From Blastococcus sp. MG754426 (GTDB taxonomy: Bacteria; Actinomycetota; Actinomycetes; Mycobacteriales; Geodermatophilaceae): a DNA stretch of 64,000 bases. The stretch lies in the NCBI RefSeq assembly GCF_021699055.1, contig NZ_SSXC01000040.1:1-64000 (forward strand), read 5' to 3'. The position numbers and the translations under genes were made by a program. Below are positions 1-64,000 of the stretch, piece by piece. The notes beneath the pieces are model-generated. The model ran no database searches. It was not told the origin of the DNA and saw nothing but the letters and a program-made list of their open reading frames with translations. The first letter of the stretch is position 1. Each line of letters starts with the position of its first letter.

Positions 1-2
1 TT

Positions 3-104
3 CCTGCTTGGCTACACGCCTACAACCACCACCGGCCCCACACCGGCATCGGCGGCCACCCACCCATCAGCCGCTTGACCAACCTCCCCGGTCAGTACAC
101 CTAG
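3..104 (+). mobile_element. 3' end of an IS481-type transposase (partial, enters from the left edge)
   Basis: The third forward frame from base 3 is open and ends at TAG 102-104. It reads a short C-terminal peptide containing WLHAYNHHRPHTGIGGHPP followed by ISRLTNLPGQYT. The Y-N-x-H-R-P-H-x-x-x-G-G-x-P-P-x-S-R pattern is the usual C-terminus of IS481-family (rve/DDE) transposases. The catalytic D, D and E residues would lie upstream, outside the window. Its stop overlaps the minus-strand stop of the next gene (101-103), and no terminal inverted repeat is recognisable just after it. The right end of the element therefore seems to be lost or to lie within that neighbour. Identification rests on one conserved C-terminal motif. 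Confidence 0.7.
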
Positions 105-1222
105 CTCGAGGGCAGGTGGCGCGCCGCGCCCGCGAGCGCGCGCAGGGTGAGCCGGCCGTCGGCCAGCCCGAGCCGCACCACGTCGTCGAACACCTGCTGC
201 CGCGCGCCCGCCGAGCGCAGCACCGCCTCCATGAGCGCCGGCCGGCGGCTGAGCCGGGACGCCGCCGCGGTGTGCCGCAGGTGCCCGCCCAGCCGGCGCC
301 CCAGCGCCCGCCGGTAGGCCGCCCCGGCTCCCGCGCCCGCACCGGCGGCCGCGCCGGCCAGCGCGCCGGACAGCACCGCGTAGAAGATGCCCTCCCCGGT
401 GAGCGGGTTGACCAGCGCCGCCGCGTCCCCGGCCAGCAGCACCCGGCCGTCGGGCTGCCGCGGCCGCCCGGTGCTCAGCGGCAGCCGGTGCGCGCGCAGG
501 CCGTCGGGCGCGACGCCGGGCAGCAGCCGGCGCAGCCCCTCCTCCAGGCCCGCCCGGCTGGCCCCGCCGGACACCAGCTCGCCGTAGCCCACGTTCGCCC
601 GCCCGTCGCCGAGCGGGAAGGACCACGCGTAGGCCGGCCAGCGCTGCTCGGTCGTGACGAGGACCTGCACCCCGGCCTGGCCCGGCAGCTCGGGGGCGTA
701 ACCGCGCAGTGCCACGGCCAGCTCCGTCGGCGCGTTGCGCCGCACCTCCAGGGCCCGGCGGACCACCGACTCCGCGCCGTCGGCCCCGATCAGCACCCCG
801 GCGGTGACGGACCCGTCCACCTCCACGCCGTCCGGGTGCACCCGCACCTGCCGCACCTGGTGCCGGCGCAGCACCGCCCCGGCGTCCCGGGCGGCCGTGA
901 CGAGCCGGACGTCGAGGACCACCCGCGGGACGACGTGCGAGGGGCGTTCGGTGTCCCGCTCGACGGTGGTCCCGCGCGGCGAGGTCAGCCGCAGCCGGGG
1001 GACGGCGGGGAAGCCGGCGGTGAGGGCGGCCGCGTCCACCCCCAGCGCGGCGAGCACGTCCAGCGCCTCGGCGGCGATGCCGTCCCCGCACACCTTGTCG
1101 CGGGGGAAGTCCGCGCGGTCGAGCACCAGGACGCGGGCGGCGGGATCGGCCCGCCGGGCGGCCAGGGCGGCAGCGGCGCCGGCCGGCCCCCCGCCGACGA
1201 CGACGACGTCCCAGTGCTCCAC
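101..1222 (-). CDS. geranylgeranyl reductase family FAD-dependent oxidoreductase
   Basis: This is a 373-aa flavoprotein with a GTG start. The N-terminus carries an FAD/NAD Rossmann motif (VVVVGGGPAG, residues 6-15). It is followed near residue 40 by PRDKVCGDGI, a signature of the geranylgeranyl reductase/halogenase-like group. A second FAD motif, LLAGDAAALVNPLTGEGI, lies around residues 264-281. Such enzymes saturate double bonds of isoprenoid chains. With menB about 2.7 kb away, reduction of the menaquinone side chain (a MenJ-like role) is a reasonable inference but is not shown by the sequence. The start is supported by a TANNNT box 7 nt upstream. The gene ends against an IS481 remnant, so its last codons could have been altered by the insertion. 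Confidence 0.85.
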   Translation of the reverse strand: MEHWDVVVVGGGPAGAAAALAARRADPAARVLVLDRADFPRDKVCGDGIAAEALDVLAALGVDAAALTAGFPAVPRLRLTSPRGTTVERDTERPSHVVPRVVLDVRLVTAARDAGAVLRRHQVRQVRVHPDGVEVDGSVTAGVLIGADGAESVVRRALEVRRNAPTELAVALRGYAPELPGQAGVQVLVTTEQRWPAYAWSFPLGDGRANVGYGELVSGGASRAGLEEGLRRLLPGVAPDGLRAHRLPLSTGRPRQPDGRVLLAGDAAALVNPLTGEGIFYAVLSGALAGAAAGAGAGAGAAYRRALGRRLGGHLRHTAAASRLSRRPALMEAVLRSAGARQQVFDDVVRLGLADGRLTLRALAGAARHLPSS

Positions 1223-1229
1223 CCGGCCG

Positions 1230-1235
1230 ACGCTA
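1230..1235 (-). promoter_or_regulatory. -10 box of a probable leaderless transcript
   Basis: Read on the minus strand this is TAGCGT, 7 nt before the GTG start of the geranylgeranyl reductase gene. A TANNNT hexamer at this distance fits transcription starting at the start codon. Confidence 0.5.
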
Positions 1236-1250
1236 GGGGAGGCCCCGGGG

Positions 1251-2186
1251 TCAGCGCGCGACCGGGCGGGGGACGCCGTCCCAGTTCTGCGCGAGCAGCC
1301 GCCGCCAGCTGTCCAGGTCGTGGTCGGCGGGCTCGGTGGTGGCGACGAAGTCCAGCAGCACGTCGCAGAAGCGGTCGGGCTCGTCGAGGTGCGGCCAGTG
1401 GCCGGCGTCCTCGAAGACCTCGACCCGGGCCGAGGGCACCGCGGTGCGCACCGTCTCGGCGTGCTGGGCCGGGACGATCGGGTCGCGGCCGCCCCAGATG
1501 ACCAGCATGGGCACCGAGTCGGCCAGGTACAGCCGGTCCAGCGCGGTCACCGCCTGCCCCCGGACGTCCACCACCCCGCGCAGGGTGCGCAGGAACGCCC
1601 GCCGCGCCTCGGCGTCCTGGAGGGCCAGCAGGGCGTCGACGGCCTCGGCGAGGTCGCCGACCCGGCGCCACCCCGCCGCGCGGCCCAGCGCCTCGACCAC
1701 CCGCAGGCCGCCGCGCAGCGGGCCCGAGACCTCGGCGAGCGCGCCGACCACGAGCTCGGCCCCGGGCAGGGTGGCCGCCCGCAGGCCCGCCGAGAGCTCC
1801 GGCCCCAGCCCGCCGCTGCCCACGAGCGCCAGGCGCTGGCAGCGCTCGGGGAACTGGTAGGCGAACTGCAGGGCGATGCCGCCGCCGAGCGAGTGCCCGA
1901 CCACGGTGGCGCGCTCGACGTCGAGCACCGAGAGCAGGTCGCGCATGCCGTTGGCGTAGGCCGCGATGGAGTAGTCGCCCCGCGGCTTGTCCGAGTCGCC
2001 GTGCCCGAGCAGGTCGGGCGCGATGACGGTGTGCTCCTCGGCGAGGCGGTCGATCACCCCGGCCCAGGTCTGGCAGTTGTTCCCGATGCCGTGGAGCAGC
2101 AGCAGCGGCGGGCCCTCGCCGGCGAGGAGGAAGGCCCGCTTGTGCCCGTGGACGATCCGGGACCGGCGGACCAGGCGGGGTGCCAC
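1251..2186 (-). CDS. alpha/beta hydrolase
   Basis: This is a 311-aa alpha/beta-hydrolase-fold protein. In order: an oxyanion-hole segment LLLLHGIGNN near residue 30, the nucleophile elbow GHSLGGG (catalytic Ser) around residue 100, an acid in VIWGGRDPIVP, and a C-terminal histidine in EDAGHWPHLDEP. The complete Ser-Asp-His triad suggests an active esterase, epoxide hydrolase or haloalkane-dehalogenase-like enzyme. The substrate cannot be told. The chosen GTG (2184-2186) is the last good in-frame start before the conserved fold and leaves a 50-nt gap to the LOG-family gene upstream. Upstream codons remain open but look non-coding. It is the third gene of a minus-strand run. Confidence 0.85.
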   Translation of the reverse strand: MAPRLVRRSRIVHGHKRAFLLAGEGPPLLLLHGIGNNCQTWAGVIDRLAEEHTVIAPDLLGHGDSDKPRGDYSIAAYANGMRDLLSVLDVERATVVGHSLGGGIALQFAYQFPERCQRLALVGSGGLGPELSAGLRAATLPGAELVVGALAEVSGPLRGGLRVVEALGRAAGWRRVGDLAEAVDALLALQDAEARRAFLRTLRGVVDVRGQAVTALDRLYLADSVPMLVIWGGRDPIVPAQHAETVRTAVPSARVEVFEDAGHWPHLDEPDRFCDVLLDFVATTEPADHDLDSWRRLLAQNWDGVPRPVAR

Positions 2187-2236
2187 GGGCCCAGTGCACC
2201 ACGGGCGGTGTTGCCTGCGGGTTACGGCTGCCGCGG

Positions 2237-2809
2237 TCAGGCCGACGAGGGCGCCGTCCACTTCCGCGGCGGGTGCACGTAGCCCTCGACGAACCGCAGC
2301 AGGCCGGCGGCGTCGTCCACCACGCCGAGCGCGTCCAGCCGGGCCGCGTCGAGGTAGCCGTCGTCGACCATGCGGCGGAGCTGGGCCAGCAGCGGCTGCC
2401 AGAACCCGTCGACGTCGAGCAGCGCCGCGGGCTTGGCGTGCAGCCCGAGCATCCCCCACGTCCAGGCCTCGAAGAGCTCCTCGAGGGTGCCCGCGGCGCC
2501 GGGGAGTGCGACGAAGGCGTCGGCGAGGTCGGCCATCAGCGCCTTGCGCTCGTGCATGGAGGCGACGACCTCGAGGCGGGGCAGCCCGGGGTGCGCGAGC
2601 TCGTCGTCGACGAGGTGCTGCGGGATGACCCCGACCACCTCGCCGCCGGCGGCGAGGGCGGCGTCGGCGACGACGCCCATCATCCCGACGCGGCCGCCGC
2701 CGTAGACGATGCCCACGCCGGCCCGCGCGAGCCCGGTGGCGAAGGCCGCGACGGCCTCCGCGTGGGCCGGCGGGCCGGCGTGCGACCCGGTGAAGACGGC
2801 GATGCGCAC
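2237..2809 (-). CDS. LOG-family (TIGR00730) Rossmann-fold protein
   Basis: This 190-aa protein belongs to the LOG/lysine-decarboxylase-like family, whose characterised members are cytokinin riboside 5'-monophosphate phosphoribohydrolases. The N-terminal [14 protein letters not shown], the [13 protein letters not shown] segment and the MHERKALM helix all fit. The family motif PGGxGTxxE is present as PGAAGTLEE, with the second glycine replaced by alanine. The catalytic glutamate and the arginine of the MHERK helix are kept. It starts 3 nt after the stop of the MaoC gene, so the two are almost certainly co-transcribed. The physiological substrate in bacteria of this kind is uncertain. Confidence 0.85.
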
Positions 2810-2812
2810 CGG

Positions 2813-3274
2813 CTACTTGCCGCCGTAGTAGCGGAAGACGGGCTCGGCGATGCAGACCGGCTTGTCCCCGCCCTCCCGCTCGATCACGGCGCCGAGCGTG
2901 ACCTGCAGGCCGCCGGCGACCTCCTCCACCGACCTCAGGGTCGCGGTCAGCCGCACCCGCGAGCCCACGGGCACCGGGGAGGGGAAGCGCACCTTGTTCA
3001 GGCCGTAGTTGACGCCCATCACCGTGTCGGTCACGGCGAGGACCTGCGAGGAGAGCGAGGCCAGCAGCGAGAGCGTGAGGTAGCCGTGCGCGATCGGGCC
3101 GCCGAAGGGGCTCTCCGCCTTGGCGCGCTCCACGTCGACGTGGATCCACTGGTGGTCGCCGGTCGCGTCGGCGAAGAGGTTCACGTGCTCCTGGGTGACC
3201 TCGTACCAGTCGCTGCTGCCGAGCTCGGTGCCGGTCAGCCCCGGCAGCTCGGCCATGGTCGTCGTGGTGCTCAT
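2813..3274 (-). CDS. MaoC-family hotdog (enoyl-CoA hydratase 2-like) protein
   Basis: This is a 153-aa single hotdog-domain protein. The hydratase-2 signature is visible as DATGDHQWIHVD (catalytic Asp and His) followed by FGGPIAHGYLTLSL. Members hydrate trans-2-enoyl-CoA to (R)-3-hydroxyacyl-CoA. The specific pathway is not given by the context. A good ribosome-binding site (GGAGGAG) lies about 8 nt before the ATG on the minus strand. It is the first gene of the minus-strand run continuing into the LOG, hydrolase and geranylgeranyl-reductase genes. A copy of the dispersed palindrome lies in the divergent promoter region upstream. Confidence 0.9.
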   Translation of the reverse strand: MSTTTTMAELPGLTGTELGSSDWYEVTQEHVNLFADATGDHQWIHVDVERAKAESPFGGPIAHGYLTLSLLASLSSQVLAVTDTVMGVNYGLNKVRFPSPVPVGSRVRLTATLRSVEEVAGGLQVTLGAVIEREGGDKPVCIAEPVFRYYGGK

Positions 3275-3334
3275 CGGTGTGCGCTCCTCCGTCGGACGTG
3301 GGTGCCTCCAGGCAACGTAGTCCTGGCGGACGTA

Positions 3335-3365
3335 GCGCTCTGCCCACCCCGGGTGGGCAGAGCGC
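3335..3365. repeat. dispersed palindrome, copy 1
   Basis: A perfect 14-bp inverted repeat, GCGCTCTGCCCACC with its complement, encloses 3 nt. The same core (CTCTGCCC / GGGCAGAG) recurs at 8741-8777, 8980-9016 and 24260-24284. This copy lies between divergent genes. Confidence 0.75.
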
Positions 3366-3454
3366 GAGCTCCGCCGGGCACCCGGTCCCGCGCCGGTCCG
3401 ACCGGCCTCGCGTCACCCGGGCGCGGGCGCGCGGAACCGGGTTCACTGGCCGTC

Positions 3455-3949
3455 GTGCTCACCTCGACCGACGGCTGGACCGCCTGCGACCAGGGGCACC
3501 GCCACTGGGGGCGGGCCGGTGCCGCCGGCCTGCTGATCCACCGCGACGGCCCCGACGGCGTCGAGCTGCTCCTGCAGCACCGGGCCTGGTGGTCCCACCA
3601 CGGGGGCACGTGGGGCACCCCGGGGGGTGCGCTGCACGCGGGGGAGGCCCCGGCCGCCGGCGCCCTGCGGGAGGTGGGCGAGGAGCTGGGGCTCACCGCG
3701 GCCGACGTCGTCCTGGGCGCGCAGTCGGTGGACGACCACGGGGGCTGGGCCTACACGACGGTGCTGGCCCGGCCGGTGCGCCCGTTCGAGGCGGTCGACC
3801 TCCGGCTGGACGGCGAGAGCGACGGCGTGGCGTGGGTGCCGCTGGCCGGGCTGTCCGCGGTGGCGCTGCACCCGGGGCTGGCCGCCTCGCTGGACCGGCT
3901 GCGGCCGCTGCTCGAGGACGGCGCTGCTCCGCCTCCGGCCGCGGGTTAG
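3455..3949 (+). CDS. Nudix hydrolase
   Basis: This is a 164-aa Nudix-fold protein. The full Nudix box, G-x5-E-x7-REVGEELGL, occupies roughly residues 53-75 and retains all metal-binding glutamates. An active pyrophosphohydrolase on a nucleoside-diphosphate-linked substrate is expected. The substrate cannot be deduced. GTG 3455 is chosen because the family fold begins within about 15 residues, although the frame is open much further upstream. Its TAG stop sits inside the -10 box of the following menB gene, 9 nt before the menB ATG. Confidence 0.88.
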   Translation: MLTSTDGWTACDQGHRHWGRAGAAGLLIHRDGPDGVELLLQHRAWWSHHGGTWGTPGGALHAGEAPAAGALREVGEELGLTAADVVLGAQSVDDHGGWAYTTVLARPVRPFEAVDLRLDGESDGVAWVPLAGLSAVALHPGLAASLDRLRPLLEDGAAPPPAAG

Positions 3950-3952
3950 GTT
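3947..3952 (+). promoter_or_regulatory. -10 box of a probable leaderless menB transcript
   Basis: TAGGTT ends 6 nt before the menB ATG. Its first three bases are the stop codon of the upstream Nudix gene. Confidence 0.5.
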
Positions 3953-3958
3953 CGGCGC

Positions 3959-4849
<891 letters not shown>

Positions 4850-4863
4850 ACGAGGAGGACCGC

Positions 4864-5196
4864 ATGATCGTCGAGATCGTCACGGGCGCCGACGAGCGCC
4901 CCGAGGCCCGGGTGGTCGACGTCGAGGACCTGGGCCGCCTGCACCTGGCCCTGGGCGTCGTCACCGACGAGGAGGCGGGCGAGGCGCTGGAGCGGTCCGG
5001 CCTCGGGCGGCTGAGGGACGCGGAGACCGCGTTCCTGGACGTGGCCGCGCTGCGGGCCGCCGCGGAGCCCCGCGCGACGGCCGGGGACTGGAACACGCGG
5101 TGGGACGGGATGATCGCCGGCGCCCGCGCGCACGGCTGGCTGTCCGAGGACGGCGCGCAGCTGCAGGTGCACGTCGAGAGCGCCGCGGGCGCCTGA
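4864..5196 (+). CDS. small hypothetical protein downstream of menB
   Basis: A 110-aa acidic protein with a clear ribosome-binding site (GAGGAGG, 5 nt before the ATG). It has no signal peptide, membrane segment or catalytic motif that I recognise. The middle is rich in Asp, Glu and Ala, and the C-terminal part (DWNTRWDGMIAGARAHGW) looks amphipathic. It begins 14 nt after menB in the same direction, so co-transcription is likely. I assign no function. Confidence 0.7.
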   Translation: MIVEIVTGADERPEARVVDVEDLGRLHLALGVVTDEEAGEALERSGLGRLRDAETAFLDVAALRAAAEPRATAGDWNTRWDGMIAGARAHGWLSEDGAQLQVHVESAAGA

Positions 5197-5331
5197 CCAG
5201 GACCGGAAGGGGTGGCAAGGCCCGTTGCGCAGCAAGTTATCCGCACCTCGGATGATCGAGATCGTTGTGGTGACCCCGTCGGAGGCGCAGGATGTGCCGG
5301 TGCGCAAGACTCGTCGCCCCGAGGTCCGGTC

Positions 5332-5925
5332 GTGAGCGGGACGCCCGGCCGTCCGCTGAGCGCGGAGCTGTCCGAGCAACTGCTCGCCGTGGCCGTGGAC
5401 ATCCTGGCCGACGAGGGCTGGGGCCGGCTCAACAGCGACCGCATCGCCGCGCGCGCCCGCGCGGGCAAGGCCGGCATCTACCGCCGGTGGCCGTCGATGT
5501 CCGCCCTGGCCCGCGCCGCGGTGAGCCGGTTCGACCTCGTGGTGGTGCCCGAGGACGCCGGATCGCTGCGCGCCGACCTGCTGGGCCTGATCAGCGACCG
5601 CTGGACCCGGCCGCTGGACCGGGAGGAGCGCGCCGTCGCCAGCCTCGTCGGGGCGGCCCGGCACGACGAGGAGCTGCGGGCCGGGCTCGACGAGGCGCTC
5701 GTCCAGCCGCTGGCCGCCGCCGTCCAGACCCTGGGCGAGCGCGCCCAGCAGCGCGGCGAGCCGGTGCGGCTGGAGCGGCTGCGGCTGCTCGCCTCGGTGC
5801 TCGAGGCCTTCTGGTGGCAGCGCTACCGGATGGCCGAGCCGCTGACCGCCACCCAGGTCGAGTTCGTCGCCGACGAGGTGCTGCTGCCGCTGCTGCGGCC
5901 GGTCGGCGAGACCGTCGGGGTCTGA
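5332..5925 (+). CDS. TetR/AcrR family transcriptional regulator
   Basis: A 197-aa one-component regulator. The N-terminal helix-turn-helix spans about residues 9-55: LLAVAVDILADEGWGRLNSD, then IAARARAGKAGIYRRWPSMS, a typical TetR recognition helix followed by YRRWPSK-like residues. The C-terminal alpha-helical ligand domain resembles TetR_C_11-type members. GTG 5332 is preferred because the preceding open codons do not look protein-like. It converges with the next TetR gene, 12 bp apart. The regulated genes are unknown. Confidence 0.85.
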   Translation: MSGTPGRPLSAELSEQLLAVAVDILADEGWGRLNSDRIAARARAGKAGIYRRWPSMSALARAAVSRFDLVVVPEDAGSLRADLLGLISDRWTRPLDREERAVASLVGAARHDEELRAGLDEALVQPLAAAVQTLGERAQQRGEPVRLERLRLLASVLEAFWWQRYRMAEPLTATQVEFVADEVLLPLLRPVGETVGV

Positions 5926-5937
5926 GGCGGTCCCGGC

Positions 5938-6639
5938 TCAGCAGGCCAGCCGCGCGGGCGGCTGACCGGCGGCAGCGCGGAGCCGGCGCAGCAGGTGCTC
6001 GGCGCTCTCCGCGAGCCCGTCGAGCACCTGCTCGGTCTGGCGTGCCAGCTCGTCGCCGATCACTGCGGGGTCCACGCCGGAGGTGACCGCCGGGCGCTGC
6101 CGCAGCAGCAGCGCCCGGATCGCCGAGAGCCAGGTGGCGGCGGTGAGCGCCGCCGTCGTGCCCGGGTCCTCCAGCACCAGGCCGTCGTGCGCCGGCTGGG
6201 CCCAGGCCTCGGCCAGGGCCTCGGCGAGCAGCCGCTCGCACTCGCCCACCAGGTGGCGCTCGTGCGCGCGCAGGGACTCCGACCCGGCGACGAGCCGCAC
6301 GTGGTGCCGGTGGTCCGGGTCCTGCAGCGCCTCGATGCGGTCGCGGACGAAGGCGCCCAGGTAGCCGATCAGCGCCGACAGGGGGCACTGCGCCGGGGTC
6401 CGGTGGCGCACCGCGTCGGCGGGGCCGTGCACCCAGGGGGTGCGGCCGTCGAAGAAGAGCTCCTCCTTGGTGGAGAAGTGGTTGAACACCGTCTGGACGG
6501 CGACGTCGGCCGTGCGGGCGACGTCGGCGATGGTGACCGCGTCGTACCCGCGCTCGGCGAACAGCCCGTGGGCCACCGCCCGCACGTGGGCCCGCGTCTG
6601 CGCCTTCTTCCGCGCGCGGCGGTCGGTCTGCTCACTCAC
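5938..6639 (-). CDS. TetR/AcrR family transcriptional regulator
   Basis: This is a 233-aa TetR regulator. The DNA-binding domain is clear (RAHVRAVAHGLFAERGYDAV, then TIADVARTADVAVQTVFNHF, residues 16-55). The C-terminal domain is all-helical and unassigned. It is transcribed away from the zinc alcohol dehydrogenase at 6805, with 165 bp between the starts. Control of its own gene and of that dehydrogenase is therefore the simplest guess. An 8-bp perfect palindrome 18 nt upstream of its start is a candidate operator. Confidence 0.88.
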   Translation of the reverse strand: MSEQTDRRARKKAQTRAHVRAVAHGLFAERGYDAVTIADVARTADVAVQTVFNHFSTKEELFFDGRTPWVHGPADAVRHRTPAQCPLSALIGYLGAFVRDRIEALQDPDHRHHVRLVAGSESLRAHERHLVGECERLLAEALAEAWAQPAHDGLVLEDPGTTAALTAATWLSAIRALLLRQRPAVTSGVDPAVIGDELARQTEQVLDGLAESAEHLLRRLRAAAGQPPARLAC

Positions 6640-6656
6640 GGTGCCAGCTTAGGTAC

Positions 6657-6666
6657 GGAACGTTCT
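6657..6666. promoter_or_regulatory. candidate TetR operator
   Basis: GGAACGTTCT contains the perfect palindrome GAACGTTC (6658-6665), in the divergent region between the TetR gene and the alcohol dehydrogenase. Assignment is by position only. Confidence 0.3.
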
Positions 6667-6804
6667 CCTTGCTCGGACGAGCGACCGGGATGTCCGCGGG
6701 GGTGCGCGCGGCGCGCCCGGGCCCACCAGGCACGATGGCCGCGCGGGTGGACCCGGCCGGAGGCCCGGGCGCCCGGGACGACGACTGCGAGGAGGAACCG
6801 CCCG

Positions 6805-7926
6805 GTGCGGACGAGAGCTGCGGTGCTGCGCGAGGCCGGGACGGAGTACGAGGTCGTCGACCTGGAGGTGCTCGACCCCGGGCCCGGCGAGGTGCTGGTC
6901 GAGATGGCCTACGCCGGCCTGTGCCACTCCGACGAGCACCTGCGGCACGCCAACCCCGGCGGGCGCTACCCGATCGTCGGCGGCCACGAGGGCTCCGGTG
7001 TGGTGCAGGCCGTGGGCGCCGGCGTCACCGGTGTCGCGCCTGGCGACCACGTCGTCACCAGCTTCCTGCCGGCCTGCGGGCACTGCCGGTTCTGCGCGTC
7101 CGGCCGCTCCAACCTGTGCGACAAGGGCGCGACGATCGCCACCGGCCAGCTGCCCACCGGCACCTTCCCCTACCGCCTCGACGGCGAGCCGCTGGGCGGG
7201 TTCTGCATGATCGGCGCCTTCGCGCGGCACACGCTGCTCAGCGAGTTCTCCTGCGTGAGGATCGACCCTTGGCTGCCGCTGGACACCGCCGCGCTGGTCG
7301 CCTGCAGCGTGCCCACGGGGTGGGGGTCGGCGGTCTACTCCGGTGGTGTCCGGCCCGGGGACACGGTGGTCGTCGTCGGCCTCGGCGGGGTGGGCGTGAA
7401 CGCGGTGCAGGGCGCGGTGCACGCCGGCGCCATGCACGTCATCGGCGTCGACCCGGTGGCGATGAAGCGGGAGTTCGCCGAGTCGCTGGGGGCCACCCGC
7501 ACGGTCGCCGACGCGGGTGAGGCGGTGGCGCTGGCCCGCGAGCTCTCCCGCGGCACCGGCGCCGACGTCGTCGTCGTGACGGTGGGGAAGATGACCGGTG
7601 AGGTCTTCAAGGCGGCCTCGGCCTGCCTGGGCAAGGGCGGCACCCTGGTGCTGACCGCGCTCGCCGACCGGCCCGAGGAGGGGCGGGCGACGCTGAACGG
7701 GCAGATCACCACGGTGTTCGAGCACCGCGTGCAGGGCTCGATGTTCGGCTCGTGCAACCCGTTCACCGACATCCCGCGGCTGCTCCGGCTGCACGAGGAG
7801 GGGCGGCTGGAGCTCGACCGGCTGATCACCCGTCGCTACGCGCTCGACGAGGTGAACCAGGGGTACCGCGACCAGGCCGCCGGCGAGACCGTGCGGGGGC
7901 TCCTGGAGCACGCCCCCGGCGATTAG
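6805..7926 (+). CDS. zinc-dependent alcohol dehydrogenase, NDMA-dependent type
   Basis: A 373-aa medium-chain dehydrogenase. Catalytic zinc ligands are seen in GLCHSDEHL and GGHEGSGVV. The structural zinc loop CGHCRFCASGRSNLC has four cysteines. The nucleotide-binding motif is VVVVGLGGVGVNAVQGAVHAG. The sequence pattern (RAAVLREAG start, FCMIGAFARHTLLSE, VQGSMFGSCNPFTDIPRL) fits the actinobacterial Rxyl_3153/NDMA-dependent family, in which NAD(P) is tightly bound and reoxidised by a partner, often linked to the mycofactocin redox system. No mycofactocin genes are in the window. The start is a GTG with GAGGAGGAA about 8 nt upstream. A divergent TetR regulator adjoins it. Confidence 0.9.
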   Translation: MRTRAAVLREAGTEYEVVDLEVLDPGPGEVLVEMAYAGLCHSDEHLRHANPGGRYPIVGGHEGSGVVQAVGAGVTGVAPGDHVVTSFLPACGHCRFCASGRSNLCDKGATIATGQLPTGTFPYRLDGEPLGGFCMIGAFARHTLLSEFSCVRIDPWLPLDTAALVACSVPTGWGSAVYSGGVRPGDTVVVVGLGGVGVNAVQGAVHAGAMHVIGVDPVAMKREFAESLGATRTVADAGEAVALARELSRGTGADVVVVTVGKMTGEVFKAASACLGKGGTLVLTALADRPEEGRATLNGQITTVFEHRVQGSMFGSCNPFTDIPRLLRLHEEGRLELDRLITRRYALDEVNQGYRDQAAGETVRGLLEHAPGD

Positions 7927-7964
7927 TGCACTAACCGCCGGGTCGGCTGGGCACTCGTCGGCGC

Positions 7965-8642
7965 ATGAGTGAGCCCCGCATCGCCGTCCTCGACGTCGAC
8001 GGCACCCTCGTCGACACCAACTACCAGCACGCCCTCGCCTGGTACCGGGCCTTCCGGTCGCTGGGCGAGACGTTCCCGGTCTGGCGGATCCACCGGCTGA
8101 TCGGCATGGGCGGTGACCGGTTGCCGGCCGCGCTCGGCGGGGACGACGTCGAGGCGCGCATCGGTGAGCAGGCGCGCGACCGCTGGGTGGAGGAGTTCGA
8201 CCGGGTCATCGACGAGGTGGCGCCGCTGCCCGGGGCGCGGGACCTGCTCAGCGCCTTCGGTGAGCGCGGGCACCGGGTGGTGCTGGCCAGCTCGGGCAAG
8301 GCCAAGCACGTGGACCACTTCCTCGACCTGCTGGACGCCCGGGACCTCGCGGAGGCGTGGACGACCAGCGAGGACGTCGAGTCCAGCAAGCCGGCGCCCG
8401 ACCTGCTGCAGGTGGCGCTGCGGAAGCTGGGGGAGCCGGTGGACGCGGCCAGCGTCGTCGTGGGCGACTCGGTGTTCGACGTCGAGGCGGCGGCGAACGC
8501 CGGGATGCCCGCGCTGGTGGTGCGCTCCGGCGGGTTCGGCGATGACGAACTGCGCGGGACAGGCGCCGTCGACGTCTTCGACACCCCGGGCGACCTCGCC
8601 GCGGCGCTGGACCGGCTGGACCTCTCCGCCGAACGCGCCTGA
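7965..8642 (+). CDS. HAD family hydrolase (phosphatase/phosphoglucomutase-like)
   Basis: A 225-aa haloacid-dehalogenase superfamily protein. Motif I is VLDVDGTLVDTN (residues 8-19, nucleophile Asp), motif II is VVLASSGK, motif III is the lysine in SSKPAPD, and motif IV is VVGDSVFDVEAA. A helical cap sits between motifs I and II, as in phosphoglycolate-phosphatase and beta-phosphoglucomutase relatives. All catalytic residues are present. The substrate is not predictable. It is transcribed in the same direction as the dehydrogenase 38 nt upstream. Confidence 0.88.
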   Translation: MSEPRIAVLDVDGTLVDTNYQHALAWYRAFRSLGETFPVWRIHRLIGMGGDRLPAALGGDDVEARIGEQARDRWVEEFDRVIDEVAPLPGARDLLSAFGERGHRVVLASSGKAKHVDHFLDLLDARDLAEAWTTSEDVESSKPAPDLLQVALRKLGEPVDAASVVVGDSVFDVEAAANAGMPALVVRSGGFGDDELRGTGAVDVFDTPGDLAAALDRLDLSAERA

Positions 8643-8733
8643 CCCCCGCCGACCCGGCCTGACCTCGCCGACCTGGCCTGACCACTCGGCGGGACCGACG
8701 CCCAGCGCTCGTCGCCGAGGGCAGGAGGGTTCC

Positions 8734-8874
8734 GGCGGGAGTAGCGCTCTGCCCCGCGGGTGTGGGCAGAGCGCTACTGGGTCGGGGTGGGGTCTCGGAG
8801 CCGGAGCCGGACCCGGGCTCGAACGGGCGGGCTAGGCCGCGGGGGTCGTGCCCCGCCCGAGCCGGCGCAGCGCC
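8734..8874. repeat. local duplication, left copy
   Basis: Block 8734-8790 matches 8973-9029. Block 8799-8874 matches 9065-9140 at 75 of 76 positions. The left copy includes, on the minus strand, a displaced duplicate of the last 13 codons and stop of the neighbouring glycerophosphodiesterase gene. Confidence 0.8.
8741..8777. repeat. dispersed palindrome, copy 2
   Basis: A perfect 14-bp stem, GTAGCGCTCTGCCC with its complement, around a 9-nt loop. Confidence 0.75.
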
Positions 8875-8979
8875 GCGTGGCCCGACCGCCCGAGCCCGCC
8901 GCCGTCCCGCGCCTCCGCACCTCCCGTCGGCGAGGTGGGGCGGGGGACGCCGCCGAGGGCAGGTGGGTGTTCGGCGGGA

Positions 8980-9016
8980 GTAGCCCTCTGCCCCGCGGGT
9001 GTGGGCAGAGCGCTAC
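8980..9016. repeat. dispersed palindrome, copy 3
   Basis: Same palindrome as copy 2, with one mismatch in the stem (left arm GTAGCCCTCTGCCC). Confidence 0.7.
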
Positions 9017-9029
9017 TGGGCCGGGGCGG

Positions 9030-9061
<32 letters not shown>

Positions 9062-9097
9062 CGCAGCCGGAGCCGGACCCGGGCTCGAACGGGCGGG

Positions 9098-9937
9098 CTA
9101 CGCCGCGGGGGTCGTGCCCCGCCCGAGCCGGCGCAGCGCCTCGTCGGGCCGGTCGGTGATGATCGCGTCGACCCGCAGCCCGATCAGGAGGTCGATGTCG
9201 GCGGGCTTGTTCGCCGTCCACACGTGCACCTCCTTGCCCGCGGCGTGCGCCTCCGCCACGAACCCCGGATCCGCCCGCACGAGCCCCACCCCGGGCCCGA
9301 CCGCGCTCATCGAGCTCGCCAGCAGCTCGGTCCGCACCGCACGCAGCCGCTTCCCGATGAGCTGCACGGTCGGGACACCCGGGGCCAGCGCCTGGACGCG
9401 GCGCACCGCGAGCTGGGAGAAGCTCATCACCCGGAACGCCGGCTTCCCGCCCCACTGCGCCGGCCGGTCACCCTGCAGCAACCCGTAGCGCCGCAGCGAG
9501 CGCACCAGCTCCTGCTCCACCCGGCTCGCGTGGCGCGTGGGGTGCTTGGTCTCGATGGCCAGCCGGACGCTCCCGGGGGTGGCGGTCACGTACTCGAGCA
9601 ACCGGTCGAGGGTGAGGACCCGCCCGTTCTCGACGTCGGGCTCGTCCGAGACGGCGGTGATCGTGTCGTCCGCCCATCGATCCAGGCGGCCGCGCCGGGC
9701 GCCGAACCGGAACTGCTCCAGCTCGGCCAGGTGCAGGGCGGAGACGACGCCGCGGCCGTTCGAGGTGCTCCGGACGCGGCGGTCGTGGACGCAGACCAGC
9801 ACGCCGTCGCGCGTCATCCGGACGTCGCACTCCACGGCGTCGGCGCCCACGAGGGCCGCGTTCCGGTACGCGGCCAGCGTGTGCTCGGGCGCCTCCGCGG
9901 TCGCCCCGCGGTGGGCGACGACCTCGGGGCCGGTCAC
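9098..9937 (-). CDS. glycerophosphodiester phosphodiesterase family protein
   Basis: A 279-aa TIM-barrel phosphodiesterase that would hydrolyse glycerophosphodiesters to sn-glycerol 3-phosphate and an alcohol. The GDPD motif is intact: VAHRGATAEAPEHT (catalytic His-Arg, residues 7-20), AVECDVRMTRDGVLVCVHD (metal ligands E and D, second His), AIETKHP, and the C-terminal VHVWTANKPADIDLL and VDAIITDRP. There is no signal peptide, so it is cytoplasmic. The start is a GTG. The last codons are duplicated downstream in the intergenic region, see the repeat entries. Confidence 0.92.
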   Translation of the reverse strand: MTGPEVVAHRGATAEAPEHTLAAYRNAALVGADAVECDVRMTRDGVLVCVHDRRVRSTSNGRGVVSALHLAELEQFRFGARRGRLDRWADDTITAVSDEPDVENGRVLTLDRLLEYVTATPGSVRLAIETKHPTRHASRVEQELVRSLRRYGLLQGDRPAQWGGKPAFRVMSFSQLAVRRVQALAPGVPTVQLIGKRLRAVRTELLASSMSAVGPGVGLVRADPGFVAEAHAAGKEVHVWTANKPADIDLLIGLRVDAIITDRPDEALRRLGRGTTPAA

Positions 9938-10060
9938 CGGCGCGGACGGGGGGAGCGGTCGTGCGGCACGGGGCGATCTTCCTCGCCTCGGGCAGGGCAG
10001 GCGACCGAACGCGCCGCGCGCGGCCGGCGGCGGCGGGGGAGGGCCGACGAGCGCGGCGGG

Positions 10061-11026
10061 TCAGACGGCGAGGCGGGCGCGGTACTCGGCGACGGTGATC
10101 ATCGGCGGCCGCTCGTCGACGCCGACGGCGCTGCTGCGCGGCACGAACCCCTGCCCGTCGTGCCGGAACTGGGTGAGCAACCCGCTGACCCCGCGCCCAC
10201 CCGCCGCCCGGGACAGCACCGTGGCGACGACCTGCCCGGCCATCTCCCCGAGCGCCTCGACGTCCTGCGAGGTGTGCCGGCGGGTGCCGAGGTCGACCTG
10301 GGCCAGCGAGGAGAGCCCGCCCAGCCGCAGCAGGTCGACGAGCAGGCCGACCTCCACCCCGTAGGCCGAGACGAACGGCACCTGCTCCAGCACCGAACGA
10401 CGACCGGCGTACTCCCCGCCGAGCGGCTGCACGATGCCGGCCAGCTCCGGCCACAGCGCGTTGAGCAGCGGCCGTGCCGTCAGCTCGGTCACCCGCCCCC
10501 CGCCCGCGGGCACCACCGTGTCCCCGACCTCCAGCGGCCGGGTGTAGCAGCCCTTGACGTAGGCCACCTGCGGATCGGTCAGCAGCGGCGTGAGCAGCCC
10601 GGGCACGTAGTGGGCGACGTCGCCGAGCAGGTCGGCGTCGAGGAAGACCACGAGGTCACCGGTGGTGGCCGCCAGCGACTTCCACAGCGCCTCGCCCTTG
10701 CCCCGGCGGGTGCCCGCGCCGGGCAGCACGTCGGTGGTGGCCACGACCGAGGCGCCGGCGGCCCGGGCGACGGCGGCGGTGGCGTCGGTGCTGTCGGAGT
10801 CGACGACGACGAGCTCGTCGACCAGCGGCACGCCGCGCACCCAGTGCGCGTGCAGGTCGGCAACCAGCCCGCCGACCGTCGCCTCCTCGTCGCGGGCGGG
10901 GAGGACGACGCTGACCCGGTGCCCGCCGCGGCGCTTCGCGCGGAGCAGCGCGTCGACGTCGACCTCGTCGAGGGACCGGGCGGTCGACGTGCGATCGGCG
11001 AACCAGGCGCGGGCGTCGGGTCTCAC
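10061..11026 (-). CDS. gpgS: glucosyl-3-phosphoglycerate synthase
   Basis: This 321-aa GT81-type glycosyltransferase transfers glucose from a nucleotide sugar to 3-phosphoglycerate, the first step towards glucosylglycerate and methylglucose lipopolysaccharides. Diagnostic segments: VSVVLPARDEEATVGGLV, VDSDSTDAT, GKGEALWKSL, the metal-binding VVFLDADL, VAYVKGCYTRPL, GGRVTELTARPLLN and GGEYAGRRSVLEQVPF. The length matches the mycobacterial enzyme. The GTG at 11024-11026 is chosen because the alignment with the family begins there. An upstream ATG at 11083 is possible but adds a cysteine-rich unlikely leader. Confidence 0.92.
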   Translation of the reverse strand: MRPDARAWFADRTSTARSLDEVDVDALLRAKRRGGHRVSVVLPARDEEATVGGLVADLHAHWVRGVPLVDELVVVDSDSTDATAAVARAAGASVVATTDVLPGAGTRRGKGEALWKSLAATTGDLVVFLDADLLGDVAHYVPGLLTPLLTDPQVAYVKGCYTRPLEVGDTVVPAGGGRVTELTARPLLNALWPELAGIVQPLGGEYAGRRSVLEQVPFVSAYGVEVGLLVDLLRLGGLSSLAQVDLGTRRHTSQDVEALGEMAGQVVATVLSRAAGGRGVSGLLTQFRHDGQGFVPRSSAVGVDERPPMITVAEYRARLAV

Positions 11027-11188
11027 GCACCCCACTGTCCGGCAGGCCGGGACCGCGCACCAGACGAGCGCCCTGCTGTTCACCGGCCCGTCACGGGATC
11101 GTTCCCGGCGCCCTCGCCCCCGACGTGCGACGACGTCAGACGGTGACGGCGCGGGACCCGTCGAGAAACGGCCCCGGGGCGTCCGCGA

Positions 11189-13042
11189 TCACGGCGTCCC
11201 GGCGGCCGGGGCGGCGAGCCCGACGGCGACGGCGGTGCGCCAGCCACCGTCGGCGAGCCGCCCGGCCTCCAGCGGGCGGGCGAGGGCGTACCCCTGCAGG
11301 TAGCGGTGGCCCATCTCGCGCAGCAGCGCGAGCTGCCCGGGGGTGGTCACGCCCTCGACGACGACGGGCAGGCCGAGGCTGGTGCCCAGCTGGAGCACCC
11401 CGCGGCACAGCGCCCGCCGCTGCGGGTCGTGCTCGACGTCGGCCAGGAAGTGCTGGTCCATCTTCAGCAGGTCGACCGGCATCCCGGCGAGGTAGGCCAG
11501 CGACGACCAGCCGGTGCCGAAGTCGTCCACGGCGATGCGGACGCCCAGCCCGCGCAGGGTCTCCAGCTCCCCGGTGACGTGGCTGTCCAGCAGCATCGAC
11601 TCGGTCAGCTCGACGACGAGCCGCGCGGCGGGCAGGCCGCTGGCAGCGAGCGCGGCGACGACGTCGGCCACCAGCTCACCGCTGTGCACGTGGCGGGCCG
11701 AGACGTTGACGGCGACGGCGAGCTCCTCACCGGGCAGCCCGGCGACGGTGGCGCACGCCTCGCGCAGCACCCAGCGGCCCAGCTCGGTGATCAGCGGGGA
11801 CTCCTCGGCCAGCGGCACGAACTCCTGCGGGGAGACGTCGCCGAGCTCGGGGTGCCGCCAGCGCAGCAGCGCCTCGACGGAGACGGCGCGGTCCAGGACG
11901 ACGTCGACCACGGGCTGGAAGACCAGCCGCAGCTCGCCGCGGGCCAGGGCGCCGGCGAGGTCGGTGCTCAGCGCGCTGCGCCGCCCCTCGGCGGAGCGCA
12001 GGGCGTCGTCGGCGCGGTGCACCGAGCCCGGACCGGCTCCGCGGGCGCTGCGCAGGGCCAGGTCGGCGCGGTGCAGGGCCTCGCCGGGATCGACGTCGGC
12101 GCCCAGGCCGGTGACGCCGGCGACGGCGGTGAGCCGGCCGGCCGGGGTGGCCAGCCGGCCGAGGGTGGCGACGAGCCGGGCCGCGACCACCTCGGCGTCC
12201 GCGACGGAGCCGTCGACGAGCACGACGAAGTCGCCGTCGGTCCCGCGGGCGAGCCAGTCCTCGCCGCGCAGCTCGCGGGCCAGCCGGGAGGTGATCGCCC
12301 GCAGAACGGTGGTCCCGGCGGGGGTCGCGCCGTCGACCGAGAGCAGCACCAGCGCGGTGGCGCGCGCCGGGCCCTGCCGCTGGACGGCGGCCAGCCGGTG
12401 CACCAGGGCGCTGCGGTTGGGCAGCCCGGTGACCGGGTCGGTGAGCGCGAGCTCGAGCAGCTCGGCGTCGGGGCCGGCGCGGTCGGCGGTGAGGTCGGCG
12501 CAGAACAGCACGAGCGCACCGACCTCGGGGTCGGCGCGCAGGTCGCGCACGGTGGCCTGGACCAGCCGCCACCCGCCGTCGCCGGTGCGGACACGGGCGG
12601 TGCGGACGGCGAGCTCGCCCTGGTCGCCGGCCCGGGACCGCAGCGCGGGGAACAGCACCCGGCGGTCCTCCGGGTGGACGGCGTGGGCCAGCCGCAGGCC
12701 GGTGAGCTCGGCCGGCTCGCGGCCCAGGAGGGCGGCGATCGCGGGGGAGGCGTAGGTGACGCGCAGCGAGTCGTCGAGCAGCACCACGGGGTCGGTGCTG
12801 CTCCGCACCAGGGCGGTGAACTGCGCGCGGCCGGTGCGCAGCGCCGCCGCGAGCCGGGCCTGGCGGCGCCACAGGACCCACAGCGCCGGGCCGAGGACGG
12901 CGGCGCCGCCCAGGCACAGGAGCCGGGCGGGCGCGGGCGCGGACCAGGCGCCGAGGACGACGGCGACCAGCGCGAGGACGGCAGCCCAGCCCGCGCGCCC
13001 GTGCGCCGGCGCGGCAGGCCCGGGGGCGACGGCGGTGGTCAC
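11189..13042 (-). CDS. PAS-GGDEF-EAL protein with degenerate GGDEF (probable c-di-GMP phosphodiesterase)
   Basis: About 617 aa. In order: a short N-terminus with one or two membrane segments (residues about 15-60), a PAS domain (FTALVRSSTDPVVLLDDSLR onward), a GGDEF-like domain and a C-terminal EAL domain. The diguanylate-cyclase signature is replaced by GTDGDF, so cyclase activity is unlikely. The EAL residues look complete: EALLRW, VNVSARHV, ELTESML, VDDFGTGWSS, LLKMD, VVEGVTT and QGYALARPL. The likely role is c-di-GMP hydrolysis tuned by the PAS and degenerate GGDEF domains. The start is uncertain: an in-frame ATG exists at 13162 but its extra 40 codons look intergenic. Confidence 0.88.
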   Translation of the reverse strand: MTTAVAPGPAAPAHGRAGWAAVLALVAVVLGAWSAPAPARLLCLGGAAVLGPALWVLWRRQARLAAALRTGRAQFTALVRSSTDPVVLLDDSLRVTYASPAIAALLGREPAELTGLRLAHAVHPEDRRVLFPALRSRAGDQGELAVRTARVRTGDGGWRLVQATVRDLRADPEVGALVLFCADLTADRAGPDAELLELALTDPVTGLPNRSALVHRLAAVQRQGPARATALVLLSVDGATPAGTTVLRAITSRLARELRGEDWLARGTDGDFVVLVDGSVADAEVVAARLVATLGRLATPAGRLTAVAGVTGLGADVDPGEALHRADLALRSARGAGPGSVHRADDALRSAEGRRSALSTDLAGALARGELRLVFQPVVDVVLDRAVSVEALLRWRHPELGDVSPQEFVPLAEESPLITELGRWVLREACATVAGLPGEELAVAVNVSARHVHSGELVADVVAALAASGLPAARLVVELTESMLLDSHVTGELETLRGLGVRIAVDDFGTGWSSLAYLAGMPVDLLKMDQHFLADVEHDPQRRALCRGVLQLGTSLGLPVVVEGVTTPGQLALLREMGHRYLQGYALARPLEAGRLADGGWRTAVAVGLAAPAAGTP

Positions 13043-13160
13043 GCCGTCGTCATCGGGACCCGGCGCCCCGCGCTGCAGCCGCGGTGCCCGCGCGGTCACC
13101 CCATCGAGGTGCGCCGGCGCCGGGTCGCGGGCGGCCGGGCCCTGCCCCACGATTCCGTGC

Positions 13161-13397
13161 ATGACCCCCGGTCACCCGCCCGGCCCGCACGTGGGGACCG
13201 CGGACCGGCGGCGGGTGGCGCTGCTGCTCGAGACCGCCGACGTCCTGGCCGAGCGCGCCGCCCGCACCGCCGACACCGCCCAGGCCCAGGTCCTGCTGCG
13301 CCGGTCGGCCCAGCGCCGGGCGCAGGCCGAGCGGCTGGCCTCGGACGGCTCGCCGCGGGGCCGCCCGGGGGCCGCGGGAACCGGCGCGTCGAACTGA
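13161..13397 (+). CDS. small hypothetical helical protein
   Basis: A 78-aa product beginning MTPGHPPGPHVGTADRRR, followed by an alanine/arginine-rich stretch predicted to be helical (VALLLETADVLAERAARTAD, then TAQAQVLLRRSAQRRAQ), possibly a coiled coil. No motif is recognised. It starts divergently from the GGDEF-EAL gene and ends 37 nt before the SGNH-like gene. Codon third positions are GC-rich as in real genes here, but its existence is only moderately supported. Confidence 0.45.
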   Translation: MTPGHPPGPHVGTADRRRVALLLETADVLAERAARTADTAQAQVLLRRSAQRRAQAERLASDGSPRGRPGAAGTGASN

Positions 13398-13421
13398 CCC
13401 CCGCGGCGCGGCGGCGCGGCG

Positions 13422-13427
13422 TACGGT
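13422..13427 (+). promoter_or_regulatory. -10 box of a probable leaderless transcript
   Basis: TACGGT, 7 nt before the GTG at 13435. Confidence 0.5.
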
Positions 13428-13434
13428 CCGCGCC

Positions 13435-14172
13435 GTGGTGGGCGGACTTCCTCCGGCGCCGCGCTGGGCGTGGGCGGTCATGGTGCTCGGGGTGGCCGCG
13501 GTCGCCCTCCTGGCCTACCTGCTGGCCAACCGCCCGCCCCCGCCGGGGTTCACCGCGCCGGCGGCGGCCGGGCTGGACGCCCTGGAGACCACCCCGGCGG
13601 CCGCCCCGCTGCGGGTGCTCGTCGTCGGGGACGGCGCCACCGTGGCGCCCGAGGGCGTCGTCGCGTGGCCGCAGCTGGTCGCCGACGGCATCTCCGGCGA
13701 GGGGGCCCGCCCGGTCGAGCTGACCGTCGCCGCGGCCGACGGCAGCGGCTACCTCGTGACCCCGCCCGACGGCCAGACCTTCCGCCAGCTCGCCGAGGGC
13801 GCCGGCGGGGACTGGGACGTCGTCGTCCTCTCCGGCTCCCACGACGACAACGCCGCCTTCGACGACCTCCAGGCGGCCGCCCAGGAGACGATCGAGGCGG
13901 TGCGGGCCGCGTCTCCGGAGGCCGCGGTGCTGGCGGTCGGGCCGGCGTGGCCGGAGACCCCGGCGCCGGGCTACGTGCAGACCGACCGGGACGCCGTCGC
14001 CGCGGCCGCGGAGGCGACCGGGACCACCTTCGCCGACCCGCTGGCGGAGGAGTGGCTGACCGCGCCCGGTCTGGTCGGGGACGACGGCGAGACCCCCACG
14101 GCGGAGGGGCACCAGGCGCTGGCCGAGCGGATCCGGCCGCTGGTCGAGCCGCTGGTGACCGCGGGTGGCTGA
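13435..14172 (+). CDS. membrane-anchored SGNH/GDSL-like protein lacking the nucleophile serine
   Basis: A 245-aa protein with an N-terminal membrane anchor (residues about 12-30) followed by an SGNH-hydrolase-like domain, probably outside the membrane. Block I, normally GDS, reads VVGDGATVAPEG, so the nucleophilic serine is glycine. Block III looks like VVVLSGSHDDN and block V is TPTAEGHQALAERI, where the His is kept but the Asp position is Thr. It is therefore likely to be catalytically altered or to bind carbohydrate without hydrolysis. The GTG start has a TACGGT box 7 nt upstream. The next small membrane gene follows closely. Confidence 0.75.
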   Translation: MVGGLPPAPRWAWAVMVLGVAAVALLAYLLANRPPPPGFTAPAAAGLDALETTPAAAPLRVLVVGDGATVAPEGVVAWPQLVADGISGEGARPVELTVAAADGSGYLVTPPDGQTFRQLAEGAGGDWDVVVLSGSHDDNAAFDDLQAAAQETIEAVRAASPEAAVLAVGPAWPETPAPGYVQTDRDAVAAAAEATGTTFADPLAEEWLTAPGLVGDDGETPTAEGHQALAERIRPLVEPLVTAGG

Positions 14173-14224
14173 GCCGCGGGCGGGCGCCGTCCGCGGGAGC
14201 GACCACCCGGCGCCCGGACCGGTC

Positions 14225-14230
14225 TACCGT
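14225..14230 (+). promoter_or_regulatory. -10 box of a probable leaderless transcript
   Basis: TACCGT, 6 nt before the GTG at 14237. This favours that start over the GTG at 14165. Confidence 0.45.
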
Positions 14231-14236
14231 GGCCGG

Positions 14237-14470
14237 GTGCTCCGCTGGTCCTGCGCCCTCGCCGCCGGGGCGGTCGTCTCCGGGTTCGCCGCCCTCCTGG
14301 TCACCGGGGAGTACCGCAACGAGGGGCCGGTGCTGCTCACGCTCGTCGGCAACCACGGGGTGCACGCCGGCGACCTGTTCGTCCTCGCGGGGTGGGCGGT
14401 CGCCGTGCTCGCGCTGGTGGTCCTGGCTGCGGCCCCCGGCCGGACGACGGAGGACCGCTCCGGCGGCTGA
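14237..14470 (+). CDS. small membrane protein, function unknown
   Basis: A 77-aa protein with two predicted transmembrane helices (WSCALAAGAVVSGFAALLV and LFVLAGWAVAVLALVVLAAA), separated by a loop EYRNEGPVLLTLVGNHGVHA. An alternative in-frame GTG at 14165 would overlap the preceding gene by 8 nt and add 24 residues without a recognisable domain. The downstream choice is favoured by a TANNNT box at leaderless distance. No family is recognised. Confidence 0.6.
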   Translation: MLRWSCALAAGAVVSGFAALLVTGEYRNEGPVLLTLVGNHGVHAGDLFVLAGWAVAVLALVVLAAAPGRTTEDRSGG

Positions 14471-14507
14471 CGCGGTCCTGCGCATTTCTTGCGGATCGCT
14501 GCGCACG

Positions 14508-14531
14508 ACCCTGCGGTTGCCCGCGCAGGGT
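14508..14531 (+). other. hairpin upstream of the TasA-like gene
   Basis: ACCCTGCG and its exact complement enclose 8 nt. It may be a weak terminator of the preceding small gene or a leader hairpin of the next one. There is no U-tract. Confidence 0.35.
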
Positions 14532-14586
14532 GGCTCCTGCCGCGGGATGGAACCGCCACCCCGGTACGAGCAGGGGAGGCAGGCAC

Positions 14587-15207
14587 GTGCCCAGCGCGAG
14601 CAGCACCACCACCGTGGCCCGGCAGGGCGTCGCCGCGAAGGTCGTGGGCACGGTCGCCGTGCTGGCCGCGGCCGGCGCGGTCGCGGGTCTGGGGACCCTC
14701 GGCGGGTTCACCGCCAGCGACAGCGTGGACACCGAGGTGCGGACGGGGGCGCTCTCGATCCGCCTGGACGCCGCCGCGGGCACCACCAGCGTCCCGTTCT
14801 CCGGCGGGGCCATGATGCCCGGCGACGTCGAGCAGGTCGCCTTCGACCTGCGCAACGACGGTGACGTGCCGCTGGCCTCGGTCGGCTTCGCCTCGGTGGC
14901 GCGGGTCTCCAGCCTGCTGGACACCGACCGGGTCGACGGGCTGCAGATGGACGTCGAGTCCTGCTCACGGCCGTGGACGAAGGCGGGCGCGTCGTGGACC
15001 TGCGGCGGCACGGTGACCGGCTTCTACGCCGGGCCGATCGTCATGGACGAGGCGCTGGAGGGCGCCGCGAGCCTGCGCCCGGGCGGGGTGGACCACCTGC
15101 TGGCCACCGTCTCCTTCCCGTCGACGGCCGGCGACGCGCTCCGGCAGCAGACCAGCACGTTCACGTTCACCTTCTCCGCCGTGCAGCGGGACGGCGCCGC
15201 CCGCTGA
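14587..15207 (+). CDS. TasA/camelysin-like secreted protein
   Basis: A 206-aa product with a signal-peptide-like N-terminus: a basic region, then VVGTVAVLAAAGAVAGLGTL, with likely cleavage near residue 40. A mature domain resembling the TasA/CalY/camelysin (Peptidase_M73) group follows: GGFTASDSVDTEVRTGAL, an early beta strand pattern FDLRNDGDVPLASVGF, and a terminal STFTFTFSAVQRDG. In Bacillus such proteins form matrix fibres and need the SipW signal peptidase. No SipW homologue is visible here. The GTG start is backed by GGGGAGG 9 nt upstream. It ends just before a very strong hairpin. The actinobacterial role is unknown. Confidence 0.7.
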   Translation: MPSASSTTTVARQGVAAKVVGTVAVLAAAGAVAGLGTLGGFTASDSVDTEVRTGALSIRLDAAAGTTSVPFSGGAMMPGDVEQVAFDLRNDGDVPLASVGFASVARVSSLLDTDRVDGLQMDVESCSRPWTKAGASWTCGGTVTGFYAGPIVMDEALEGAASLRPGGVDHLLATVSFPSTAGDALRQQTSTFTFTFSAVQRDGAAR

Positions 15208-15216
15208 CCTGCGACC

Positions 15217-15263
15217 GCGCGGGCGGGTACCGGGCCCACGGGGGGCCCGGTCCCCGCCCGCGC
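15217..15263 (+). terminator. strong hairpin terminator after the TasA-like gene
   Basis: An 11-bp GCGCGGGCGGG stem, a 2x2 internal mismatch and an 8-bp CCGGGCCC stem enclose 5 nt. It lies 10 nt after the stop codon and insulates the formate dehydrogenase operon downstream. Confidence 0.7.
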
Positions 15264-15350
15264 CGTCGTGCCGGGCACCGCGGGGTTGCGGACGGCGCCG
15301 ATCCGGCGAGCGGGCCTGTCGGCGCGCCGCCCGGCGTGCCGGATGGCAGA

Positions 15351-18300
15351 GTGACGCGTGTGAAGACCTGGCTCGACAGCTGGCCGGTGTACCGCCAGCT
15401 CACCGGCTCCGACCCGCTGGGCCGTGGCAAGGCCGCGCGCAGCAAGGCCACCGAGGCCACCGTGTCGCGCACCGCCACCGCCGACCGGGTCGTGAAGAGC
15501 GTCTGCCCGTACTGCGCCGTCGGCTGCGCGCAGAACGTCTACGTCAAGGACGAGAAGGTCGTCCAGATCGAGGGCGACCCCGACTCGCCGATCAACCGCG
15601 GCCGGCTGTGCCCCAAGGGCTCGGCGAGCAAGCAGCTGGTGACGAGCCCCACGCGGGTGACCACGGTCAAGTACCGCCGTCCGTTCGGGACGGAGTGGGA
15701 GGACCTCGACCTGGACACGGCGATGGAGATGATCGCCGACCGCGTCCTGGAAGCCCGGCGCAAGGGCTGGCAGGACGAGAACGAGGGCAAGCGGGTCAAC
15801 CGCACCATGGGAGTAGCGAGCCTCGGAGGGGCGACCCTCGACAACGAGGAGAACTACCTCATGAAGAAGCTCTACAGCGCGATGGGCGCCATCCAGATCG
15901 AGAACCAGGCCCGCATATAGCACTCCGCGACGGTGCCCGGTCTGGGTGCCTCGTTCGGTCGTGGCGGCGCCACGAACTTCCTGGAAGACCTCGCGAACTC
16001 CGACTGCATCGTCATCGAGGGTTCCAACATGGCCGAGTGCCACCCGGTGGGCTTCCAGTGGGTGGGTGAGGCCAAGGCCCGCGGCGCGAAGATCATCCAC
16101 ATCGACCCGCGGTTCACCCGCACCAGCGCGATCGCCGACCTGCACGTGCCGCTGCGCATCGGCACCGACATCGCGTTCCTGGGCGGGCTGATCAACCACG
16201 TCCTCAGCAACGAGCTGTACTTCAAGGAGTACGTCGTCGCCTACACCAACGCCGCGGCGCTGGTGGGCGAGGAGTTCGTCGACTCCGAGGACCTCGACGG
16301 CCTGTTCTCCGGCTTCGACGCCGAGAACCGGGTGTACGACGAGGACACCTGGCAGTACGAGTTCGAGGAGCCGCCGCACTCGGGCTCCGACGACCCGGCC
16401 GAGGCCGCCGAGCAGGACCGGCTGGAGGACGACCCCGCCGTCAAGAAGTCCGACCGCGCGCAGGCGGCCGGCAGCGGCGGCCCGCCGATCCCGGCCAAGC
16501 CCAAGCGCGACGAGACGCTGCAGCACCCGCGCACGGTGTTCCAGGTGCTCAAGCGGCACTTCGCCCGCTACACCCCCGAGATGGTGTCGGAGGTCTGCGG
16601 CATCGAGCCGGCGGTGTTCCACCAGGTCGCCGAGTGGGTCACCAGCAACAGCAACCGTGACCGGACCACGGCGTGGGTGTACTCGGTGGGCTGGACGCAG
16701 CACAGCGTCGGTGCGCAGTACATCCGCACCTGCTCGATCCTGCAGACGCTGCTCGGCAACATCGGCCGCCCCGGCGGCGGGATCATGGCGCTGCGCGGGC
16801 ACGCCAGCATCCAGGGCTCCACCGACGTCCCGACGCTGTTCAACCTGCTGCCCGGCTACCTGCCGATGCCGCACGCCCACCAGCACCACACGCTGGAGGA
16901 GTACGTCGCCGACGCCGCCGGCAAGGGCGGGTTCTGGGGCAACAAGCCCGCGTACATGACCAGCCTGCTCAAGGCGTGGTGGGGCGACGCCGCGACGCCG
17001 GAGAACGACTTCGCGTTCGACTACCTGCCGAAGATCGACGGCGACCACAGCTCGTACCGGACGATCGCCGACATGATCAAGGGGAAGGTCTCCGGGTACT
17101 TCCTCGTCGGCGAGAACCCCGGCGTCGGGCACCCGAACAGCCGGATGAACCGGTTCGGGCTGGCCAACCTGGACTGGCTGGTCGTCCGCGACCTGCAGAT
17201 GATCGAGTCGGCGACCTTCTGGAAGGAGGGCCCGGAGCACGAGACCGGCGAGCTGTCGCCGGACACCATCGGCACCGAGGTCTTCTTCATGCCGGCCGCC
17301 ACGCACGTGGAGAAGGAAGGCACCTTCACCCAGACGCAGCGGCTGCTGCAGTGGCGGCACAAGGCGGTCGAGCCGCCGAACGACGCCCGCAGCGACCTGT
17401 GGTTCTACTTCCACCTCGGCCGGATCCTGCGCGAGCGGCTGAAGGACTCCACCGACCCGCGGGACCGCCCGCTGCTCGACCTCACCTGGGACTACCTGCC
17501 CGAGGGCGAGCACGACGAGCCGAGCGCGGACCTGGTGCTGCGCGAGATCAACGGCTACGGCCCCGGCGGTCGGCTGCTGAACTCCTACCTCGAGATGGAG
17601 GACGACGGCTCGACGTCCGGGGGCTGCTGGATCTACAGCGGCGTCTACGCCGACGGGGTCAACCAGTCCGCGCGGCGGAAGCCGGCCAGGGAGCAGGGCG
17701 TCGTCGCCTCGGAGTGGGGCTGGGCGTGGCCGCTGAACCGGCGGATGCTCTACAACCGCGCCTCGGCCGACCCGGACGGCAAGCCGTGGAGCGAGCGCAA
17801 GAAGTACGTCTGGTGGGACGAGTCCGCCGGGGAGTGGACCGGCGTCGACGTGCCCGACTTCGAGAAGAAGAAGCGGCCGGACTACGTGCCCCCGGACGGT
17901 GCCCACGCGCAGGACGCGCTGGCCGGCACCGACCCGTTCGTCATGCAGGGCGACGGCAAGGCCTGGCTGTTCGCGCCGGCGGGCGTGGTCGACGGCCCGC
18001 TGCCGACGCACTACGAGCCGGCCGAGTCGGTGGTGGAGAACGCCTTCTACAAGCAGCAGGCCAACCCGACGCTGGAGATGATCGAGGGCCCGTGGAACCG
18101 GGCCAACCCGACGCGCAGCGACGTCTACCCGTTCGCCGTCACCACCTACCGGCTGACCGAGCACCACACCGCGGGCGGGATGAGCCGCACGCTGCCCTAC
18201 CTGTCGGAGCTCCAGCCGGAGTTCTTCGTCGAGGTGAGCCCCGAGCTCGCCCGGCTGCGGGGGCTGACCAACGGCGGGTTCGCCACGCTGGTCAGCGCGC

Positions 18301-18650
18301 GCACGGCGGTGGAGGCGAAGGTGCTGGTCACCGAGCGGGTGCGGCCGATCAAGCTGCGCGACGGCACGGTGGTGCACCAGATCGGCATGCCCTACCACTG
18401 GTCCTACGCCGGCATCTCCACCGGTGACGCGGCCAACGACCTGCTGGGCATCGTCATGGACCCGAACACCCACATCCAGGAGTCCAAGGTCAGCACCTGC
18501 GACATCGTCGCCGGGCGGCGGCCGCGGGGGCCCGAGCTGCTGGAGTTCGTCGAGGCCTACCGCCGCCGGGCCGGGGTCGAGTCGGGGAAGGTCGGCGTGA
18601 ACGGCCGCGACCCGGTGGCCGCCCAGGCCGGCGAAGGGTCCACCGCGTGA
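15351..18650 (+). CDS. fdhA: formate dehydrogenase alpha subunit, selenoprotein with in-frame UAG
   Basis: A molybdopterin oxidoreductase of about 1099 residues that would oxidise formate to CO2. The [4Fe-4S] cysteines are C52, C55, C59 (VCPYCAVGCAQN) and C87 (GRLCPKG). The frame is interrupted once, by TAG 15918-15920 at residue 190. The flanks read NQARI-stop-HSATVPGLGASFGRGG, matching the family pattern NQARVUHSxTVxGLxxxFGRG, in which U is the molybdenum-ligating selenocysteine (Cys in some relatives). The frame is open and conserved for 910 further codons, up to VSTCDIVAGRR and the C-terminal molydopterin-binding domain. A SECIS-like hairpin follows the TAG at the canonical distance. I therefore treat it as one gene with UAG read as selenocysteine. 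No Tat signal is present. GTG 15360 is an alternative start. Confidence 0.9.
15918..15958 (+). promoter_or_regulatory. UAG selenocysteine codon plus SECIS-like hairpin
   Basis: Directly after TAG (15918-15920) the RNA can form a stem GGUGCCC (15932-15938) with GGGUGCC (15944-15950, two G-U pairs). It closes a GGUCU loop at 15939-15943. CGA 15928-15930 pairs with UCG 15951-15953 around a single bulged C, and CCG 15925-15927 pairs with CGG 15956-15958. The loop sequence, and its first base at +19 from the recoded codon, are the same as in the E. coli fdhF SECIS element as I know it. Confidence 0.85.
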
Positions 18651-18711
18651 CCCCAGCGATGATCAGGTCCGACGCCGACCGGCGGGACGACGACGAGAGG
18701 AGGGGAGCGAG

Positions 18712-19773
18712 ATGACGATCAGCTCGGCGAGCCCGGCCTTCACCGGCCGCGACCCGGAGAACCGGCTGTTCGGCCCGCTGCCCGACGTCACGGCCGAGGC
18801 CGGCTACGAGGAGGAGCACCCCAAGCGGGTCGGCTTCTTCACCGACACCTCGGTCTGCATCGGCTGCAAGGCCTGCGAGGTGGCGTGCAAGGAGTGGAAC
18901 ACGCTGCCGATGGACGACTCCCACGGCGTCCGCGACGCCCTGGGCCTGTCCGGCATGTCCTACGACAACACCGGCCAGCTGGGGGCCAACTCCTGGCGGC
19001 ACGTGGCCTTCATCGAGCAGAGCCGCGCCGTCGACCTGCCGATGCCCACCTTCGGCCGCCCCGGGGACGACCGCGCCGGCAGCGGCCCCTCGCCCGCGGT
19101 GGCCGGGGACGACGTCAGCCTGGCCGACGCCCAGCAGAGCGTGCTCAACGCCGAGGCGCTGAGCGAGTACGACCCGCAGACCGGGCAGAGCGGCGCGGAC
19201 AAGCAGATCCGCTGGCTGATGAGCTCCGACGTCTGCAAGCACTGCACGCACGCCGGCTGCCTCGACGTCTGCCCCACCGGGGCGCTGTTCCGCACCGAGT
19301 ACGGCACCGTGGTCGTGCAGGGCGACATCTGCAACGGCTGCGGCTACTGCGTGGCGGCCTGCCCCTACGGCGTCATCGACCAGCGCAAGGACGACGGCCG
19401 GGTCTTCAAGTGCACGATGTGCTACGACCGGCTGACCGACGGGCTGCAGCCGGCGTGCGCGACCGCGTGCCCGACGCAGTCGATCCAGTTCGGCGACCTC
19501 GACGAGCTCCAGGAGCGCGCCGACGCCCGGCTGGCGACGCTGAAGGCGCAGGGCGTGGAGACGGCGCGCCTGTACGGGCGGGACGAGAACGACGGCGTCG
19601 GTGGCGACGGCGCGTTCTTCCTGCTGCTCGACGAGCCGGAGGTCTACGGGCTGCCGCCGGACCCGATCGTGACCACGCGGGACCTGCCGGCGATGTGGAA
19701 GGCGGCCGGCAAGGCCGCGGCGATGATGATCGGGGTCGCGGTCACCGCCGTCCTCGGCTCGCGGAGGCGCTGA
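18712..19773 (+). CDS. formate dehydrogenase beta subunit, ferredoxin-like 4x[4Fe-4S] protein
   Basis: A 353-aa electron-transfer subunit. Four cysteine clusters are visible: CIGCKACEVACK near residue 50, CKHCTHAGCLDVCP near 174, CNGCGYCVAACPYG near 207 and CTMCYDRL with CATACP near 234-255. This fits four [4Fe-4S] centres carrying electrons from the alpha subunit to the quinone-reducing subunit. The C-terminus has a hydrophobic helix (AAAMMIGVAVTAVLG) like the membrane anchor of FdnH. It starts 61 nt after the alpha gene with a strong ribosome-binding site (GAGGAGGGGAG) and ends 1 nt before the next gene. Confidence 0.93.
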   Translation: MTISSASPAFTGRDPENRLFGPLPDVTAEAGYEEEHPKRVGFFTDTSVCIGCKACEVACKEWNTLPMDDSHGVRDALGLSGMSYDNTGQLGANSWRHVAFIEQSRAVDLPMPTFGRPGDDRAGSGPSPAVAGDDVSLADAQQSVLNAEALSEYDPQTGQSGADKQIRWLMSSDVCKHCTHAGCLDVCPTGALFRTEYGTVVVQGDICNGCGYCVAACPYGVIDQRKDDGRVFKCTMCYDRLTDGLQPACATACPTQSIQFGDLDELQERADARLATLKAQGVETARLYGRDENDGVGGDGAFFLLLDEPEVYGLPPDPIVTTRDLPAMWKAAGKAAAMMIGVAVTAVLGSRRR

Positions 19774-19774
19774 C

Positions 19775-20821
19775 ATGACCGGCGGTATCACCAGCCCCGG
19801 CGCCGGGTGGCGCCAGGCCGACCAGGGCCCGGCCGTGCAGCAGCGCACGGGCCGGAAGCGGCGCCACCGCGGCCGCGGGCGCCACCGCGGCGAGGTCCCG
19901 ATGGTGGAGGACGTCGAGTTCACCTCGTACTACGGCCGGCAGATCGTGAAGACGCCGGTGTGGAAGTCGCCGGACGTGCCGCTGTACCTGTTCCTGGGCG
20001 GTGCCGCCGGCTCCTCGGCGATCCTCGGCGCGCTGGCCGACCTCACCGACCGGCCGACGCTGACCCGGGTGTCGCGGCTGACCGCGGGGGCGGGCTCGCT
20101 GGCGTCGGTGGTGTTCCTCATCCACGACCTCGGCCGGCCCGAGCGGTTCCTGCACATGCTGCGGGTGATCAAGCCGACCTCCCCGCTGTCGATCGGGTCC
20201 TACATCCTGGCGCCGTTCAGCGCGGCGGCCGGGGCGACGGCGGCCGTGGAGCTGCTGGGCTGGTTCCCCCGGCTCAAGCGCTTCGGCGGGGCGGTGGCCG
20301 CGGCGTTCGGCGGTCCGCTGGCCACCTACACCGGGGTGCTGCTGGCCAACACCGCGGTGCCGTCGTGGCACGCGCCGCACACCCAGCTGCCCTACGTCTT
20401 CGGCGGCTCGGCGATGGCGGCCGGCGGCGGCATCACGATGGCGTTCACGCCGGTCGAGGAGGCCGGGCCGGCACGGAAGATGGCGATCACCGGCGCCGTC
20501 GTCGAACTGGCCGCGATGCACAAGGTCGAGACCGACCACGGCATCCTCAGCGAGCCGTACCACGAGGGCCGTCCGGGCGCGCTGATGCGCGCGGCGCAGG
20601 TGTGCACCGCGGCAGGGGCCACGCTGACGGCGGTGGCGGGGCGGCGACGGTGGGGCGCGGTCGCCTCGGGCACGCTGCTGGCGGCCGGGTCGCTGCTCAC
20701 CCGCTTCGGCGTCTTCGAGGCCGGCATCGCCAGCACCAAGGACCCGAAGTACGTGGTGGTCCCGCAGAAGGAGCGGCTGGCCGCCCGGCAGCAGGAGCAC
20801 GCCGACACGACCACCCGCTGA
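19775..20821 (+). CDS. nrfD: NrfD/PsrC-type membrane subunit of formate dehydrogenase
   Basis: A 348-aa polytopic membrane protein of the NrfD/PsrC family, with several helices after a basic N-terminus. Examples are LYLFLGGAAGSSAILGALAD, LASVVFLIHDLGRPERFLHM and IGSYILAPFSAAAGATAAVE. The conserved DLGRPERFLHMLRVIKPTSP and GSYIL segments are typical. Such subunits anchor molybdenum oxidoreductases and exchange electrons with menaquinone. The ATG lies 1 nt after the beta-subunit stop, so translation is probably coupled. It is followed by a hairpin overlapping its own stop codon, which closes the operon. Confidence 0.9.
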   Translation: MTGGITSPGAGWRQADQGPAVQQRTGRKRRHRGRGRHRGEVPMVEDVEFTSYYGRQIVKTPVWKSPDVPLYLFLGGAAGSSAILGALADLTDRPTLTRVSRLTAGAGSLASVVFLIHDLGRPERFLHMLRVIKPTSPLSIGSYILAPFSAAAGATAAVELLGWFPRLKRFGGAVAAAFGGPLATYTGVLLANTAVPSWHAPHTQLPYVFGGSAMAAGGGITMAFTPVEEAGPARKMAITGAVVELAAMHKVETDHGILSEPYHEGRPGALMRAAQVCTAAGATLTAVAGRRRWGAVASGTLLAAGSLLTRFGVFEAGIASTKDPKYVVVPQKERLAARQQEHADTTTR

Positions 20822-20842
20822 CCCGGGGAACGGCCGGGTCAG
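20818..20842 (+). terminator. hairpin closing the formate dehydrogenase operon
   Basis: A perfect 9-bp stem CTGACCCGG / CCGGGTCAG with a 7-nt loop, overlapping the nrfD stop codon. No U-tract. Confidence 0.5.
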
Positions 20843-20884
20843 CGCTTATCGTGACCGGGCGCCCGGAGGACGCGGCGCTGATCG

Positions 20885-21892
20885 ATGCGCTGCGCGCCCG
20901 CGACCGGCGGGCGCCCCTGGGGGTGGCGGGACCTGCTTCACGACGACGGCTCGGCCACGGCGGCCCCGGTACCCGCTGACCCGCCGCCACCCTCGGGTAC
21001 CGCTCCGGTGACCCCGCTGCCCAGCGTCGGGCCCCAGGCGTGGCTCGCGGAGGCGGTCGGCAACCTGCCGGCCGCGCGGGAGACCGCCCCGCCGCCGCCC
21101 GCACCGCCCGCGCCGGCCGCACCGCTCGCGCCGCCGCCCACGATGCCGACGCGCGAGCTCCCGCTCCCCGGCCGGCCCGCGGCCCAGGCCCCGGCGCCGG
21201 TCCAGGCTCCGCCGCCGGTGCCGCCGGTGCCGCCGGTGCCGCTGGTCACCGCCCGCCGGCGGCCGGCGCGCACGTACCTCGTCGCCGGCGGGCTGGCCCT
21301 GGCCCTCGGGTTCGTGGGCGCCCTCGCGGCGGCCGGCGTCTCCGGCCCGCCGGCCGAGCCCGGCGCGGGTGCCCCGCAGGAGGCCGGGAACGGCGGCGGC
21401 GCGGCGGTCGCGGGCACCGGATCGGCCGCCCCGCTGCAGCCGGTGTCGGTGCGGGCGACCTGCCAGGCGCCCTCCAGCGCCGACTCGCTCGGCAACCAGA
21501 TCACCTACGAACCGCAGCTCACGCTGGACGCCCTGGGCGCCACGGCCTGGCGCTGCGCGGGCGCCGCCGTGGGGCAGCGGCTCGTCTACGACTTCGGGGC
21601 GCCGGTCACGGTGACCTCGGTGGGGCTGGTGCCGGGCTACGCGAAGGTGGACCCCGCCGACGGGACGGACCGCTTCCTGGAGAACCGGACCGTCACCGAG
21701 GTGGCCTGGCGGTTCGACGACGGCACCGTGCAGCGGCAGTCGATCGCGTCGCCGACCCCCGCCGCGGTCGACCTCGGTCTCCCCGGCGGCGTGCGCACCC
21801 GCCAGGTGGTGCTGGAGATCGCGGGCACCGGCAACGACAGCGCGATCCGGGACTTCACCGCGATCAGCGACGTCCGCTTCGCCGGGCACTGA
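20885..21892 (+). CDS. membrane-anchored NADase-type/discoidin-like domain protein
   Basis: About 335 aa. A short N-terminal segment (WGWRDLLHDDG) is followed by a long proline/alanine-rich stretch (residues about 25-120), one transmembrane helix (TYLVAGGLALALGFVGALAA) and an extracytoplasmic domain. The latter resembles the NADase-type glycan-binding, discoidin-like domain often found at the end of actinobacterial zinc-ribbon proteins: ATCQAPSSADSLGNQITYEP, AWRCAGAAVGQRLVYDFG, VTSVGLVPGYAKVDP, VTEVAWRFDDGTVQRQ and TRQVVLEIAG. A role in binding surface glycan is possible. The N-terminus is uncertain: codons from GTG 20850 in another frame also look coding, which hints at a frameshift near 20920. 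Confidence 0.7.
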   Translation: MRCAPATGGRPWGWRDLLHDDGSATAAPVPADPPPPSGTAPVTPLPSVGPQAWLAEAVGNLPAARETAPPPPAPPAPAAPLAPPPTMPTRELPLPGRPAAQAPAPVQAPPPVPPVPPVPLVTARRRPARTYLVAGGLALALGFVGALAAAGVSGPPAEPGAGAPQEAGNGGGAAVAGTGSAAPLQPVSVRATCQAPSSADSLGNQITYEPQLTLDALGATAWRCAGAAVGQRLVYDFGAPVTVTSVGLVPGYAKVDPADGTDRFLENRTVTEVAWRFDDGTVQRQSIASPTPAAVDLGLPGGVRTRQVVLEIAGTGNDSAIRDFTAISDVRFAGH

Positions 21893-22028
21893 CCCGGGCG
21901 CCCCGGGGCGCTGCCGCGCTGGTCACCCGGGCGGACGCACCGGCCGCGACCGGCGCCGGGCACCGCCGGGATGCACCCGGCCTGGGGAACCGGGCCGGAA
22001 CACGCTCCCGGTGGCCCGTCCGCGCCAG

Positions 22029-22034
22029 TACGTT
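22029..22034 (+). promoter_or_regulatory. -10 box of a probable leaderless transcript
   Basis: TACGTT, 7 nt before the ATG at 22042. Confidence 0.5.
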
Positions 22035-22041
22035 CGTGCGC

Positions 22042-24177
22042 ATGTCCGCTACCGACCAGGCGACGACCCGGACGACGCCGCGGCCCCCCGGCGGCCCGCT
22101 GCGCTTCCGCGCCGACGTCCAGGGCCTGCGCGCCGTCGCGGTGGCGCTGGTCGTCGCCGACCACGTGCTCGGCTGGCCGCACGGCGGGTTCGTCGGCGTC
22201 GACGTCTTCTTCGTGATCTCGGGCTACCTGATCACCGCGCTGCTGCTGCGCGAGCTGGCGAAGTCCGGCCGGGTCTCCTTCCGCGACTTCTACATCCGGC
22301 GGGCCAAGCGCATCCTGCCCGCGGCGATGGTCGTGCTGGCGGTGACCGTGGCCGCCGGGTACGCCGTCTTCTTCCTCCCCCGGGCGAACCAGACCGCGCT
22401 GGACGCGCTGGCCGCGGCGCTGTTCGTCGAGAACTGGCACCTGGTCGCCGCCGGGGCGGACTACCTGCAGGCGCAGGGCCCGGTGTCGCCGGTGCAGCAC
22501 TACTGGTCGCTGTCGATCGAGGAGCAGTTCTACGCGCTCTGGCCGCTGCTGCTCTTCGCCGGCTACCGGGCGCTCGACCTCCGCCACCGGCCGGGGCGGC
22601 TGGTGTGGTTCATCGGCGCGGGGATCGCCCTCTCGCTGGCGTGGGCGGCCTACCGCACGAGCACCGCCCCGACGGCGGCCTACTTCGACACCCTGGCGCG
22701 GGCCGGCGAGCTGCTGTCCGGTGCGCTGATCGCCGTCCTCGCCGGGCGGGTGGTCATCGCCGACCGGCTCCGCCCGCTGCTGACCCTCGGCGGGCTGGCG
22801 GTCATCCTCGGCTCCGCCGTGGTCATCTCGCCGTCGTCGGCGTTCCCCTTCCCGTGGGTGCTGCTGCCGGTCATCGGGACGGCGGTGGTGCTGCTGGCCG
22901 ACCCGCCGGCCTCCCCGGCCACCGTGGTGCTGACCAACCCGGTGTCGCAGGCGATCGGCCGGTGGTCGTACTCCATCTACCTGTGGCACTTCCCGGTGGT
23001 GGTGTTCGGGTTCGCCACCTTCGGCGACGAGCTCCCGGTGCAGCTGGCGCTGCTGGCCCTCACGCTGGTGCTCTCCGCCGCCTTCTACCGCTGGGTCGAG
23101 CGCCCCGTCCTGAACCTGCGGCCCCGCCCTCGCTACGTGTCGGGGTGGGAACGGCCGCCGGGGACCGGGGTGCTGCTGCCCGTCACCGTGGCCACGGTCC
23201 TGCTCGCGGTGGGCCTGGCGCAGTTCTGGGGCCCGTCGTGGCTGCGCGGCACCGGTACCGCCGGCGAGGATGCCGCGGTCGTCGCGGGGGAACGGCCCAG
23301 CGCCGCCGAGCTCGCCGAGCAGGTGGAGGCGGCGCTGGCCGCCGACTCCTGGCCGGCCGACCTCACCCCCTCGCTCGACGGGCTGGGTCCCGAGCAGCAG
23401 GCCGAGGAGATGGGCACCCAGGCACCCGGCTGCCGCAACACGGTGACCGCCGGGGGCGAGCCGCTGGTCTGCCAGGACGGGCCGGAGGACGCGCCGCGGA
23501 CGGCGCTCCTGGTCGGTGACTCGGTGGCGATGAGCTGGGGGCCGACGGTCGACGCGCTGTTCGAGGGCGACGACTGGCAGGTGCTCGGGCTGGGTTACGC
23601 CTCCTGCCCGTTCGTCGACGTCGCCGTCGCCCCGCCGGCCGAGCCGCCGGGCTTCCCGGAGGACTGCGCGGCCGCGCGGGAGACCACGCTGCAGTTCATC
23701 CAGGAGACCGAGCCCGACGTGCTGGTGCTGTCGGCCGGGCAGGGGTACTTCGGCAACTTCGTCAGCGGCGCGGTCGACGAGGACGCCGTCGAGGAGTGGC
23801 AGAGCGGCCTGGAGTCCACCCTCGAGACGGTGGCGCCGTCCGTCGGCTCGGTGGTGGTGCTGGGCAACCCGCCGCTCGGCGAGGACCCGCGGGAGTGCGG
23901 TGGGCGGCTCGGTGGGCCGGACGACTGCGTGCGGACGATCAGCCGCGGCTTCCAGGACAAGGCCGCGGCCGAGCGGGCCGCGGTCGAGGCGGCGCAGGCC
24001 GACGGTGCGGACGTCACCTACGTGGGCACCGAGGAGATGTTCTGCGCCGACGGCCGCTGCCCCGCGTTCGCCGGCTCGGTGCTGCTGCGCACCGACGAGA
24101 CGCACCTGACCGCGGCCGCCGCGGACCTGGTGGCGGGCGCCGTGCGGGAGATGGTGCCGGACGGCGTGCGGTCGTGA
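22042..24177 (+). CDS. OafA/YrhL-type acyltransferase with C-terminal SGNH domain
   Basis: A 711-aa two-domain membrane enzyme. Residues about 15-365 form the acyltransferase-3 domain with around ten helices: FRADVQGLRAVAVALVVADH, GFVGVDVFFVISGYLI, FYIRRAKRILPA and HYWSLSIEEQFYALWPL near residue 152. After a linker the SGNH domain begins at residue about 490 with VGDSVAMSWGPTV (catalytic Ser) and ends with DETHLTAAAADLV (catalytic Asp and His). Enzymes of this form O-acetylate surface polysaccharides or peptidoglycan outside the membrane. It stands alone, with a leaderless-type -10 box and a strong hairpin downstream. Confidence 0.92.
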   Translation: MSATDQATTRTTPRPPGGPLRFRADVQGLRAVAVALVVADHVLGWPHGGFVGVDVFFVISGYLITALLLRELAKSGRVSFRDFYIRRAKRILPAAMVVLAVTVAAGYAVFFLPRANQTALDALAAALFVENWHLVAAGADYLQAQGPVSPVQHYWSLSIEEQFYALWPLLLFAGYRALDLRHRPGRLVWFIGAGIALSLAWAAYRTSTAPTAAYFDTLARAGELLSGALIAVLAGRVVIADRLRPLLTLGGLAVILGSAVVISPSSAFPFPWVLLPVIGTAVVLLADPPASPATVVLTNPVSQAIGRWSYSIYLWHFPVVVFGFATFGDELPVQLALLALTLVLSAAFYRWVERPVLNLRPRPRYVSGWERPPGTGVLLPVTVATVLLAVGLAQFWGPSWLRGTGTAGEDAAVVAGERPSAAELAEQVEAALAADSWPADLTPSLDGLGPEQQAEEMGTQAPGCRNTVTAGGEPLVCQDGPEDAPRTALLVGDSVAMSWGPTVDALFEGDDWQVLGLGYASCPFVDVAVAPPAEPPGFPEDCAAARETTLQFIQETEPDVLVLSAGQGYFGNFVSGAVDEDAVEEWQSGLESTLETVAPSVGSVVVLGNPPLGEDPRECGGRLGGPDDCVRTISRGFQDKAAAERAAVEAAQADGADVTYVGTEEMFCADGRCPAFAGSVLLRTDETHLTAAAADLVAGAVREMVPDGVRS

Positions 24178-24259
24178 CCCCGGTGCCGCCCCGGGCGCTG
24201 GTGCGGGTGGGCCCGCCGGTCCGGCCGCCCGCCGCACACCGGGGGGCGGGGCAGCAGGT

Positions 24260-24284
24260 CTCTGCCCACCGGGGCGGGGCAGAG
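24260..24284. repeat. dispersed palindrome, copy 4 (degenerate)
   Basis: The core CTCTGCCC (24260-24267) and GGGCAGAG (24277-24284) is shared with the copies at 3.3 and 8.7-9.0 kb. The outer stem is lost. Confidence 0.55.
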
Positions 24285-24334
24285 CGCGACTGCTCGAGGA
24301 GCACGTGCTGACCTCCGGGAGCCCCGCCGGCGTC

Positions 24335-24356
24335 GGCACTTTGTGCACGAAGTGCC
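24335..24356. other. hairpin between convergent genes
   Basis: GGCACTT and its exact complement enclose TGTGCACG, immediately left of the large terminator hairpin. Confidence 0.4.
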
Positions 24357-24357
24357 A

Positions 24358-24400
24358 GCTGCCCCGCGTCTCCCGAGTCTCTCGGGAGGCGCGGGGCAGC
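24358..24400. terminator. 20-bp bidirectional terminator hairpin
   Basis: Left arm 24358-24377 (GCTGCCCCGCGTCTCCCGAG) pairs over 20 bp, with one G-T pair, with 24381-24400 around a 3-nt loop. It lies between the convergent acyltransferase and GNAT-like genes and can serve both. Confidence 0.75.
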
Positions 24401-24420
24401 GGCGTTCCGGCGGGCGCCGG

Positions 24421-25200
24421 CTACGCGAGCGGTACCTCGGAGCGGCGGGCCGTCGGCGGCCGCCAGCCGGTGGTGTCGCGGCGGGGGGCCTCCTCGAGCG
24501 CCGGCTCCGCCGCGTCGGCGAAGGTGCCGCGGGCCGCCGCCAGGTCGGCCGGGTCGACGGTGATCGAGCGGAAGATCCCGTGGTCCAGCGCCGGGGCCAG
24601 GTCCGGGCGGGAGCCGTACACCTCGGCCTCCGCCGTCGCCACGGCGAAGACGCACGGGGTGCTGGCCGGCGAGCCGAGGTAGGGCTGGGAGGTCGCGCCG
24701 GCCATGGCGTGCCAGGGCAGGCCCATCGCGCGCACCAGCCGGTGCACCCGGTCGTCGAGGATGGTGACCATGCCGGGGACGCCGCAGTTGCGGGCGTACC
24801 GCCAGATGCCGTGGCACAGCGCGACGCTCACCTCGGCCCCGGCCGCGCCGGCGCGGTAGCGGGGGTCGACGGCGAGGCTGGCGACGTCCCACACCGTCCC
24901 GGGCTCCAGGTCGACGGTGGCCAGGCTCTCGGCGACCGGCAGGTGCCAGGGGGCGCCGGCGATGTCGAGCAGGGTCTTCACCGGGGTCGCGCCGTCGGTG
25001 ATCAGCCGCGCGGTGCCCAGGGCGACGCCGCTCTCGTCGTCGATGACGGTGACGAACCGGGAGCGCTGCTCGAACGGGCCGTACTCCTGCGCCAGGAGCT
25101 CGGGGGTGTTGCCGAACGCCTGGAGGAAGACGTCGGCCTCGACCTGCCGCGCGGCCTCCCGCTCGGCCGGCGTGTGCGCGACCAGCAGCCGGAACGCCAT
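24421..25200 (-). CDS. GNAT-like / LuxI-like acyltransferase-fold protein
   Basis: A 259-aa protein. The N-terminal 190 residues look like the GNAT fold in its LuxI/N-acyl-amino-acid-synthase variant: FRLLVAHTPAEREAARQVEA, RFVTVIDDESGVALGTARLI, VWDVASLAVDPRYRAG and GMVTILDDRVHRLVRAMGLP. The tail is unstructured and Pro/Arg-rich. LuxI-type members make acyl-homoserine lactones from S-adenosylmethionine, and others make N-acyl amino acids. Which applies here is unknown. It starts 1 nt after the SpeD-like gene stop, so the two are co-expressed. The pairing with a SAM-decarboxylase-like protein is notable. Confidence 0.55.
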   Translation of the reverse strand: MAFRLLVAHTPAEREAARQVEADVFLQAFGNTPELLAQEYGPFEQRSRFVTVIDDESGVALGTARLITDGATPVKTLLDIAGAPWHLPVAESLATVDLEPGTVWDVASLAVDPRYRAGAAGAEVSVALCHGIWRYARNCGVPGMVTILDDRVHRLVRAMGLPWHAMAGATSQPYLGSPASTPCVFAVATAEAEVYGSRPDLAPALDHGIFRSITVDPADLAAARGTFADAAEPALEEAPRRDTTGWRPPTARRSEVPLA

Positions 25201-25201
25201 C

Positions 25202-25606
25202 TCAGAAGCCCTTCGCCACGACGGTGCGGGCGTCGAAGAAGTCGGCGGTGAACGCCACCGCGACGTCCGGGTCGAACGCCTTGCAGGTGTAGATGTCCAC
25301 GGAGAAGAACAGCCGCGGCTGCTCCCAGGCGTAGAAGTGCGCGCCCGAGGTCTCCCAGTGGATCCAGCCCGCCCAGCCGTACAGGTCGGAGCGGTGCGTC
25401 ACCGGCTCGAGCAGCTGCACCATGTCCACCTCGCGGGAGAGCGCCGAGAGGTAGGTGCGGATCTGGGCGTCGTCCACGGGAGCGGCCGGGTAGCCCTCGA
25501 TCACCAGGCGCTGGCGGAGGATCTCCGGGGCGAGGTCGCGCCAGGCGAGGGGGAGGGCGACCAGGTCAGAGGCAGGGGAGGGCGGCGTCACCCGCTCATA
25601 GTCCAC
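25202..25606 (-). CDS. S-adenosylmethionine decarboxylase-like (SpeD family) protein
   Basis: A 134-aa protein. Its C-terminal half lines up with bacterial class-1b SAM decarboxylase: ETSGAHFYAW corresponds to the SESHLTIHTW region and VDIYTCKAFDP to LDLFTCGxxxDP. A serine is kept at the position of self-cleavage (pyruvoyl formation) and the catalytic cysteine is kept. The residue before the serine is Thr instead of Glu, and the histidine needed for processing aligns with Tyr. It may therefore be a divergent decarboxylase or a neofunctionalised relative. No spermidine synthase gene is nearby. It is the first gene of a two-gene unit with the GNAT-like gene. The start codon is GTG. Confidence 0.55.
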   Translation of the reverse strand: MDYERVTPPSPASDLVALPLAWRDLAPEILRQRLVIEGYPAAPVDDAQIRTYLSALSREVDMVQLLEPVTHRSDLYGWAGWIHWETSGAHFYAWEQPRLFFSVDIYTCKAFDPDVAVAFTADFFDARTVVAKGF

Positions 25607-25690
25607 ATCCGGTAGCGGACAGTGTTCACCCAGGTCGGCGTGTCGCCCGGTCGTGCGTCACCCCGAGGGCGTCGTCCTGACCCGGAGGGG

Positions 25691-28018
25691 TCAGCCCGCG
25701 CTACCGCCCGTGTGCAGCTGCGGGATCAGCGCGCAGTCGAGGAGCCCGGAGTCCGAGGCGTCGAGCCAGTCGAGGAAGTCGTCGACCGGCATGGGCCGGG
25801 CGATCGCGTACCCCTGCGCGACGTCGCAGCCGAGGCGGGCGAGCGTGGCGCTGGTCGCCAGCGTCTCCACGCCCTCGGCGACCAGGCTCAGCCCGAGGGC
25901 GTGCGCGAGCGCGACGGTGCTCTGCACGATCGCGGCGGCCCGGGGGTCGCGGTCGACGTCGGCGGTGAGCGTGCGGTCCAGCTTCAGCTCGTCGGCGGGC
26001 AGGTGGCGCAGGTAGGCCAGCGAGCTGTAGCCGGTGCCGTAGTCGTCGATCGAGGTGCGGACGCCGGTGGCCCGCAGGTCGGCCAGCACCGTGCGGCCGC
26101 GCTCGGGGTCGGCCATGAGGGTGTCCTCGACCAGCTCCAGCGTGAGCGCCCGCGGGGGCAGGCCGTGCCGGTGCAGCGCCGCGGCCACCTTGCCGGCGAG
26201 GTCGAGGTCGGTGACGTTGGCCGCCGACAGGTTGACCGACACCGGGATCTCGCGCCCGGGCCACCAGCGGGCGGTCGCCTCCAGGGCGAGCTCGAGCACG
26301 CGGTCGGTGAGCGGGCGCAGCAGTCCGGCCTGCTCGGCGGCGGGCAGCAGGGCGGCGGGGGAGAGCAGCCCGCGGGTGGGGTGCTCCCAGCGGACCAGCG
26401 CCTCCGCACCCACGATGCGGCCGTCGCGCATGTCCATCTGCGGCTGCAGGAAGACCCGCAGCTCGTCGCCGGCCAGCGCCGTCCGCAGCTCCTCCATGGT
26501 GCGCAGCCGGTCGCTGCCGGCGGTGCCGGTGACCGGGTCGGGCACGTAGACGTGCACGCCCTCGCGGGCGCGCTTGGCGCTGTACATGGCGACGTCGGAG
26601 CAGTGCAGCAGCTCCTGCACGGTGCGCGCGGGCGCCGGGGTGGTGGTGACGCCGATGCTCACGCCCACGTGCAGCCGGACGTCGGCCACGGTGAAGGGGG
26701 CCAGCAGCAGGTCGCGCAGCCGGTCGGCCAGGGCGCGGGCCTCGGCGGTCGACGCGGCGGGCATGAGGACGGCGAACTCGTCGCCGCCGAGCCGGGCCAG
26801 CAGGTCGCCGGCCCGCAGCGAGCCGCGCAGCCGCGGCCCGATCTGCCGGAGCAGGTCGTCGCCGGCGGTGTGGCCGAGGCTGTCGTTGATCTCCTTGAAC
26901 CCGTCGAGGTCGAGCAGCAGCAGGGCGGCGGGCCGCTCGGGGGTGGCCGCGGTGACGACGCGCTGCGCCCGCTCCAGCAGGGCGCGGCGGTTGGCGAGGC
27001 CGGTCAGCTCGTCGGTGCGCGACTCGAGCACCACCTGGTTGTAGCCGCGCACCTCGCGGAAGGTGACCGCGATGCGGACGACGCCGGCCAGCACGCAGGC
27101 GATGGCCAGCCAGCCGGCGAGCTCGGGGACGGGCTGCGACCACGGGCTGAGCACGACGAGGCTGGCGCCCAGGCAGGCGAGCGGGACGGCGATCAGCCGC
27201 CAGCCGATGCGCGAGCCGCTGCTGCCCAGCCGGCGGGGCGGCTCGACGGCGCCGTCGGCGGCCCAGGCGGCCAGGATCACCGAGAGCAGCCAGCCGAGCT
27301 CCAGCGGCCCGCCGTCGACGTAGGTGCCCCGCACCTTGAGGGCGAACAGGATCAGGTCGGAGACGGCGATCATGCCCAGCGCCGCACCGAGCAGCACGAA
27401 GGTGCGGTCCAGGCGCACGCCGAGGATGCCGCCGACGGCCATGACGACGGCGATGAGCAGCACCGTGGTGATCGGGGCCATGAGGTCGACGGCCGCGATC
27501 GGCTTCTCGCCGGGGTCGGTGAGCAGGTAGGGGCCCAGCAGGAAGGCGACGCCGGCGGAGAGGCTGCCGAGGGCGGCGACGACGCCGTCGAGCCACATGC
27601 TGGGGTGGAAGCGCGGCACCCGGGCGCGGATGAGCACGACGACCGGCACGTACATGGCCAGGTAGGCCGCGAACATGACGCCGTGGCTGAGCGTGGAGGC
27701 CGGTTCGTTGCCCTGCAGGCCCGAGGAGAGCACCCGCAGCGCGTTGCCGAGGGCGCCGAGGACGAGCGCGCCGCCCAGCGCGGCCCAGGCGAGCCGCTCG
27801 GTGCGCACCCGGCGCGCGGTCAGCAGGCAGGCCGCGGCGGCGGCGAGGTAGGGCAGGTTGTAGAGGACGACGTCGTACGCGCGGTCCCAGGCCGCGCCGG
27901 CGGGCCGCGGCCCGATGCCGGTGGCGTAGAGCGCGGTGAGGCCGATCGCCAGCAGCAGCGCACGCCCGGGACGGCGACGCGTGGTCGCCGTCTGCTGCTG
28001 GTCCATGGAAGAGGGCAT
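25691..28018 (-). CDS. membrane GGDEF-EAL bifunctional c-di-GMP protein
   Basis: A 775-aa protein. The first 330 residues hold about nine transmembrane helices, from RALLLAIGLTALYATGIG to LAGWLAIACVLAGVVRI. A GGDEF domain follows (TDELTGLANRRALLERA, LLDLDGFKEINDSLGHTAGD, catalytic LARLGGDEFAVL), then an EAL domain (AEALVRWEHP, VNLSAANV, SIDDYGTGYSSLAYLRHLP, ELKLDRTL, VAEGVET, AQGYAIARPMP). Both catalytic sites look intact, so it could make and break c-di-GMP in response to a membrane or extracellular cue. A small gene starts divergently 143 bp away. Confidence 0.93.
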   Translation of the reverse strand: MPSSMDQQQTATTRRRPGRALLLAIGLTALYATGIGPRPAGAAWDRAYDVVLYNLPYLAAAAACLLTARRVRTERLAWAALGGALVLGALGNALRVLSSGLQGNEPASTLSHGVMFAAYLAMYVPVVVLIRARVPRFHPSMWLDGVVAALGSLSAGVAFLLGPYLLTDPGEKPIAAVDLMAPITTVLLIAVVMAVGGILGVRLDRTFVLLGAALGMIAVSDLILFALKVRGTYVDGGPLELGWLLSVILAAWAADGAVEPPRRLGSSGSRIGWRLIAVPLACLGASLVVLSPWSQPVPELAGWLAIACVLAGVVRIAVTFREVRGYNQVVLESRTDELTGLANRRALLERAQRVVTAATPERPAALLLLDLDGFKEINDSLGHTAGDDLLRQIGPRLRGSLRAGDLLARLGGDEFAVLMPAASTAEARALADRLRDLLLAPFTVADVRLHVGVSIGVTTTPAPARTVQELLHCSDVAMYSAKRAREGVHVYVPDPVTGTAGSDRLRTMEELRTALAGDELRVFLQPQMDMRDGRIVGAEALVRWEHPTRGLLSPAALLPAAEQAGLLRPLTDRVLELALEATARWWPGREIPVSVNLSAANVTDLDLAGKVAAALHRHGLPPRALTLELVEDTLMADPERGRTVLADLRATGVRTSIDDYGTGYSSLAYLRHLPADELKLDRTLTADVDRDPRAAAIVQSTVALAHALGLSLVAEGVETLATSATLARLGCDVAQGYAIARPMPVDDFLDWLDASDSGLLDCALIPQLHTGGSAG

Positions 28019-28161
28019 CGGCCGCGGGGCGGCTGTTCTTCAGTGCCGCGTGGGCGGGCTCACCCCGTGGGGGGAGCCGTCCCGTCACGGGCGGGCCCGC
28101 GGCTGCCGATGAGTGCGGTGTGGAGCGAACGCGCGAGCAGGACTCGGCGACGGTGGAGCGG

Positions 28162-28407
28162 ATGAGCGCCACGACCCCCTTCCGCACCGGGTCGGCGGAG
28201 AGCTACGGCCGGCACGCTGCCCCGCCGTCGGCGTACGGGCCGGCCGATGTGCACCGCCTGCCGCCGGTGTCGCTCAGCCGCCTGCAGGTGGCCGAGGAGG
28301 CCGGGGACGACGCCGAGGACGCCGCCCCCGCGCGTGCGGAGGGCGAGACGCCGGAGAGCAGCAGCGGCTTCTGGGCCCGGCTGCGCCTGCTGCCCAAGGC
28401 GGCGTAG
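28162..28407 (+). CDS. small hypothetical protein
   Basis: An 81-aa product starting MSATTPFRTGSAESYG and ending SGFWARLRLLPKAA. The middle is acidic and probably disordered, and the end is an amphipathic basic helix that could touch the membrane. A GGAG lies 3 nt before the ATG, which is tight. A GTG at 28120 is an alternative. It ends in TAG, 7 nt before the stop of the convergent gene. No family is recognised. Confidence 0.5.
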   Translation: MSATTPFRTGSAESYGRHAAPPSAYGPADVHRLPPVSLSRLQVAEEAGDDAEDAAPARAEGETPESSSGFWARLRLLPKAA

Positions 28408-28414
28408 CGGCCCG

Positions 28415-29212
28415 TCACCGGCAGACGGGGACGGCGAGGTCGGTGTTGTGCAGGTACGGCCCACCCGGCGGGTCGCCGTTCATGTAGGAGTTCGCCGGCG
28501 TCCAGAGGCCGTTCCAGGGCTCGGTCTCGATGAGGTACCAGAAGCCGTCGGGGCTGACGCTGGGCACGCTCGGCGCGTAGTAGCGGCAGCGCACGTGGAT
28601 CGTGGTGTGCGGCGGGACCGGTGCGCCCCGCCCGGAGAGCGTGCGCGGGTCGGCGAAGGTGTTGGCGCCGATGCTGCCGGCCTCCTCCTCGACGAGGGTG
28701 CCGTCGCCGGTGCTGGGCAGCGGGAGGTCGACCAGGTCGGTGGCGCCGATCGTCGGGTCCGCTGCCGTCGGCGCCGCCGTGCCGCGCTCGCCGATCAGGA
28801 CGGCGGTCAGCGCGGAGGAGAGGACGGCGGTGAGCACCAGGGCGGCCGCCACCAGCGCCCAGGGCGGCAGCCGGCGGCGGGTCGGCGCAGGCTCCGCGGC
28901 CGGGTCCACCTCCAGCACGAGGCCGGCCGCGGTGGCGCCGCGGTAGGGGCCGCAGGAGTCGACGAGCGCCGGCACACCGGCGGCCTGGGGGTAGCCGGGC
29001 AGTTCGGCGCGCGCCCAGGCGTCCAGGTCGCGGACGGCGCCGGTGACCTTGGTGCGGGGGTAGCTGCCGGCCATCCAGTTGTCGAGGGTGCGGGCGCTGA
29101 CCAGGCCGCCGCTGCGCGTGACGAGCTGGTCCTTCCCGCCCGCCGAGGCGATCAGCCAGCCCACCTGGGTGACGAAGGGGTCGGTGGCCGCCTCGTCGCT
29201 CGTCTCGCTCAT
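28415..29212 (-). CDS. hypothetical single-pass membrane protein
   Basis: A 265-aa protein starting MSETSDEAATDPF. The cytoplasmic N-terminal part (GWLIASAGGKDQLVTRSG, then SARTLDNWMAGSYPRTKVTG) looks like a helix-turn-helix, perhaps DNA- or protein-binding. One membrane helix follows (WALVAAALVLTAVLSSALTA, residues about 137-156), then an extracytoplasmic domain with VRCRYYAPSVPSVSPDGFWY and two or three cysteines. The last domain resembles small secreted SH3-like or peptidase-inhibitor-like folds only vaguely. An earlier in-frame start (29302) exists, but the extra residues look non-coding. Confidence 0.65.
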   Translation of the reverse strand: MSETSDEAATDPFVTQVGWLIASAGGKDQLVTRSGGLVSARTLDNWMAGSYPRTKVTGAVRDLDAWARAELPGYPQAAGVPALVDSCGPYRGATAAGLVLEVDPAAEPAPTRRRLPPWALVAAALVLTAVLSSALTAVLIGERGTAAPTAADPTIGATDLVDLPLPSTGDGTLVEEEAGSIGANTFADPRTLSGRGAPVPPHTTIHVRCRYYAPSVPSVSPDGFWYLIETEPWNGLWTPANSYMNGDPPGGPYLHNTDLAVPVCR

Positions 29213-30247
29213 CGGCACCCCCGTGCTCCGGAACTGGTCCGGGCAACCTAGCGCAGCGGGCGAACCCGCAGGTGGAGGCGGCGCAGATCGGCCTGCGCCC
29301 AATCTGCGCCCCTCCTTCGTTGCCCGTGGGCGGCGGCGCCGGGTTCAGTGGCGGAGGCGCGCGACCCCGATCCGGACGGGGGCAGCGCGCACCCCACCGC
29401 CCGCACGTGGGCCGACCGCGCACGGGGGTGGTCGGCCCGTGACGGCGGTGCGGGCGCAGCGGCCGTGACCCCGCCGCTGCGCCCACCGGTCCGGGTGGGG
29501 AGCTCCGCTCGCCCGTCCCCGGTGGTGGGCGTCCCCCAGCACGCTGACGCCGGGGGCACCTGCCGCCGAAACAGTGATGTCGGTCACCATCTGCTGCGCG
29601 CGATCGGTACCGGTTGCCGGGTCGGACACCTGGCGCAGGCCGGGGGGCAGGCCCTCGGTACGCCTGCTGGTCGCCGGCCGGACCGGCCGGCGGGGTCCGG
29701 GTCCACCTCCCGGACGGCGCCGCGCAGGATCCCGCCCACCCGTGCCGGCGGCGCTGCGGGGTCGACCTGCCGGTGGCGATGCGGTGCGCGCCACCGTCCG
29801 CGCACCCGTCCGGCCGCAGGCCAGGCTCGCGCGGCCCTCACCAGCGGTTTCCCGGTCCGGGGTGGCGTGGGGCCCCGCACACCCCGGCCCTCGGAATGGC
29901 CTGCGCGAGCCATTCGATGAGCAGTGCGAGGAATGGTCCACCTGCGCCGCATGAATGGCTCCACCCGGCCCCGAACGTGCTGACGGACAGTGACCACGCC
30001 TGGTGTCGAGATGTGGACTGCCGGGCGAAAACGCACGTCACCGCCTCGTGACGGTCCGTCATGCTGACTCAGAGTGACCGATTGCATTCGGAAAGATGTG
30101 GGGCCTGAACCCTTCTCCCGCCACCGCGACCGCCTTATGTTCGTCTCGTCCGCTCGCCGTCCGCACGGCGACAAGGGCGGCAGGAATTCGCATCACCGTG
30201 GGGTCGCGGCGCACGAGCCGGGCCGGCACGGCCTCCGGGGGGATCCG
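29213..30247. other. about 1-kb region without a convincing gene
   Basis: The left 650 bp is GC-rich and I see nothing in it. The right part (29890-30150) is less GC-rich and looks regulatory. It has four GAATGG motifs (29894, 29910 inverted, 29931, 29953), the palindrome TGACGGTCCGTCA near 30049 and a TTATGT hexamer near 30136, about 110 nt before the start of the glycosyltransferase operon. Confidence 0.5.
29894..29958. promoter_or_regulatory. cluster of four GAATGG motifs upstream of the polysaccharide operon
   Basis: GAATGG occurs at 29894-29899, 29931-29936 and 29953-29958. Its complement CCATTC is at 29910-29915, so the first two copies form an inverted pair (AATGGC-N8-GCCATT). It could be a regulator-binding array. 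Confidence 0.3.
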
Positions 30248-31483
30248 TTGGGCACAGAAGCAATCGGGCGCGTCGACGCGCGCCCCGTGGACGCGCGCAC
30301 CCGTCCCGCGGAGCCGGTGGCGACGCGCGCGCCGGAGATCCCCCGGCAGTACCGCTTCGAGGCGAACGCCGCGGTGCTGGACCGCCCGGGAACGGCAGCG
30401 GAGCCCCGCGTCCTCCCGGCGGAGCGCCGGCCCCGGGTCACGGTGGTCATCCCGGCGCACGACGAGGAGGTCGGCTTCGCGCAGACGATCGCCAGCCTGC
30501 GCCGGCAGACCATGCCGCCCCAGCGCATCCTCGTCGCGGCCGACAACTGCACCGACGGCACGGTGGAGATCGCCCGGGCGCTGGGCGTCGACGTGCTGGA
30601 GACCCAGGGCAACACCGCCAAGAAGGCGGGGGCGCTGAACCAGGGGCTGGCGCGGGTGCTCGCGGCGCTGGAGCCGGACGACGTCGTCCTGTCGATGGAC
30701 GCCGACAGCCGGCTGAGCCCGGACTTCATCGAGCGCGGGATGCGCTACTTCGAGGCCTACCGGCGGCGGGGCGGCATCAGCGGCTCCTACGAGGCCGCCG
30801 ACCACCCCTCGCGGATCGGCCTGCTGCAGAAGATCGAGTACGCCCAGGGCCTGCGCACGGTGCACCGGCGCGGCGGGCGGATCCACGTGCTGTCCGGCGC
30901 CGCCACCATGTTCACAGCCGAGGCGCTGCGGGCCGTGGCCCGCGCCCGTGGCACGGCGCTGCTGCCCGGCGTGCCGGGGCAGATCTACCACGAGGCCTCG
31001 CTCACCGAGGACTACGAGCTCACCGTCGCCCTGCAGCGGCTCGGCTACGACCCCCGGTGCGCGGCGGACTGCCGGGTGGTCACCGACATCATGCCGACCT
31101 GGTCGGACTGGCGGACCCAGCGGCTGCGCTGGCAGCGGGGGACGCTCGAGACGCTGATGACGTACGGCTTCGTCGAGCACACCCGCAAGGCGTGGCTGGT
31201 GCAGGCGTGGACGTACTTCCGCAGCCTCGTGCCGCTGCTCATGGTCGCGGCCTGGTCGTACGCGCTGGCCCTCGAGGAGCCCTCGCTGCACCTGATCTGG
31301 CTGGCGATCATCCCCGTCTTCGTCCTCGACCAGGTGCTCGCGTCGTGGAAGGCGGGCCGCCGGGGCCGCGTCTACGCGGCGTTCCTGCTGCCGATGGTCG
31401 TCTACGACATGGCGCAGGCGGTCGTGAACTGGCAGGCCCTGTCCCGCGCGCTGCACGGCGCCGAGCCCGAGTGGATCACCTGA
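30248..31483 (+). CDS. processive family 2 glycosyltransferase
   Basis: A 411-aa membrane glycosyltransferase of the cellulose/chitin/hyaluronan synthase type. The GT-A domain begins VTVVIPAHDEEVGFAQTIAS. Its substrate and metal aspartates are in VAADNCTDGT and LSMDADSRLSPDF, the catalytic base in LTEDYELTVALQRLG, and the processivity motif QRLRWQRG follows. C-terminal helices (YFRSLVPLLMVAAWSYALAL onward) would form the export channel. The start is taken as TTG 30248 with GGGGGGA just upstream. An in-frame ATG at 30137 would add an unlikely leader. It leads an operon with a small membrane protein, a polytopic protein and a NodB deacetylase. Confidence 0.88.
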   Translation: MGTEAIGRVDARPVDARTRPAEPVATRAPEIPRQYRFEANAAVLDRPGTAAEPRVLPAERRPRVTVVIPAHDEEVGFAQTIASLRRQTMPPQRILVAADNCTDGTVEIARALGVDVLETQGNTAKKAGALNQGLARVLAALEPDDVVLSMDADSRLSPDFIERGMRYFEAYRRRGGISGSYEAADHPSRIGLLQKIEYAQGLRTVHRRGGRIHVLSGAATMFTAEALRAVARARGTALLPGVPGQIYHEASLTEDYELTVALQRLGYDPRCAADCRVVTDIMPTWSDWRTQRLRWQRGTLETLMTYGFVEHTRKAWLVQAWTYFRSLVPLLMVAAWSYALALEEPSLHLIWLAIIPVFVLDQVLASWKAGRRGRVYAAFLLPMVVYDMAQAVVNWQALSRALHGAEPEWIT

Positions 31484-31656
31484 TGGACGCCGGTTTCCCC
31501 GCCCTGCTCGAGCAGGTCAGCCACGACGGGTTCATGGGCGCCACCGCCGTGCTGACGGCGGTGACGGTGCTGATGCTCGGCCTGGCGGTGCGGCGCATCC
31601 TGCCGAAGGACGACCGGGACGACACCCTGCCGTCGCGGGAGCAGGGGCGCCGGTGA
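31483..31656 (+). CDS. 57-aa single-pass membrane peptide
   Basis: It begins MDAGFPALLEQVSHDGF, has one hydrophobic helix (ATAVLTAVTVLMLGLAV) and a charged C-terminal tail (RRILPKDDRDDTLPSREQ). Its ATG overlaps the TGA of the glycosyltransferase by one base, and its own stop overlaps the next start, so it is translationally coupled on both sides. Position and size recall the small accessory subunits of other processive synthases (IcaD or PgaD), but no sequence similarity is claimed. Confidence 0.75.
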   Translation: MDAGFPALLEQVSHDGFMGATAVLTAVTVLMLGLAVRRILPKDDRDDTLPSREQGRR

Positions 31657-33167
31657 CCGTCACCTCCCCCGCGCCGACCGGTGCCTACCGGGCGCCGCAC
31701 TGGCACGACGCGCTGCTGCTGAGCCTGCCCCCGCGCCTCGTCCGCCCGGCCACCCGGCGGTGGATCACCCGGCTGCCGCTGGTGCTGACCGGTGTCGTGC
31801 TCGCGGCGCTGGCGCTGCGGCTGCGCAACGGCGCCTCGGCCGAGGAGGCGCTCGCGGTCAACACCGGCCGCGACCTGATCGCGCAGTGGGTCACCGGGGC
31901 CCCGGCGGCGGTGCCCCGGGACGCGCTGCCCGGCGCCCCGTTCCTCCACCCGGTGCTGGCCGCCGCGCTCGACAGCGTCGGCGGGCTGTTCCTGGTCCGT
32001 GCGTTCGGGCTGGCCTGCGTGCTGGCGGCGATGGTGCTGCTGGCCGGCGCGGTGGCGGCGCGGTTCCCGCACCGGGCGGGTGTGCTCGCGGCGCTCGCCT
32101 TCGCGCTCAGCGCGCCGGTGGTCGTCGTCGCCGGGCTCGGGACGGCGGACGCGGTGGCGCTGGCCGGCCTGGCCGCGGCGCTCTGGGCGCTGGCGGCGCG
32201 CAGCGGTACCGCCTCGGCGGTGGGCGCGGGCGCCCTGCTCGCGCTGGTGCCGGTGCTCCACTACTCCACCGCGCTCCTGGTCCCGCTCGTGCTGGCCGCC
32301 GGGGCGGCGATGACCGGTGCCGGTGCGCTCCGGCGGACGGCGCTCGCCGGCGGCACGGCGGCGCTCCTGACCGGCGCGGTGCACCTGGCCGGGCTGGGCC
32401 CGGGTGCCCGCGCCTGGACCGACCTGGTGGGCGTCGTGCCGCTCAGCCCGCACCCGTGGACGGGGCTGGCCGGCTGGCTGGTGCTCGACCTCGGCATCCT
32501 CGCCGTGCTCGCCGTCGTCGGGGCGCTGGGGCTGCTCGGGGCGGGGCGCTCGCAGGCGATGCTGGCCGTGGCGCTGCTCGGCGGGGGTGCCCTGTTCCCG
32601 GCCGCGCAGCTGTGGACGGGCTCGGCGGTGGCGTTCGACCGCCACCTGGCGTACTCGGCGTTCTTCCTGGCGCCGCTCGCCGGGCTCGCCCTGACCCGGA
32701 TGTCGCGGGGGACGTGGCGGCTCGGGCCGGTGCTGCTGCTCCTGCCGGTGCTGGTGCTGTTCGGCGTCTCCCGGTCGGGGACGGCGTACGCGGCGTGGCC
32801 GGACGTCCGGCCGGTCGTCACCCAGCTGCTGGCCGACCCGGTGCCGGGCACCTACCTGGCCAGCGGCACCGCCGCGGAGGCGCTCGCCTACCACCTGGGC
32901 GACCAGCCCGGCGTGCGGTGGGAGGACACCTACGGCCTCTACGCCCGTGGTGAGGACGCCGTCCGGGTGGCGGTCGAGGACCTGCGCTACTCGACGATCG
33001 TCCTGCACTCCGCGAGCACCGGCTCGCCGGCGGAGGACGCGCTGGAGGACGTCGTGCTGACCGCGCTGCACGACAACTACACCGACTACGAGCTGGTGGC
33101 GGCGATCCCCGCCTCGGGGGTGGCCGACGCCGACGTGTGGCTGGTCTACCAGCAGGTGGGCCGGTGA
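31653..33167 (+). CDS. polytopic membrane protein, GT-C glycosyltransferase-like
   Basis: A 504-aa protein with around ten to twelve hydrophobic helices and a soluble C-terminal domain of about 110 residues. The layout resembles GT-C/PMT-type transferases: LPLVLTGVVLAALALRLRNG, a first loop with acidic residues (AEEALAVNTGRDLIAQW), helices, then a C-terminal part with WEDTYGLYARGEDAVRVAVE and YTDYELVAAIP. GTG overlaps the preceding stop and its own TGA overlaps the next gene. It may modify or help export the polymer made by the upstream synthase. The assignment as a transferase is tentative. Confidence 0.7.
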   Translation: MTVTSPAPTGAYRAPHWHDALLLSLPPRLVRPATRRWITRLPLVLTGVVLAALALRLRNGASAEEALAVNTGRDLIAQWVTGAPAAVPRDALPGAPFLHPVLAAALDSVGGLFLVRAFGLACVLAAMVLLAGAVAARFPHRAGVLAALAFALSAPVVVVAGLGTADAVALAGLAAALWALAARSGTASAVGAGALLALVPVLHYSTALLVPLVLAAGAAMTGAGALRRTALAGGTAALLTGAVHLAGLGPGARAWTDLVGVVPLSPHPWTGLAGWLVLDLGILAVLAVVGALGLLGAGRSQAMLAVALLGGGALFPAAQLWTGSAVAFDRHLAYSAFFLAPLAGLALTRMSRGTWRLGPVLLLLPVLVLFGVSRSGTAYAAWPDVRPVVTQLLADPVPGTYLASGTAAEALAYHLGDQPGVRWEDTYGLYARGEDAVRVAVEDLRYSTIVLHSASTGSPAEDALEDVVLTALHDNYTDYELVAAIPASGVADADVWLVYQQVGR

Positions 33168-34033
33168 GCCGCTGGCGGCGGCCGCTGCTCGTCGCGCTCG
33201 CGGTCCTGCTCGGGCTCACCGTCGCCGGCCACCGGGTGGTCTCCGACGTGCGCAGCAGCGCGGCGACCTCGGCCGACCGGCTGCCCTCGGGTGGGCCGGT
33301 GGAGCTCCGGCCGCTGACCAGCGACTGCTCCGGCGGGCACGTCGTGCTCAGCTTCGACGACGGGCCGCGGCAGCACACCGGCGAGCTGCTCGACCGGCTG
33401 CGCGACCTCGGGCTGACCGCCGTCTTCTTCTGGAGCGGGCACAACATCGAGGGGCGGGGCGAGCTCGTCCGGCGGGCCGTCGCCGAGGGGCACCTGCTGG
33501 GCAACCACACCCAGTCGCACGCGGACCTGACCACCGGGGAGCTGCCCTCGGGCGAGCGGGTGACGCCGTGGGGGGACGCGCAGATCCGCGAGGAGCTGCG
33601 GCGGGCCAGCGAGCTGCTGGTGGCCAAGGGCGCCCCCGAGCCGGAGCTCTACCGGCCGCCGTACGGGGCGGTGAACCAGCAGGTGGACTACGTGGCGCGG
33701 GAGCTCGGGCTGCGGCTGGTCATGTCCTTCGGCCGGGACGCGAGCGACGGCCTGGTCGACTCCCACGACACCGAGGGCATCTCCGCCGAGGAGATCGCGG
33801 CCAACGTGATCGGGCCGATGCGGGACGGCTCGATCATCACGATGCACGACGGTCTGGGGCAGGCGACGCTGAACTCGATCGCGGCCCTGCAGCCGATCGT
33901 CGACGCGATGAACGAGCGGGGGCTCTGCGCCACCACCGAGGTGCGGCCCGACGCGACCGGCCGGATGCTCGAGCCCGGGGCGTCGGGGGCTCAGGTGCCG
34001 AGTTCGGCGCCGAAGGCCTCGGCGAACGGGTAG
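33164..34033 (+). CDS. NodB-type polysaccharide deacetylase
   Basis: A 289-aa carbohydrate-esterase-4 protein with an N-terminal anchor or signal segment (PLLVALAVLLGLTVAGH). The NodB motifs are present in order: LSFDDGPRQHTGE (metal-binding Asp), LLGNHTQSHADLT (two His ligands), YRPPYGAVNQQ, and DGSIITMHDGLG. An active extracytoplasmic N- or O-deacetylase of an amino-sugar polymer or peptidoglycan is expected. The GTG overlaps the preceding stop by two bases. The 3' end overlaps the convergent GH18 gene by 43 bp. Confidence 0.92.
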   Translation: MSRWRRPLLVALAVLLGLTVAGHRVVSDVRSSAATSADRLPSGGPVELRPLTSDCSGGHVVLSFDDGPRQHTGELLDRLRDLGLTAVFFWSGHNIEGRGELVRRAVAEGHLLGNHTQSHADLTTGELPSGERVTPWGDAQIREELRRASELLVAKGAPEPELYRPPYGAVNQQVDYVARELGLRLVMSFGRDASDGLVDSHDTEGISAEEIAANVIGPMRDGSIITMHDGLGQATLNSIAALQPIVDAMNERGLCATTEVRPDATGRMLEPGASGAQVPSSAPKASANG

Positions 34034-34956
34034 CCCCGGGCGGCCTCGATCGTCATGTCCCAGACGTAGGCGCCGCGGACGCGGATGCCGGCGTCGGCCA
34101 GGGTGCGGTAGGCGGCGAGGTACTCCTCGACCGGCATCTGCCCGGGGTCGCCGAGCGCGGAGCCGGCGTAGGTGGTGCCGATGGCGAAGCGGGACGGCTC
34201 CAGGCCGCCGTCGACCAGCCGCCGCGCCGTCGCGACGATGTCGGCCCGGCGCTCGGCCGCGGTCTGGGCGAAGTCGTAGAACTGGGGCCCGTAGAGGTCG
34301 CAGACCCGGCCGCGCCAGGTGCGGCCGTCGACGGTGGCCTCGCCCTCGGCCAGGGCGAACTCCTCGTACAGGCGCAGCCCGGGCTCAGCGGAGACGGTGA
34401 CGGCGAAGTCGGCTCCCCGGCTCGCCTTCAGCCGGGCACTGGCGCTGACGAGGGCCGCCAGGTCGGTGCCCGCCCCGCCCTGCTCGAGGTCCCAGTCGAC
34501 GCCGTCGCAGCCGTAGTCGTCGCAGATCCGCTCGACGCTGCCGACGACCTCGTCGACCTGCTCGTCGGTGCGGACGACGATCCCGCCGTCGACCGCGCCG
34601 CCGACGGAGAGCAGCACGGCGGCGCCCCGGGCCTGCACGGCGGCGATGTCGGCCCGGAGCTGCTCGGGGGAGACGCCGCTGCCCTGGTCGGGGTCGAACT
34701 GCAGCCGGCCGGTGCCGGGCTGCGCGCTGGTGGCGAAGGCGAGGAAGAAGACGGTGACCCGGTCGCTGGCGGTGGTCAGCCGGGGTGATCCGTCGGCCCG
34801 CCAGTACTCGGCGACGACGGCGCGGGGGAGCGGGTCGACCGTGCCCGGCTCACCTGAGGAACGCACGGCGACGACGACTCCGATCGTGACGGCCAGCGCC
34901 AGCACCCCGACGAGGGCCGGCACCGCGGCGCGGCGCAGGCTGGAGGGCACTGGCAC
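33991..34956 (-). CDS. GH18-type glycoside hydrolase (chitinase-like), secreted
   Basis: A 321-aa TIM-barrel protein with an N-terminal membrane/signal segment (VPALVGVLALAVTIGVVVAV). The family-18 catalytic motif DGxDxDxE is seen as GCDGVDWDLEQG, with the acid/base glutamate kept. Other conserved parts are AEYWRADGSPRL at the first strand, LLSVGGAVDGG at the third and YGPQFYDFAQ with YVWDMTIEAARG later. It would cleave beta-1,4-linked GlcNAc polymers. Because it converges on and overlaps the deacetylase gene of the putative polymer operon, a role in trimming that polymer is plausible. Confidence 0.85.
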   Translation of the reverse strand: MPVPSSLRRAAVPALVGVLALAVTIGVVVAVRSSGEPGTVDPLPRAVVAEYWRADGSPRLTTASDRVTVFFLAFATSAQPGTGRLQFDPDQGSGVSPEQLRADIAAVQARGAAVLLSVGGAVDGGIVVRTDEQVDEVVGSVERICDDYGCDGVDWDLEQGGAGTDLAALVSASARLKASRGADFAVTVSAEPGLRLYEEFALAEGEATVDGRTWRGRVCDLYGPQFYDFAQTAAERRADIVATARRLVDGGLEPSRFAIGTTYAGSALGDPGQMPVEEYLAAYRTLADAGIRVRGAYVWDMTIEAARGYPFAEAFGAELGT

Positions 34957-35013
34957 GGCTCGAGCCCTCCCGACGTCGCTGCGGCAGGGTTGGTGCCGCT
35001 GCCGGAGTCTGCC

Positions 35014-35805
35014 TCAGACGAGGCCGCTGTCGATCGACTGCTGCCAGGCCATCTCGTCGATGACGGCGCGCTTCTCGACGTCGTCGAAGCGGACGTCCTT
35101 CCACCGCCGGCGCTCCTCGCCGAGGGGGCCGCCGCGGTGCCACTCGCCCTTGCGGGTCAGGAACCAGGAGCGGCCGTGGTAGCCGGTGCCCTCGAAGGCC
35201 CAGCCGGTGAGCCGGGTGAGGCCGGTGCGCCGGGTCTCGGGCTCGCGGGCGTAGGGGAGGAGGTAGAGGCAGACGTCGGTGAACTCCGCCGCGGTGAGCC
35301 GGCGCAGCACGTGCACCGCGGAGCGGACCTGCTGCTCGGTGCGGCGGTCGTCGCGGGCGTGGAGCAGCCAGAGGGCGTCCTCGTCGGCGAGGTCGAGCAG
35401 GGTGGTGCGCTGCCGGAGGCGCTCGGCCTCGGCGGCGGCGGCCTCCTCGGCGCGGCGCTGCTCCTCGGCGGCGGCGGCCGCGCGGGCGCGCAGCCGGGCG
35501 TTGGCCAGGTCGCGGTCGCAGACGCGCCAGCCCTGCCACAGGTCGGAGTGGTCGGCGCAGACGGCCTTCGTGCACTCGGTGCACTCACCGATGGCCGGAT
35601 CGCCGCAGCGGCAGGTGGCGCCGTCGTCGTCGCGGGTCTGGATGTAGACCGTGCCGCAGCGGCGGGTTTCGCCGGGTGACGGAACTACCGCGGACTCCCC
35701 GCCGGCGGGCACGAGATGCTCGATGCGGACGTCGGCGTCGCACCGCCAGTAGCCGGTCAGGATCTGCGTGCGCGTGGCCGTCGCCCCACAGGAGGGACAA
35801 GGCAT
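35014..35805 (-). CDS. zinc-ribbon-containing hypothetical protein
   Basis: A 263-aa protein starting MPCPSCGATATRTQ. Cysteine pairs occur at the N-terminus (CPSC), around residues 30-50 (two separate Cys) and in CRCGDPAIGECTECTKAVCADHS, suggesting two or more zinc ribbons, the last B-box-like. A central alanine/glutamate-rich helix (RLRARAAAAAEEQRRAEEAA) may be a coiled coil. The C-terminal part (GWAFEGTGYHGRSWFLTRKG) is globular and unrecognised. An earlier start would add 24 residues without obvious merit. Function unknown. Confidence 0.65.
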   Translation of the reverse strand: MPCPSCGATATRTQILTGYWRCDADVRIEHLVPAGGESAVVPSPGETRRCGTVYIQTRDDDGATCRCGDPAIGECTECTKAVCADHSDLWQGWRVCDRDLANARLRARAAAAAEEQRRAEEAAAAEAERLRQRTTLLDLADEDALWLLHARDDRRTEQQVRSAVHVLRRLTAAEFTDVCLYLLPYAREPETRRTGLTRLTGWAFEGTGYHGRSWFLTRKGEWHRGGPLGEERRRWKDVRFDDVEKRAVIDEMAWQQSIDSGLV

Positions 35806-36200
35806 GCTCGCGAGGGTAGAAGGCGCGACAGCCTGCGTGCATGACGCGCAACACGTGTCGCCCATCGACGCGCACATGAATCACGGAAGGCCCAAGTGCA
35901 GCGTCACCCAGGCCCGCCCTTGGGTTGGAGCGACGTGGTCAGGGGTCTGCGTGGTCGCTCGGCCGGCGCGTCAGACGGCCAAGAAGGAGCCGCGTACGAC
36001 GCCAACGCCCGCGAGGCGGCGGTGCCCGCCGCTGGTGGATTGGATGCCGGCCTCTGACTTCACCCGGCTATGCGGTACCCGGCTTCCAGGTCTGAGGCGA
36101 AGTTGGAGTAGCTGGAATGTGATCCCGAAGGTGACGTCCCGCCGGGTGGTGTAAGTCCGGGCCACTGACCGCGTGGGTGATCACGTGCGAGGGGCCATCG
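35806..36200. other. region before the IS256 copy, mostly without a gene
   Basis: Less GC-rich than its left neighbours. Apart from a possible excisionase-like remnant on the minus strand I see no gene. Confidence 0.5.
35971..36165 (-). pseudogene. possible remnant of an excisionase-like helix-turn-helix protein
   Basis: A 64-codon frame starts MARTYTTRRDVTFGI and contains KSEAGIQSTSGGHRR near its end. The second part matches the W-x-x-x-G-x-x-x-x-x-T-x-GGHRR core of MerR/BldC-like excisionases, and the first resembles their start. The middle lacks the expected TVxRW, as if frameshifted. It lies directly beside an IS256 copy at the left edge of a low-GC island. The support is one short motif. 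Confidence 0.3.
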
Positions 36201-36204
36201 TGTG

Positions 36205-37361
36205 ATGGTCAGCGAGACCACGCCAATGCACCGCGGTGATCGGCGCCGCCCCGCACGAGCGGACCGAGACCCGCACCGCGCAGCGCAACGGCTTTCGCGC
36301 CCGCACGTTGACCACCACGGCCGGGGATCTGGAGCTGCGGATCCCGAAGCTGCGCGCCGGGTCGTTCTTCCCCTCGCTGCTGGAACGGCGCCGGCGGATC
36401 GATCAGGCGCTGTTCGCGGTGGTGATGGAGGCCTATCTGCACGGCGTCTCAACCCGCAAGGTCGATGACCTGGTCAAGGCCCTCGGCGCGGACACCGGCA
36501 TCTCCAAGTCCGAGGTCTCCCGGATCTGCGCCGATCTGGACGCCGAAGTGGGTGCTTTCCGGGATCGGTCGCTGGCCGAGCAGGCCTTCCCGTACGTGTT
36601 CCTCGACGCCACCTACTGCAAGGCGCGGGTCAACCGGCGGGTGGTCTCCCAGGCGGTGGTGATCGCCACCGGCGTCACGGCCGACGGGCACCGCGAGGTG
36701 CTCGGCTTCGCCGTCGGCGACAGCGAGGACGGGGCGTTCTGGACGGCGTTCCTGCGCTCGTTGAAGGCCCGCGGGCTGGCCGGCACCCAGCTGGTCATCT
36801 CCGACGCGCACACCGGGCTGAAGGCCGCGATCGCCGCGGTCATGATCGGCGCCGCCTGGCAGCGATGCCGGGTGCACTTCATGCGCAACGTGCTCGCCCG
36901 CGTCCCGAAGGGCAACAGCGAGATGGTCGCCGCCGCGATCCGCACCATCTTCGCCCAGCCCGACGCCGAACACGTGCACTCCCAACTCGACGTGATCGCC
37001 GGCATGCTCGGCCGACAACTCCCGCAGGTCGAGGCCATGCTGCGGGAGGCCAAGGACGATCTGCTCGCCTTCACCGCGTTCCCGGTCGCGCACTGGAAGA
37101 AGATCTGGTCGACCAATCCGCTGGAACGCGTCAACAAGGAGATCAAGCGCCGCACCGACGTCGTCGGCGTCTTCCCCAACCCCGAGGCCCTGCTCCGCCT
37201 GGCCGGCGCGGTGCTGGTCGAGGCGCACGACGAATGGCAGGTCACCGACCGCCGCTACCTCTCCGAAGGCTCCATGGCCCTGCTCAACCAGCCCACCCCA
37301 CCGGCGAAGGAGGTGGCGCAACCGGCACTGATCGCGTCATAGTCACCACACCGCTGACCAT
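36205..37361 (+). mobile_element. IS256-family insertion sequence (damaged)
   Basis: ATGGTCAGCG at 36205-36214 and its exact complement CGCTGACCAT at 37352-37361 are inverted and may be the remains of the terminal repeats. Between them lies a single transposase frame without its N-terminus. No flanking target duplication was recognised. It marks the left edge of the low-GC polysaccharide island. Confidence 0.65.
36236..37342 (+). CDS. IS256-family transposase, N-terminally truncated
   Basis: A 368-aa Transposase_mut protein. The DDE residues are all present: VFLDATYCKARV, LVISDAHTGLKAA and STNPLERVNKEIKRRTDVVG. The WQRCRVHFMRN and IPKLRAGSFFPSLLERRRR blocks are typical. Homologues are usually about 400 aa or longer, and the IGA-x4-ER-x6-RNG segment lies some 50 residues in. 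Here it is at the very start, so the N-terminal part is missing. An ATG at 36205 reads MVSETTPMHR in a different frame, suggesting an internal deletion with frameshift. Transposition activity is doubtful. Confidence 0.85.
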   Translation: MIGAAPHERTETRTAQRNGFRARTLTTTAGDLELRIPKLRAGSFFPSLLERRRRIDQALFAVVMEAYLHGVSTRKVDDLVKALGADTGISKSEVSRICADLDAEVGAFRDRSLAEQAFPYVFLDATYCKARVNRRVVSQAVVIATGVTADGHREVLGFAVGDSEDGAFWTAFLRSLKARGLAGTQLVISDAHTGLKAAIAAVMIGAAWQRCRVHFMRNVLARVPKGNSEMVAAAIRTIFAQPDAEHVHSQLDVIAGMLGRQLPQVEAMLREAKDDLLAFTAFPVAHWKKIWSTNPLERVNKEIKRRTDVVGVFPNPEALLRLAGAVLVEAHDEWQVTDRRYLSEGSMALLNQPTPPAKEVAQPALIAS

Positions 37362-37401
37362 TCCACCAGTTGCGGTGATCCGCACCCCTGCTGCCGGCAA
37401 C

Positions 37402-37407
37402 TAATGT
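37402..37407 (+). promoter_or_regulatory. -10 box of a probable leaderless transcript
   Basis: TAATGT, 6 nt before the GTG at 37414. First promoter of the island operon. Confidence 0.5.
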
Positions 37408-37413
37408 CTCGTC

Positions 37414-38520
37414 GTGACCTTCGTGCCCAAGCGAGTACTGGCGACCGCCTCGGGGCTGTTCCTTCTCGGCCCCGTCCTGCCACCACTCCTGGCGCTCGTG
37501 GACGGCGCCATCCGAGCTCGCGAAGGTAGGGCGATCCGACCCGTCCCGCTTCCGCCGGATCCGCTCGTCGAGGTTGTCGTACCGGCGTACCTAGAGGCGG
37601 GCATCATAGAAACCACGATCCTGCAACTACGCACATCGCTGCGACGAGTCGGAGTGCGGCACCGTCTTCACGTCGTGGCTAGTGACCTTGATACGGCGAC
37701 TGCCGCCCGTCGGGTGGCCGATGCCGTGACCGTCACCGGGCGGGTCGGTAAGGCCGCTGCAGTGAATGCAGCCGTCCAAGCTTCGGGGGCTGATGTCATC
37801 GTCTTGACCGACGCAAACTGCGAAATCCATCCCACCAATTGGCCCGAACACGTGCTGACGGAACTTCGCGAGTCGGCGCTAGTGAGCGCGAACAAGCGCG
37901 AGCGAGGCGCGCGGGACTCCCTCTACTGGATGTACGAGGCCCTCATCAAGAAGCAAAGCGCCCATGAGTCACTCAGTGTGGTCGGCGAATTCTTAGCCTT
38001 TCGCCGCCAGGATTTCAGGCCGATCCCCAACGTGATCCTTGATGATGCCTGGCTGGCAGCGGACTTTCACTCTCGAGGCTTGAAAGTTGTGGTCTCGCAA
38101 ACGCTGTCAACAATCGAGGATGAGGCGGATGGTCCAGCACAGTGGGATCGCCGGGTTCGTATGGTCGAGGGGCAATTCGCCGAGGGGCTAGCGCGGGTGC
38201 CGACGCTACTCAAGTCCAGAACTGGTCGCTACTACGTTGCGCACAAGCTGTATCGACTAACACTGGGCGCTGCCGCCTTCTGGGTGGCGGCCGGCAGCCT
38301 CGCTCGCCTATTGCCATGGTCGCTCAAACCGATCGTCCCGCTAGCCCTTACTGCTGCCGTGACCAGCTATCGCGGTGATCGGATTCCACCTGAACCACTA
38401 AGAACTGCCTGTGCCGCGATTGCGCTGCAGGCTGTTCCCGTTGCGGCCAGCGTTCGACTTATCCGCCGCCGACTGCGTGGCGATACGGAAGGCAACCTCT
38501 GGGCGAAGGTCGCACGATGA
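37414..38520 (+). CDS. glycosyltransferase family 2 protein
   Basis: A 368-aa GT-A enzyme. After a hydrophobic N-terminus the domain begins VEVVVPAYLEAGIIETTILQ. Expected acidic residues are in VIVLTDANCEIHP (DxD-like) and VILDDAWLAADFHSRG, with WDRRVRMVEGQ after them. C-terminal helices (LTLGAAAFWVAAGSLARL onward) suggest membrane association. It is the first of five closely spaced plus-strand genes and ends with an ATGA overlap into the next. The acceptor and donor are unknown. Confidence 0.8.
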   Translation: MTFVPKRVLATASGLFLLGPVLPPLLALVDGAIRAREGRAIRPVPLPPDPLVEVVVPAYLEAGIIETTILQLRTSLRRVGVRHRLHVVASDLDTATAARRVADAVTVTGRVGKAAAVNAAVQASGADVIVLTDANCEIHPTNWPEHVLTELRESALVSANKRERGARDSLYWMYEALIKKQSAHESLSVVGEFLAFRRQDFRPIPNVILDDAWLAADFHSRGLKVVVSQTLSTIEDEADGPAQWDRRVRMVEGQFAEGLARVPTLLKSRTGRYYVAHKLYRLTLGAAAFWVAAGSLARLLPWSLKPIVPLALTAAVTSYRGDRIPPEPLRTACAAIALQAVPVAASVRLIRRRLRGDTEGNLWAKVAR

Positions 38521-39653
38521 CGCCGCTTGAAGCGGACGGCGGGGCCCGGGACCAGCGGCCGTCACGGGTCGCGTGCAGACGAGTCCTGTACTTCAACGTC
38601 CACGACTCGGAATACCCTAGGAATAGACTGGTCCGCAACTATCTGATTCGCCATGGCTACTCCGTCACCTACACCCCGAAATCGACACGAGGTGGCATTA
38701 CAAAACGGACGTGGCTAGACCTTTCGCAGCTATGGGTGGGATCTAGGGGAGTTCGAGTGATCGTTGTCTCGGAGTTCTCGCTTCGTTATGCCCTCCCTGC
38801 ATGGGTCGTGAGTAAGTGGCGCGGTGCAACCCTTGCGGTCGACGGGTTTGTTGGGCTTTACGAGACTTGGATCTCCGACGTGGGGGCCTACAGCCGATTC
38901 GGGCTCCGAGCTTTGGCATACCGTCTCATAGATAGTCTGGCGCGCCTCGTGCCCGACTACTTCCTTGTCGATACCGAAGTCCGCGCGTCTGATGCCGCCC
39001 GAAGAACGTCATCACGAACAAGCGTTGTTTCCCTACCTGTTGGCTCTCCCCGAGAGTGGCCGACGCCGACCGCCTTGAGGGAGTCTACTAATGTCCTCAC
39101 CGTTCTTTACTATGGAAACTACATCCACTTGCATGGGGTTGATACGCTCGTCGAGGCTGTAGCTCGCGCCGCGCCACACATCCCCATTCGCCTAACGTTG
39201 TTGGGCAACGGGAGCCTGCGTCCCGAGATCGAGCACCTTGTTCGATCTCATGCCCTGCACCCGTTGACGACATTCCTGGATCCCGTGCCGGAAGCGGAGC
39301 TGCCTTCAATAATTGCAGAACATCAACTCGTCGCCGGCATATTCGGCTCTTCACCGAAAGCATCCACTGTCATAGCGAATAAGGTTTGGCAGGGGCTGGC
39401 GTGTGGGCGGCGCGTAATCACGCGTTCAAGTGCAGCCCTCGACGAGATCGCACCTCTAGTAGGGAACCAGTTGGTGCAGGTACCGCCCGCGGACGCCGGC
39501 GCCCTAGCCTCCGCATTGATTCTCGCTGCCCAGGACGCGGGTAATACATATCCGGAGGCCCGCAGACGGCTCGATGAGTACGTCGATGAGCGCTTCGCTG
39601 ACTTCCTTCGAAAGCTGTCGGTCCATACCGCGAGGTCGTCTAATGTTTCCTGA
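38517..39653 (+). CDS. glycosyltransferase family 4-like protein
   Basis: A 378-aa GT-B protein. The N-terminal half has VLYFNVHDSEYPRNRLVRNY and the C-terminal half NVLTVLYYGNYIHLHGVDTL, RLTLLGNGSLRPEIE and ASTVIANKVWQGLACGRRVI. The last matches the nucleotide-sugar-binding E/K-x7-E-like region of GT4 enzymes in weakened form. The ATG overlaps the stop of the upstream gene (ATGA). It is transcribed with its neighbours, and codon usage is markedly less GC-rich than outside the island. Confidence 0.78.
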   Translation: MTPLEADGGARDQRPSRVACRRVLYFNVHDSEYPRNRLVRNYLIRHGYSVTYTPKSTRGGITKRTWLDLSQLWVGSRGVRVIVVSEFSLRYALPAWVVSKWRGATLAVDGFVGLYETWISDVGAYSRFGLRALAYRLIDSLARLVPDYFLVDTEVRASDAARRTSSRTSVVSLPVGSPREWPTPTALRESTNVLTVLYYGNYIHLHGVDTLVEAVARAAPHIPIRLTLLGNGSLRPEIEHLVRSHALHPLTTFLDPVPEAELPSIIAEHQLVAGIFGSSPKASTVIANKVWQGLACGRRVITRSSAALDEIAPLVGNQLVQVPPADAGALASALILAAQDAGNTYPEARRRLDEYVDERFADFLRKLSVHTARSSNVS

Positions 39654-40746
39654 GTCACGCGACATCAGGGCGCTGGTCATCGCTGCGACTGGGCGGACCG
39701 GCGGAGCCGAGCGCTACATCGCCCGCCTTTATGGCGGCCTGGCGACGCGGGGTATTCATGGAAGCCTGTTAGGCGAACTTCCAGAGTGGCAGCAGACGGG
39801 GCTGATGTCCTTATCGCCAGCACTTGGGCCGAAGTGGGAACCTTCAACACTGCCAACGGGGCTTGTGCGTCTACCGCTAGAGCGCCGCCGTGTTGCACGA
39901 GCCATCGGACGACTGGACTTCGATCTCACGCACATGCACTTCAAGCGGGAACAGGTAGGCCTAACGGACATAGCGAGCAGGCGTGGTCCCGTCATATGGA
40001 CCGAGCACGGAAGATTGTCGCAGTCGCTTTACGGCCGCGCGATGGGGAAAGCGTACCGACGCGCCGCCGAACGCGTGGCCGCGATTACCTGCGTCAGCGC
40101 CTTAGTGGCTGACAGCGTCCGAGATGTGGTGCACTCCAACGTACGCGTGGAAGTGATCGAGAACTCAGTCGACACGCAGCAGTTCACTTTCGTAACGGAG
40201 GCTGAGCGTCATAGCGCGCGTGAATCTCTCGCGATTCAATCATCAAAAACGATCGCATCGTTCGTAGGACGACTAGTGTCGAGCAAGCGTCCGCTGCTAG
40301 CTCGGCGTCTTATCGAGGACGTGGCTGGCACCTTGTTGGTTGCAGGAGATGGTCCGGAGTCTCGAAGCCTGAACTCAGGTAGTAGCGAGGGCTCAATCCG
40401 GCTGCTCGGTGACGTGCCGGATCCGCGAATCGTCTACCAGGCGTCGGACGTCCTCCTGTTTCTCTCGGATGGATCTGGAGAGGGGTTCCCGACAGTCCTA
40501 CTTGAGGCGGCCGCCTGCGGCGTGCCAGTCGTCGGAACCGAGGATTGCGGTTTCGCCAGTGAGATTGAGGCAGCCGGAGGTGTGGTTGCTGCGCCCACCG
40601 TACGGGCGTTGAAGGAGGGTATGCAGGTAGTGCTAGACGACCGCGACCGGCGGGCTAGCGTTGCCCGCGAGTGGGCCTTGGACCATGATTCTAGGGGCTG
40701 GCTTGATGAGCACGTCCGCCTCTTTGTCGAGTTGGTTGGTCGGTAG
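39643..40746 (+). CDS. glycosyltransferase family 4 protein
   Basis: A 367-aa GT-B enzyme. Typical segments are VIAATGRTGGAERYIARLYG near the N-terminus, DLTHMHFKREQVGL, ITCVSALVADSVRD, VEVIENSVDTQQF, IASFVGRLVSSKRPLL and the donor-binding SGEGFPTVLLEAAACGVPVV. The ATG at 39643 overlaps the end of the preceding gene by 11 nt. The TAG stop is directly followed by an in-frame TGA, a tandem stop. Probably adds one sugar to the repeating unit. Confidence 0.86.
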   Translation: MFPESRDIRALVIAATGRTGGAERYIARLYGGLATRGIHGSLLGELPEWQQTGLMSLSPALGPKWEPSTLPTGLVRLPLERRRVARAIGRLDFDLTHMHFKREQVGLTDIASRRGPVIWTEHGRLSQSLYGRAMGKAYRRAAERVAAITCVSALVADSVRDVVHSNVRVEVIENSVDTQQFTFVTEAERHSARESLAIQSSKTIASFVGRLVSSKRPLLARRLIEDVAGTLLVAGDGPESRSLNSGSSEGSIRLLGDVPDPRIVYQASDVLLFLSDGSGEGFPTVLLEAAACGVPVVGTEDCGFASEIEAAGGVVAAPTVRALKEGMQVVLDDRDRRASVAREWALDHDSRGWLDEHVRLFVELVGR

Positions 40747-40792
40747 TGAGCGAGAGTGTTGCACAGATTGCGTGGGCTACAGGGGGTATTGA

Positions 40793-41905
40793 GTGACCGT
40801 CGTGCCAGCCGCACGCTTGGGTCTGGACGAGAATTGCGTCCGTTACACGCCGGAAGTGCGAAGTGCCTATGTCGAACGCTTCGAGCGAGGGCCAAAGGTG
40901 CTCACGGTCTTCGGCAAGCGATTATACTTGGATGAGGCGGTCCTAGCTGCTGCTGAGCAGCCCTATGCGCAGGCCAGCGCGATTCGAACCGCTTGGTTAC
41001 TGCTCAGTCGAGGGGTCGACCGGCTGGAGGTTCCCGAGCCTCTCTGGACACGCAAGATGGCGATGACGGCCATGCTCGCCGTGTGTGGCCGGCTGGGGGC
41101 GGCCTGGCGGAGGCGCAAAATCGTCGTGAGCACTTACTGTATTGAAAACGAAGATGCGTCGAGGCTCGCAAGACTTCCAACCTGGCTGCCCAGCCCGGTA
41201 CGACGCTTTGCGCTTTGTCCTCCGTTGGCGCTGTTTCTCCTGCTGATTGACCGGTGGGCGTTCGGTACTTGCGCTGCGCGTCGGACATACGAGGGCGTCT
41301 TGGGGCCTCTGGCATCGGTGCTGCGGAAAAGGAGCACGACAGTGCTTCCGCTTCCCGAGTCGTGCGCATGTGCGCCAGATTCGGGCATGACCCGAGCGGG
41401 AAAAGTCATCTTCCTAGGGGCGCTGGAGGAAAGGAAGGGAGTCCCACTTCTACTGGCAAGCTGGCCCCATGTTAGAGTCAACTGCCCCGACGCTACCCTC
41501 ACCGTTATAGGATCCGGTCCCCTCGAGCCCGCGGTTCGCGAATGGGCTTCCGGTCGGGACGAAGTCTCACTGCGGTCGAACGCATCGCGAAAAGACATAC
41601 ACCGGGACTTGCTCGAGTCGAGCGTCCTCGTACTTCTCTCTCAACCTGAAAGGTACTGGCGAGAGCAGATCGGGTTGCCGATCCTGGAAGGCATCTCTCA
41701 CGGATGCCGCATAGTCACGACCGACCAGACTGGTATCGCCGACTGGCTTCAGGAAACTGGCCATGAGGTTGTTCCTCACACGGCGGATCCCAGCCAGGCC
41801 GCCGGAGCGATTGAGGCGGCGCTTCACGCGGGACCGTGGAATGGGCGGGGGACGTTGCCAAGTACGAATGGCCGTGCATCGGCAGCGGCGTGGATGTTCG
41901 CCTAA
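40793..41905 (+). CDS. glycosyltransferase family 4-like protein
   Basis: A 370-aa protein. The N-terminal part has a hydrophobic stretch (FALCPPLALFLLLIDRWAFG). The C-terminal Rossmann half is a recognisable GT4 domain: GKVIFLGALEERKGVPLLLA, ATLTVIGSGPLEPAVREW, SSVLVLLSQPERYWREQIGL and PILEGISHGCRIVTTDQTGI, including the E-x7-E-like element. It begins 46 nt after the previous gene. Role in sugar addition inferred from context. Confidence 0.76.
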   Translation: MTVVPAARLGLDENCVRYTPEVRSAYVERFERGPKVLTVFGKRLYLDEAVLAAAEQPYAQASAIRTAWLLLSRGVDRLEVPEPLWTRKMAMTAMLAVCGRLGAAWRRRKIVVSTYCIENEDASRLARLPTWLPSPVRRFALCPPLALFLLLIDRWAFGTCAARRTYEGVLGPLASVLRKRSTTVLPLPESCACAPDSGMTRAGKVIFLGALEERKGVPLLLASWPHVRVNCPDATLTVIGSGPLEPAVREWASGRDEVSLRSNASRKDIHRDLLESSVLVLLSQPERYWREQIGLPILEGISHGCRIVTTDQTGIADWLQETGHEVVPHTADPSQAAGAIEAALHAGPWNGRGTLPSTNGRASAAAWMFA

Positions 41906-41953
41906 TGCGAGTCGTGTACGCATACCCTGCCTCCCAGACGCGATCCCGACGCC

Positions 41954-43180
41954 ATGGTTGGTGAGGCGCTCCGGCGTCGCATAGTCAGTACGAGCGGCTT
42001 CGCACTGGCCCCGACGCTAGGGGTGATCAGCCCCCTGATCGCTATCCCCGCCATCACCGCAACGTCTGGGGCGTCCGGTTGGGCTGCTATAGCCATCGGT
42101 CAGTCCATCGGGGCCGCTGTGAGCGTGGCAGTGGAGATGGGTTGGGGACTTACGGGTCCGCAACACGTCGCCCGCAGTGCATTGGTCGAGCGCGGGCCCC
42201 TCTACCGCTTGAGCGTGCTGACCAAGGCTGCAGTCTTTCTGGGAGCTGTGCCGTTGATGTTGCTTGTGGTTGTCACGGTGGGGTCGCCAGATTTGGCGGC
42301 GACCATGACCGCGGCCGCCAGCGCGGCGGCGGCGGGTTTGTCGCCAGCATGGTTCTTCACAGGCACCGCACAGCCGGCGCGGATTATCTACACCGAGTCT
42401 ATCCCGCGAATGGTGGCCGCGGTCGCCGCCTCAATCGTGCTACTTCTCGGCGCGCCGTTATGGTCGTACGGTGCCCTCATGCTGGTCGGTACTACTGCCG
42501 CGCCAATCGCTGGATGGTGGATCGCCGGTCGTTCCAATGTAGATGTGCGCCTTGGTTTGGGACTTGTCTGGGTAAGCATGAAGAGACAGGCGTTGGCGCT
42601 CTCCGGTCGGGTAGCTAGCACCTTTTATCTGTCCCTGCCAACTGTGGTGCTAGCAGCGGTGGTGCCAAGCGTAGTCCCCGCTTTCGCAGCTGCTGACAGG
42701 CTCCAGCGGATGGGACTCACCGTGCTGGCGAGCGTTCCAGCCAGTCTTCAAAATTGGGTCGGAACGAGCGCCAACGAGCGGGTCCGCGCCGGTCGGCTAC
42801 GCAAAGCCGTCTTGGCCAACGCCGCCATGGGACTCGTGGCAGGGGGAGCGTTCGCCATACTCGCGCCCACGGTGTCGTCACTCCTCTTCTCGAATCAGGT
42901 GGCGATCGAGTACTCCACGTCTTCTCTTTGTGCGGGAGTTATCGCCCTGACCTGTGTCTCACGTGTCACGGGAGGATTGGGACTTGTCAGTGTCGGCCGT
43001 ATCGGGTGGCTGTCCGCGAGCGCCTTCGTGGGGGCAGTTGTCGGACCGGCTCTCGTTGCGTTCTTCGGCGTGTCGTACGGCGTCGACGGTGCCATCCTAG
43101 GGCTGATCCTCGCGGAGACATCGGTGCTTGCTGTCCAAGTAGCGGCTCTCCGCAATGGTTTGCGGGCAGCAACGTCCTAA
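41954..43180 (+). CDS. Wzx-type polysaccharide flippase
   Basis: A 408-aa membrane protein with about twelve helices and the general pattern of the MOP/Wzx family: SGFALAPTLGVISPLIAIPA, GWAAIAIGQSIGAAVSVAVE, LSPAWFFTGTAQPARI and SFYLSLPTVVLAAVVPSVVP-like central helices. It would translocate undecaprenyl-linked repeat units. It ends convergently with the Wzy gene, overlapping it by 4 bp. It is the last plus-strand gene of the first island operon. Confidence 0.8.
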   Translation: MVGEALRRRIVSTSGFALAPTLGVISPLIAIPAITATSGASGWAAIAIGQSIGAAVSVAVEMGWGLTGPQHVARSALVERGPLYRLSVLTKAAVFLGAVPLMLLVVVTVGSPDLAATMTAAASAAAAGLSPAWFFTGTAQPARIIYTESIPRMVAAVAASIVLLLGAPLWSYGALMLVGTTAAPIAGWWIAGRSNVDVRLGLGLVWVSMKRQALALSGRVASTFYLSLPTVVLAAVVPSVVPAFAAADRLQRMGLTVLASVPASLQNWVGTSANERVRAGRLRKAVLANAAMGLVAGGAFAILAPTVSSLLFSNQVAIEYSTSSLCAGVIALTCVSRVTGGLGLVSVGRIGWLSASAFVGAVVGPALVAFFGVSYGVDGAILGLILAETSVLAVQVAALRNGLRAATS

Positions 43181-44496
43181 GGATGCGTTACCGATCGCAT
43201 CCCGATTGGAACTGGCGTCGTGTTGTCATGCGAGGCTTGAACGTAGAACGCCCAAAGTAGGCATGCGGTATGCACCTGCAGCAACGCCCCGGAAAGCAAC
43301 AGCATAATGGCTAGTATGCCGACGCGGGCGGAGCCCTCAAGTCGGAGCCGCCAGGAAATGGCGGTCACAACCGTTGTCATTGCAATGGCCACGAGAATGC
43401 CGTACTCAATCGCAGCCTTCGCTGGCAACGGAAAGTTGCTTAGGATGCCTTGGGTGAGGGCAACGAACTCGGCGGAGCCTGGTCCTGCTCCAACGAGCGC
43501 CGTTAGTGGGGCATCTTCGATGAGGAGGTCTAATGATTCGTAGGGAGCGACGAAGCGAATGGCGCCGGACGTCTCGGCACTCCCAATCTCCCCAACGCGG
43601 CTCAGGACCAACTCGTTAAGGCCCAGATAGAACAATGCAAAGCTGCCTACCGCTAGAGCTGCGGTGGACATGGCGCGCGTCGTGAGAGTACCTCTCAAGA
43701 GCTCGTAGATGCACCCAGCAAGAAGCACTACTATGCCTGTTCCGCCTCCCGTCGACACGAGGGCCACTACGAACAGTGGCAGAAGAGGCGGCCAGCGGCG
43801 AAGTGTCATCACAGCTGCTAATGCGAAGTACTGGGATGCGAAACTGGGTTCGAGGAAAAAGATCCCGTCGCTCTTCGTCACGCCAGCGCCATAGGCAAAC
43901 TCATAAGCCTCCTGAAATCCCGTGAGTAGCCATCCATCAGGCAGCAACGAGATGGGGTCGAGGTCGTCCGGACTAGATGGCTGCGACCAGAATTGCCAAA
44001 TGGCGAGTATGGCTGGCGGGACCATCGCGACCACGAAGAGGCGTGGCAAGTCAAACCGCGGCTCTCTGGTGGACTCCAGCGCGTATGACGGTGCGAACGG
44101 CGCCCATAGTGCAAATAACAGAAGCAGTGAAGCCATGGAGAAGCCCGCGTCGAGACTCGTCGCACTTGACAGTGATGCCACCAGTAGGACAAGCGCGGTC
44201 AGTGCCAGTACACATACGAGTCTACGGAATGGCATTCGAGCTGCGCCCGTGGCAACTAGTGTCGCTGCGCCTGCGAGGAGAGCGACGATGCCGAGTCCCA
44301 CGTCTAAGCCGGGAACGGATATCCGCTGCAGGTAGATTGACGAGATCAATGCAATGACTGCAACAGTGTGCCGTCGCTTTGCGCCTACGTCTCCTGCGTC
44401 TCGGGACGCCAATACTATCGTCACGACCGGCGCCTTGGCCTCAGCTCGGAACCCGAGACGGGTCTCATTCAATGCCAGATCGTTTAGTGCTGGCAT
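43177..44496 (-). CDS. Wzy-type polysaccharide polymerase
   Basis: A 439-aa polytopic membrane protein with ten or more helices and a long periplasmic-type loop containing WQFWSQPSSPDDLDPISLLP and YGAGVTKSDGIFFLEPSFAS, as in O-antigen ligase/polymerase relatives. A second motif is ALVGAGPGSAEFVALTQGIL. The ATG at 44494-44496 was chosen because the conserved part begins after it. It overlaps the 3' end of the upstream glycosyltransferase by 32 nt, so the two minus-strand genes are probably coupled. Confidence 0.75.
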   Translation of the reverse strand: MPALNDLALNETRLGFRAEAKAPVVTIVLASRDAGDVGAKRRHTVAVIALISSIYLQRISVPGLDVGLGIVALLAGAATLVATGAARMPFRRLVCVLALTALVLLVASLSSATSLDAGFSMASLLLLFALWAPFAPSYALESTREPRFDLPRLFVVAMVPPAILAIWQFWSQPSSPDDLDPISLLPDGWLLTGFQEAYEFAYGAGVTKSDGIFFLEPSFASQYFALAAVMTLRRWPPLLPLFVVALVSTGGGTGIVVLLAGCIYELLRGTLTTRAMSTAALAVGSFALFYLGLNELVLSRVGEIGSAETSGAIRFVAPYESLDLLIEDAPLTALVGAGPGSAEFVALTQGILSNFPLPAKAAIEYGILVAIAMTTVVTAISWRLRLEGSARVGILAIMLLLSGALLQVHTACLLWAFYVQASHDNTTPVPIGMRSVTHP

Positions 44497-45655
44497 CCGC
44501 AACCGCCGCGACCAGTGGGCGAAGGGCGTTCGTCCACATGTAGGGCTCGGCCAGCGCCCGCGGTCCGGCACGAGGGCAATCCTTCCTGGCGAGGTCGAGG
44601 ATGGCGTCCGCGAACGCCTCCGGCGAGTCGGAAAGGCGGAGGTGTTCGCCAGCGAGGTGCTCCAAGCCGAGAGCGCCCAAGGATGTAGCGACCACAGGTG
44701 TTCCGCAGCCGAGGGCCTCAAGGATCTTCAGGCGTGTGCCGCCGGCGGCAAGTAGTGGCGCAGTCGCGACACGCGCAGCCGCGACATAGGGGATTACGTC
44801 TGGAACATCCCGGATGACGTCGACGCGCTCGCTTGCGAGGCGTAGGACCTGAGGAGCTGGGGAGCGACCGATCAAGCGAAGTCGGAGCGCGGATCGTCGT
44901 TCAACTAAAGGCCATACCTCTTTGACGAGCCACTGAGCGGCGTCAATGTTCGGCTGCCATCCAAGATGTGCCACGAAGACGATCGAGTTGTCCCGACTGC
45001 CCTCGATGTGGAATGCGTCGCTCGACACCCCGTTAGGCGCCACGGTTATGAAGGGTGCCGGCGACCGCTCGCCCAGGCCCGCGTCGAGCAGTTCGCGATC
45101 TCTAGAACTCACGGTGGTGATGTGTGTGGTACCTCGTGGTAGGAATCGTTCCATGTGGCGTAGCCGGCGAGCCTCGTAGGATGCGATCGTTCGTCTCAGC
45201 ATGTTGGGTGCGGACGAGGCGTAGTTCGCCATCAGCTCCGACTCGATGTTGTGCATATCCACAATAACCGGCGACGGAAGTATGTAGGCGTAGGGAAGTA
45301 GCTGAGTGAATTCCACCAGGGTTGCTACGTAGCGCCGTGTCGATCCTGCGGCGCTAAGCGCGGAAACTAGGCGGTGATCGAACCACCGCGCTGAGGACAT
45401 ACTGCCGGAGCGCGCATAGCGAATGGCGACGCGGCCCGCTGCAACCCAATCCCCCGCACTCGGCTTGCGCGCGGCCAGGCCTGTCGTATCTGCCGGAGGT
45501 GCCGACCGAGGGGCGAACGCGTCGACCGCGTACCCCGCGTGTCGCAACTCGTTGATGATGTTGTGAACTCGGAGGCTCCCACCATCTCGAGGATGCTCGA
45601 ATCCTGGCTTCGAGAGAAGGAGTACGCGTGGCCGCCGGCCCGACTCGGGTGTCAC
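44465..45655 (-). CDS. glycosyltransferase family 4 protein
   Basis: A 396-aa GT-B enzyme. Visible are VLLLSKPGFEHPRDGGSLRV at the N-terminus, VIVDMHNIESELMANYA, THITTVSSRDRELLDAG, ITVAPNGVSSDAF, VFVAHLGWQPNIDAAQWLV and GTRLKILEALGCGTPVVATS (donor-site glutamate). These are typical of sugar transferases of the TIGR03087/GT4_WcaC-like type. GTG start. It is divergent from the Wzz/kinase gene with 191 bp between, which must hold both promoters. Confidence 0.85.
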   Translation of the reverse strand: MTPESGRRPRVLLLSKPGFEHPRDGGSLRVHNIINELRHAGYAVDAFAPRSAPPADTTGLAARKPSAGDWVAAGRVAIRYARSGSMSSARWFDHRLVSALSAAGSTRRYVATLVEFTQLLPYAYILPSPVIVDMHNIESELMANYASSAPNMLRRTIASYEARRLRHMERFLPRGTTHITTVSSRDRELLDAGLGERSPAPFITVAPNGVSSDAFHIEGSRDNSIVFVAHLGWQPNIDAAQWLVKEVWPLVERRSALRLRLIGRSPAPQVLRLASERVDVIRDVPDVIPYVAAARVATAPLLAAGGTRLKILEALGCGTPVVATSLGALGLEHLAGEHLRLSDSPEAFADAILDLARKDCPRAGPRALAEPYMWTNALRPLVAAVADASTKRSGIE

Positions 45656-45846
45656 GAACGTGCAGCTTAGTCGGTTGGCGAGTCGGCGGACGGGTGGTTA
45701 ACGGGTGATATGGAAGGCTGTGCCATGACAGGTCACTCCTCGGAGGTGTGTCCGTGGGTGGCGCCCTGGCCTATTCTTCCGAGTGGGCCACTGGCGCGGG
45801 CGGCCTAGACGTCTTGTTCGGATTCATGGAGCGATCGGGGATGTAG

Positions 45847-47217
45847 TTGCAGTTCGGGACCGTGATCGCTGTCCTGCGCAGGGGTTGGCTGTTGGTAGCC
45901 CTGGGCGCCATCCTTGGCGGGGCCGTCGGTTGGACGACGAGCGCGCTCGCGACCCCAATGTATGCAGCGCGCACTCAGCTGTTTGTTTCGACTACCGACT
46001 CCACGACTAGCTCTGCGTTTCTGCAGGGCAGCCAGTTCTCGAGGGAGCGAGTGGCCTCCTATGCCGAACTGCTAGCTGGAGAGGACCTAGCGGCGCGCGT
46101 AGTAGAGCGTCTCAACTTGGACGTATCCCCCCGCGATCTGGCGGATCGGATCTTGGCCTCGTCAGAGGCAGGTACGGTGATTCTGGAGGTCACCGTCCTG
46201 GACTCGTCGGCAGACCGTGCGGCGGATATCGCGGCCGCCTTGGGAGCGGAGTTCCTCGACTTGGTGAGGGAACTTGAGACGCCTGACGGGAGCGAATCGT
46301 CGCCGGTGAAGGTGACAGTCACAGATCGGCCAGAAGTCCCGACAGCTCCCAGTACCCCACGGACAGCGCGCGCGATCGGCCTGGGCCTAGTGGGCGGCGC
46401 ATTCCTCGGTGCGGCTGCCGCTCTGCTACGCACCCGCCTAGATCGCACAGTGCGCAATGCCGAGGAGCTCTCGTCGCAGGCCGGTTACCCCATGATCGGG
46501 ACGATCGTTCGTGACGAGAGTCTGGGGCGGCAGCATGTCCTCGACCGCAGTGCTTCGACCCGGGTGGCGGAGGACTACCGACAACTTCGGACAAGCCTGC
46601 AATTCCTGAACGTAGATAGCCCTCCCAGAGTCATCATGATCTCGAGTGCAATGCCTGCGGAGGGTAAGACGACTCTCGCCATACATCTTGCACTTGCGCT
46701 CGCGGAAGCCGGAAAGGAAGTGGTTCTGGTCGATGCGGATCTGCGTCGCCCCCGAATTGCCAGCTACTTAGGTCTAGTCAATGGCGTGGGTCTAACGAAC
46801 ATCCTCGCCGGCTCGGCGGAGGTTGCGGACGTGGCTCAAGCGTATAGCGCAAGCAGCATTACGGTGATTGGGGCTGGCCCCAACCCGCCGAACCCAAGCG
46901 AGCTTCTGGCGTCTAAGCATATGTTGGAATTACTTGGGCAGTTGCGAGACAAGTACGACTTCGTAATTGTTGACTCGCCGCCAGTCCTGCCGTTGGCGGA
47001 TGCTTCTGGTCTCGCCGCGATCGTGGATGGCGTGCTGCTCTCTGTTCGATACGGCCAGAGTCGGAAGGATCAGGTCGCGCAGGCGAGCACCAATCTTGCA
47101 CGTGTCGGAGCCAAGCCTCTTGGCTTCGTTCTGAGCATGGTTCCCCCCAAGGCGACAAGTTCCGTGGCGTACGGGTACGGCACCGAATATGGCGAGAGCG
47201 GAAAGCACCGCGGTTAG
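45847..47217 (+). CDS. polysaccharide co-polymerase / tyrosine autokinase (Wzz + BY-kinase fusion)
   Basis: A 456-aa inner-membrane protein. The N-terminal Wzz domain has two helices (GWLLVALGAILGGAVGWTTS and IGLGLVGGAFLGAAAALL) enclosing an outside loop. The C-terminal cytoplasmic BY-kinase has Walker A SSAMPAEGKTTLA near residue 270, Walker A' VVLVDADLRRP and Walker B FVIVDSPPVLPLADA. The tail AYGYGTEYGESG gives three tyrosines for autophosphorylation. It sets chain length and controls export. The start is a TTG with GGGGA upstream. Its low-GC codon use marks it as part of the island, and a paralogue lies at 60578. Confidence 0.9.
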   Translation: MQFGTVIAVLRRGWLLVALGAILGGAVGWTTSALATPMYAARTQLFVSTTDSTTSSAFLQGSQFSRERVASYAELLAGEDLAARVVERLNLDVSPRDLADRILASSEAGTVILEVTVLDSSADRAADIAAALGAEFLDLVRELETPDGSESSPVKVTVTDRPEVPTAPSTPRTARAIGLGLVGGAFLGAAAALLRTRLDRTVRNAEELSSQAGYPMIGTIVRDESLGRQHVLDRSASTRVAEDYRQLRTSLQFLNVDSPPRVIMISSAMPAEGKTTLAIHLALALAEAGKEVVLVDADLRRPRIASYLGLVNGVGLTNILAGSAEVADVAQAYSASSITVIGAGPNPPNPSELLASKHMLELLGQLRDKYDFVIVDSPPVLPLADASGLAAIVDGVLLSVRYGQSRKDQVAQASTNLARVGAKPLGFVLSMVPPKATSSVAYGYGTEYGESGKHRG

Positions 47218-47695
47218 TCGACGGGCTCCTGCTAGTCGCCTGTGTCAGTCATCGATCGGCTCGTTGGTCGCCCGCGTCGAGAAACGTTCGGGCGATGATC
47301 GGGCTGAAGAGTGCTTCTTCTTCTCTAGTTGTAGACAGCGTGACGTCACAGTGCCGCGCGGGGGTACTCCCTGTCGTCGGCAGGCTCAGAGCGGCCGCCA
47401 TCGGTGTCGAGTGCGGCGGGCTTGCGGCGTCTGCTGCGTAGCGTGGACGTGGCGAGGCTCGGCGCTACGAATGGCTGAAAGTCGGGGCGACCGCCTACTG
47501 AGAGTAGTCAGAGTCCTTCGCCACGTGACGAAGTGCATCGAATCACCCGAAAGAGGTTTGTGTATTTGTCATGACGCCTTCCGCAGACTCGTCGGTCTCG
47601 GTACGGTCGGTGCGCCGGTTGAACACTGAAGTTCCTGGCTGTACGCACAGTCGCGCCGGGGCTTCGGTCCTGGCATCCGCACGGGGGTACGGGGC
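47218..47695. other. 478-bp gap at the right edge of the island
   Basis: No convincing gene. It contains the palindrome GTGACGTCAC (47340-47349) and a short AT-rich patch near 47555-47570. GC content rises to the genome level towards the right. Confidence 0.45.
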
Positions 47696-49210
47696 TTGTC
47701 TTTGCTTGAGGTCAGTGACGGCGCTGTCCGTCACATCCCGCGACAGCGTGATCGCCGGCCGTTGTGGCCCGCCGCTCGCCTGCGAGGCGAGGGGACGGCC
47801 GCGCGCCGTGCCTGGCGGTCACGGTATGTCCGCCGGCTGGTCGCGCTCGACGTCGCCAGCGCTATCGCGGCCGGCGTCCTAGGACAGATCGCCGAGACGC
47901 AGCCGGTCAGCGGGTCGATGGACCTGGTTGGCAGCCTGGTGACGGTGCTCGTCATCTTCCCGCTGCTCTGGGCCGGAGCCATGCTTGTCGCTCGTGCCTA
48001 CGAGGAGCGGTTCCTCTGGATCGGGGCCGAAGAGTTCCGCCGGGTCTTCTTCGCCGCGGCGATGTTGCTGGCCACCATCGGCACCGTCTCCTGGGCCTTC
48101 CGGCTCGAGCTCGCCCGCGGTTTCGCCATCGTCGCCCTTCCGGTCGCTCTACTGCTGACCATGGGTCACCGCATGGCGCAGCGCTCCTGGCTGCACGGTG
48201 AACGCAGGCACGGCAAGTTCCAGCAGACCGCCATCATCGTCGGGCACCGGGGCGGTGTCGCCGCGCTTCACGCCCAGCTCGACCGGGCGAAGGAGCACGG
48301 CTACCAGGTCATCGGGTGCTGTGTCCCCGCCGGTGGAAGCAGTGACACCTTCGACGGCCTGCCCGTTCTCGGATCGCTCGACTCGGTGGTGGACGTCGTG
48401 CGCGCCTACGAGGTCGACACCGTCGCGGTCCTCCCGTGCCCGGAGCTCGACGGATCCGCGCTGCGGCAGCTCGGCTGGGACCTGGAGGACACGCAGGCCG
48501 AGCTTCTGCTCGCACCGGCGGTCACGGAGGTCGCCGGCCCGCGGGTGCGCATCCGTCCTGTCGCGGGTCTGCCTCTCATGCACGTCGAGCGACCGGAGTT
48601 CACGGGGCACCGCCGCATCGTCAAGAACGTCTTCGACCGTTCGGCGGCGCTCTTCGGCATCCTGCTCATCTCCCCGGTCCTCGTGGTGCTCGCGCTCGCG
48701 GTCAAGCTCACCAGCCGCGGCCCGGTCTTCTACAAGCACGAGCGGATCGGCCAGGGGGGCCAGCCCTTCGAGGTCTACAAGTTCCGCAGCATGGTGCCGG
48801 ACGCCGACAAGCTGGTGGACACGCTCTTCGAGGAGAGCAACGAGGGCAATGACGTCCAGTTCAAGATGAAGCGCGACCCGCGCGTCACCCGCGTCGGTGC
48901 CGTCATGCGCCGGTACTCCCTCGACGAGCTGCCTCAGCTGTTCAACGTGCTGAACGGGAGCATGAGCCTCGTCGGGCCGCGCCCGCACGTGACCCGCGAG
49001 GTCGAGCAGTACGGCTTCGACATGCGCCGCCGGCTGCTGGTGAAGCCCGGCATCACGGGCCTGTGGCAGGTCAGTGGTCGCTCGGACCTCTCGTGGGATG
49101 ACTCGGTGCGCATCGACGTGCGGTACGTCGAGAATTGGACCCTGTCCTTCGACCTGATGATCCTGTGGAAGACCGTGGGCGCCGTCCTCCGCGGCTCGGG
49201 CGCTTACTGA
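47696..49210 (+). CDS. WbaP-type undecaprenyl-phosphate sugar phosphotransferase
   Basis: A 504-aa polyprenol-phosphate glycosyl-1-phosphate transferase that starts repeat-unit synthesis on the membrane. About four N-terminal helices and a CoA-binding-like domain (QTAIIVGHRGGVAALHAQLD, CCVPAGGSSDTFDGLPVLGS) precede the catalytic domain from residue about 310. That domain has KNVFDRSAALFGILLISPVL, VYKFRSMVPDADKL, DPRVTRVGAVMRRYSLDELP, SMSLVGPRPHVTREVEQYG and KPGITGLWQVSGRSDLSW. The TTG start is the first possible one and fits the paralogue at 62498 (shared RLRGEGT-x-ARRAWR). High GC, so it is native, not part of the island. Confidence 0.92.
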   Translation: MSLLEVSDGAVRHIPRQRDRRPLWPAARLRGEGTAARRAWRSRYVRRLVALDVASAIAAGVLGQIAETQPVSGSMDLVGSLVTVLVIFPLLWAGAMLVARAYEERFLWIGAEEFRRVFFAAAMLLATIGTVSWAFRLELARGFAIVALPVALLLTMGHRMAQRSWLHGERRHGKFQQTAIIVGHRGGVAALHAQLDRAKEHGYQVIGCCVPAGGSSDTFDGLPVLGSLDSVVDVVRAYEVDTVAVLPCPELDGSALRQLGWDLEDTQAELLLAPAVTEVAGPRVRIRPVAGLPLMHVERPEFTGHRRIVKNVFDRSAALFGILLISPVLVVLALAVKLTSRGPVFYKHERIGQGGQPFEVYKFRSMVPDADKLVDTLFEESNEGNDVQFKMKRDPRVTRVGAVMRRYSLDELPQLFNVLNGSMSLVGPRPHVTREVEQYGFDMRRRLLVKPGITGLWQVSGRSDLSWDDSVRIDVRYVENWTLSFDLMILWKTVGAVLRGSGAY

Positions 49211-49223
49211 CGCACGCCTCACG

Positions 49224-49263
49224 CACACCGCTCCGCCCGGCAACCTTCGGGCGGAGCGGTGTG
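49224..49263 (+). terminator. intrinsic terminator after the WbaP-type gene
   Basis: A perfect 16-bp stem CACACCGCTCCGCCCG / CGGGCGGAGCGGTGTG around 8 nt, then CTTT, 13 nt after the stop codon. Confidence 0.85.
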
Positions 49264-49584
49264 CTTTCCGGCCCTCGGCGAGCGCCAGGGTCGGATAGCC
49301 GTATGGGCATCAGCAACCGGCCCCAGTGTGTCGGTGTCGGGGTATGGGGCATCGGTGGCCGGCAGGTTGCGCCCGCTCTCCCGCCGCAGGTGCCGCCTAG
49401 CCAGTGGGCCTGGCGCAATGTGAGCCGCCCACTTCTGCAGCGCAGGCGGCCGACCGAACTGAGCTGATCGGCCCCGTTTGATTGAGAAGCGGCGCAGGGG
49501 AGGCGGGGTGTGAGCGCCCGTTGCGTGCAGGCCAGGCTCCGTCAGGCGCCCGGATCAGACGGCGAGGTCGAGGTGCCGGACGTG
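49264..49584. other. 321-bp convergent intergenic region
   Basis: Between the WbaP-type gene and the minus-strand LCP gene. I see no gene, repeat or second hairpin of note. Confidence 0.5.
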
Positions 49585-50697
49585 TCAGCGCGGAACGTCG
49601 GGGAGCGCCTCGTCGGCGAACTCGGCGGCGTTCTGGCCGAGCGAGTCGCTGCGCAGGTACCCCCACATCCGCTCGGCGGCGTTGTCGTCGAGGTAGACGA
49701 CGCTGGCCGGCCCCTCCATGCCGATGCCGAGCACCGGGGCGGTGAAGTACTCGATGTCGCCCGGCGTCACCCCGCGCATCGAGTAGGCCAGGCTCACCAG
49801 GTCACCGTTGCTGAGCGTGTCGTCGACGCTGACCGCGCTCGTGATCGCCAGCATGGCCGAGTCGAGCTTCGGCGGGCTGGTGAAGGTCTCCGAGCTGAAC
49901 AGCTTGTCGAACATGGCCCGCAGGTACTGCTGCTGCCGCTTCACCCGGTCGAAGTCGCCGCCCGGCAGGCCGTAGCGCTGCCCGAGGTACCAGCGGGCCT
50001 CGTCCCCGTTCAGGTGGTTCATCCCGGCCTCGAAGGTGTACGGGCCGTTCTGCGTCGTCTCGGCGACCACCACGTCCACGCCGCCGAGGTCGTCGGTCAC
50101 CTGGATCAGGCCGTCGAAGTCGATGGCGACGTAGTGGTCGATGCGCACCTGGGTGAGCTGCTCGACGGTCTGCACCAGCAGCGACGGCCCGCCGAAGGCG
50201 TAGCTGGCGTTGATCTTGTCCATGCCGTGGCCGGGGATCTCCACCCACGAGTCGCGGGGGATGGAGATCAGCTGGGCGTGCTGCCGGTCGGCCGAGAGCC
50301 GGGCGAGCATGATCGCGTCGGAGCGGCCGCCGGGGGCGACGCCCTCCGCGCTCTCGGTGCGGGTGTCGGAGCCGACCAGCAGGAAGGTCACCGGCTCCTC
50401 GCCGGCGGCCTGCTGCGGGGTGGCGGGCGCGGGGCGCGCCTCCTCGGGCAGTTCGGCGAAGACGTCGGAGACGCGGTCGATGTTGCCGGCCCACCGGTCG
50501 GCGAGGAACCAGAAGCCGCCGCCGGCCACCAGGCCGAGCACGAGCGCGAGGACGCCCAGGCCGATGAGCACCCGCCGCAGCCCGCGGCGGGGCCGGCCGG
50601 TCTCCGCGTCCTCGTGGTCGTCGCCGTCGTCGATCAGGGGGAGGGGAGAGGTGTCGCGTGTGCCGTGCTCCGGCGCGCCGTTCGCGTCGCTGCGCAT
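49585..50697 (-). CDS. LCP (LytR-CpsA-Psr) family protein
   Basis: A 370-aa protein with a cytoplasmic N-terminus, one membrane helix (VLIGLGVLALVLGLVAGGGF) and an extracytoplasmic LCP domain. Signature parts: FLLVGSDTRTE, GGRSDAIMLARLSADRQH, LISIPRDSWVEIPGHGMDKI, NASYAFGGPSLLVQTVEQLT and VDVVVAETTQ with LNGDEARWYLGQRYGL and DFDRVKRQQQYL. The Arg and Asp residues that hold the lipid pyrophosphate are kept. Such enzymes transfer undecaprenyl-linked glycans to peptidoglycan. Here it would attach the polysaccharide made by the surrounding genes. Confidence 0.93.
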   Translation of the reverse strand: MRSDANGAPEHGTRDTSPLPLIDDGDDHEDAETGRPRRGLRRVLIGLGVLALVLGLVAGGGFWFLADRWAGNIDRVSDVFAELPEEARPAPATPQQAAGEEPVTFLLVGSDTRTESAEGVAPGGRSDAIMLARLSADRQHAQLISIPRDSWVEIPGHGMDKINASYAFGGPSLLVQTVEQLTQVRIDHYVAIDFDGLIQVTDDLGGVDVVVAETTQNGPYTFEAGMNHLNGDEARWYLGQRYGLPGGDFDRVKRQQQYLRAMFDKLFSSETFTSPPKLDSAMLAITSAVSVDDTLSNGDLVSLAYSMRGVTPGDIEYFTAPVLGIGMEGPASVVYLDDNAAERMWGYLRSDSLGQNAAEFADEALPDVPR

Positions 50698-50751
50698 TCC
50701 TCGGACCCCCGTCGTCGTCGAACCCGGTCGAGGGTACGGCGGCGCAGGTCA

Positions 50752-50771
50752 GGGCAGGGCCTGCCCTGCCC
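50752..50771 (-). terminator. short hairpin after the small membrane gene
   Basis: GGGCAGGGC and its exact complement are separated by CT. It lies 13 nt downstream of the minus-strand gene at 50785. No U-tract. Confidence 0.45.
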
Positions 50772-50784
50772 CACGCGGGTGAGG

Positions 50785-51114
50785 TCAGGCCCGGCGTCGC
50801 TCCCCGTCCCGGGTGGCCCGCTTCGCGGTGGGACCGTGGCCGCCGACGGCCGAGCGGCCGCGGCGCGGCGCCGTGCGCGGAGCCTCCCCGGCCGCCACGT
50901 CCCGCCAGATCACGTCCCGGCCGTCGTCCGCGGAGTCCGCGAAACGGGGTGACTCCGACCCCTCACGGGCGAGATCCGGTCCGCCGAACGTCAGATGCCG
51001 GTCCAGGGCCGCCTGCCGCTTGAGGTCGGCCAGGTGGATGCTGCGGCCGATCACGAGAGCCACAGCCAGGGCGACGACCACCCACACCGCGATGAGGACC
51101 AGCACCCAGCTCAT
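50785..51114 (-). CDS. small single-pass membrane protein
   Basis: A 109-aa protein. One N-terminal helix (SWVLVLIAVWVVVALAVALV), then a charged cytoplasmic tail with AREGSESPRFADSADDGRD and a basic end. No family is recognised. AGGAAGAG lies just before the ATG. It is upstream of and codirectional with the LCP gene, with a hairpin between. Possible accessory of cell-envelope assembly by position only. Confidence 0.65.
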   Translation of the reverse strand: MSWVLVLIAVWVVVALAVALVIGRSIHLADLKRQAALDRHLTFGGPDLAREGSESPRFADSADDGRDVIWRDVAAGEAPRTAPRRGRSAVGGHGPTAKRATRDGERRRA

Positions 51115-51189
51115 GGGCTCTTCCTAGGTGTCGCCGGCTCGCCGCCGGATCCGACAGGGATGGGCCGTTCCCGTGCGAAGGACTTACTG

Positions 51190-51221
51190 CCCTGACGGTA
51201 CGCCCGCATGCCTGGTCAGGG
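51190..51221 (-). other. hairpin downstream of the acyltransferase gene
   Basis: CCCTGAC (51190-51196) can pair with GTCAGGG (51215-51221) across an 18-nt loop. Weak terminator candidate. Confidence 0.3.
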
Positions 51222-51299
51222 GCGTGGTTCCGCGATTCGCACGGCCCCCCAAACCTGGTGAGCACGTGCGGTGACTCTGCGGCGGGATCGACGCGTTGG

Positions 51300-52535
51300 C
51301 TACCGGCGCGGGGTGTGGCCGGCGCCGCCGGTGCTGACCGGCAGCGAGCCGCCGCGCAGCCGCCGCTCGAGCGGCTTCTCCACCACCGTGAACAGCACGT
51401 AGGCGCTGGCGATCGATCCGGCCAGGGCCAGCACCGTCGCCCCCAGGGCCACGGCCAGGTTGGTGGGCATCAGCACGTAGTCCACCGCCCGGATCACCAG
51501 CTGGTGGGTGAGGTAGAAGGCGAACGACCACTCGCCGAGCTTCACCAGCACCGGGTGGCGGAACACCGACGGCCGCCCGTCCAGGTCGGCCTGCGCCGCC
51601 GTCGCGATGGTGAGCGCGAACGGGATGAACGGGATCGCCACCCAGATCAGGTACGCCGGGGCGTACGCGGCGATGACGTAGGCGACGGCGACCAGCGCCA
51701 GCGAGCCGCCCAGCCCGATCCGCCGGATCCGGCGCCCCTCCTTGATCCACAGCGCGATCAGGATGCCGAGGCAGAACTCCCACAGCCGCTGCACCGGGAA
51801 GATGAAGATCGCCCAGTCGGCCACCGTCTCGCCGTGCGTGAGCGGCGCCAGCACCATCGGCGGCACGATCACCAGCAGGCAGAGCACCCCGGCCGCGATC
51901 CAGCGCGCCCGCTCCGAGAGCCGCAGCGCCTGCACGATGAGCAGCGGGAACATCGCGTAGAAGAACATCTCGCACGAGATCGACCACGTGACGCCGTTGC
52001 CGGCCCAGTAGTACTCGTTGTCCGGGATCCACGCGTGCAGCCCGACGAACGACGGGGCCATGTGCCACAGGAGCTCGCCGGTCTGCTCCGGCCGGGCCAG
52101 CGCGTTCAGCGGGATGAACGCGATCACCGCCACCCAGTACGCGGGCGCGATGCGGGCGAACCGCCGCCGGTAGAACGGCCCCGCCTTGTCACCGGGCCGG
52201 TGGGTCCAGGTGAGCACGAACCCGCTGAGGATGAAGAAGAAGCTCACCCCGGCCGCACCCGGCTCCAGGAACGGGTAGACCGCGTCGCCGACCGGCGTCG
52301 TCTCGAACGTCGCGATCGTGTGCGAGCCGAACACCAGCAGCGCGGCGATGAACCGCAGGCCGGTCAGCGAGTCCAGCCGCGCCGTCGGCCGGGCCGGGGT
52401 GGGTCCGGACGACGACGCCCGCGGGCGCGCCGGGAACGCCGCCGGGCGGGCGGACGGCCGCTCGCCCGCGCGCTGACCGGCCGATCGAGCGGGGGTGCCG
52501 TGGGAGGTCGTGCCGGGTCGAGGTGCCGACACCAC
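51300..52535 (-). CDS. OafA-type membrane acyltransferase
   Basis: A 411-aa acyltransferase-3 protein. It has a disordered Pro/Ala/Arg-rich N-terminus of about 60 residues, then RLDSLTGLRFIAALLVFGSH (membrane helix 1 with the conserved R and H), GAAGVSFFFILSGFVLTWTH, RRFARIAPAYWVAV, GVTWSISCEMFFYAMFPLL and further helices up to FYLTHQLVIRAVDYV. It probably transfers acetyl or succinyl groups onto the polysaccharide. Unlike the gene at 22042 it has no SGNH domain. The GTG at 52533-52535, preceded by AAGGG, was chosen over more distant starts. Confidence 0.88.
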   Translation of the reverse strand: MVSAPRPGTTSHGTPARSAGQRAGERPSARPAAFPARPRASSSGPTPARPTARLDSLTGLRFIAALLVFGSHTIATFETTPVGDAVYPFLEPGAAGVSFFFILSGFVLTWTHRPGDKAGPFYRRRFARIAPAYWVAVIAFIPLNALARPEQTGELLWHMAPSFVGLHAWIPDNEYYWAGNGVTWSISCEMFFYAMFPLLIVQALRLSERARWIAAGVLCLLVIVPPMVLAPLTHGETVADWAIFIFPVQRLWEFCLGILIALWIKEGRRIRRIGLGGSLALVAVAYVIAAYAPAYLIWVAIPFIPFALTIATAAQADLDGRPSVFRHPVLVKLGEWSFAFYLTHQLVIRAVDYVLMPTNLAVALGATVLALAGSIASAYVLFTVVEKPLERRLRGGSLPVSTGGAGHTPRR

Positions 52536-52829
52536 TAACCCTTCCGAGGTGCACGGGGCACCTCGGGCTTCTCGACGAGGACACACCCGGGGAAGATCAT
52601 CGGATTCCACAGTAGAGGCTGCGCGCCGTCGCCGCTCTCCGCCGGGGAACACAGCACGTGAACACCTCGTTCCATACGCGTGGCGGTGACTCTGCGGTCA
52701 CGAGCTCGCGATGGGTAACCTCGGGCCTCCCGCCCGTGGTCACCCGGCGCGGGTTCGCGCCGCGCGAGCCGGCCGCCGTCCGGGGCGCTGCGCCGCCCAC
52801 CGCGCCGATACCAGGACCAAGAGGGAACC
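52536..52829. other. divergent promoter region
   Basis: 294 bp between the acyltransferase (minus) and the lipoprotein (plus). No gene. TAACCT near 52716 is a -10 candidate for the plus-strand gene. Confidence 0.35.
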
Positions 52830-53810
52830 GTGACGACTCGAGGACGCCGCCGGTTCCCGCTCGCCCTGGTGGTGACGGCGTCGCTCGTGCTCACCGCCTG
52901 CGGCTCCGGCGAGCCCGACAGCGGCGAGGGCGAGACGCCGCACGCCACGGCCGAGCCGACGTCGACCCCCATCGAGTCCACCGCGGTCCCGCGCGCCGAC
53001 CTGGAGCCCGTGCCGACGACCGGCGACCGGTTCGACATCACCCGGCCGACGGACGCCTCCCCCTCTGGCTCGGCGTCGGCCGAGGAGGTCGTGGAGCCCG
53101 AGCAGGTGTGGAGCTACGCCGACGGCGACCTCTCCGACTGGAGCGAGGTCCAGGCCGCCCGCCCCGAGCAGGTCCGCGTCGTCGACGAGCCGGTCCGCCC
53201 CGGCTACGACTACTCCGCCGCCTTCTCCGCGCGCCCGGGCGACTTCACCTTCGGCGTCGACACGACCATCCGCGGCGAGGTGCGCTCCACCATCCAGGAG
53301 GCCGGCGTGCCCCGCGAGGGCGACGTCCAGTGGTACTCGTGGTCGACCTACTTCCCCGATGACTTCTTCTGGGACGGTGGCGACGAGTTCCTGATTTACA
53401 CCCAGTGGCACCAGACGGCGAACGAGGGCTCGCCCAACGTCGACCTCTGGGTCACCGCCGGCCCCGACCCGGAGATCCGGCTCTCGCTGCGCGGCGGGCT
53501 GCAGGGCCGCGAGTCCGCCCAGTACGTCGCCACCTACGACCTCGGCCCGCTGGAGCGGGGGGTGTGGCTCGACCACGTCGTCCGGATCGAGTGGTCCACC
53601 CAGCCCGACGAGGGCAACGTGCAGGTGTGGATCAACGGCGAGCGGGTGGTCAACGCCGTCGGGGCCACCCTGTTCGAGGGCCAGAGCATCTACTTCAAGC
53701 AGGGCATCTACGCCGCGAGCAACACCCGGCGCCAGCACACCGTCTACTTCTCCGACGCCCGCTGGGGCGAGTCGCGGGAGAGCGTCGCCATCGAGCCGCC
53801 GGCCGAGTGA
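52830..53810 (+). CDS. secreted lipoprotein with polysaccharide-lyase-like (heparin-lyase I/PL20 type) domain
   Basis: A 326-aa protein with a lipoprotein signal peptide (RRRFPLALVVTASLVLTACG, lipobox LTAC, Cys near residue 24). A Thr/Pro/Glu-rich linker to about residue 85 and a beta-sandwich domain follow. The latter has YSAAFSARPGDFTFGVDTTI, VQWYSWSTYFPDDFFW, FLIYTQWHQTANEGSPNVDL and WLDHVVRIEWSTQPDEGNVQ with VWINGERVV and YFKQGIYAA. This is the layout of the polysaccharide lyase 20/heparin lyase I group (QWH and YxKxGIY motifs). It would sit on the outer face and could cut the polysaccharide made by this locus. The start is a GTG with GAGGGAA upstream. Confidence 0.82.
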   Translation: MTTRGRRRFPLALVVTASLVLTACGSGEPDSGEGETPHATAEPTSTPIESTAVPRADLEPVPTTGDRFDITRPTDASPSGSASAEEVVEPEQVWSYADGDLSDWSEVQAARPEQVRVVDEPVRPGYDYSAAFSARPGDFTFGVDTTIRGEVRSTIQEAGVPREGDVQWYSWSTYFPDDFFWDGGDEFLIYTQWHQTANEGSPNVDLWVTAGPDPEIRLSLRGGLQGRESAQYVATYDLGPLERGVWLDHVVRIEWSTQPDEGNVQVWINGERVVNAVGATLFEGQSIYFKQGIYAASNTRRQHTVYFSDARWGESRESVAIEPPAE

Positions 53811-53812
53811 CG

Positions 53813-55144
53813 CTACTGCGCCGCTGACGCCGGCGAGCCCAGCGGGTTCTTGCCGGTCGGGGCGGCCTCCGGGCCCGGCACGGGCTCGTCGCCGTCCGGC
53901 CCCTCCGCGTCGGGCGGCGTCTGCGGCACCACCCGGACGGCGACCAGCCAGCTCGCCAGCGACATGATCGCCGCGGCGACCACCAGCCCCACCATCAGCC
54001 CGGTGCGGCCCCACACCGCGGTGAGCGCCACGGGCAGGAACACCGCGATCGGCGCCACGCCGATGCGCACCCGCAGCGCCGCCTTGGTGTTGCGCGAACC
54101 GCGCATCGCCAGCAGCGCGCCGTGGGTGATGCCGAACAGCACCATCTGCAGGCTCACCGCGGCGACCAGCCAGCCCGAGCCCCACGACTCGCCGAACAGC
54201 GCCCGGCCCACGTCCTCCGGCAGCAGCACCAGCACCGTGCCGTAGACGACCGCCACCCCGGCCAGCGCCAGCGACGCCATCCGGCCGATGCGCAGCGCCC
54301 GGCCGGCGTCGGACTCCACCGCGCGCGCCACCATCGGCAGGCAGATGACGCTCGCCGCGGCGACGGTGATGTTGAGCGGGCCGTTGGCCACCTGCGCGGC
54401 CTTCAACTGGCCCAGCAGCGCCGTGCCGGCCACCAGTGGCAGCACGAAGATCGTCAGCTGCCCCGAGCCCGACGAGAGCGCGAAGTCGCCCAGCAGCGGG
54501 CCGGACACCGGCCACATCGCCTTCAGCCGCTGCCGCAGCCGCACCGGCTCCCGCCGGAAGCCGAACGCGGCCAGCCCGATGACGTCGGCCAGCAGCGCGC
54601 CGAGGATCCACAGCCCCAGCACCGCCGCCGTCCCGGCGATCGCCCCGGTCAGCGCCAGCACGGTGGCGACGACCATGACGACCAGCCAGACGCCGTCCAG
54701 CAGCACCGCCCGGCCCGGCCGCTGCTCGAGGAACCCGACGTAGCGCAGCGCGTCCTGGAGCAGCAGCACCGGCAGGCCGAGGAAGAACACCGCCCAGGCC
54801 ACGTCCAGCGGCGTGGCCAGCAGCAGCAGCCCGACCGGGATGCCGAGCGCGCCGACCGCCGTCGCCGACGCCGCGGCGACCAGGTGCACCGGCGCGCCCT
54901 TGAGCACGTTCCGCTGCGTGATGAGCAGCGGGTCCAGGACGGCGGCGCGCGTCCCGCCCAGCAGCAGCCAGTAGATGCTGTAGATCAGCGCGAACTCACC
55001 GAAGACGGCGGCGCTCACGCCGGTGGCGATCGCCACCGACAGCAGCATGTTGCTGGCGCTGGAGATCGCCTGGTCGGCGACGGTGAGCCCCCGGCTGACC
55101 AGCTTGCCGCCGCGCACGGCCCGGCCGACGCGTCGGATCACCAC
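53813..55144 (-). CDS. Wzx-type flippase (MOP superfamily)
   Basis: A 443-aa membrane protein with twelve or so helices, e.g. ASNMLLSVAIATGVSAAVFG, VLDPLLITQRNVLKGAPVHL, LSSGSGQLTIFVLPLVAGTA and GITHGALLAMRGSRNTKAAL. The C-terminal tail is acidic and proline-rich. It fits the lipid-linked-oligosaccharide flippases. It is convergent with the lyase-like gene, separated by 2 bp. It is the high-GC counterpart of the island flippase at 41954. Confidence 0.82.
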   Translation of the reverse strand: MVIRRVGRAVRGGKLVSRGLTVADQAISSASNMLLSVAIATGVSAAVFGEFALIYSIYWLLLGGTRAAVLDPLLITQRNVLKGAPVHLVAAASATAVGALGIPVGLLLLATPLDVAWAVFFLGLPVLLLQDALRYVGFLEQRPGRAVLLDGVWLVVMVVATVLALTGAIAGTAAVLGLWILGALLADVIGLAAFGFRREPVRLRQRLKAMWPVSGPLLGDFALSSGSGQLTIFVLPLVAGTALLGQLKAAQVANGPLNITVAAASVICLPMVARAVESDAGRALRIGRMASLALAGVAVVYGTVLVLLPEDVGRALFGESWGSGWLVAAVSLQMVLFGITHGALLAMRGSRNTKAALRVRIGVAPIAVFLPVALTAVWGRTGLMVGLVVAAAIMSLASWLVAVRVVPQTPPDAEGPDGDEPVPGPEAAPTGKNPLGSPASAAQ

Positions 55145-55195
55145 GGGCGTTCGCAGGGGGTCAGCGGCACGGCAGGGAGTTCGGTGGGGGCTGGA

Positions 55196-56515
55196 TCAGC
55201 CGGCGCGGCGGCCGAGGGCGCGGTACGTCCAGCCGGCGGCGGTCCAGGCCTCGCGGTCCAGGGCGTTGCGCCCGTCCAGCACGCGCTTCTGCTTGACCAC
55301 CCGGCCGAACGCCTCCGGGTCGAGTTCGCGGTACTGCTTCCACTCGGTCAGCACCAGCACGGCGTCGGCGCGCTCGGCGGCCTCCTCCGGCGTCGCCGCG
55401 TAGTCCAGCTGCGGCCACTGCCGGCGGCTGTTCTCGATCGCGGCCGGGTCGGTCACCCGGACGACGGCGCCCTGCAGCTGCAGCTGCGCGGCGACGTTGA
55501 GCGCCGGGGAGTCGCGGATGTCGTCGCTGTCGGGCTTGAACGCCGCGCCCAGGACGGCGACCCGCTTGCCCAGCAGCGAGCCGTCGCAGACCTCGCGGGC
55601 CAGCTCCACCATGCGGATGCGGCGGCGCATGTTGATGTTGTCGACCTCGCGCAGGAACGTCAGCGCCTGGTCGGCGCCGAGCTCACCGGCGCGGGCCATG
55701 AAGGCGCGGATGTCCTTGGGCAGGCAGCCGCCGCCGAAGCCGAGGCCGGCGTTGAGGAACTTGCGGCCGATCCGGTCGTCGAAGCCGATCGCGTCGGCCA
55801 GCAGCTTCACGTCCGCACCGGTCGCCTCGCACAGCTCGGCCATCGCGTTGATGAAGGAGATCTTCGTGGCGAGGAACGAGTTGGCCGCCGTCTTCACCAT
55901 CTCGGCGGTGGCGTAGTCGCTCTCCACCTTCGGGGTGCCGCGCTCGACGATCGGCGCGTACACCTCGTCGAGCAGCGCCCGGGCGGTGTCGCCGTCGGCG
56001 CCGGCGGGCAGGCCGTAGACCAGCCGGTCGGGGTGCAGCGTGTCCTGCACCGCGAAGCCCTCGCGCAGGAACTCCGGGTTCCAGGCCAGCAGCGCACCGG
56101 GCGCCTTGTCGGCGATCAGGTCGGCGAGCTGCGCCGCCGTCCCCACCGGGACGGTCGACTTGCCGACGACGAGCTCGCCGGGGGAGAGCACGTCGAGCAG
56201 CGACTCGACCGCGCCCTGCACGTAGCGCATGTCGGCGGCGTACTCGCCGCGCTTCTGCGGGGTGCCCACGCAGACGAAGTGGACGGCGGAGCCCGCGGCG
56301 TCGGCGAAGTCGGTGGAGAAGCGCAGCCGCCCGGTGGCCAGGGTGCGCTCCAGCAGCTCCTCGAAGCCCGGCTCGAAGAACGGCGCCTCGGCCTTGGCCA
56401 GCGAGGCGATCTTCGCGTCGTCGACGTCGATGCCCACGACCTCGTGGCCGATCTCGGCCATCGATGCGGCGTGGACGGCGCCCAGGTATCCGCAGCCGAT
56501 GACCGAGATCTTCAC
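55196..56515 (-). CDS. ugd: UDP-glucose 6-dehydrogenase
   Basis: A 439-aa enzyme oxidising UDP-glucose to UDP-glucuronate. The NAD site is ISVIGCGYLGAVHAASMAEI at the start. Catalytic parts are WNPEFLREGFAVQDTLHPDR, AEMVKTAANSFLATKISFIN (Lys and Asn) and GFGGGCLPKDIRAFMARAGE (nucleophile Cys near residue 262). The C-terminal UDP-binding domain has LGAAFKPDSDDIRDSPALNV. All active-site residues are present. It supplies an acidic sugar for the surface polymer. The GTG start at 56513-56515 puts the Rossmann motif at the N-terminus. Divergent from the Wzy-like gene. Confidence 0.95.
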   Translation of the reverse strand: MKISVIGCGYLGAVHAASMAEIGHEVVGIDVDDAKIASLAKAEAPFFEPGFEELLERTLATGRLRFSTDFADAAGSAVHFVCVGTPQKRGEYAADMRYVQGAVESLLDVLSPGELVVGKSTVPVGTAAQLADLIADKAPGALLAWNPEFLREGFAVQDTLHPDRLVYGLPAGADGDTARALLDEVYAPIVERGTPKVESDYATAEMVKTAANSFLATKISFINAMAELCEATGADVKLLADAIGFDDRIGRKFLNAGLGFGGGCLPKDIRAFMARAGELGADQALTFLREVDNINMRRRIRMVELAREVCDGSLLGKRVAVLGAAFKPDSDDIRDSPALNVAAQLQLQGAVVRVTDPAAIENSRRQWPQLDYAATPEEAAERADAVLVLTEWKQYRELDPEAFGRVVKQKRVLDGRNALDREAWTAAGWTYRALGRRAG

Positions 56516-56829
56516 GCAGTGCTCCAGTGGTTCGGGGTGGGTGCTCCGCCGCGCCGGCCGGGGGTCGCTCCCCGGCCCGTCCGCCACGGACCCCCGCCAT
56601 GGTCGACCACGCACCGGCCCCGACGCCAGCGGGGCGGCCACGGGGAGGGCCAGAATCGACCGTGCAGGTGCATGCGGACCCGAACGGGTGTAGCGCCGGG
56701 TGCTGCCGGCCCGGAGGGTTGCCGCGGCGTGGCATTGTCGAGGGTCGGCCCGCGTGGAACGCTCCGCGTCGGACCGGTGGGAACGGTACCGCCCGGGCGA
56801 GGGCGGCCGGCTGGCGGGAAGGGGTCGAG

Positions 56830-58314
56830 GTGGGCGACGCGCTGACCAGGACCGTGCCGCGCACGCTGGCCGTCTGCGTGCTCGCCGTCGCCGGGCTGAC
56901 CGCCGCCGCGGCCTACGAGCCCGTCCTCGTGCTCCTCGTCGTCCTCGCCGTGCCGGTGGTCGTCTGGGGCGTCACCCACCCCAAGCGCTTCATCGCGGCC
57001 GCCGTCCTGGTCAGCATCTTCGGCAAGACGGCCGCCCAGGTCACCGGCAGCAGCGCGGTGGACCTGCTCGACGAGCTCGCGATCGCGTCGTCGCTGCTGA
57101 TCTGCGTCGGGCCCCGGCTCCTCCGCGGCCAGCCGCTGCGCAGCTTCCCGGGGCTGCCCTGGTGGGCGCTCTACGGCGTGCTCGGGGTGGTGAGCGGGCT
57201 CGCCGCGGGCGTGCCGCTCGTCGTCCTGGGGTCGGGCGCCGCCCTCGCCGGCAAGGGGATGCTGCTCGCCCTGGCGGTGGCCCAGCTGGAGTGGACCGGG
57301 GACGACGTCCGCCGCCTGGCCAAGGGCGGGGTCGGCGTCCTCCTCTTCATCATCGTCTGCTGCCTGGTGAACCTGGCCATCCCGCAGACCTGGCAGAGCA
57401 CGGTCGGCAACATCGACCAGCTCAGCTTCCGCTCGGCCATCCCGTCGCTGATCGGCCCGTTCGTCGAGCCCGGCACGCTCGGGATCATGGCGGCGCTGGG
57501 CTTCCTCGCCGTCGTCGCGTGGAACACCACGATGGGCTCGACCCGCTTCACCTGGCTGCTCTCCGCCGGCATGGCACTGGTCGCGATCCTGTCCTTCCGG
57601 CGCAAGACCTGGCTGGGGATGATGGGCAGCTTCCTGTGGCTGACCTCCCGCGCCGGCCGGTCGGGCGTCTTCGCGGGGGCGCTCACCGCGGTCGCCGGCA
57701 TCGTCATCGTCTTCTGGTCGACGCTGCTCACCGCCCTGCAGGGCATCGTCGCCACCTACATCGACGAGTCCGAGGGCACCGCGGCGCGCACGCTGATGAC
57801 CCGCGACTCCTTCTTCGTCGCCCAGGACTACTTCCCGCTCGGCGCCGGGTTCGGCCGCTTCGGGTCGGACACCGCCTCGGAGTTCTACAGCCCGCTCTAC
57901 CTCGAGCGCGGCTACCAGAACGTCTGGGGCCTCTCCGAGCGCACCGGCAACGCGATGTTCCTCACCGACACGATGTGGCCGGCGGTGCTCGGCGAGACCG
58001 GCTTCCTCGGGATGCTGGCCTTCCTGATCGCGCTCGTCGTCGTCTTCCGGCGGCTGCTCCGGCTCTCGCGCGACGGCGACCCGGTCGCCCGCTTCCTGGG
58101 CCTCACCGGCGTCGCCTGGATCGTCCAGTACCTGCTGGAGTCCACCGGCAACCCGGTGTTCGTCTCCCCGCCGTCCTACATCCCCCTGTTCCTCCTGATC
58201 GGCCTGCTGGGATCGTTCGGTGGCCGCACGCCCGACGACGCCGACGCCGGGGAACCCGCCGCCGAGGAGCGGGGCGACGGGGCACGGGTGGCGCACCCGG
58301 CCGCCGTCGGCTGA
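56830..58314 (+). CDS. Wzy/O-antigen-ligase-like membrane protein
   Basis: A 494-aa polytopic protein with about eleven helices. Examples are VCVLAVAGLTAAAAYEPVLV, WWALYGVLGVVSGLAAGVPL and FLAVVAWNTTMGSTRFTWLL. The large outside loop carries ARTLMTRDSFFVAQDYFPLG and AGFGRFGSDTASEFYSPLYL, the region with the conserved acidic/arginine pattern of Wzy/WaaL proteins. The start is GTG 56830 with GGAAGGGG upstream. It begins a plus-strand run with the fused PssD-PssE transferase, a GT4, the kinase and the second WbaP-type enzyme. Confidence 0.8.
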   Translation: MGDALTRTVPRTLAVCVLAVAGLTAAAAYEPVLVLLVVLAVPVVVWGVTHPKRFIAAAVLVSIFGKTAAQVTGSSAVDLLDELAIASSLLICVGPRLLRGQPLRSFPGLPWWALYGVLGVVSGLAAGVPLVVLGSGAALAGKGMLLALAVAQLEWTGDDVRRLAKGGVGVLLFIIVCCLVNLAIPQTWQSTVGNIDQLSFRSAIPSLIGPFVEPGTLGIMAALGFLAVVAWNTTMGSTRFTWLLSAGMALVAILSFRRKTWLGMMGSFLWLTSRAGRSGVFAGALTAVAGIVIVFWSTLLTALQGIVATYIDESEGTAARTLMTRDSFFVAQDYFPLGAGFGRFGSDTASEFYSPLYLERGYQNVWGLSERTGNAMFLTDTMWPAVLGETGFLGMLAFLIALVVVFRRLLRLSRDGDPVARFLGLTGVAWIVQYLLESTGNPVFVSPPSYIPLFLLIGLLGSFGGRTPDDADAGEPAAEERGDGARVAHPAAVG

Positions 58315-58375
58315 CCGTCGCCACACCAACCGGCGACATCGCGAGTGCTCGGGCGGTTGCGCGCCCCGCCCCCTT

Positions 58376-58381
58376 TACGCT
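58376..58381 (+). promoter_or_regulatory. -10 box of a probable leaderless transcript
   Basis: TACGCT, 6 nt before the GTG at 58388. Confidence 0.45.
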
Positions 58382-58387
58382 TCGGTG

Positions 58388-59395
58388 GTGCCACCACGAC
58401 GGGATCGAGCCGAACCGGCAGGTGAAGGGGTGGAGTTGTCCGCTGCGCTCAGCGGCAAGCGCGCGCTCCTGGTCGCCTCGACCGGTGGCCACCTCGCCCA
58501 GATCGTGCGCTGGTCCGAGCGGTTCGGGCTCTCGCCGGACTCCGTCTTCGCCACCTTCGACTCCGAGCAGAGCCGGTCGCTGCTGCGCGACCGGCGCACG
58601 GTCACCCTCGACTACGTGCCCCCGCGCGGCCTGGTGCCGGCGGTCCGCGCCGGGGCCCGGCTGCACCGGGCCACCCGCCGCGAGCGCTTCGACGTCGTCC
58701 TGAGCACCGGGGCCGCGGTCGGCATCGCCGCCTGGGCCATCGCCCAGCTGCGGCGGCTCCCGTTCGTCTACATCGAGAGCGTCTCCCGCTTCGACGGGCC
58801 GTCGGCCACCGGCCGCATCCTCGAGCGGCTCCCGCGGGCGCAGCGCTACAGCCAGCACGCCGCCTGGGCCGACCGCCCCGGCTGGCGGCTGGGCCCCTCG
58901 CTGCTCGACGACTTCACCGCCGTCCCGGCGACCGACCCCCCGGCGCGCACGGGCGAGGGGCGCCGCATCTTCGTCAGCCTGGGCACCATCAAGCCGTTCC
59001 GCTTCGACGCGCTGGTCGACGCCGTCCGCGACCGGGTGCGCCCCGGCGACACCGTCACCTGGCAGCTGGGCGTCACCACCCGCGACGACCTGCCCGGCGA
59101 GGTGAAGCAGGAGCTGCGCGCCGAGGAGTTCGACCGGCTGGTGGCCGAGAGCGACGTCTTCGTCACCCACGCCGGCGTCGGCACCCTGCTCCGCGCGCTG
59201 GAGCTCGGCGTCCGGCCGGTCGTCGTCCCGCGGGTGGCCGCCCGCGGCGAGCACGTCGACGACCACCAGCTGCAGGTGGCCCGCGAGCTCGCGCAGCGGG
59301 GGCTGGTGCTGCTGCGGGAACCCGGGCAGCTGACCGGCGACGACCTCGACCCCTCGGGCGTGGTGATCCGCCGATCCGGGGACACGCCGGCGTGA
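58388..59395 (+). CDS. fused PssD-PssE (Alg14-Alg13-like) glycosyltransferase
   Basis: A 335-aa protein that joins two usually separate subunits. Residues about 20-180 resemble PssD/Alg14 (KRALLVASTGGHLAQIVRWS, VVLSTGAAVGIAAWAIAQL, FVYIESVSRFDGPSATGRIL). Residues about 190-330 resemble PssE/Alg13, the catalytic C-terminal half of a GT28-like enzyme (RRIFVSLGTIKPFRFDALVD, DVFVTHAGVGTLLRALELG, RPVVVPRVAARGEHVDDHQL). Alg14 anchors and Alg13 binds the nucleotide sugar, commonly UDP-GlcA or UDP-GlcNAc. UDP-glucuronate from the nearby ugd would be a fitting donor. An internal GTG at 58430 is an alternative start. Confidence 0.85.
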   Translation: MPPRRDRAEPAGEGVELSAALSGKRALLVASTGGHLAQIVRWSERFGLSPDSVFATFDSEQSRSLLRDRRTVTLDYVPPRGLVPAVRAGARLHRATRRERFDVVLSTGAAVGIAAWAIAQLRRLPFVYIESVSRFDGPSATGRILERLPRAQRYSQHAAWADRPGWRLGPSLLDDFTAVPATDPPARTGEGRRIFVSLGTIKPFRFDALVDAVRDRVRPGDTVTWQLGVTTRDDLPGEVKQELRAEEFDRLVAESDVFVTHAGVGTLLRALELGVRPVVVPRVAARGEHVDDHQLQVARELAQRGLVLLREPGQLTGDDLDPSGVVIRRSGDTPA

Positions 59396-60462
59396 GCCGC
59401 CCCTCGCGACCCGTGCTGCGCGTGACGCAGATCGGCAACGCGTCGCAGGGGCGGGGGGGTGTCTCCTCCGTCGTGCGCACCACGAACTCCTGGTCCGGCC
59501 CGGACCTCGAGGTGCGGGAGTGGCCCTCCTACTGGCACGGCGACCGGCGGCGCACCCTGACCGCCTTCGCCCGGACGGCGCTGAGCGTGCTGACCAGCAA
59601 GGTGGAGCCCACCGACGTGTGGCACTTCCACCTGACCCAGCACGGCTCCTTCCTGCGCGAGGGCCTGCTGCTCGCCCTCGCCCGCCGCCGCGGGGTCTGC
59701 TGCACCGTCCTGGTGCACGGCTCGCAGTTCGTCGCCTTCGCCGAGGGCAACCGGTGGCTCGCCCGCCTGGTGCTGCGCCTGCCCGCGGTGGTCTTCGTGC
59801 TCACCGAGCCCGCCGCCGAGGTGCTGCGCTCGCTGGGCATCGACGCCGTCCGCGTGGCCAACAGCGTGCCGATCGAGGAGGACCCGGTCGGCGCCGGGCG
59901 CTCGGGGTTTGTCTTCGCCGGCGAGATCGGCCCGCGCAAGGGCGCCGACGTGCTCCTCGACGCGTGGTCGGCCGCCCGGCTCGACGGCGAGCAGCTCGTG
60001 CTCTTCGGCGACCTCGCGCCGCAGTTCCGGCTGCCCGACCCGCTGCCCAGCGGGGTGGTGTTCGAGGGCCCGGTCTCGCCCGAGCAGGTGCGCGCCCGCC
60101 TGCGCACCGCCGTCGCGCTGGTGCTGCCCAGCCGGGCGGAGGCGATGCCGATGATCATCCTGGAGTCGATGAGCCTCGCGACGCCGGTCATCGCCAGCGA
60201 CGTCGGCCAGATCGCCGAGGTGGTCGACGACACCGGCATGGTCGTCCCGCCCGCCGACGCCGACGCGCTGGGGACGGCGATCCGCCGGATGGCCGGCTCC
60301 CCGGAGCTGGCGCAGGGCCTCGGCCGCCGCGCGTGGGACCGTGTACGTGCCCGGCACTCCAACGCGGTCGTGCGCAAGGTCTTCGTCGAGCACTGGCGAA
60401 AGTGCGTGGAAGAAGCCCGAACGGGTGACGCCGCGCGGCGCGATCCGCCGGACAATACCTAG
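59392..60462 (+). CDS. glycosyltransferase family 4 protein
   Basis: A 356-aa GT-B enzyme. Recognisable are LRVTQIGNASQGRGGVSSVV with the glycine-rich acceptor loop, DVWHFHLTQHGSFLREG, CTVLVHGSQFVAFAEGNRWL, VRVANSVPIEEDPVG, FVFAGEIGPRKGADVLLDAW and the donor-site SRAEAMPMIILESMSLATPV. The GTG start overlaps the previous TGA (GTGA), indicating translational coupling with the PssD-PssE gene. High GC like its neighbours. Confidence 0.9.
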   Translation: MSRPSRPVLRVTQIGNASQGRGGVSSVVRTTNSWSGPDLEVREWPSYWHGDRRRTLTAFARTALSVLTSKVEPTDVWHFHLTQHGSFLREGLLLALARRRGVCCTVLVHGSQFVAFAEGNRWLARLVLRLPAVVFVLTEPAAEVLRSLGIDAVRVANSVPIEEDPVGAGRSGFVFAGEIGPRKGADVLLDAWSAARLDGEQLVLFGDLAPQFRLPDPLPSGVVFEGPVSPEQVRARLRTAVALVLPSRAEAMPMIILESMSLATPVIASDVGQIAEVVDDTGMVVPPADADALGTAIRRMAGSPELAQGLGRRAWDRVRARHSNAVVRKVFVEHWRKCVEEARTGDAARRDPPDNT

Positions 60463-60577
60463 CCTGGAGCGCTCTTCACCTGCTCGAATCGGCTGGGGCA
60501 GCAGTCGCGTAGCCCGTGCGACGACCGCGGCTGCGGCCCGCACCCGTGGGCCTCGATCACCGAAAGACGAGGAAGTA

Positions 60578-62233
60578 GTGGAACTCAGAGACACCATCGC
60601 GGCGATCCGGGCCGGGTGGTTCCTGCCCGTGATCGGGATGCTCCTGGGCGGGGGCGTCGGGGCCGCGATGGCCCTGATGATGACGCCGACCTACACCTCG
60701 TCCGCGCAGGTGTGGGTGACCTCCACCGACGCCACCTCCACCACCGCCGCGTTCCAGGGCAGCCAGTTCGCCCAGAACCGGGTGGCCTCCTACGTCCAGA
60801 TCCTCGGCAGCGAGCGCCTGGCCGAGGGCGTCATCGAACGGCTCGACCTCGACCTCAGCCCCTCGGGCCTGCAGCAGCGGGTCGAGCCCTCGGTGGTGCC
60901 CGACACCACGGTGCTGGGCATCACGGTCACCGACACCTCGCCGCAGCGGGCGCGCGACATCGCCGCGGCCGTCGCCGCTGAGTTCACCGAGCTGGTGATC
61001 GAGGTGGAGACGACCACCACGACGCCCACCGAGCCCGACGTCGAGCCGGTGACGACCGTGCCGGTGAAGGTGACCGTCCTGGACACCCCGGAGGTCGCCG
61101 ATTCGCCCTCCGCCCCGAACCTTTACGCCAACATCGCCGTCGGCGTGCTCATCGGCCTGCTCGTGGGCCTCGCGCTCGCCTACGCCCGCGTGCGCCTGGA
61201 CCGCTCGGTGCGCGACCCGAAGGTCGCCTCCGACGTCGCCGGCGCGCCGGTCATCGGCACCATCGCGCGGGACCCGAAGCTCGCCGCCAGCCACGTGCTG
61301 GAGCGCAACAGCCGGTCGGGCGCCGCCGAGGCGTTCCGCCAGCTGCGCACCAACCTGCAGTTCCTCAACGTCGACCAGCCGCCGCGGGTGATCATGGTGT
61401 CCAGCGCGGTCGCCGCCGAGGGGAAGACGACCGTCGCGGTGAACCTCGCCCTCACGCTGGCCGAGGGCGGGCACCGGGTCGCGCTGGTGGAGTCCGACCT
61501 GCGGCACCCCCGGGTCGTCCGCTACCTCGGCCTCGTCGACGGTGCCGGCCTGACCAGCACCCTCACCGGCGCCGCCGAGCTCGACGACGTCCTCCAGCCC
61601 TACGGCGACGGCCGGCTCTCGGTGCTCGGCGCCGGGTCCATCCCGCCGAACCCCAGCGAGCTGCTCGCCTCCAGCCAGCTGCGCACGGTGGTCGACCGGC
61701 TCCGGGACACCCACGACTACGTCATCTTCGACACGCCCCCGCTGCTGCCGGTCGCGGACGCCAGCGCCGTCGCCGTGGTGATGGACGGCGTGCTGCTGGT
61801 GGCGCGCCAGGGCAGGACCCGGCGCGAGGAGCTCGAGCGCGCCGCGGCCATCCTCGACCGGGTCGGTGCGCGCACGCTCGGGGTCATCCTCACCATGGCC
61901 CCGGCGTCGTCGTCGCCGCACTCCTACGGGTACGACGGGGACACCCCCGCGGAGCCCGAGCCGAAGCCCCGGCCCGTCGCCGCCCAGGAGAAGCCCCAGG
62001 CGCCGGGCCGGCGGGCGGAGGACGACGGGCCGGCGCGCGACGAGGTGCCGGCCGGTGCGCCGGGCGACGACGTGCCGGCCGGTGCGACGCGCGCCGACGT
62101 CGTCACCGGGCCGCCGACCGATCCCGCCGGCGGGGCGCGGGTCCAGGTGCCCACCGGGCCGGCGACCACCGAGATCCCCGCCGTCGGGCCGCCCTCCCCG
62201 CCGCAGCGCTCCGACTCGGCCAGCCGCGGCTGA
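60578..62233 (+). CDS. polysaccharide co-polymerase / tyrosine autokinase with extended C-terminal tail
   Basis: A 551-aa Wzz + BY-kinase fusion, paralogous to the protein at 45847 throughout (shared FQGSQFAQNRVASYVQIL-like segment and kinase core). Membrane helices lie near residues 15-35 and 185-205. The kinase has Walker A SSAVAAEGKTTVAVN near residue 280, Walker A' VALVESDLRHP (with Glu-Ser in place of the usual Asp-Ala) and Walker B YVIFDTPPLLPVADA. The tyrosine region is only HSYGYDGD. It is followed by a tail of about 90 residues rich in Pro, Ala, Gly and Asp, with repeated VPAGA and VTGPP units. The start is a GTG with GACGAGGAA upstream. Confidence 0.9.
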   Translation: MELRDTIAAIRAGWFLPVIGMLLGGGVGAAMALMMTPTYTSSAQVWVTSTDATSTTAAFQGSQFAQNRVASYVQILGSERLAEGVIERLDLDLSPSGLQQRVEPSVVPDTTVLGITVTDTSPQRARDIAAAVAAEFTELVIEVETTTTTPTEPDVEPVTTVPVKVTVLDTPEVADSPSAPNLYANIAVGVLIGLLVGLALAYARVRLDRSVRDPKVASDVAGAPVIGTIARDPKLAASHVLERNSRSGAAEAFRQLRTNLQFLNVDQPPRVIMVSSAVAAEGKTTVAVNLALTLAEGGHRVALVESDLRHPRVVRYLGLVDGAGLTSTLTGAAELDDVLQPYGDGRLSVLGAGSIPPNPSELLASSQLRTVVDRLRDTHDYVIFDTPPLLPVADASAVAVVMDGVLLVARQGRTRREELERAAAILDRVGARTLGVILTMAPASSSPHSYGYDGDTPAEPEPKPRPVAAQEKPQAPGRRAEDDGPARDEVPAGAPGDDVPAGATRADVVTGPPTDPAGGARVQVPTGPATTEIPAVGPPSPPQRSDSASRG

Positions 62234-62497
62234 CCGCTGCGCGCCGGCCGGACGAACAGGGATGTGACCTGCGCCGCTGACGGTCCGTGAGTGGTTGGCT
62301 TCATTACGTACAGTTATGTAGTGAGCGAGCCAAATCGTCACAGAACCGCTAACGTCTAGCCCGGCGGTCCGACAGGACGAGGCGAAGGCGCCTCACTGTT
62401 CGTTGTTGCTCACTCTGCGTGATCGCCGGGTGGGGCAGCGTGCTCGGGTCGCTCGACAGGACCAGACGCAGACGCACCCAGGGGGCTCGGAACCAGC
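62234..62497. other. promoter region of the second WbaP-type gene
   Basis: 264 bp without a gene. An AT-richer patch with TTACGTACAGTTATGTAG (near 62303) stands out from the GC-rich surroundings and probably contains the promoter. The exact -10 and -35 boxes are not clear to me. Confidence 0.35.
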
Positions 62498-64000
62498 ATG
62501 CAGGTTTCTCACGACCAGACGACTCGTGAGGTGCTGCCGACCACGGTCCGGACCCGCTTCCCCGGCCTGCGCCGCCTGCGCGGCGAGGGCACCGAGGCGC
62601 GCCGGGCCTGGCGCGCCGCCTACGTGCGCAGCATCGTGCTCGGGGACGCGGTCGCCGCCGTGCTCGCGGCCACGATCGGCTATTTCGTCCGGTTCGGCAC
62701 CGACGTCGACGGTGCGGCGGCGTACTCGCTGTGGGCCGCGCTGGCGATGCCCGTGGTGTGGGTGGCCGCGATGCACATCGGCCGCAGCTACGAGGAGCGC
62801 TACCTCTGGGTGGGCGCCGAGGAGTTCCGGCGGGTGCTGCACGCCGCCGCGGTGCTGCTGGCCGCCGTCGCGATCGTCTCCTGGGGCCTGGACCTGCGGG
62901 TCGCCCGCGGCTTCGTCGTCGTCGCCCTCCCGGCCGCCACCGTGCTGACCCTCCTGCAGCGCTACCTCCGCCGGCAGGCGCTGCACCGGGCCCGCATCGG
63001 CGGGGCCTTCCAGCAGACGACGCTCGTCGTCGGGCACCGCAACGCCGTCGCCTCGCTGCACGCCGAGCTCGACCGCGCCGCCTACCACGGCTACCGGGTC
63101 ATCGGCTGCTGCCTGCCCGACGGCCGGGCGGCCGACGGCCCCACCGACTTCGACGGGTTGCCCGTCCTCGGCGGCCTCGACGAGGTGCTCGACGTCGTCC
63201 AGCGGTTCGAGGTCGACACCGTCGCCGTCATGCCCTGCCCCGAGCTGGACGGGCCCTCGCTGCGCCGGCTGGGCTGGGAGCTGGAGAAGACCGAGGCCGA
63301 GCTGCTGCTCGCCCCCGCGGTGACCGAGGTCGTCGGCCCCCGGGTGGCCATCCGCCCGGTCTGCGGGCTGCCGCTGCTGCACGTGGAGCGGCCCGAGCTG
63401 CGCGGCGTGCGCCGGCTGGCCAAGACGGCGGTCGACGCCTCGCTGGCCGCCGGTGCGCTGCTGCTGACCCTCCCGCTGTTCCTGCTCATCGCGCTGGCGC
63501 TGAAGACCACCAGCCGCGGGCCGGTGTTCTTCAAGCAGACCCGCGTCGGCCGCGACGGGCAGACCTTCTCCATGCTCAAGTTCCGCAGCATGGTGCAGGG
63601 CGCCGACAAGATGGTCGAGGTGCTGGAGGCCGACAACGACGGCAACGGCGTGCTCTACAAGCGCAAGGCCGACCCGCGCGTGACCCGCGTGGGCCGGGTG
63701 CTGCGCCGCTACTCCCTGGATGAGCTGCCGCAGCTGATCAACGTGCTGCGCGGCGACATGAGCCTGGTCGGCCCGCGCCCGCCGCTGCCCAGCGAGACCG
63801 AGCGCTACGGCTTCGACATGCGGCGCCGCTTCCTGGTCAAGCCGGGCATCACCGGGCTGTGGCAGATCAGCGGCCGCTCGGACCTCTCCTGGGACGACTC
63901 GGTGCGCATCGACGTCCGCTACGTGGAGAACTGGTCGCTGAGCTTCGACATGATGATCCTCTGGAAGACCCTCGGCGCGGTCCTCCGCGGGCGCGGCGCC
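62498..64000 (+). CDS. WbaP-type undecaprenyl-phosphate sugar phosphotransferase (runs off the right edge)
   Basis: At least 501 aa, open to the end of the window. Starts MQVSHDQTTREVLPTTVR. It closely parallels the protein at 47696: RLRGEGTEARRAWRAAYVRS, YEERYLWVGAEEFRRVLHAA, QQTTLVVGHRNAVASLHAEL, MLKFRSMVQGADKMVEVLEA, DPRVTRVGRVLRRYSLDELP, DMSLVGPRPPLPSETERYG and KPGITGLWQISGRSDLSWDD. Only the last few codons should be missing. It follows the second Wzz/kinase gene after 264 bp, the same gene order as kinase 45847 then WbaP 47696. It would start synthesis of a second glycan, or of the same one with another first sugar. Confidence 0.92.
   Translation, partial: MQVSHDQTTREVLPTTVRTRFPGLRRLRGEGTEARRAWRAAYVRSIVLGDAVAAVLAATIGYFVRFGTDVDGAAAYSLWAALAMPVVWVAAMHIGRSYEERYLWVGAEEFRRVLHAAAVLLAAVAIVSWGLDLRVARGFVVVALPAATVLTLLQRYLRRQALHRARIGGAFQQTTLVVGHRNAVASLHAELDRAAYHGYRVIGCCLPDGRAADGPTDFDGLPVLGGLDEVLDVVQRFEVDTVAVMPCPELDGPSLRRLGWELEKTEAELLLAPAVTEVVGPRVAIRPVCGLPLLHVERPELRGVRRLAKTAVDASLAAGALLLTLPLFLLIALALKTTSRGPVFFKQTRVGRDGQTFSMLKFRSMVQGADKMVEVLEADNDGNGVLYKRKADPRVTRVGRVLRRYSLDELPQLINVLRGDMSLVGPRPPLPSETERYGFDMRRRFLVKPGITGLWQISGRSDLSWDDSVRIDVRYVENWSLSFDMMILWKTLGAVLRGRGA

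Follow-up and report, generated by a model that had tools for sequence, protein, structure and literature searches.

The formate dehydrogenase alpha subunit gene (fdhA) in the window, the 64,000-nucleotide stretch of Blastococcus DNA analysed here, is almost certainly a genuine selenoprotein gene of the UAG-type selenocysteine (Sec) system, as judged from sequence comparisons. Re-reading of the frame agreed with the original prediction of a 1099-codon gene broken solely by a TAG, which is codon 190 and the only internal stop between the GTG at 15351 and the terminal TGA at 18648–18650. The features of the locus were as follows.

15351–18650, plus strand: fdhA, actinobacterial molybdopterin formate dehydrogenase alpha subunit, 1099 codons with TAG as codon 190
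15915–15917, plus strand: isoleucine codon ATA, directly 5' of the Sec codon
15918–15920, plus strand: in-frame TAG, candidate Sec codon 190, from the alignment to 1h0h and the family loci
15932–15950, plus strand: SECIS-type hairpin with a 7-bp stem, predicted from the fold, pair counts and similar spacing elsewhere
18712–19773, plus strand: formate dehydrogenase beta (4Fe-4S) subunit, Pfam Fer4_11 and NCBIfam TIGR01582
19775–20821, plus strand: NrfD-type membrane subunit, Pfam NrfD_2 and NrfD

When read through the TAG, FdhA scored 1912.5 bits against the NCBIfam formate dehydrogenase model NF041513 (cut-off 1400) and contained the Pfam domains Molybdopterin, Molybdop_Fe4S4 and Molydop_binding. 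Alignment by phmmer placed residue 190 on the X of QARIXHSATV in 1h0h (formate dehydrogenase subunit alpha), presumably the Desulfovibrio gigas enzyme, in which we take this X to be selenocysteine, and opposite the C of 9qm0, an entry listed as a selenocysteine-containing formate dehydrogenase. The break had been placed at the active-site Sec or Cys position of the family, and this alignment bears that out. The true start may be the GTG at 15360 rather than that at 15351, since many orthologue alignments start at residue 2, 3 or 4. Both downstream genes were intact and uninterrupted, as had been claimed; the best NCBIfam match of the beta subunit, FDH-beta TIGR01582, reached 181.4 bits, under its cut-off of 334.7, and the NCBIfam search with the NrfD-type subunit gave no match.

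A table-11 ORF list splits fdhA into one piece running to 15920 and a 905-aa piece from 15933, as had been foreseen for automated annotation, and such a split could be read as a pseudogene in which fdhA was inactivated by a nonsense mutation. This explanation is extremely improbable in view of the orthologues. The fdhA search spanned 112 genomes of the family Geodermatophilaceae, and 51 family loci, the window included, were fetched among the matches listed. TAG was present at the Sec site in all 49 loci that cover it, including paralogues about 66–71% identical, and within the tblastn alignments it was the only stop in each of them, the alignments continuing across it in one frame with both sides conserved. 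The nearest FdhA (L011, Blastococcus sp. KM273128, L240), 97% identical, has TAG at the same codon. Since this orthologue and every covering family locus share the TAG, it is not due to chance or sequencing error, and the earlier argument that a random nonsense mutation would be unlikely to hit this codon holds.

Outside the family, 28 loci were taken from genomes of other families in the same order that had been picked for UCA-type pattern matches, and TGA was found at the Sec site in 24/24 loci covering it; the orthologues thus give the codon comparison proposed as a check, TAG within the family and TGA outside, with codon and anticodon agreeing between genomes. A named collection comprised the best 80 of 253 relatives, and the 79 covering the site divided into 54 with TAG, 19 with TGA and six with TGC. 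All 54 TAG loci belonged to Geodermatophilaceae, an assignment based on record titles, contig matches or taxonomy, and this set shares genomes with the 49-locus set.

The pattern of substitutions counted against the selenoprotein reading: differences were less biased towards the third codon position 3' of the TAG (50.1%) than 5' of it (63.7%), and changed codons were synonymous or nonsynonymous in 5500 and 6519 cases downstream compared with 1211 and 694 upstream. Several loci had initially appeared to contain a second Sec codon. Realignment of L070–L075 and L088 (recorded as one TGA and one TAG) and of L039 and L076 (recorded as two TAG) left only the TAG at 190, so the extra stops of these nine loci lie at or past the alignment ends. 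Separately, one UCA-type genome outside the family carried an fdhA (L119, G321:C4) with TGA at the Sec site and an additional in-frame TAG aligned with residue 182. Genome G079 has two fdhA copies (L077 on C12, L078 on C4) from which the Sec codon and the hairpin are deleted, with different starts and the same end of the deletion, and it still has a CUA tRNA match; these deletions are either an assembly artefact or a real loss.

The codon immediately before the TAG was also conserved at the nucleotide level. The isoleucine codon ATA occupied this place in 49/49 family loci and 54/54 named TAG loci; elsewhere in the TAG fdhA genes ATA made up just 38 of 1907 other isoleucine codons, ATC accounting for 1864 of these (about 98%) and for none at the pre-Sec site. 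In TGA fdhA genes the corresponding codon was ATT in 24/24 fetched loci and in 17/19 named loci, the other two having ATA, and the six TGC loci all had valine before the site. The ATA before TAG appears to represent a synonymous constraint in fdhA. A general need for A at position −1 of UAG could be rejected, as the UGSC-family genes described below have GAT or GAC and the AhpC-like gene has TGG there, and a strict tie of ATA to TAG could be rejected on account of the two named TGA loci with ATA.

The hairpin 3' of the TAG has an apical loop GGUCU at 15939–15943, and its stem begins 14 nt past the first base of the TAG. In 42-nt minimum-free-energy folds, the window fdhA, both UGSC genes of the window genome and an AhpD-like gene of genome G058 each had a 7–8 bp stem starting 13–14 nt past the first Sec-codon base, and the AhpC-like gene formed a helix from 13 nt in which three pairs are followed by a bulge and then by seven more pairs. 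Pair statistics were obtained from 47 distinct fdhA sequences, 27 with TAG and 20 with TGA. The seven-pair stem was formed in 95.1% of cells compared with 87.4% in shuffles and 31–62% in slid controls, both sides had changed in 25 cells compared with 8.6 in shuffles, and the covariation score was 0.265 compared with 0.119. Four stem pairs were invariant, and neither the two stem pairs with both sides changed (271/500) nor the six further pair types (426/500) exceeded the shuffles. The window hairpin by itself was of ordinary stability (z −1.03). Altogether, a SECIS-type hairpin is recognised 3' of the Sec codon, though shuffles were not beaten on every measure, and binding of SelB to it is predicted. 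As the stem is common to TAG and TGA genes, the SECIS element was probably retained through the codon switch. A SECIS model (R1) was run on the window genome, and among the best 150 of 11141 candidates scored it matched both fdhA sites and one weak site (E 0.819), leaving the UGSC and AhpC-like hairpins unmatched; the model is thus fdhA-specific. The same model gave weak matches at best in two UCA genomes (G070 and G072, E 0.045 or worse) and none in a third (G073).

The window genome (G000; 4.71 Mb in 224 contigs, 99.99% complete) bears a genus label (g1, Geodermatophilaceae) common to Blastococcus genomes. The original prediction held that this genome uses the recoded system and proposed a search for selC with a CUA anticodon together with selA, selB and selD; all four were found in one cluster. 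Among the best 150 of 1074 candidates scored with the Rfam tRNA-Sec model, at least nine matched at E ≤ 0.001 and two exceeded the cut-off. One lies at C113:36447-36538 and is a tRNA-Sec of 67.7 bits with the anticodon CUA and a long variable arm. The other is a serine tRNA, as is L003 among the seven weaker matches. A UCA-anticodon tRNA-Sec pattern had no match in this genome, so that an absent or solely UCA-type tRNA-Sec, named beforehand as grounds for refutation, was not what the search returned. The cluster, in the order selD, selC, selA, selB, spans L009 7789-12626.

L009 7789–8922, minus strand: selD, curated NCBIfam cut-off passed
L009 9448–9539, plus strand: selC, the CUA tRNA-Sec, identical with C113:36447-36538
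L009 9574–10890, plus strand: selA, curated NCBIfam cut-off passed
L009 10881–12626, plus strand: selB, curated NCBIfam cut-off passed

ARAGORN labelled every scanned CUA tRNA-Sec (L001 1501-1592 and ten further loci) as tRNA-Pyl, which suggests that the CUA tRNA might be a pyrrolysine tRNA and the TAG a pyrrolysine codon. The probability of this is negligible, because the tRNA aligns end to end with the Rfam tRNA-Sec model and scores above the cut-off, has a long variable arm, adjoins selA and selB, and accompanies TAG codons at redox cysteine or Sec sites. The best Rfam model was tRNA-Sec, and the fold is not that of tRNA-Pyl. Furthermore, comparison with the UCA tRNA-Sec of six family genomes (genera g5–g7) revealed that just 8–12 of 92 positions differ, and all six comparisons share the same four differences in the anticodon arm, namely two letters of the anticodon and one base pair of its stem. 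The tRNA-Pyl label is therefore an annotation trap for CUA tRNA-Sec.

Four more TAG genes of the window genome are selenoprotein candidates. A second fdhA (C1:251920-255213, minus strand), 70–71% identical, has TAG at the same codon; two UGSC-family genes (PF24696), on C47 and C175, each have TAG at the first position of UGSC (*GSC); and an AhpC-like gene on C24, the sole stop-bearing one among 16 AhpC-TSA matches, reads GDW-TAG-PYC. The expectation that the recoded system operates in this genome was thus met by the CUA tRNA-Sec, the sel genes and these further TAG candidates, from which Sec incorporation may be deduced. A tRNA-Sec is first charged with serine by SerRS, and UAG could in principle be decoded as an ordinary amino acid, for example as serine carried by unconverted tRNA (amber suppression), leaving selenium unused. 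Such read-through is very unlikely, given that selA, selB and selD are retained near the tRNA in 9/9 sampled CUA genomes and that in all five TAG genes found the TAG occupies a redox position known or likely to hold Sec or Cys.

Under the selenoprotein reading, SerRS would place serine on the CUA Sec-type tRNA (C113:36447-36538) and SelA would turn the tRNA-bound serine into selenocysteine with selenophosphate supplied by SelD. SelB, tethered by the hairpin after the codon, would then bring the Sec-tRNA to UAG, where it would compete with RF1. The release factor competing at UAG is RF1, and that at UGA is RF2. Among roughly picked ORFs of the window, 12/43 end in TAG, so RF1 is presumably active, and UAG elsewhere probably still terminates genes.

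The distribution of the two tRNA types was examined across the family. A CUA tRNA-Sec pattern matched in 101/112 genomes, its reversed control pattern matching one genome. Nine of the eleven genomes lacking a CUA match make up genera g5, g6 and g7, and the other two are incomplete g9 genomes. The UCA pattern matched in 8/112 genomes (control 0), namely seven of the nine g5–g7 genomes and G058; seven family genomes in three other genera therefore match UCA only. No close fdhA was found in g5–g7 among the matches listed, eight genomes giving best E-values of 1.7e-4 to 5.8e-23 and G069 giving none. Seven loci of these genera (L147–L153) hold a UCA tRNA-Sec without a close fdhA, and G072 has one UGSC gene without a stop.

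Trees were built with 18 rows for SelA, 19 for SelB and 15 for SelD. The nine sampled CUA rows formed a single group (100/100) on a long branch in all three trees. The UCA family rows formed another group (97/95 and 96/93; 83/85 with two rows in the SelD tree). Beside the CUA group, the SelA tree placed G115, an outgroup row (95/91). The trees did not demonstrate the UCA group as the nearest sister of the CUA group. As the CUA rows group together, a single switch is the simplest reading. A switch from UGA/UCA would have changed the two anticodon letters and the anticodon-stem pair, the Sec codons following.

A CUA tRNA-Sec in G230, a genome outside the family, was rejected as a second origin: the contig that holds it, 4.8 kb long, encodes a SelD 89% identical to that of the window genome. 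The other tRNA of G230 is UCA, and its selA and selB are just 62% and 53% identical to those of the window genome. The Geodermatophilaceae-like contig (L103, G230:C194) is probably contamination of a draft genome that is 82% complete. A UCA-type pattern match in G062 was likewise rejected, as neither ARAGORN nor Rfam found a tRNA in L105.

One family genome, G058, apparently Geodermatophilus sp. LHW52908, carried both tRNA types. It has a CUA tRNA with selD, selA and selB, and its fdhA and UGSC genes both have TAG; it also possesses a complete UCA tRNA-Sec (C17:1173-1263, L102; 81.8 bits) whose CCA end is encoded. Divergent from this tRNA, across a 315-base gap, lies an AhpD-like ORF (C17:1579-2157), which scored 112.6 bits against TIGR01926 (peroxidase-related/AhpD; cut-off 81.8) and matched the related NCBIfam family AhpD_rel_CFYUT under its cut-off. 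Codon 98 of this ORF is TGA, in the context NRCFY-TGA-MESHAEF at the catalytic cysteine, and the ORF terminates in TGA too. A 7-bp hairpin follows the codon at the usual distance, its 60-nt fold being of ordinary stability (z −0.04). AhpD-like homologues were matched in 84/112 family genomes and the best ones fetched; the matching codon was TGC in 29/29 fetched family homologues about 33–41% identical. Separately, AhpD-like sequences of G009 (L340, C1) and G085 (L342, C79) read CFY-TAG at the matching place and apparently represent another type of UAG selenoprotein in Geodermatophilaceae. For two other flagged AhpD-like matches, in G005 (TAG) and G074 (TGA), no alignment at E < 1 was obtained.

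The GC content of G058 C17 was 64–67% in the first 8 kb compared with 71–79% in the remainder. Transposase-like ORFs, identified by reading, and an ALIL element lie within the first 20 kb, in which no sel genes were found. Bases 50918–55526 of C17 matched three relatives near full length at 81%, which indicates that the contig is part of this lineage. The search for a close relative of the TGA gene gave at best 34% identity in 394 class genomes (up to eight candidates scored per genome), 40% in the other 111 family genomes and less than 60% throughout 333 plasmid records. The G058 tRNA region had no match in phages, and five plasmid records matched 8–14% of the query.

There is about an even chance that G058 writes selenocysteine with both UAG and UGA, its CUA system being joined by an acquired, lower-GC island of a UCA tRNA and an AhpD-like gene that uses the SelA, SelB and SelD of the host. 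The ancestor of the family would have dropped UGA for UAG, and a mobile cassette of one tRNA and one gene would later have restored UGA; the CUA-type SelA and SelB would then serve the UCA tRNA as well. Against a two-codon reading stand the single genome, the position at a contig end and the failure to find a close relative of the TGA gene, and this gene could be decaying. Among the matches listed from titles and abstract openings of the open-access literature, no genome with both UAG and UGA selenocysteine was found.

Two actinobacterial plasmids, L279 (NZ_CP110115.1) and L280 (NZ_LR134459.1), carry formate dehydrogenase, beta and nrfD genes with selD, a tRNA-Sec-like stretch, selA and selB, the tRNA-Sec-like stretch resembling the G058 tRNA-Sec region. 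As these plasmids bear the whole module, the trait can travel.

Selenocysteine encoded by UAG with a CUA tRNA is described for Geodermatophilaceae, in formate dehydrogenase and UGSC-motif selenoproteins, in PMC5330540 (Santesmasses et al. 2017), which credits the system to Mukai 2016; the survey cited in the original prediction was thus right in substance, as far as this account of it goes. The section of PMC5330540 on the system covers three genomes and also describes an AhpC selenoprotein of Blastococcus saxobsidens DD2 whose gene has TAG. The published system resembles that of the window genome in family, in its CUA tRNA-Sec and in TAG codons of FDH, UGSC and AhpC genes; the window gene therefore belongs to an already-known system. 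Beyond that section are the count of 101/112 CUA genomes, the UCA-only genera, the TAG AhpD-like genes, the two-tRNA genome and the ATA context, some of which may be in Mukai 2016. The standard bacterial UGA system likewise has SelA, SelB, SelD, a Sec-type tRNA and a hairpin right after the codon, but here the anticodon is CUA, the codon is UAG and the competitor would be RF1 instead of RF2. Pyrrolysine insertion shares the UAG codon and CUA anticodon, whereas here the tRNA is of the Sec type, its neighbours are selA and selB, and the sites are redox-active.

The window gene adds one example to an exception to the genetic code that is already published, and plain ORF callers break UAG selenoprotein genes such as this one. 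The family-wide boundary between UCA and CUA and the two-codon candidate are worth following. As the family holds the UCA state, the CUA/UAG state and a possible mixed state, a swap of codon meaning could be tested directly in soil bacteria, many of which have been cultured.
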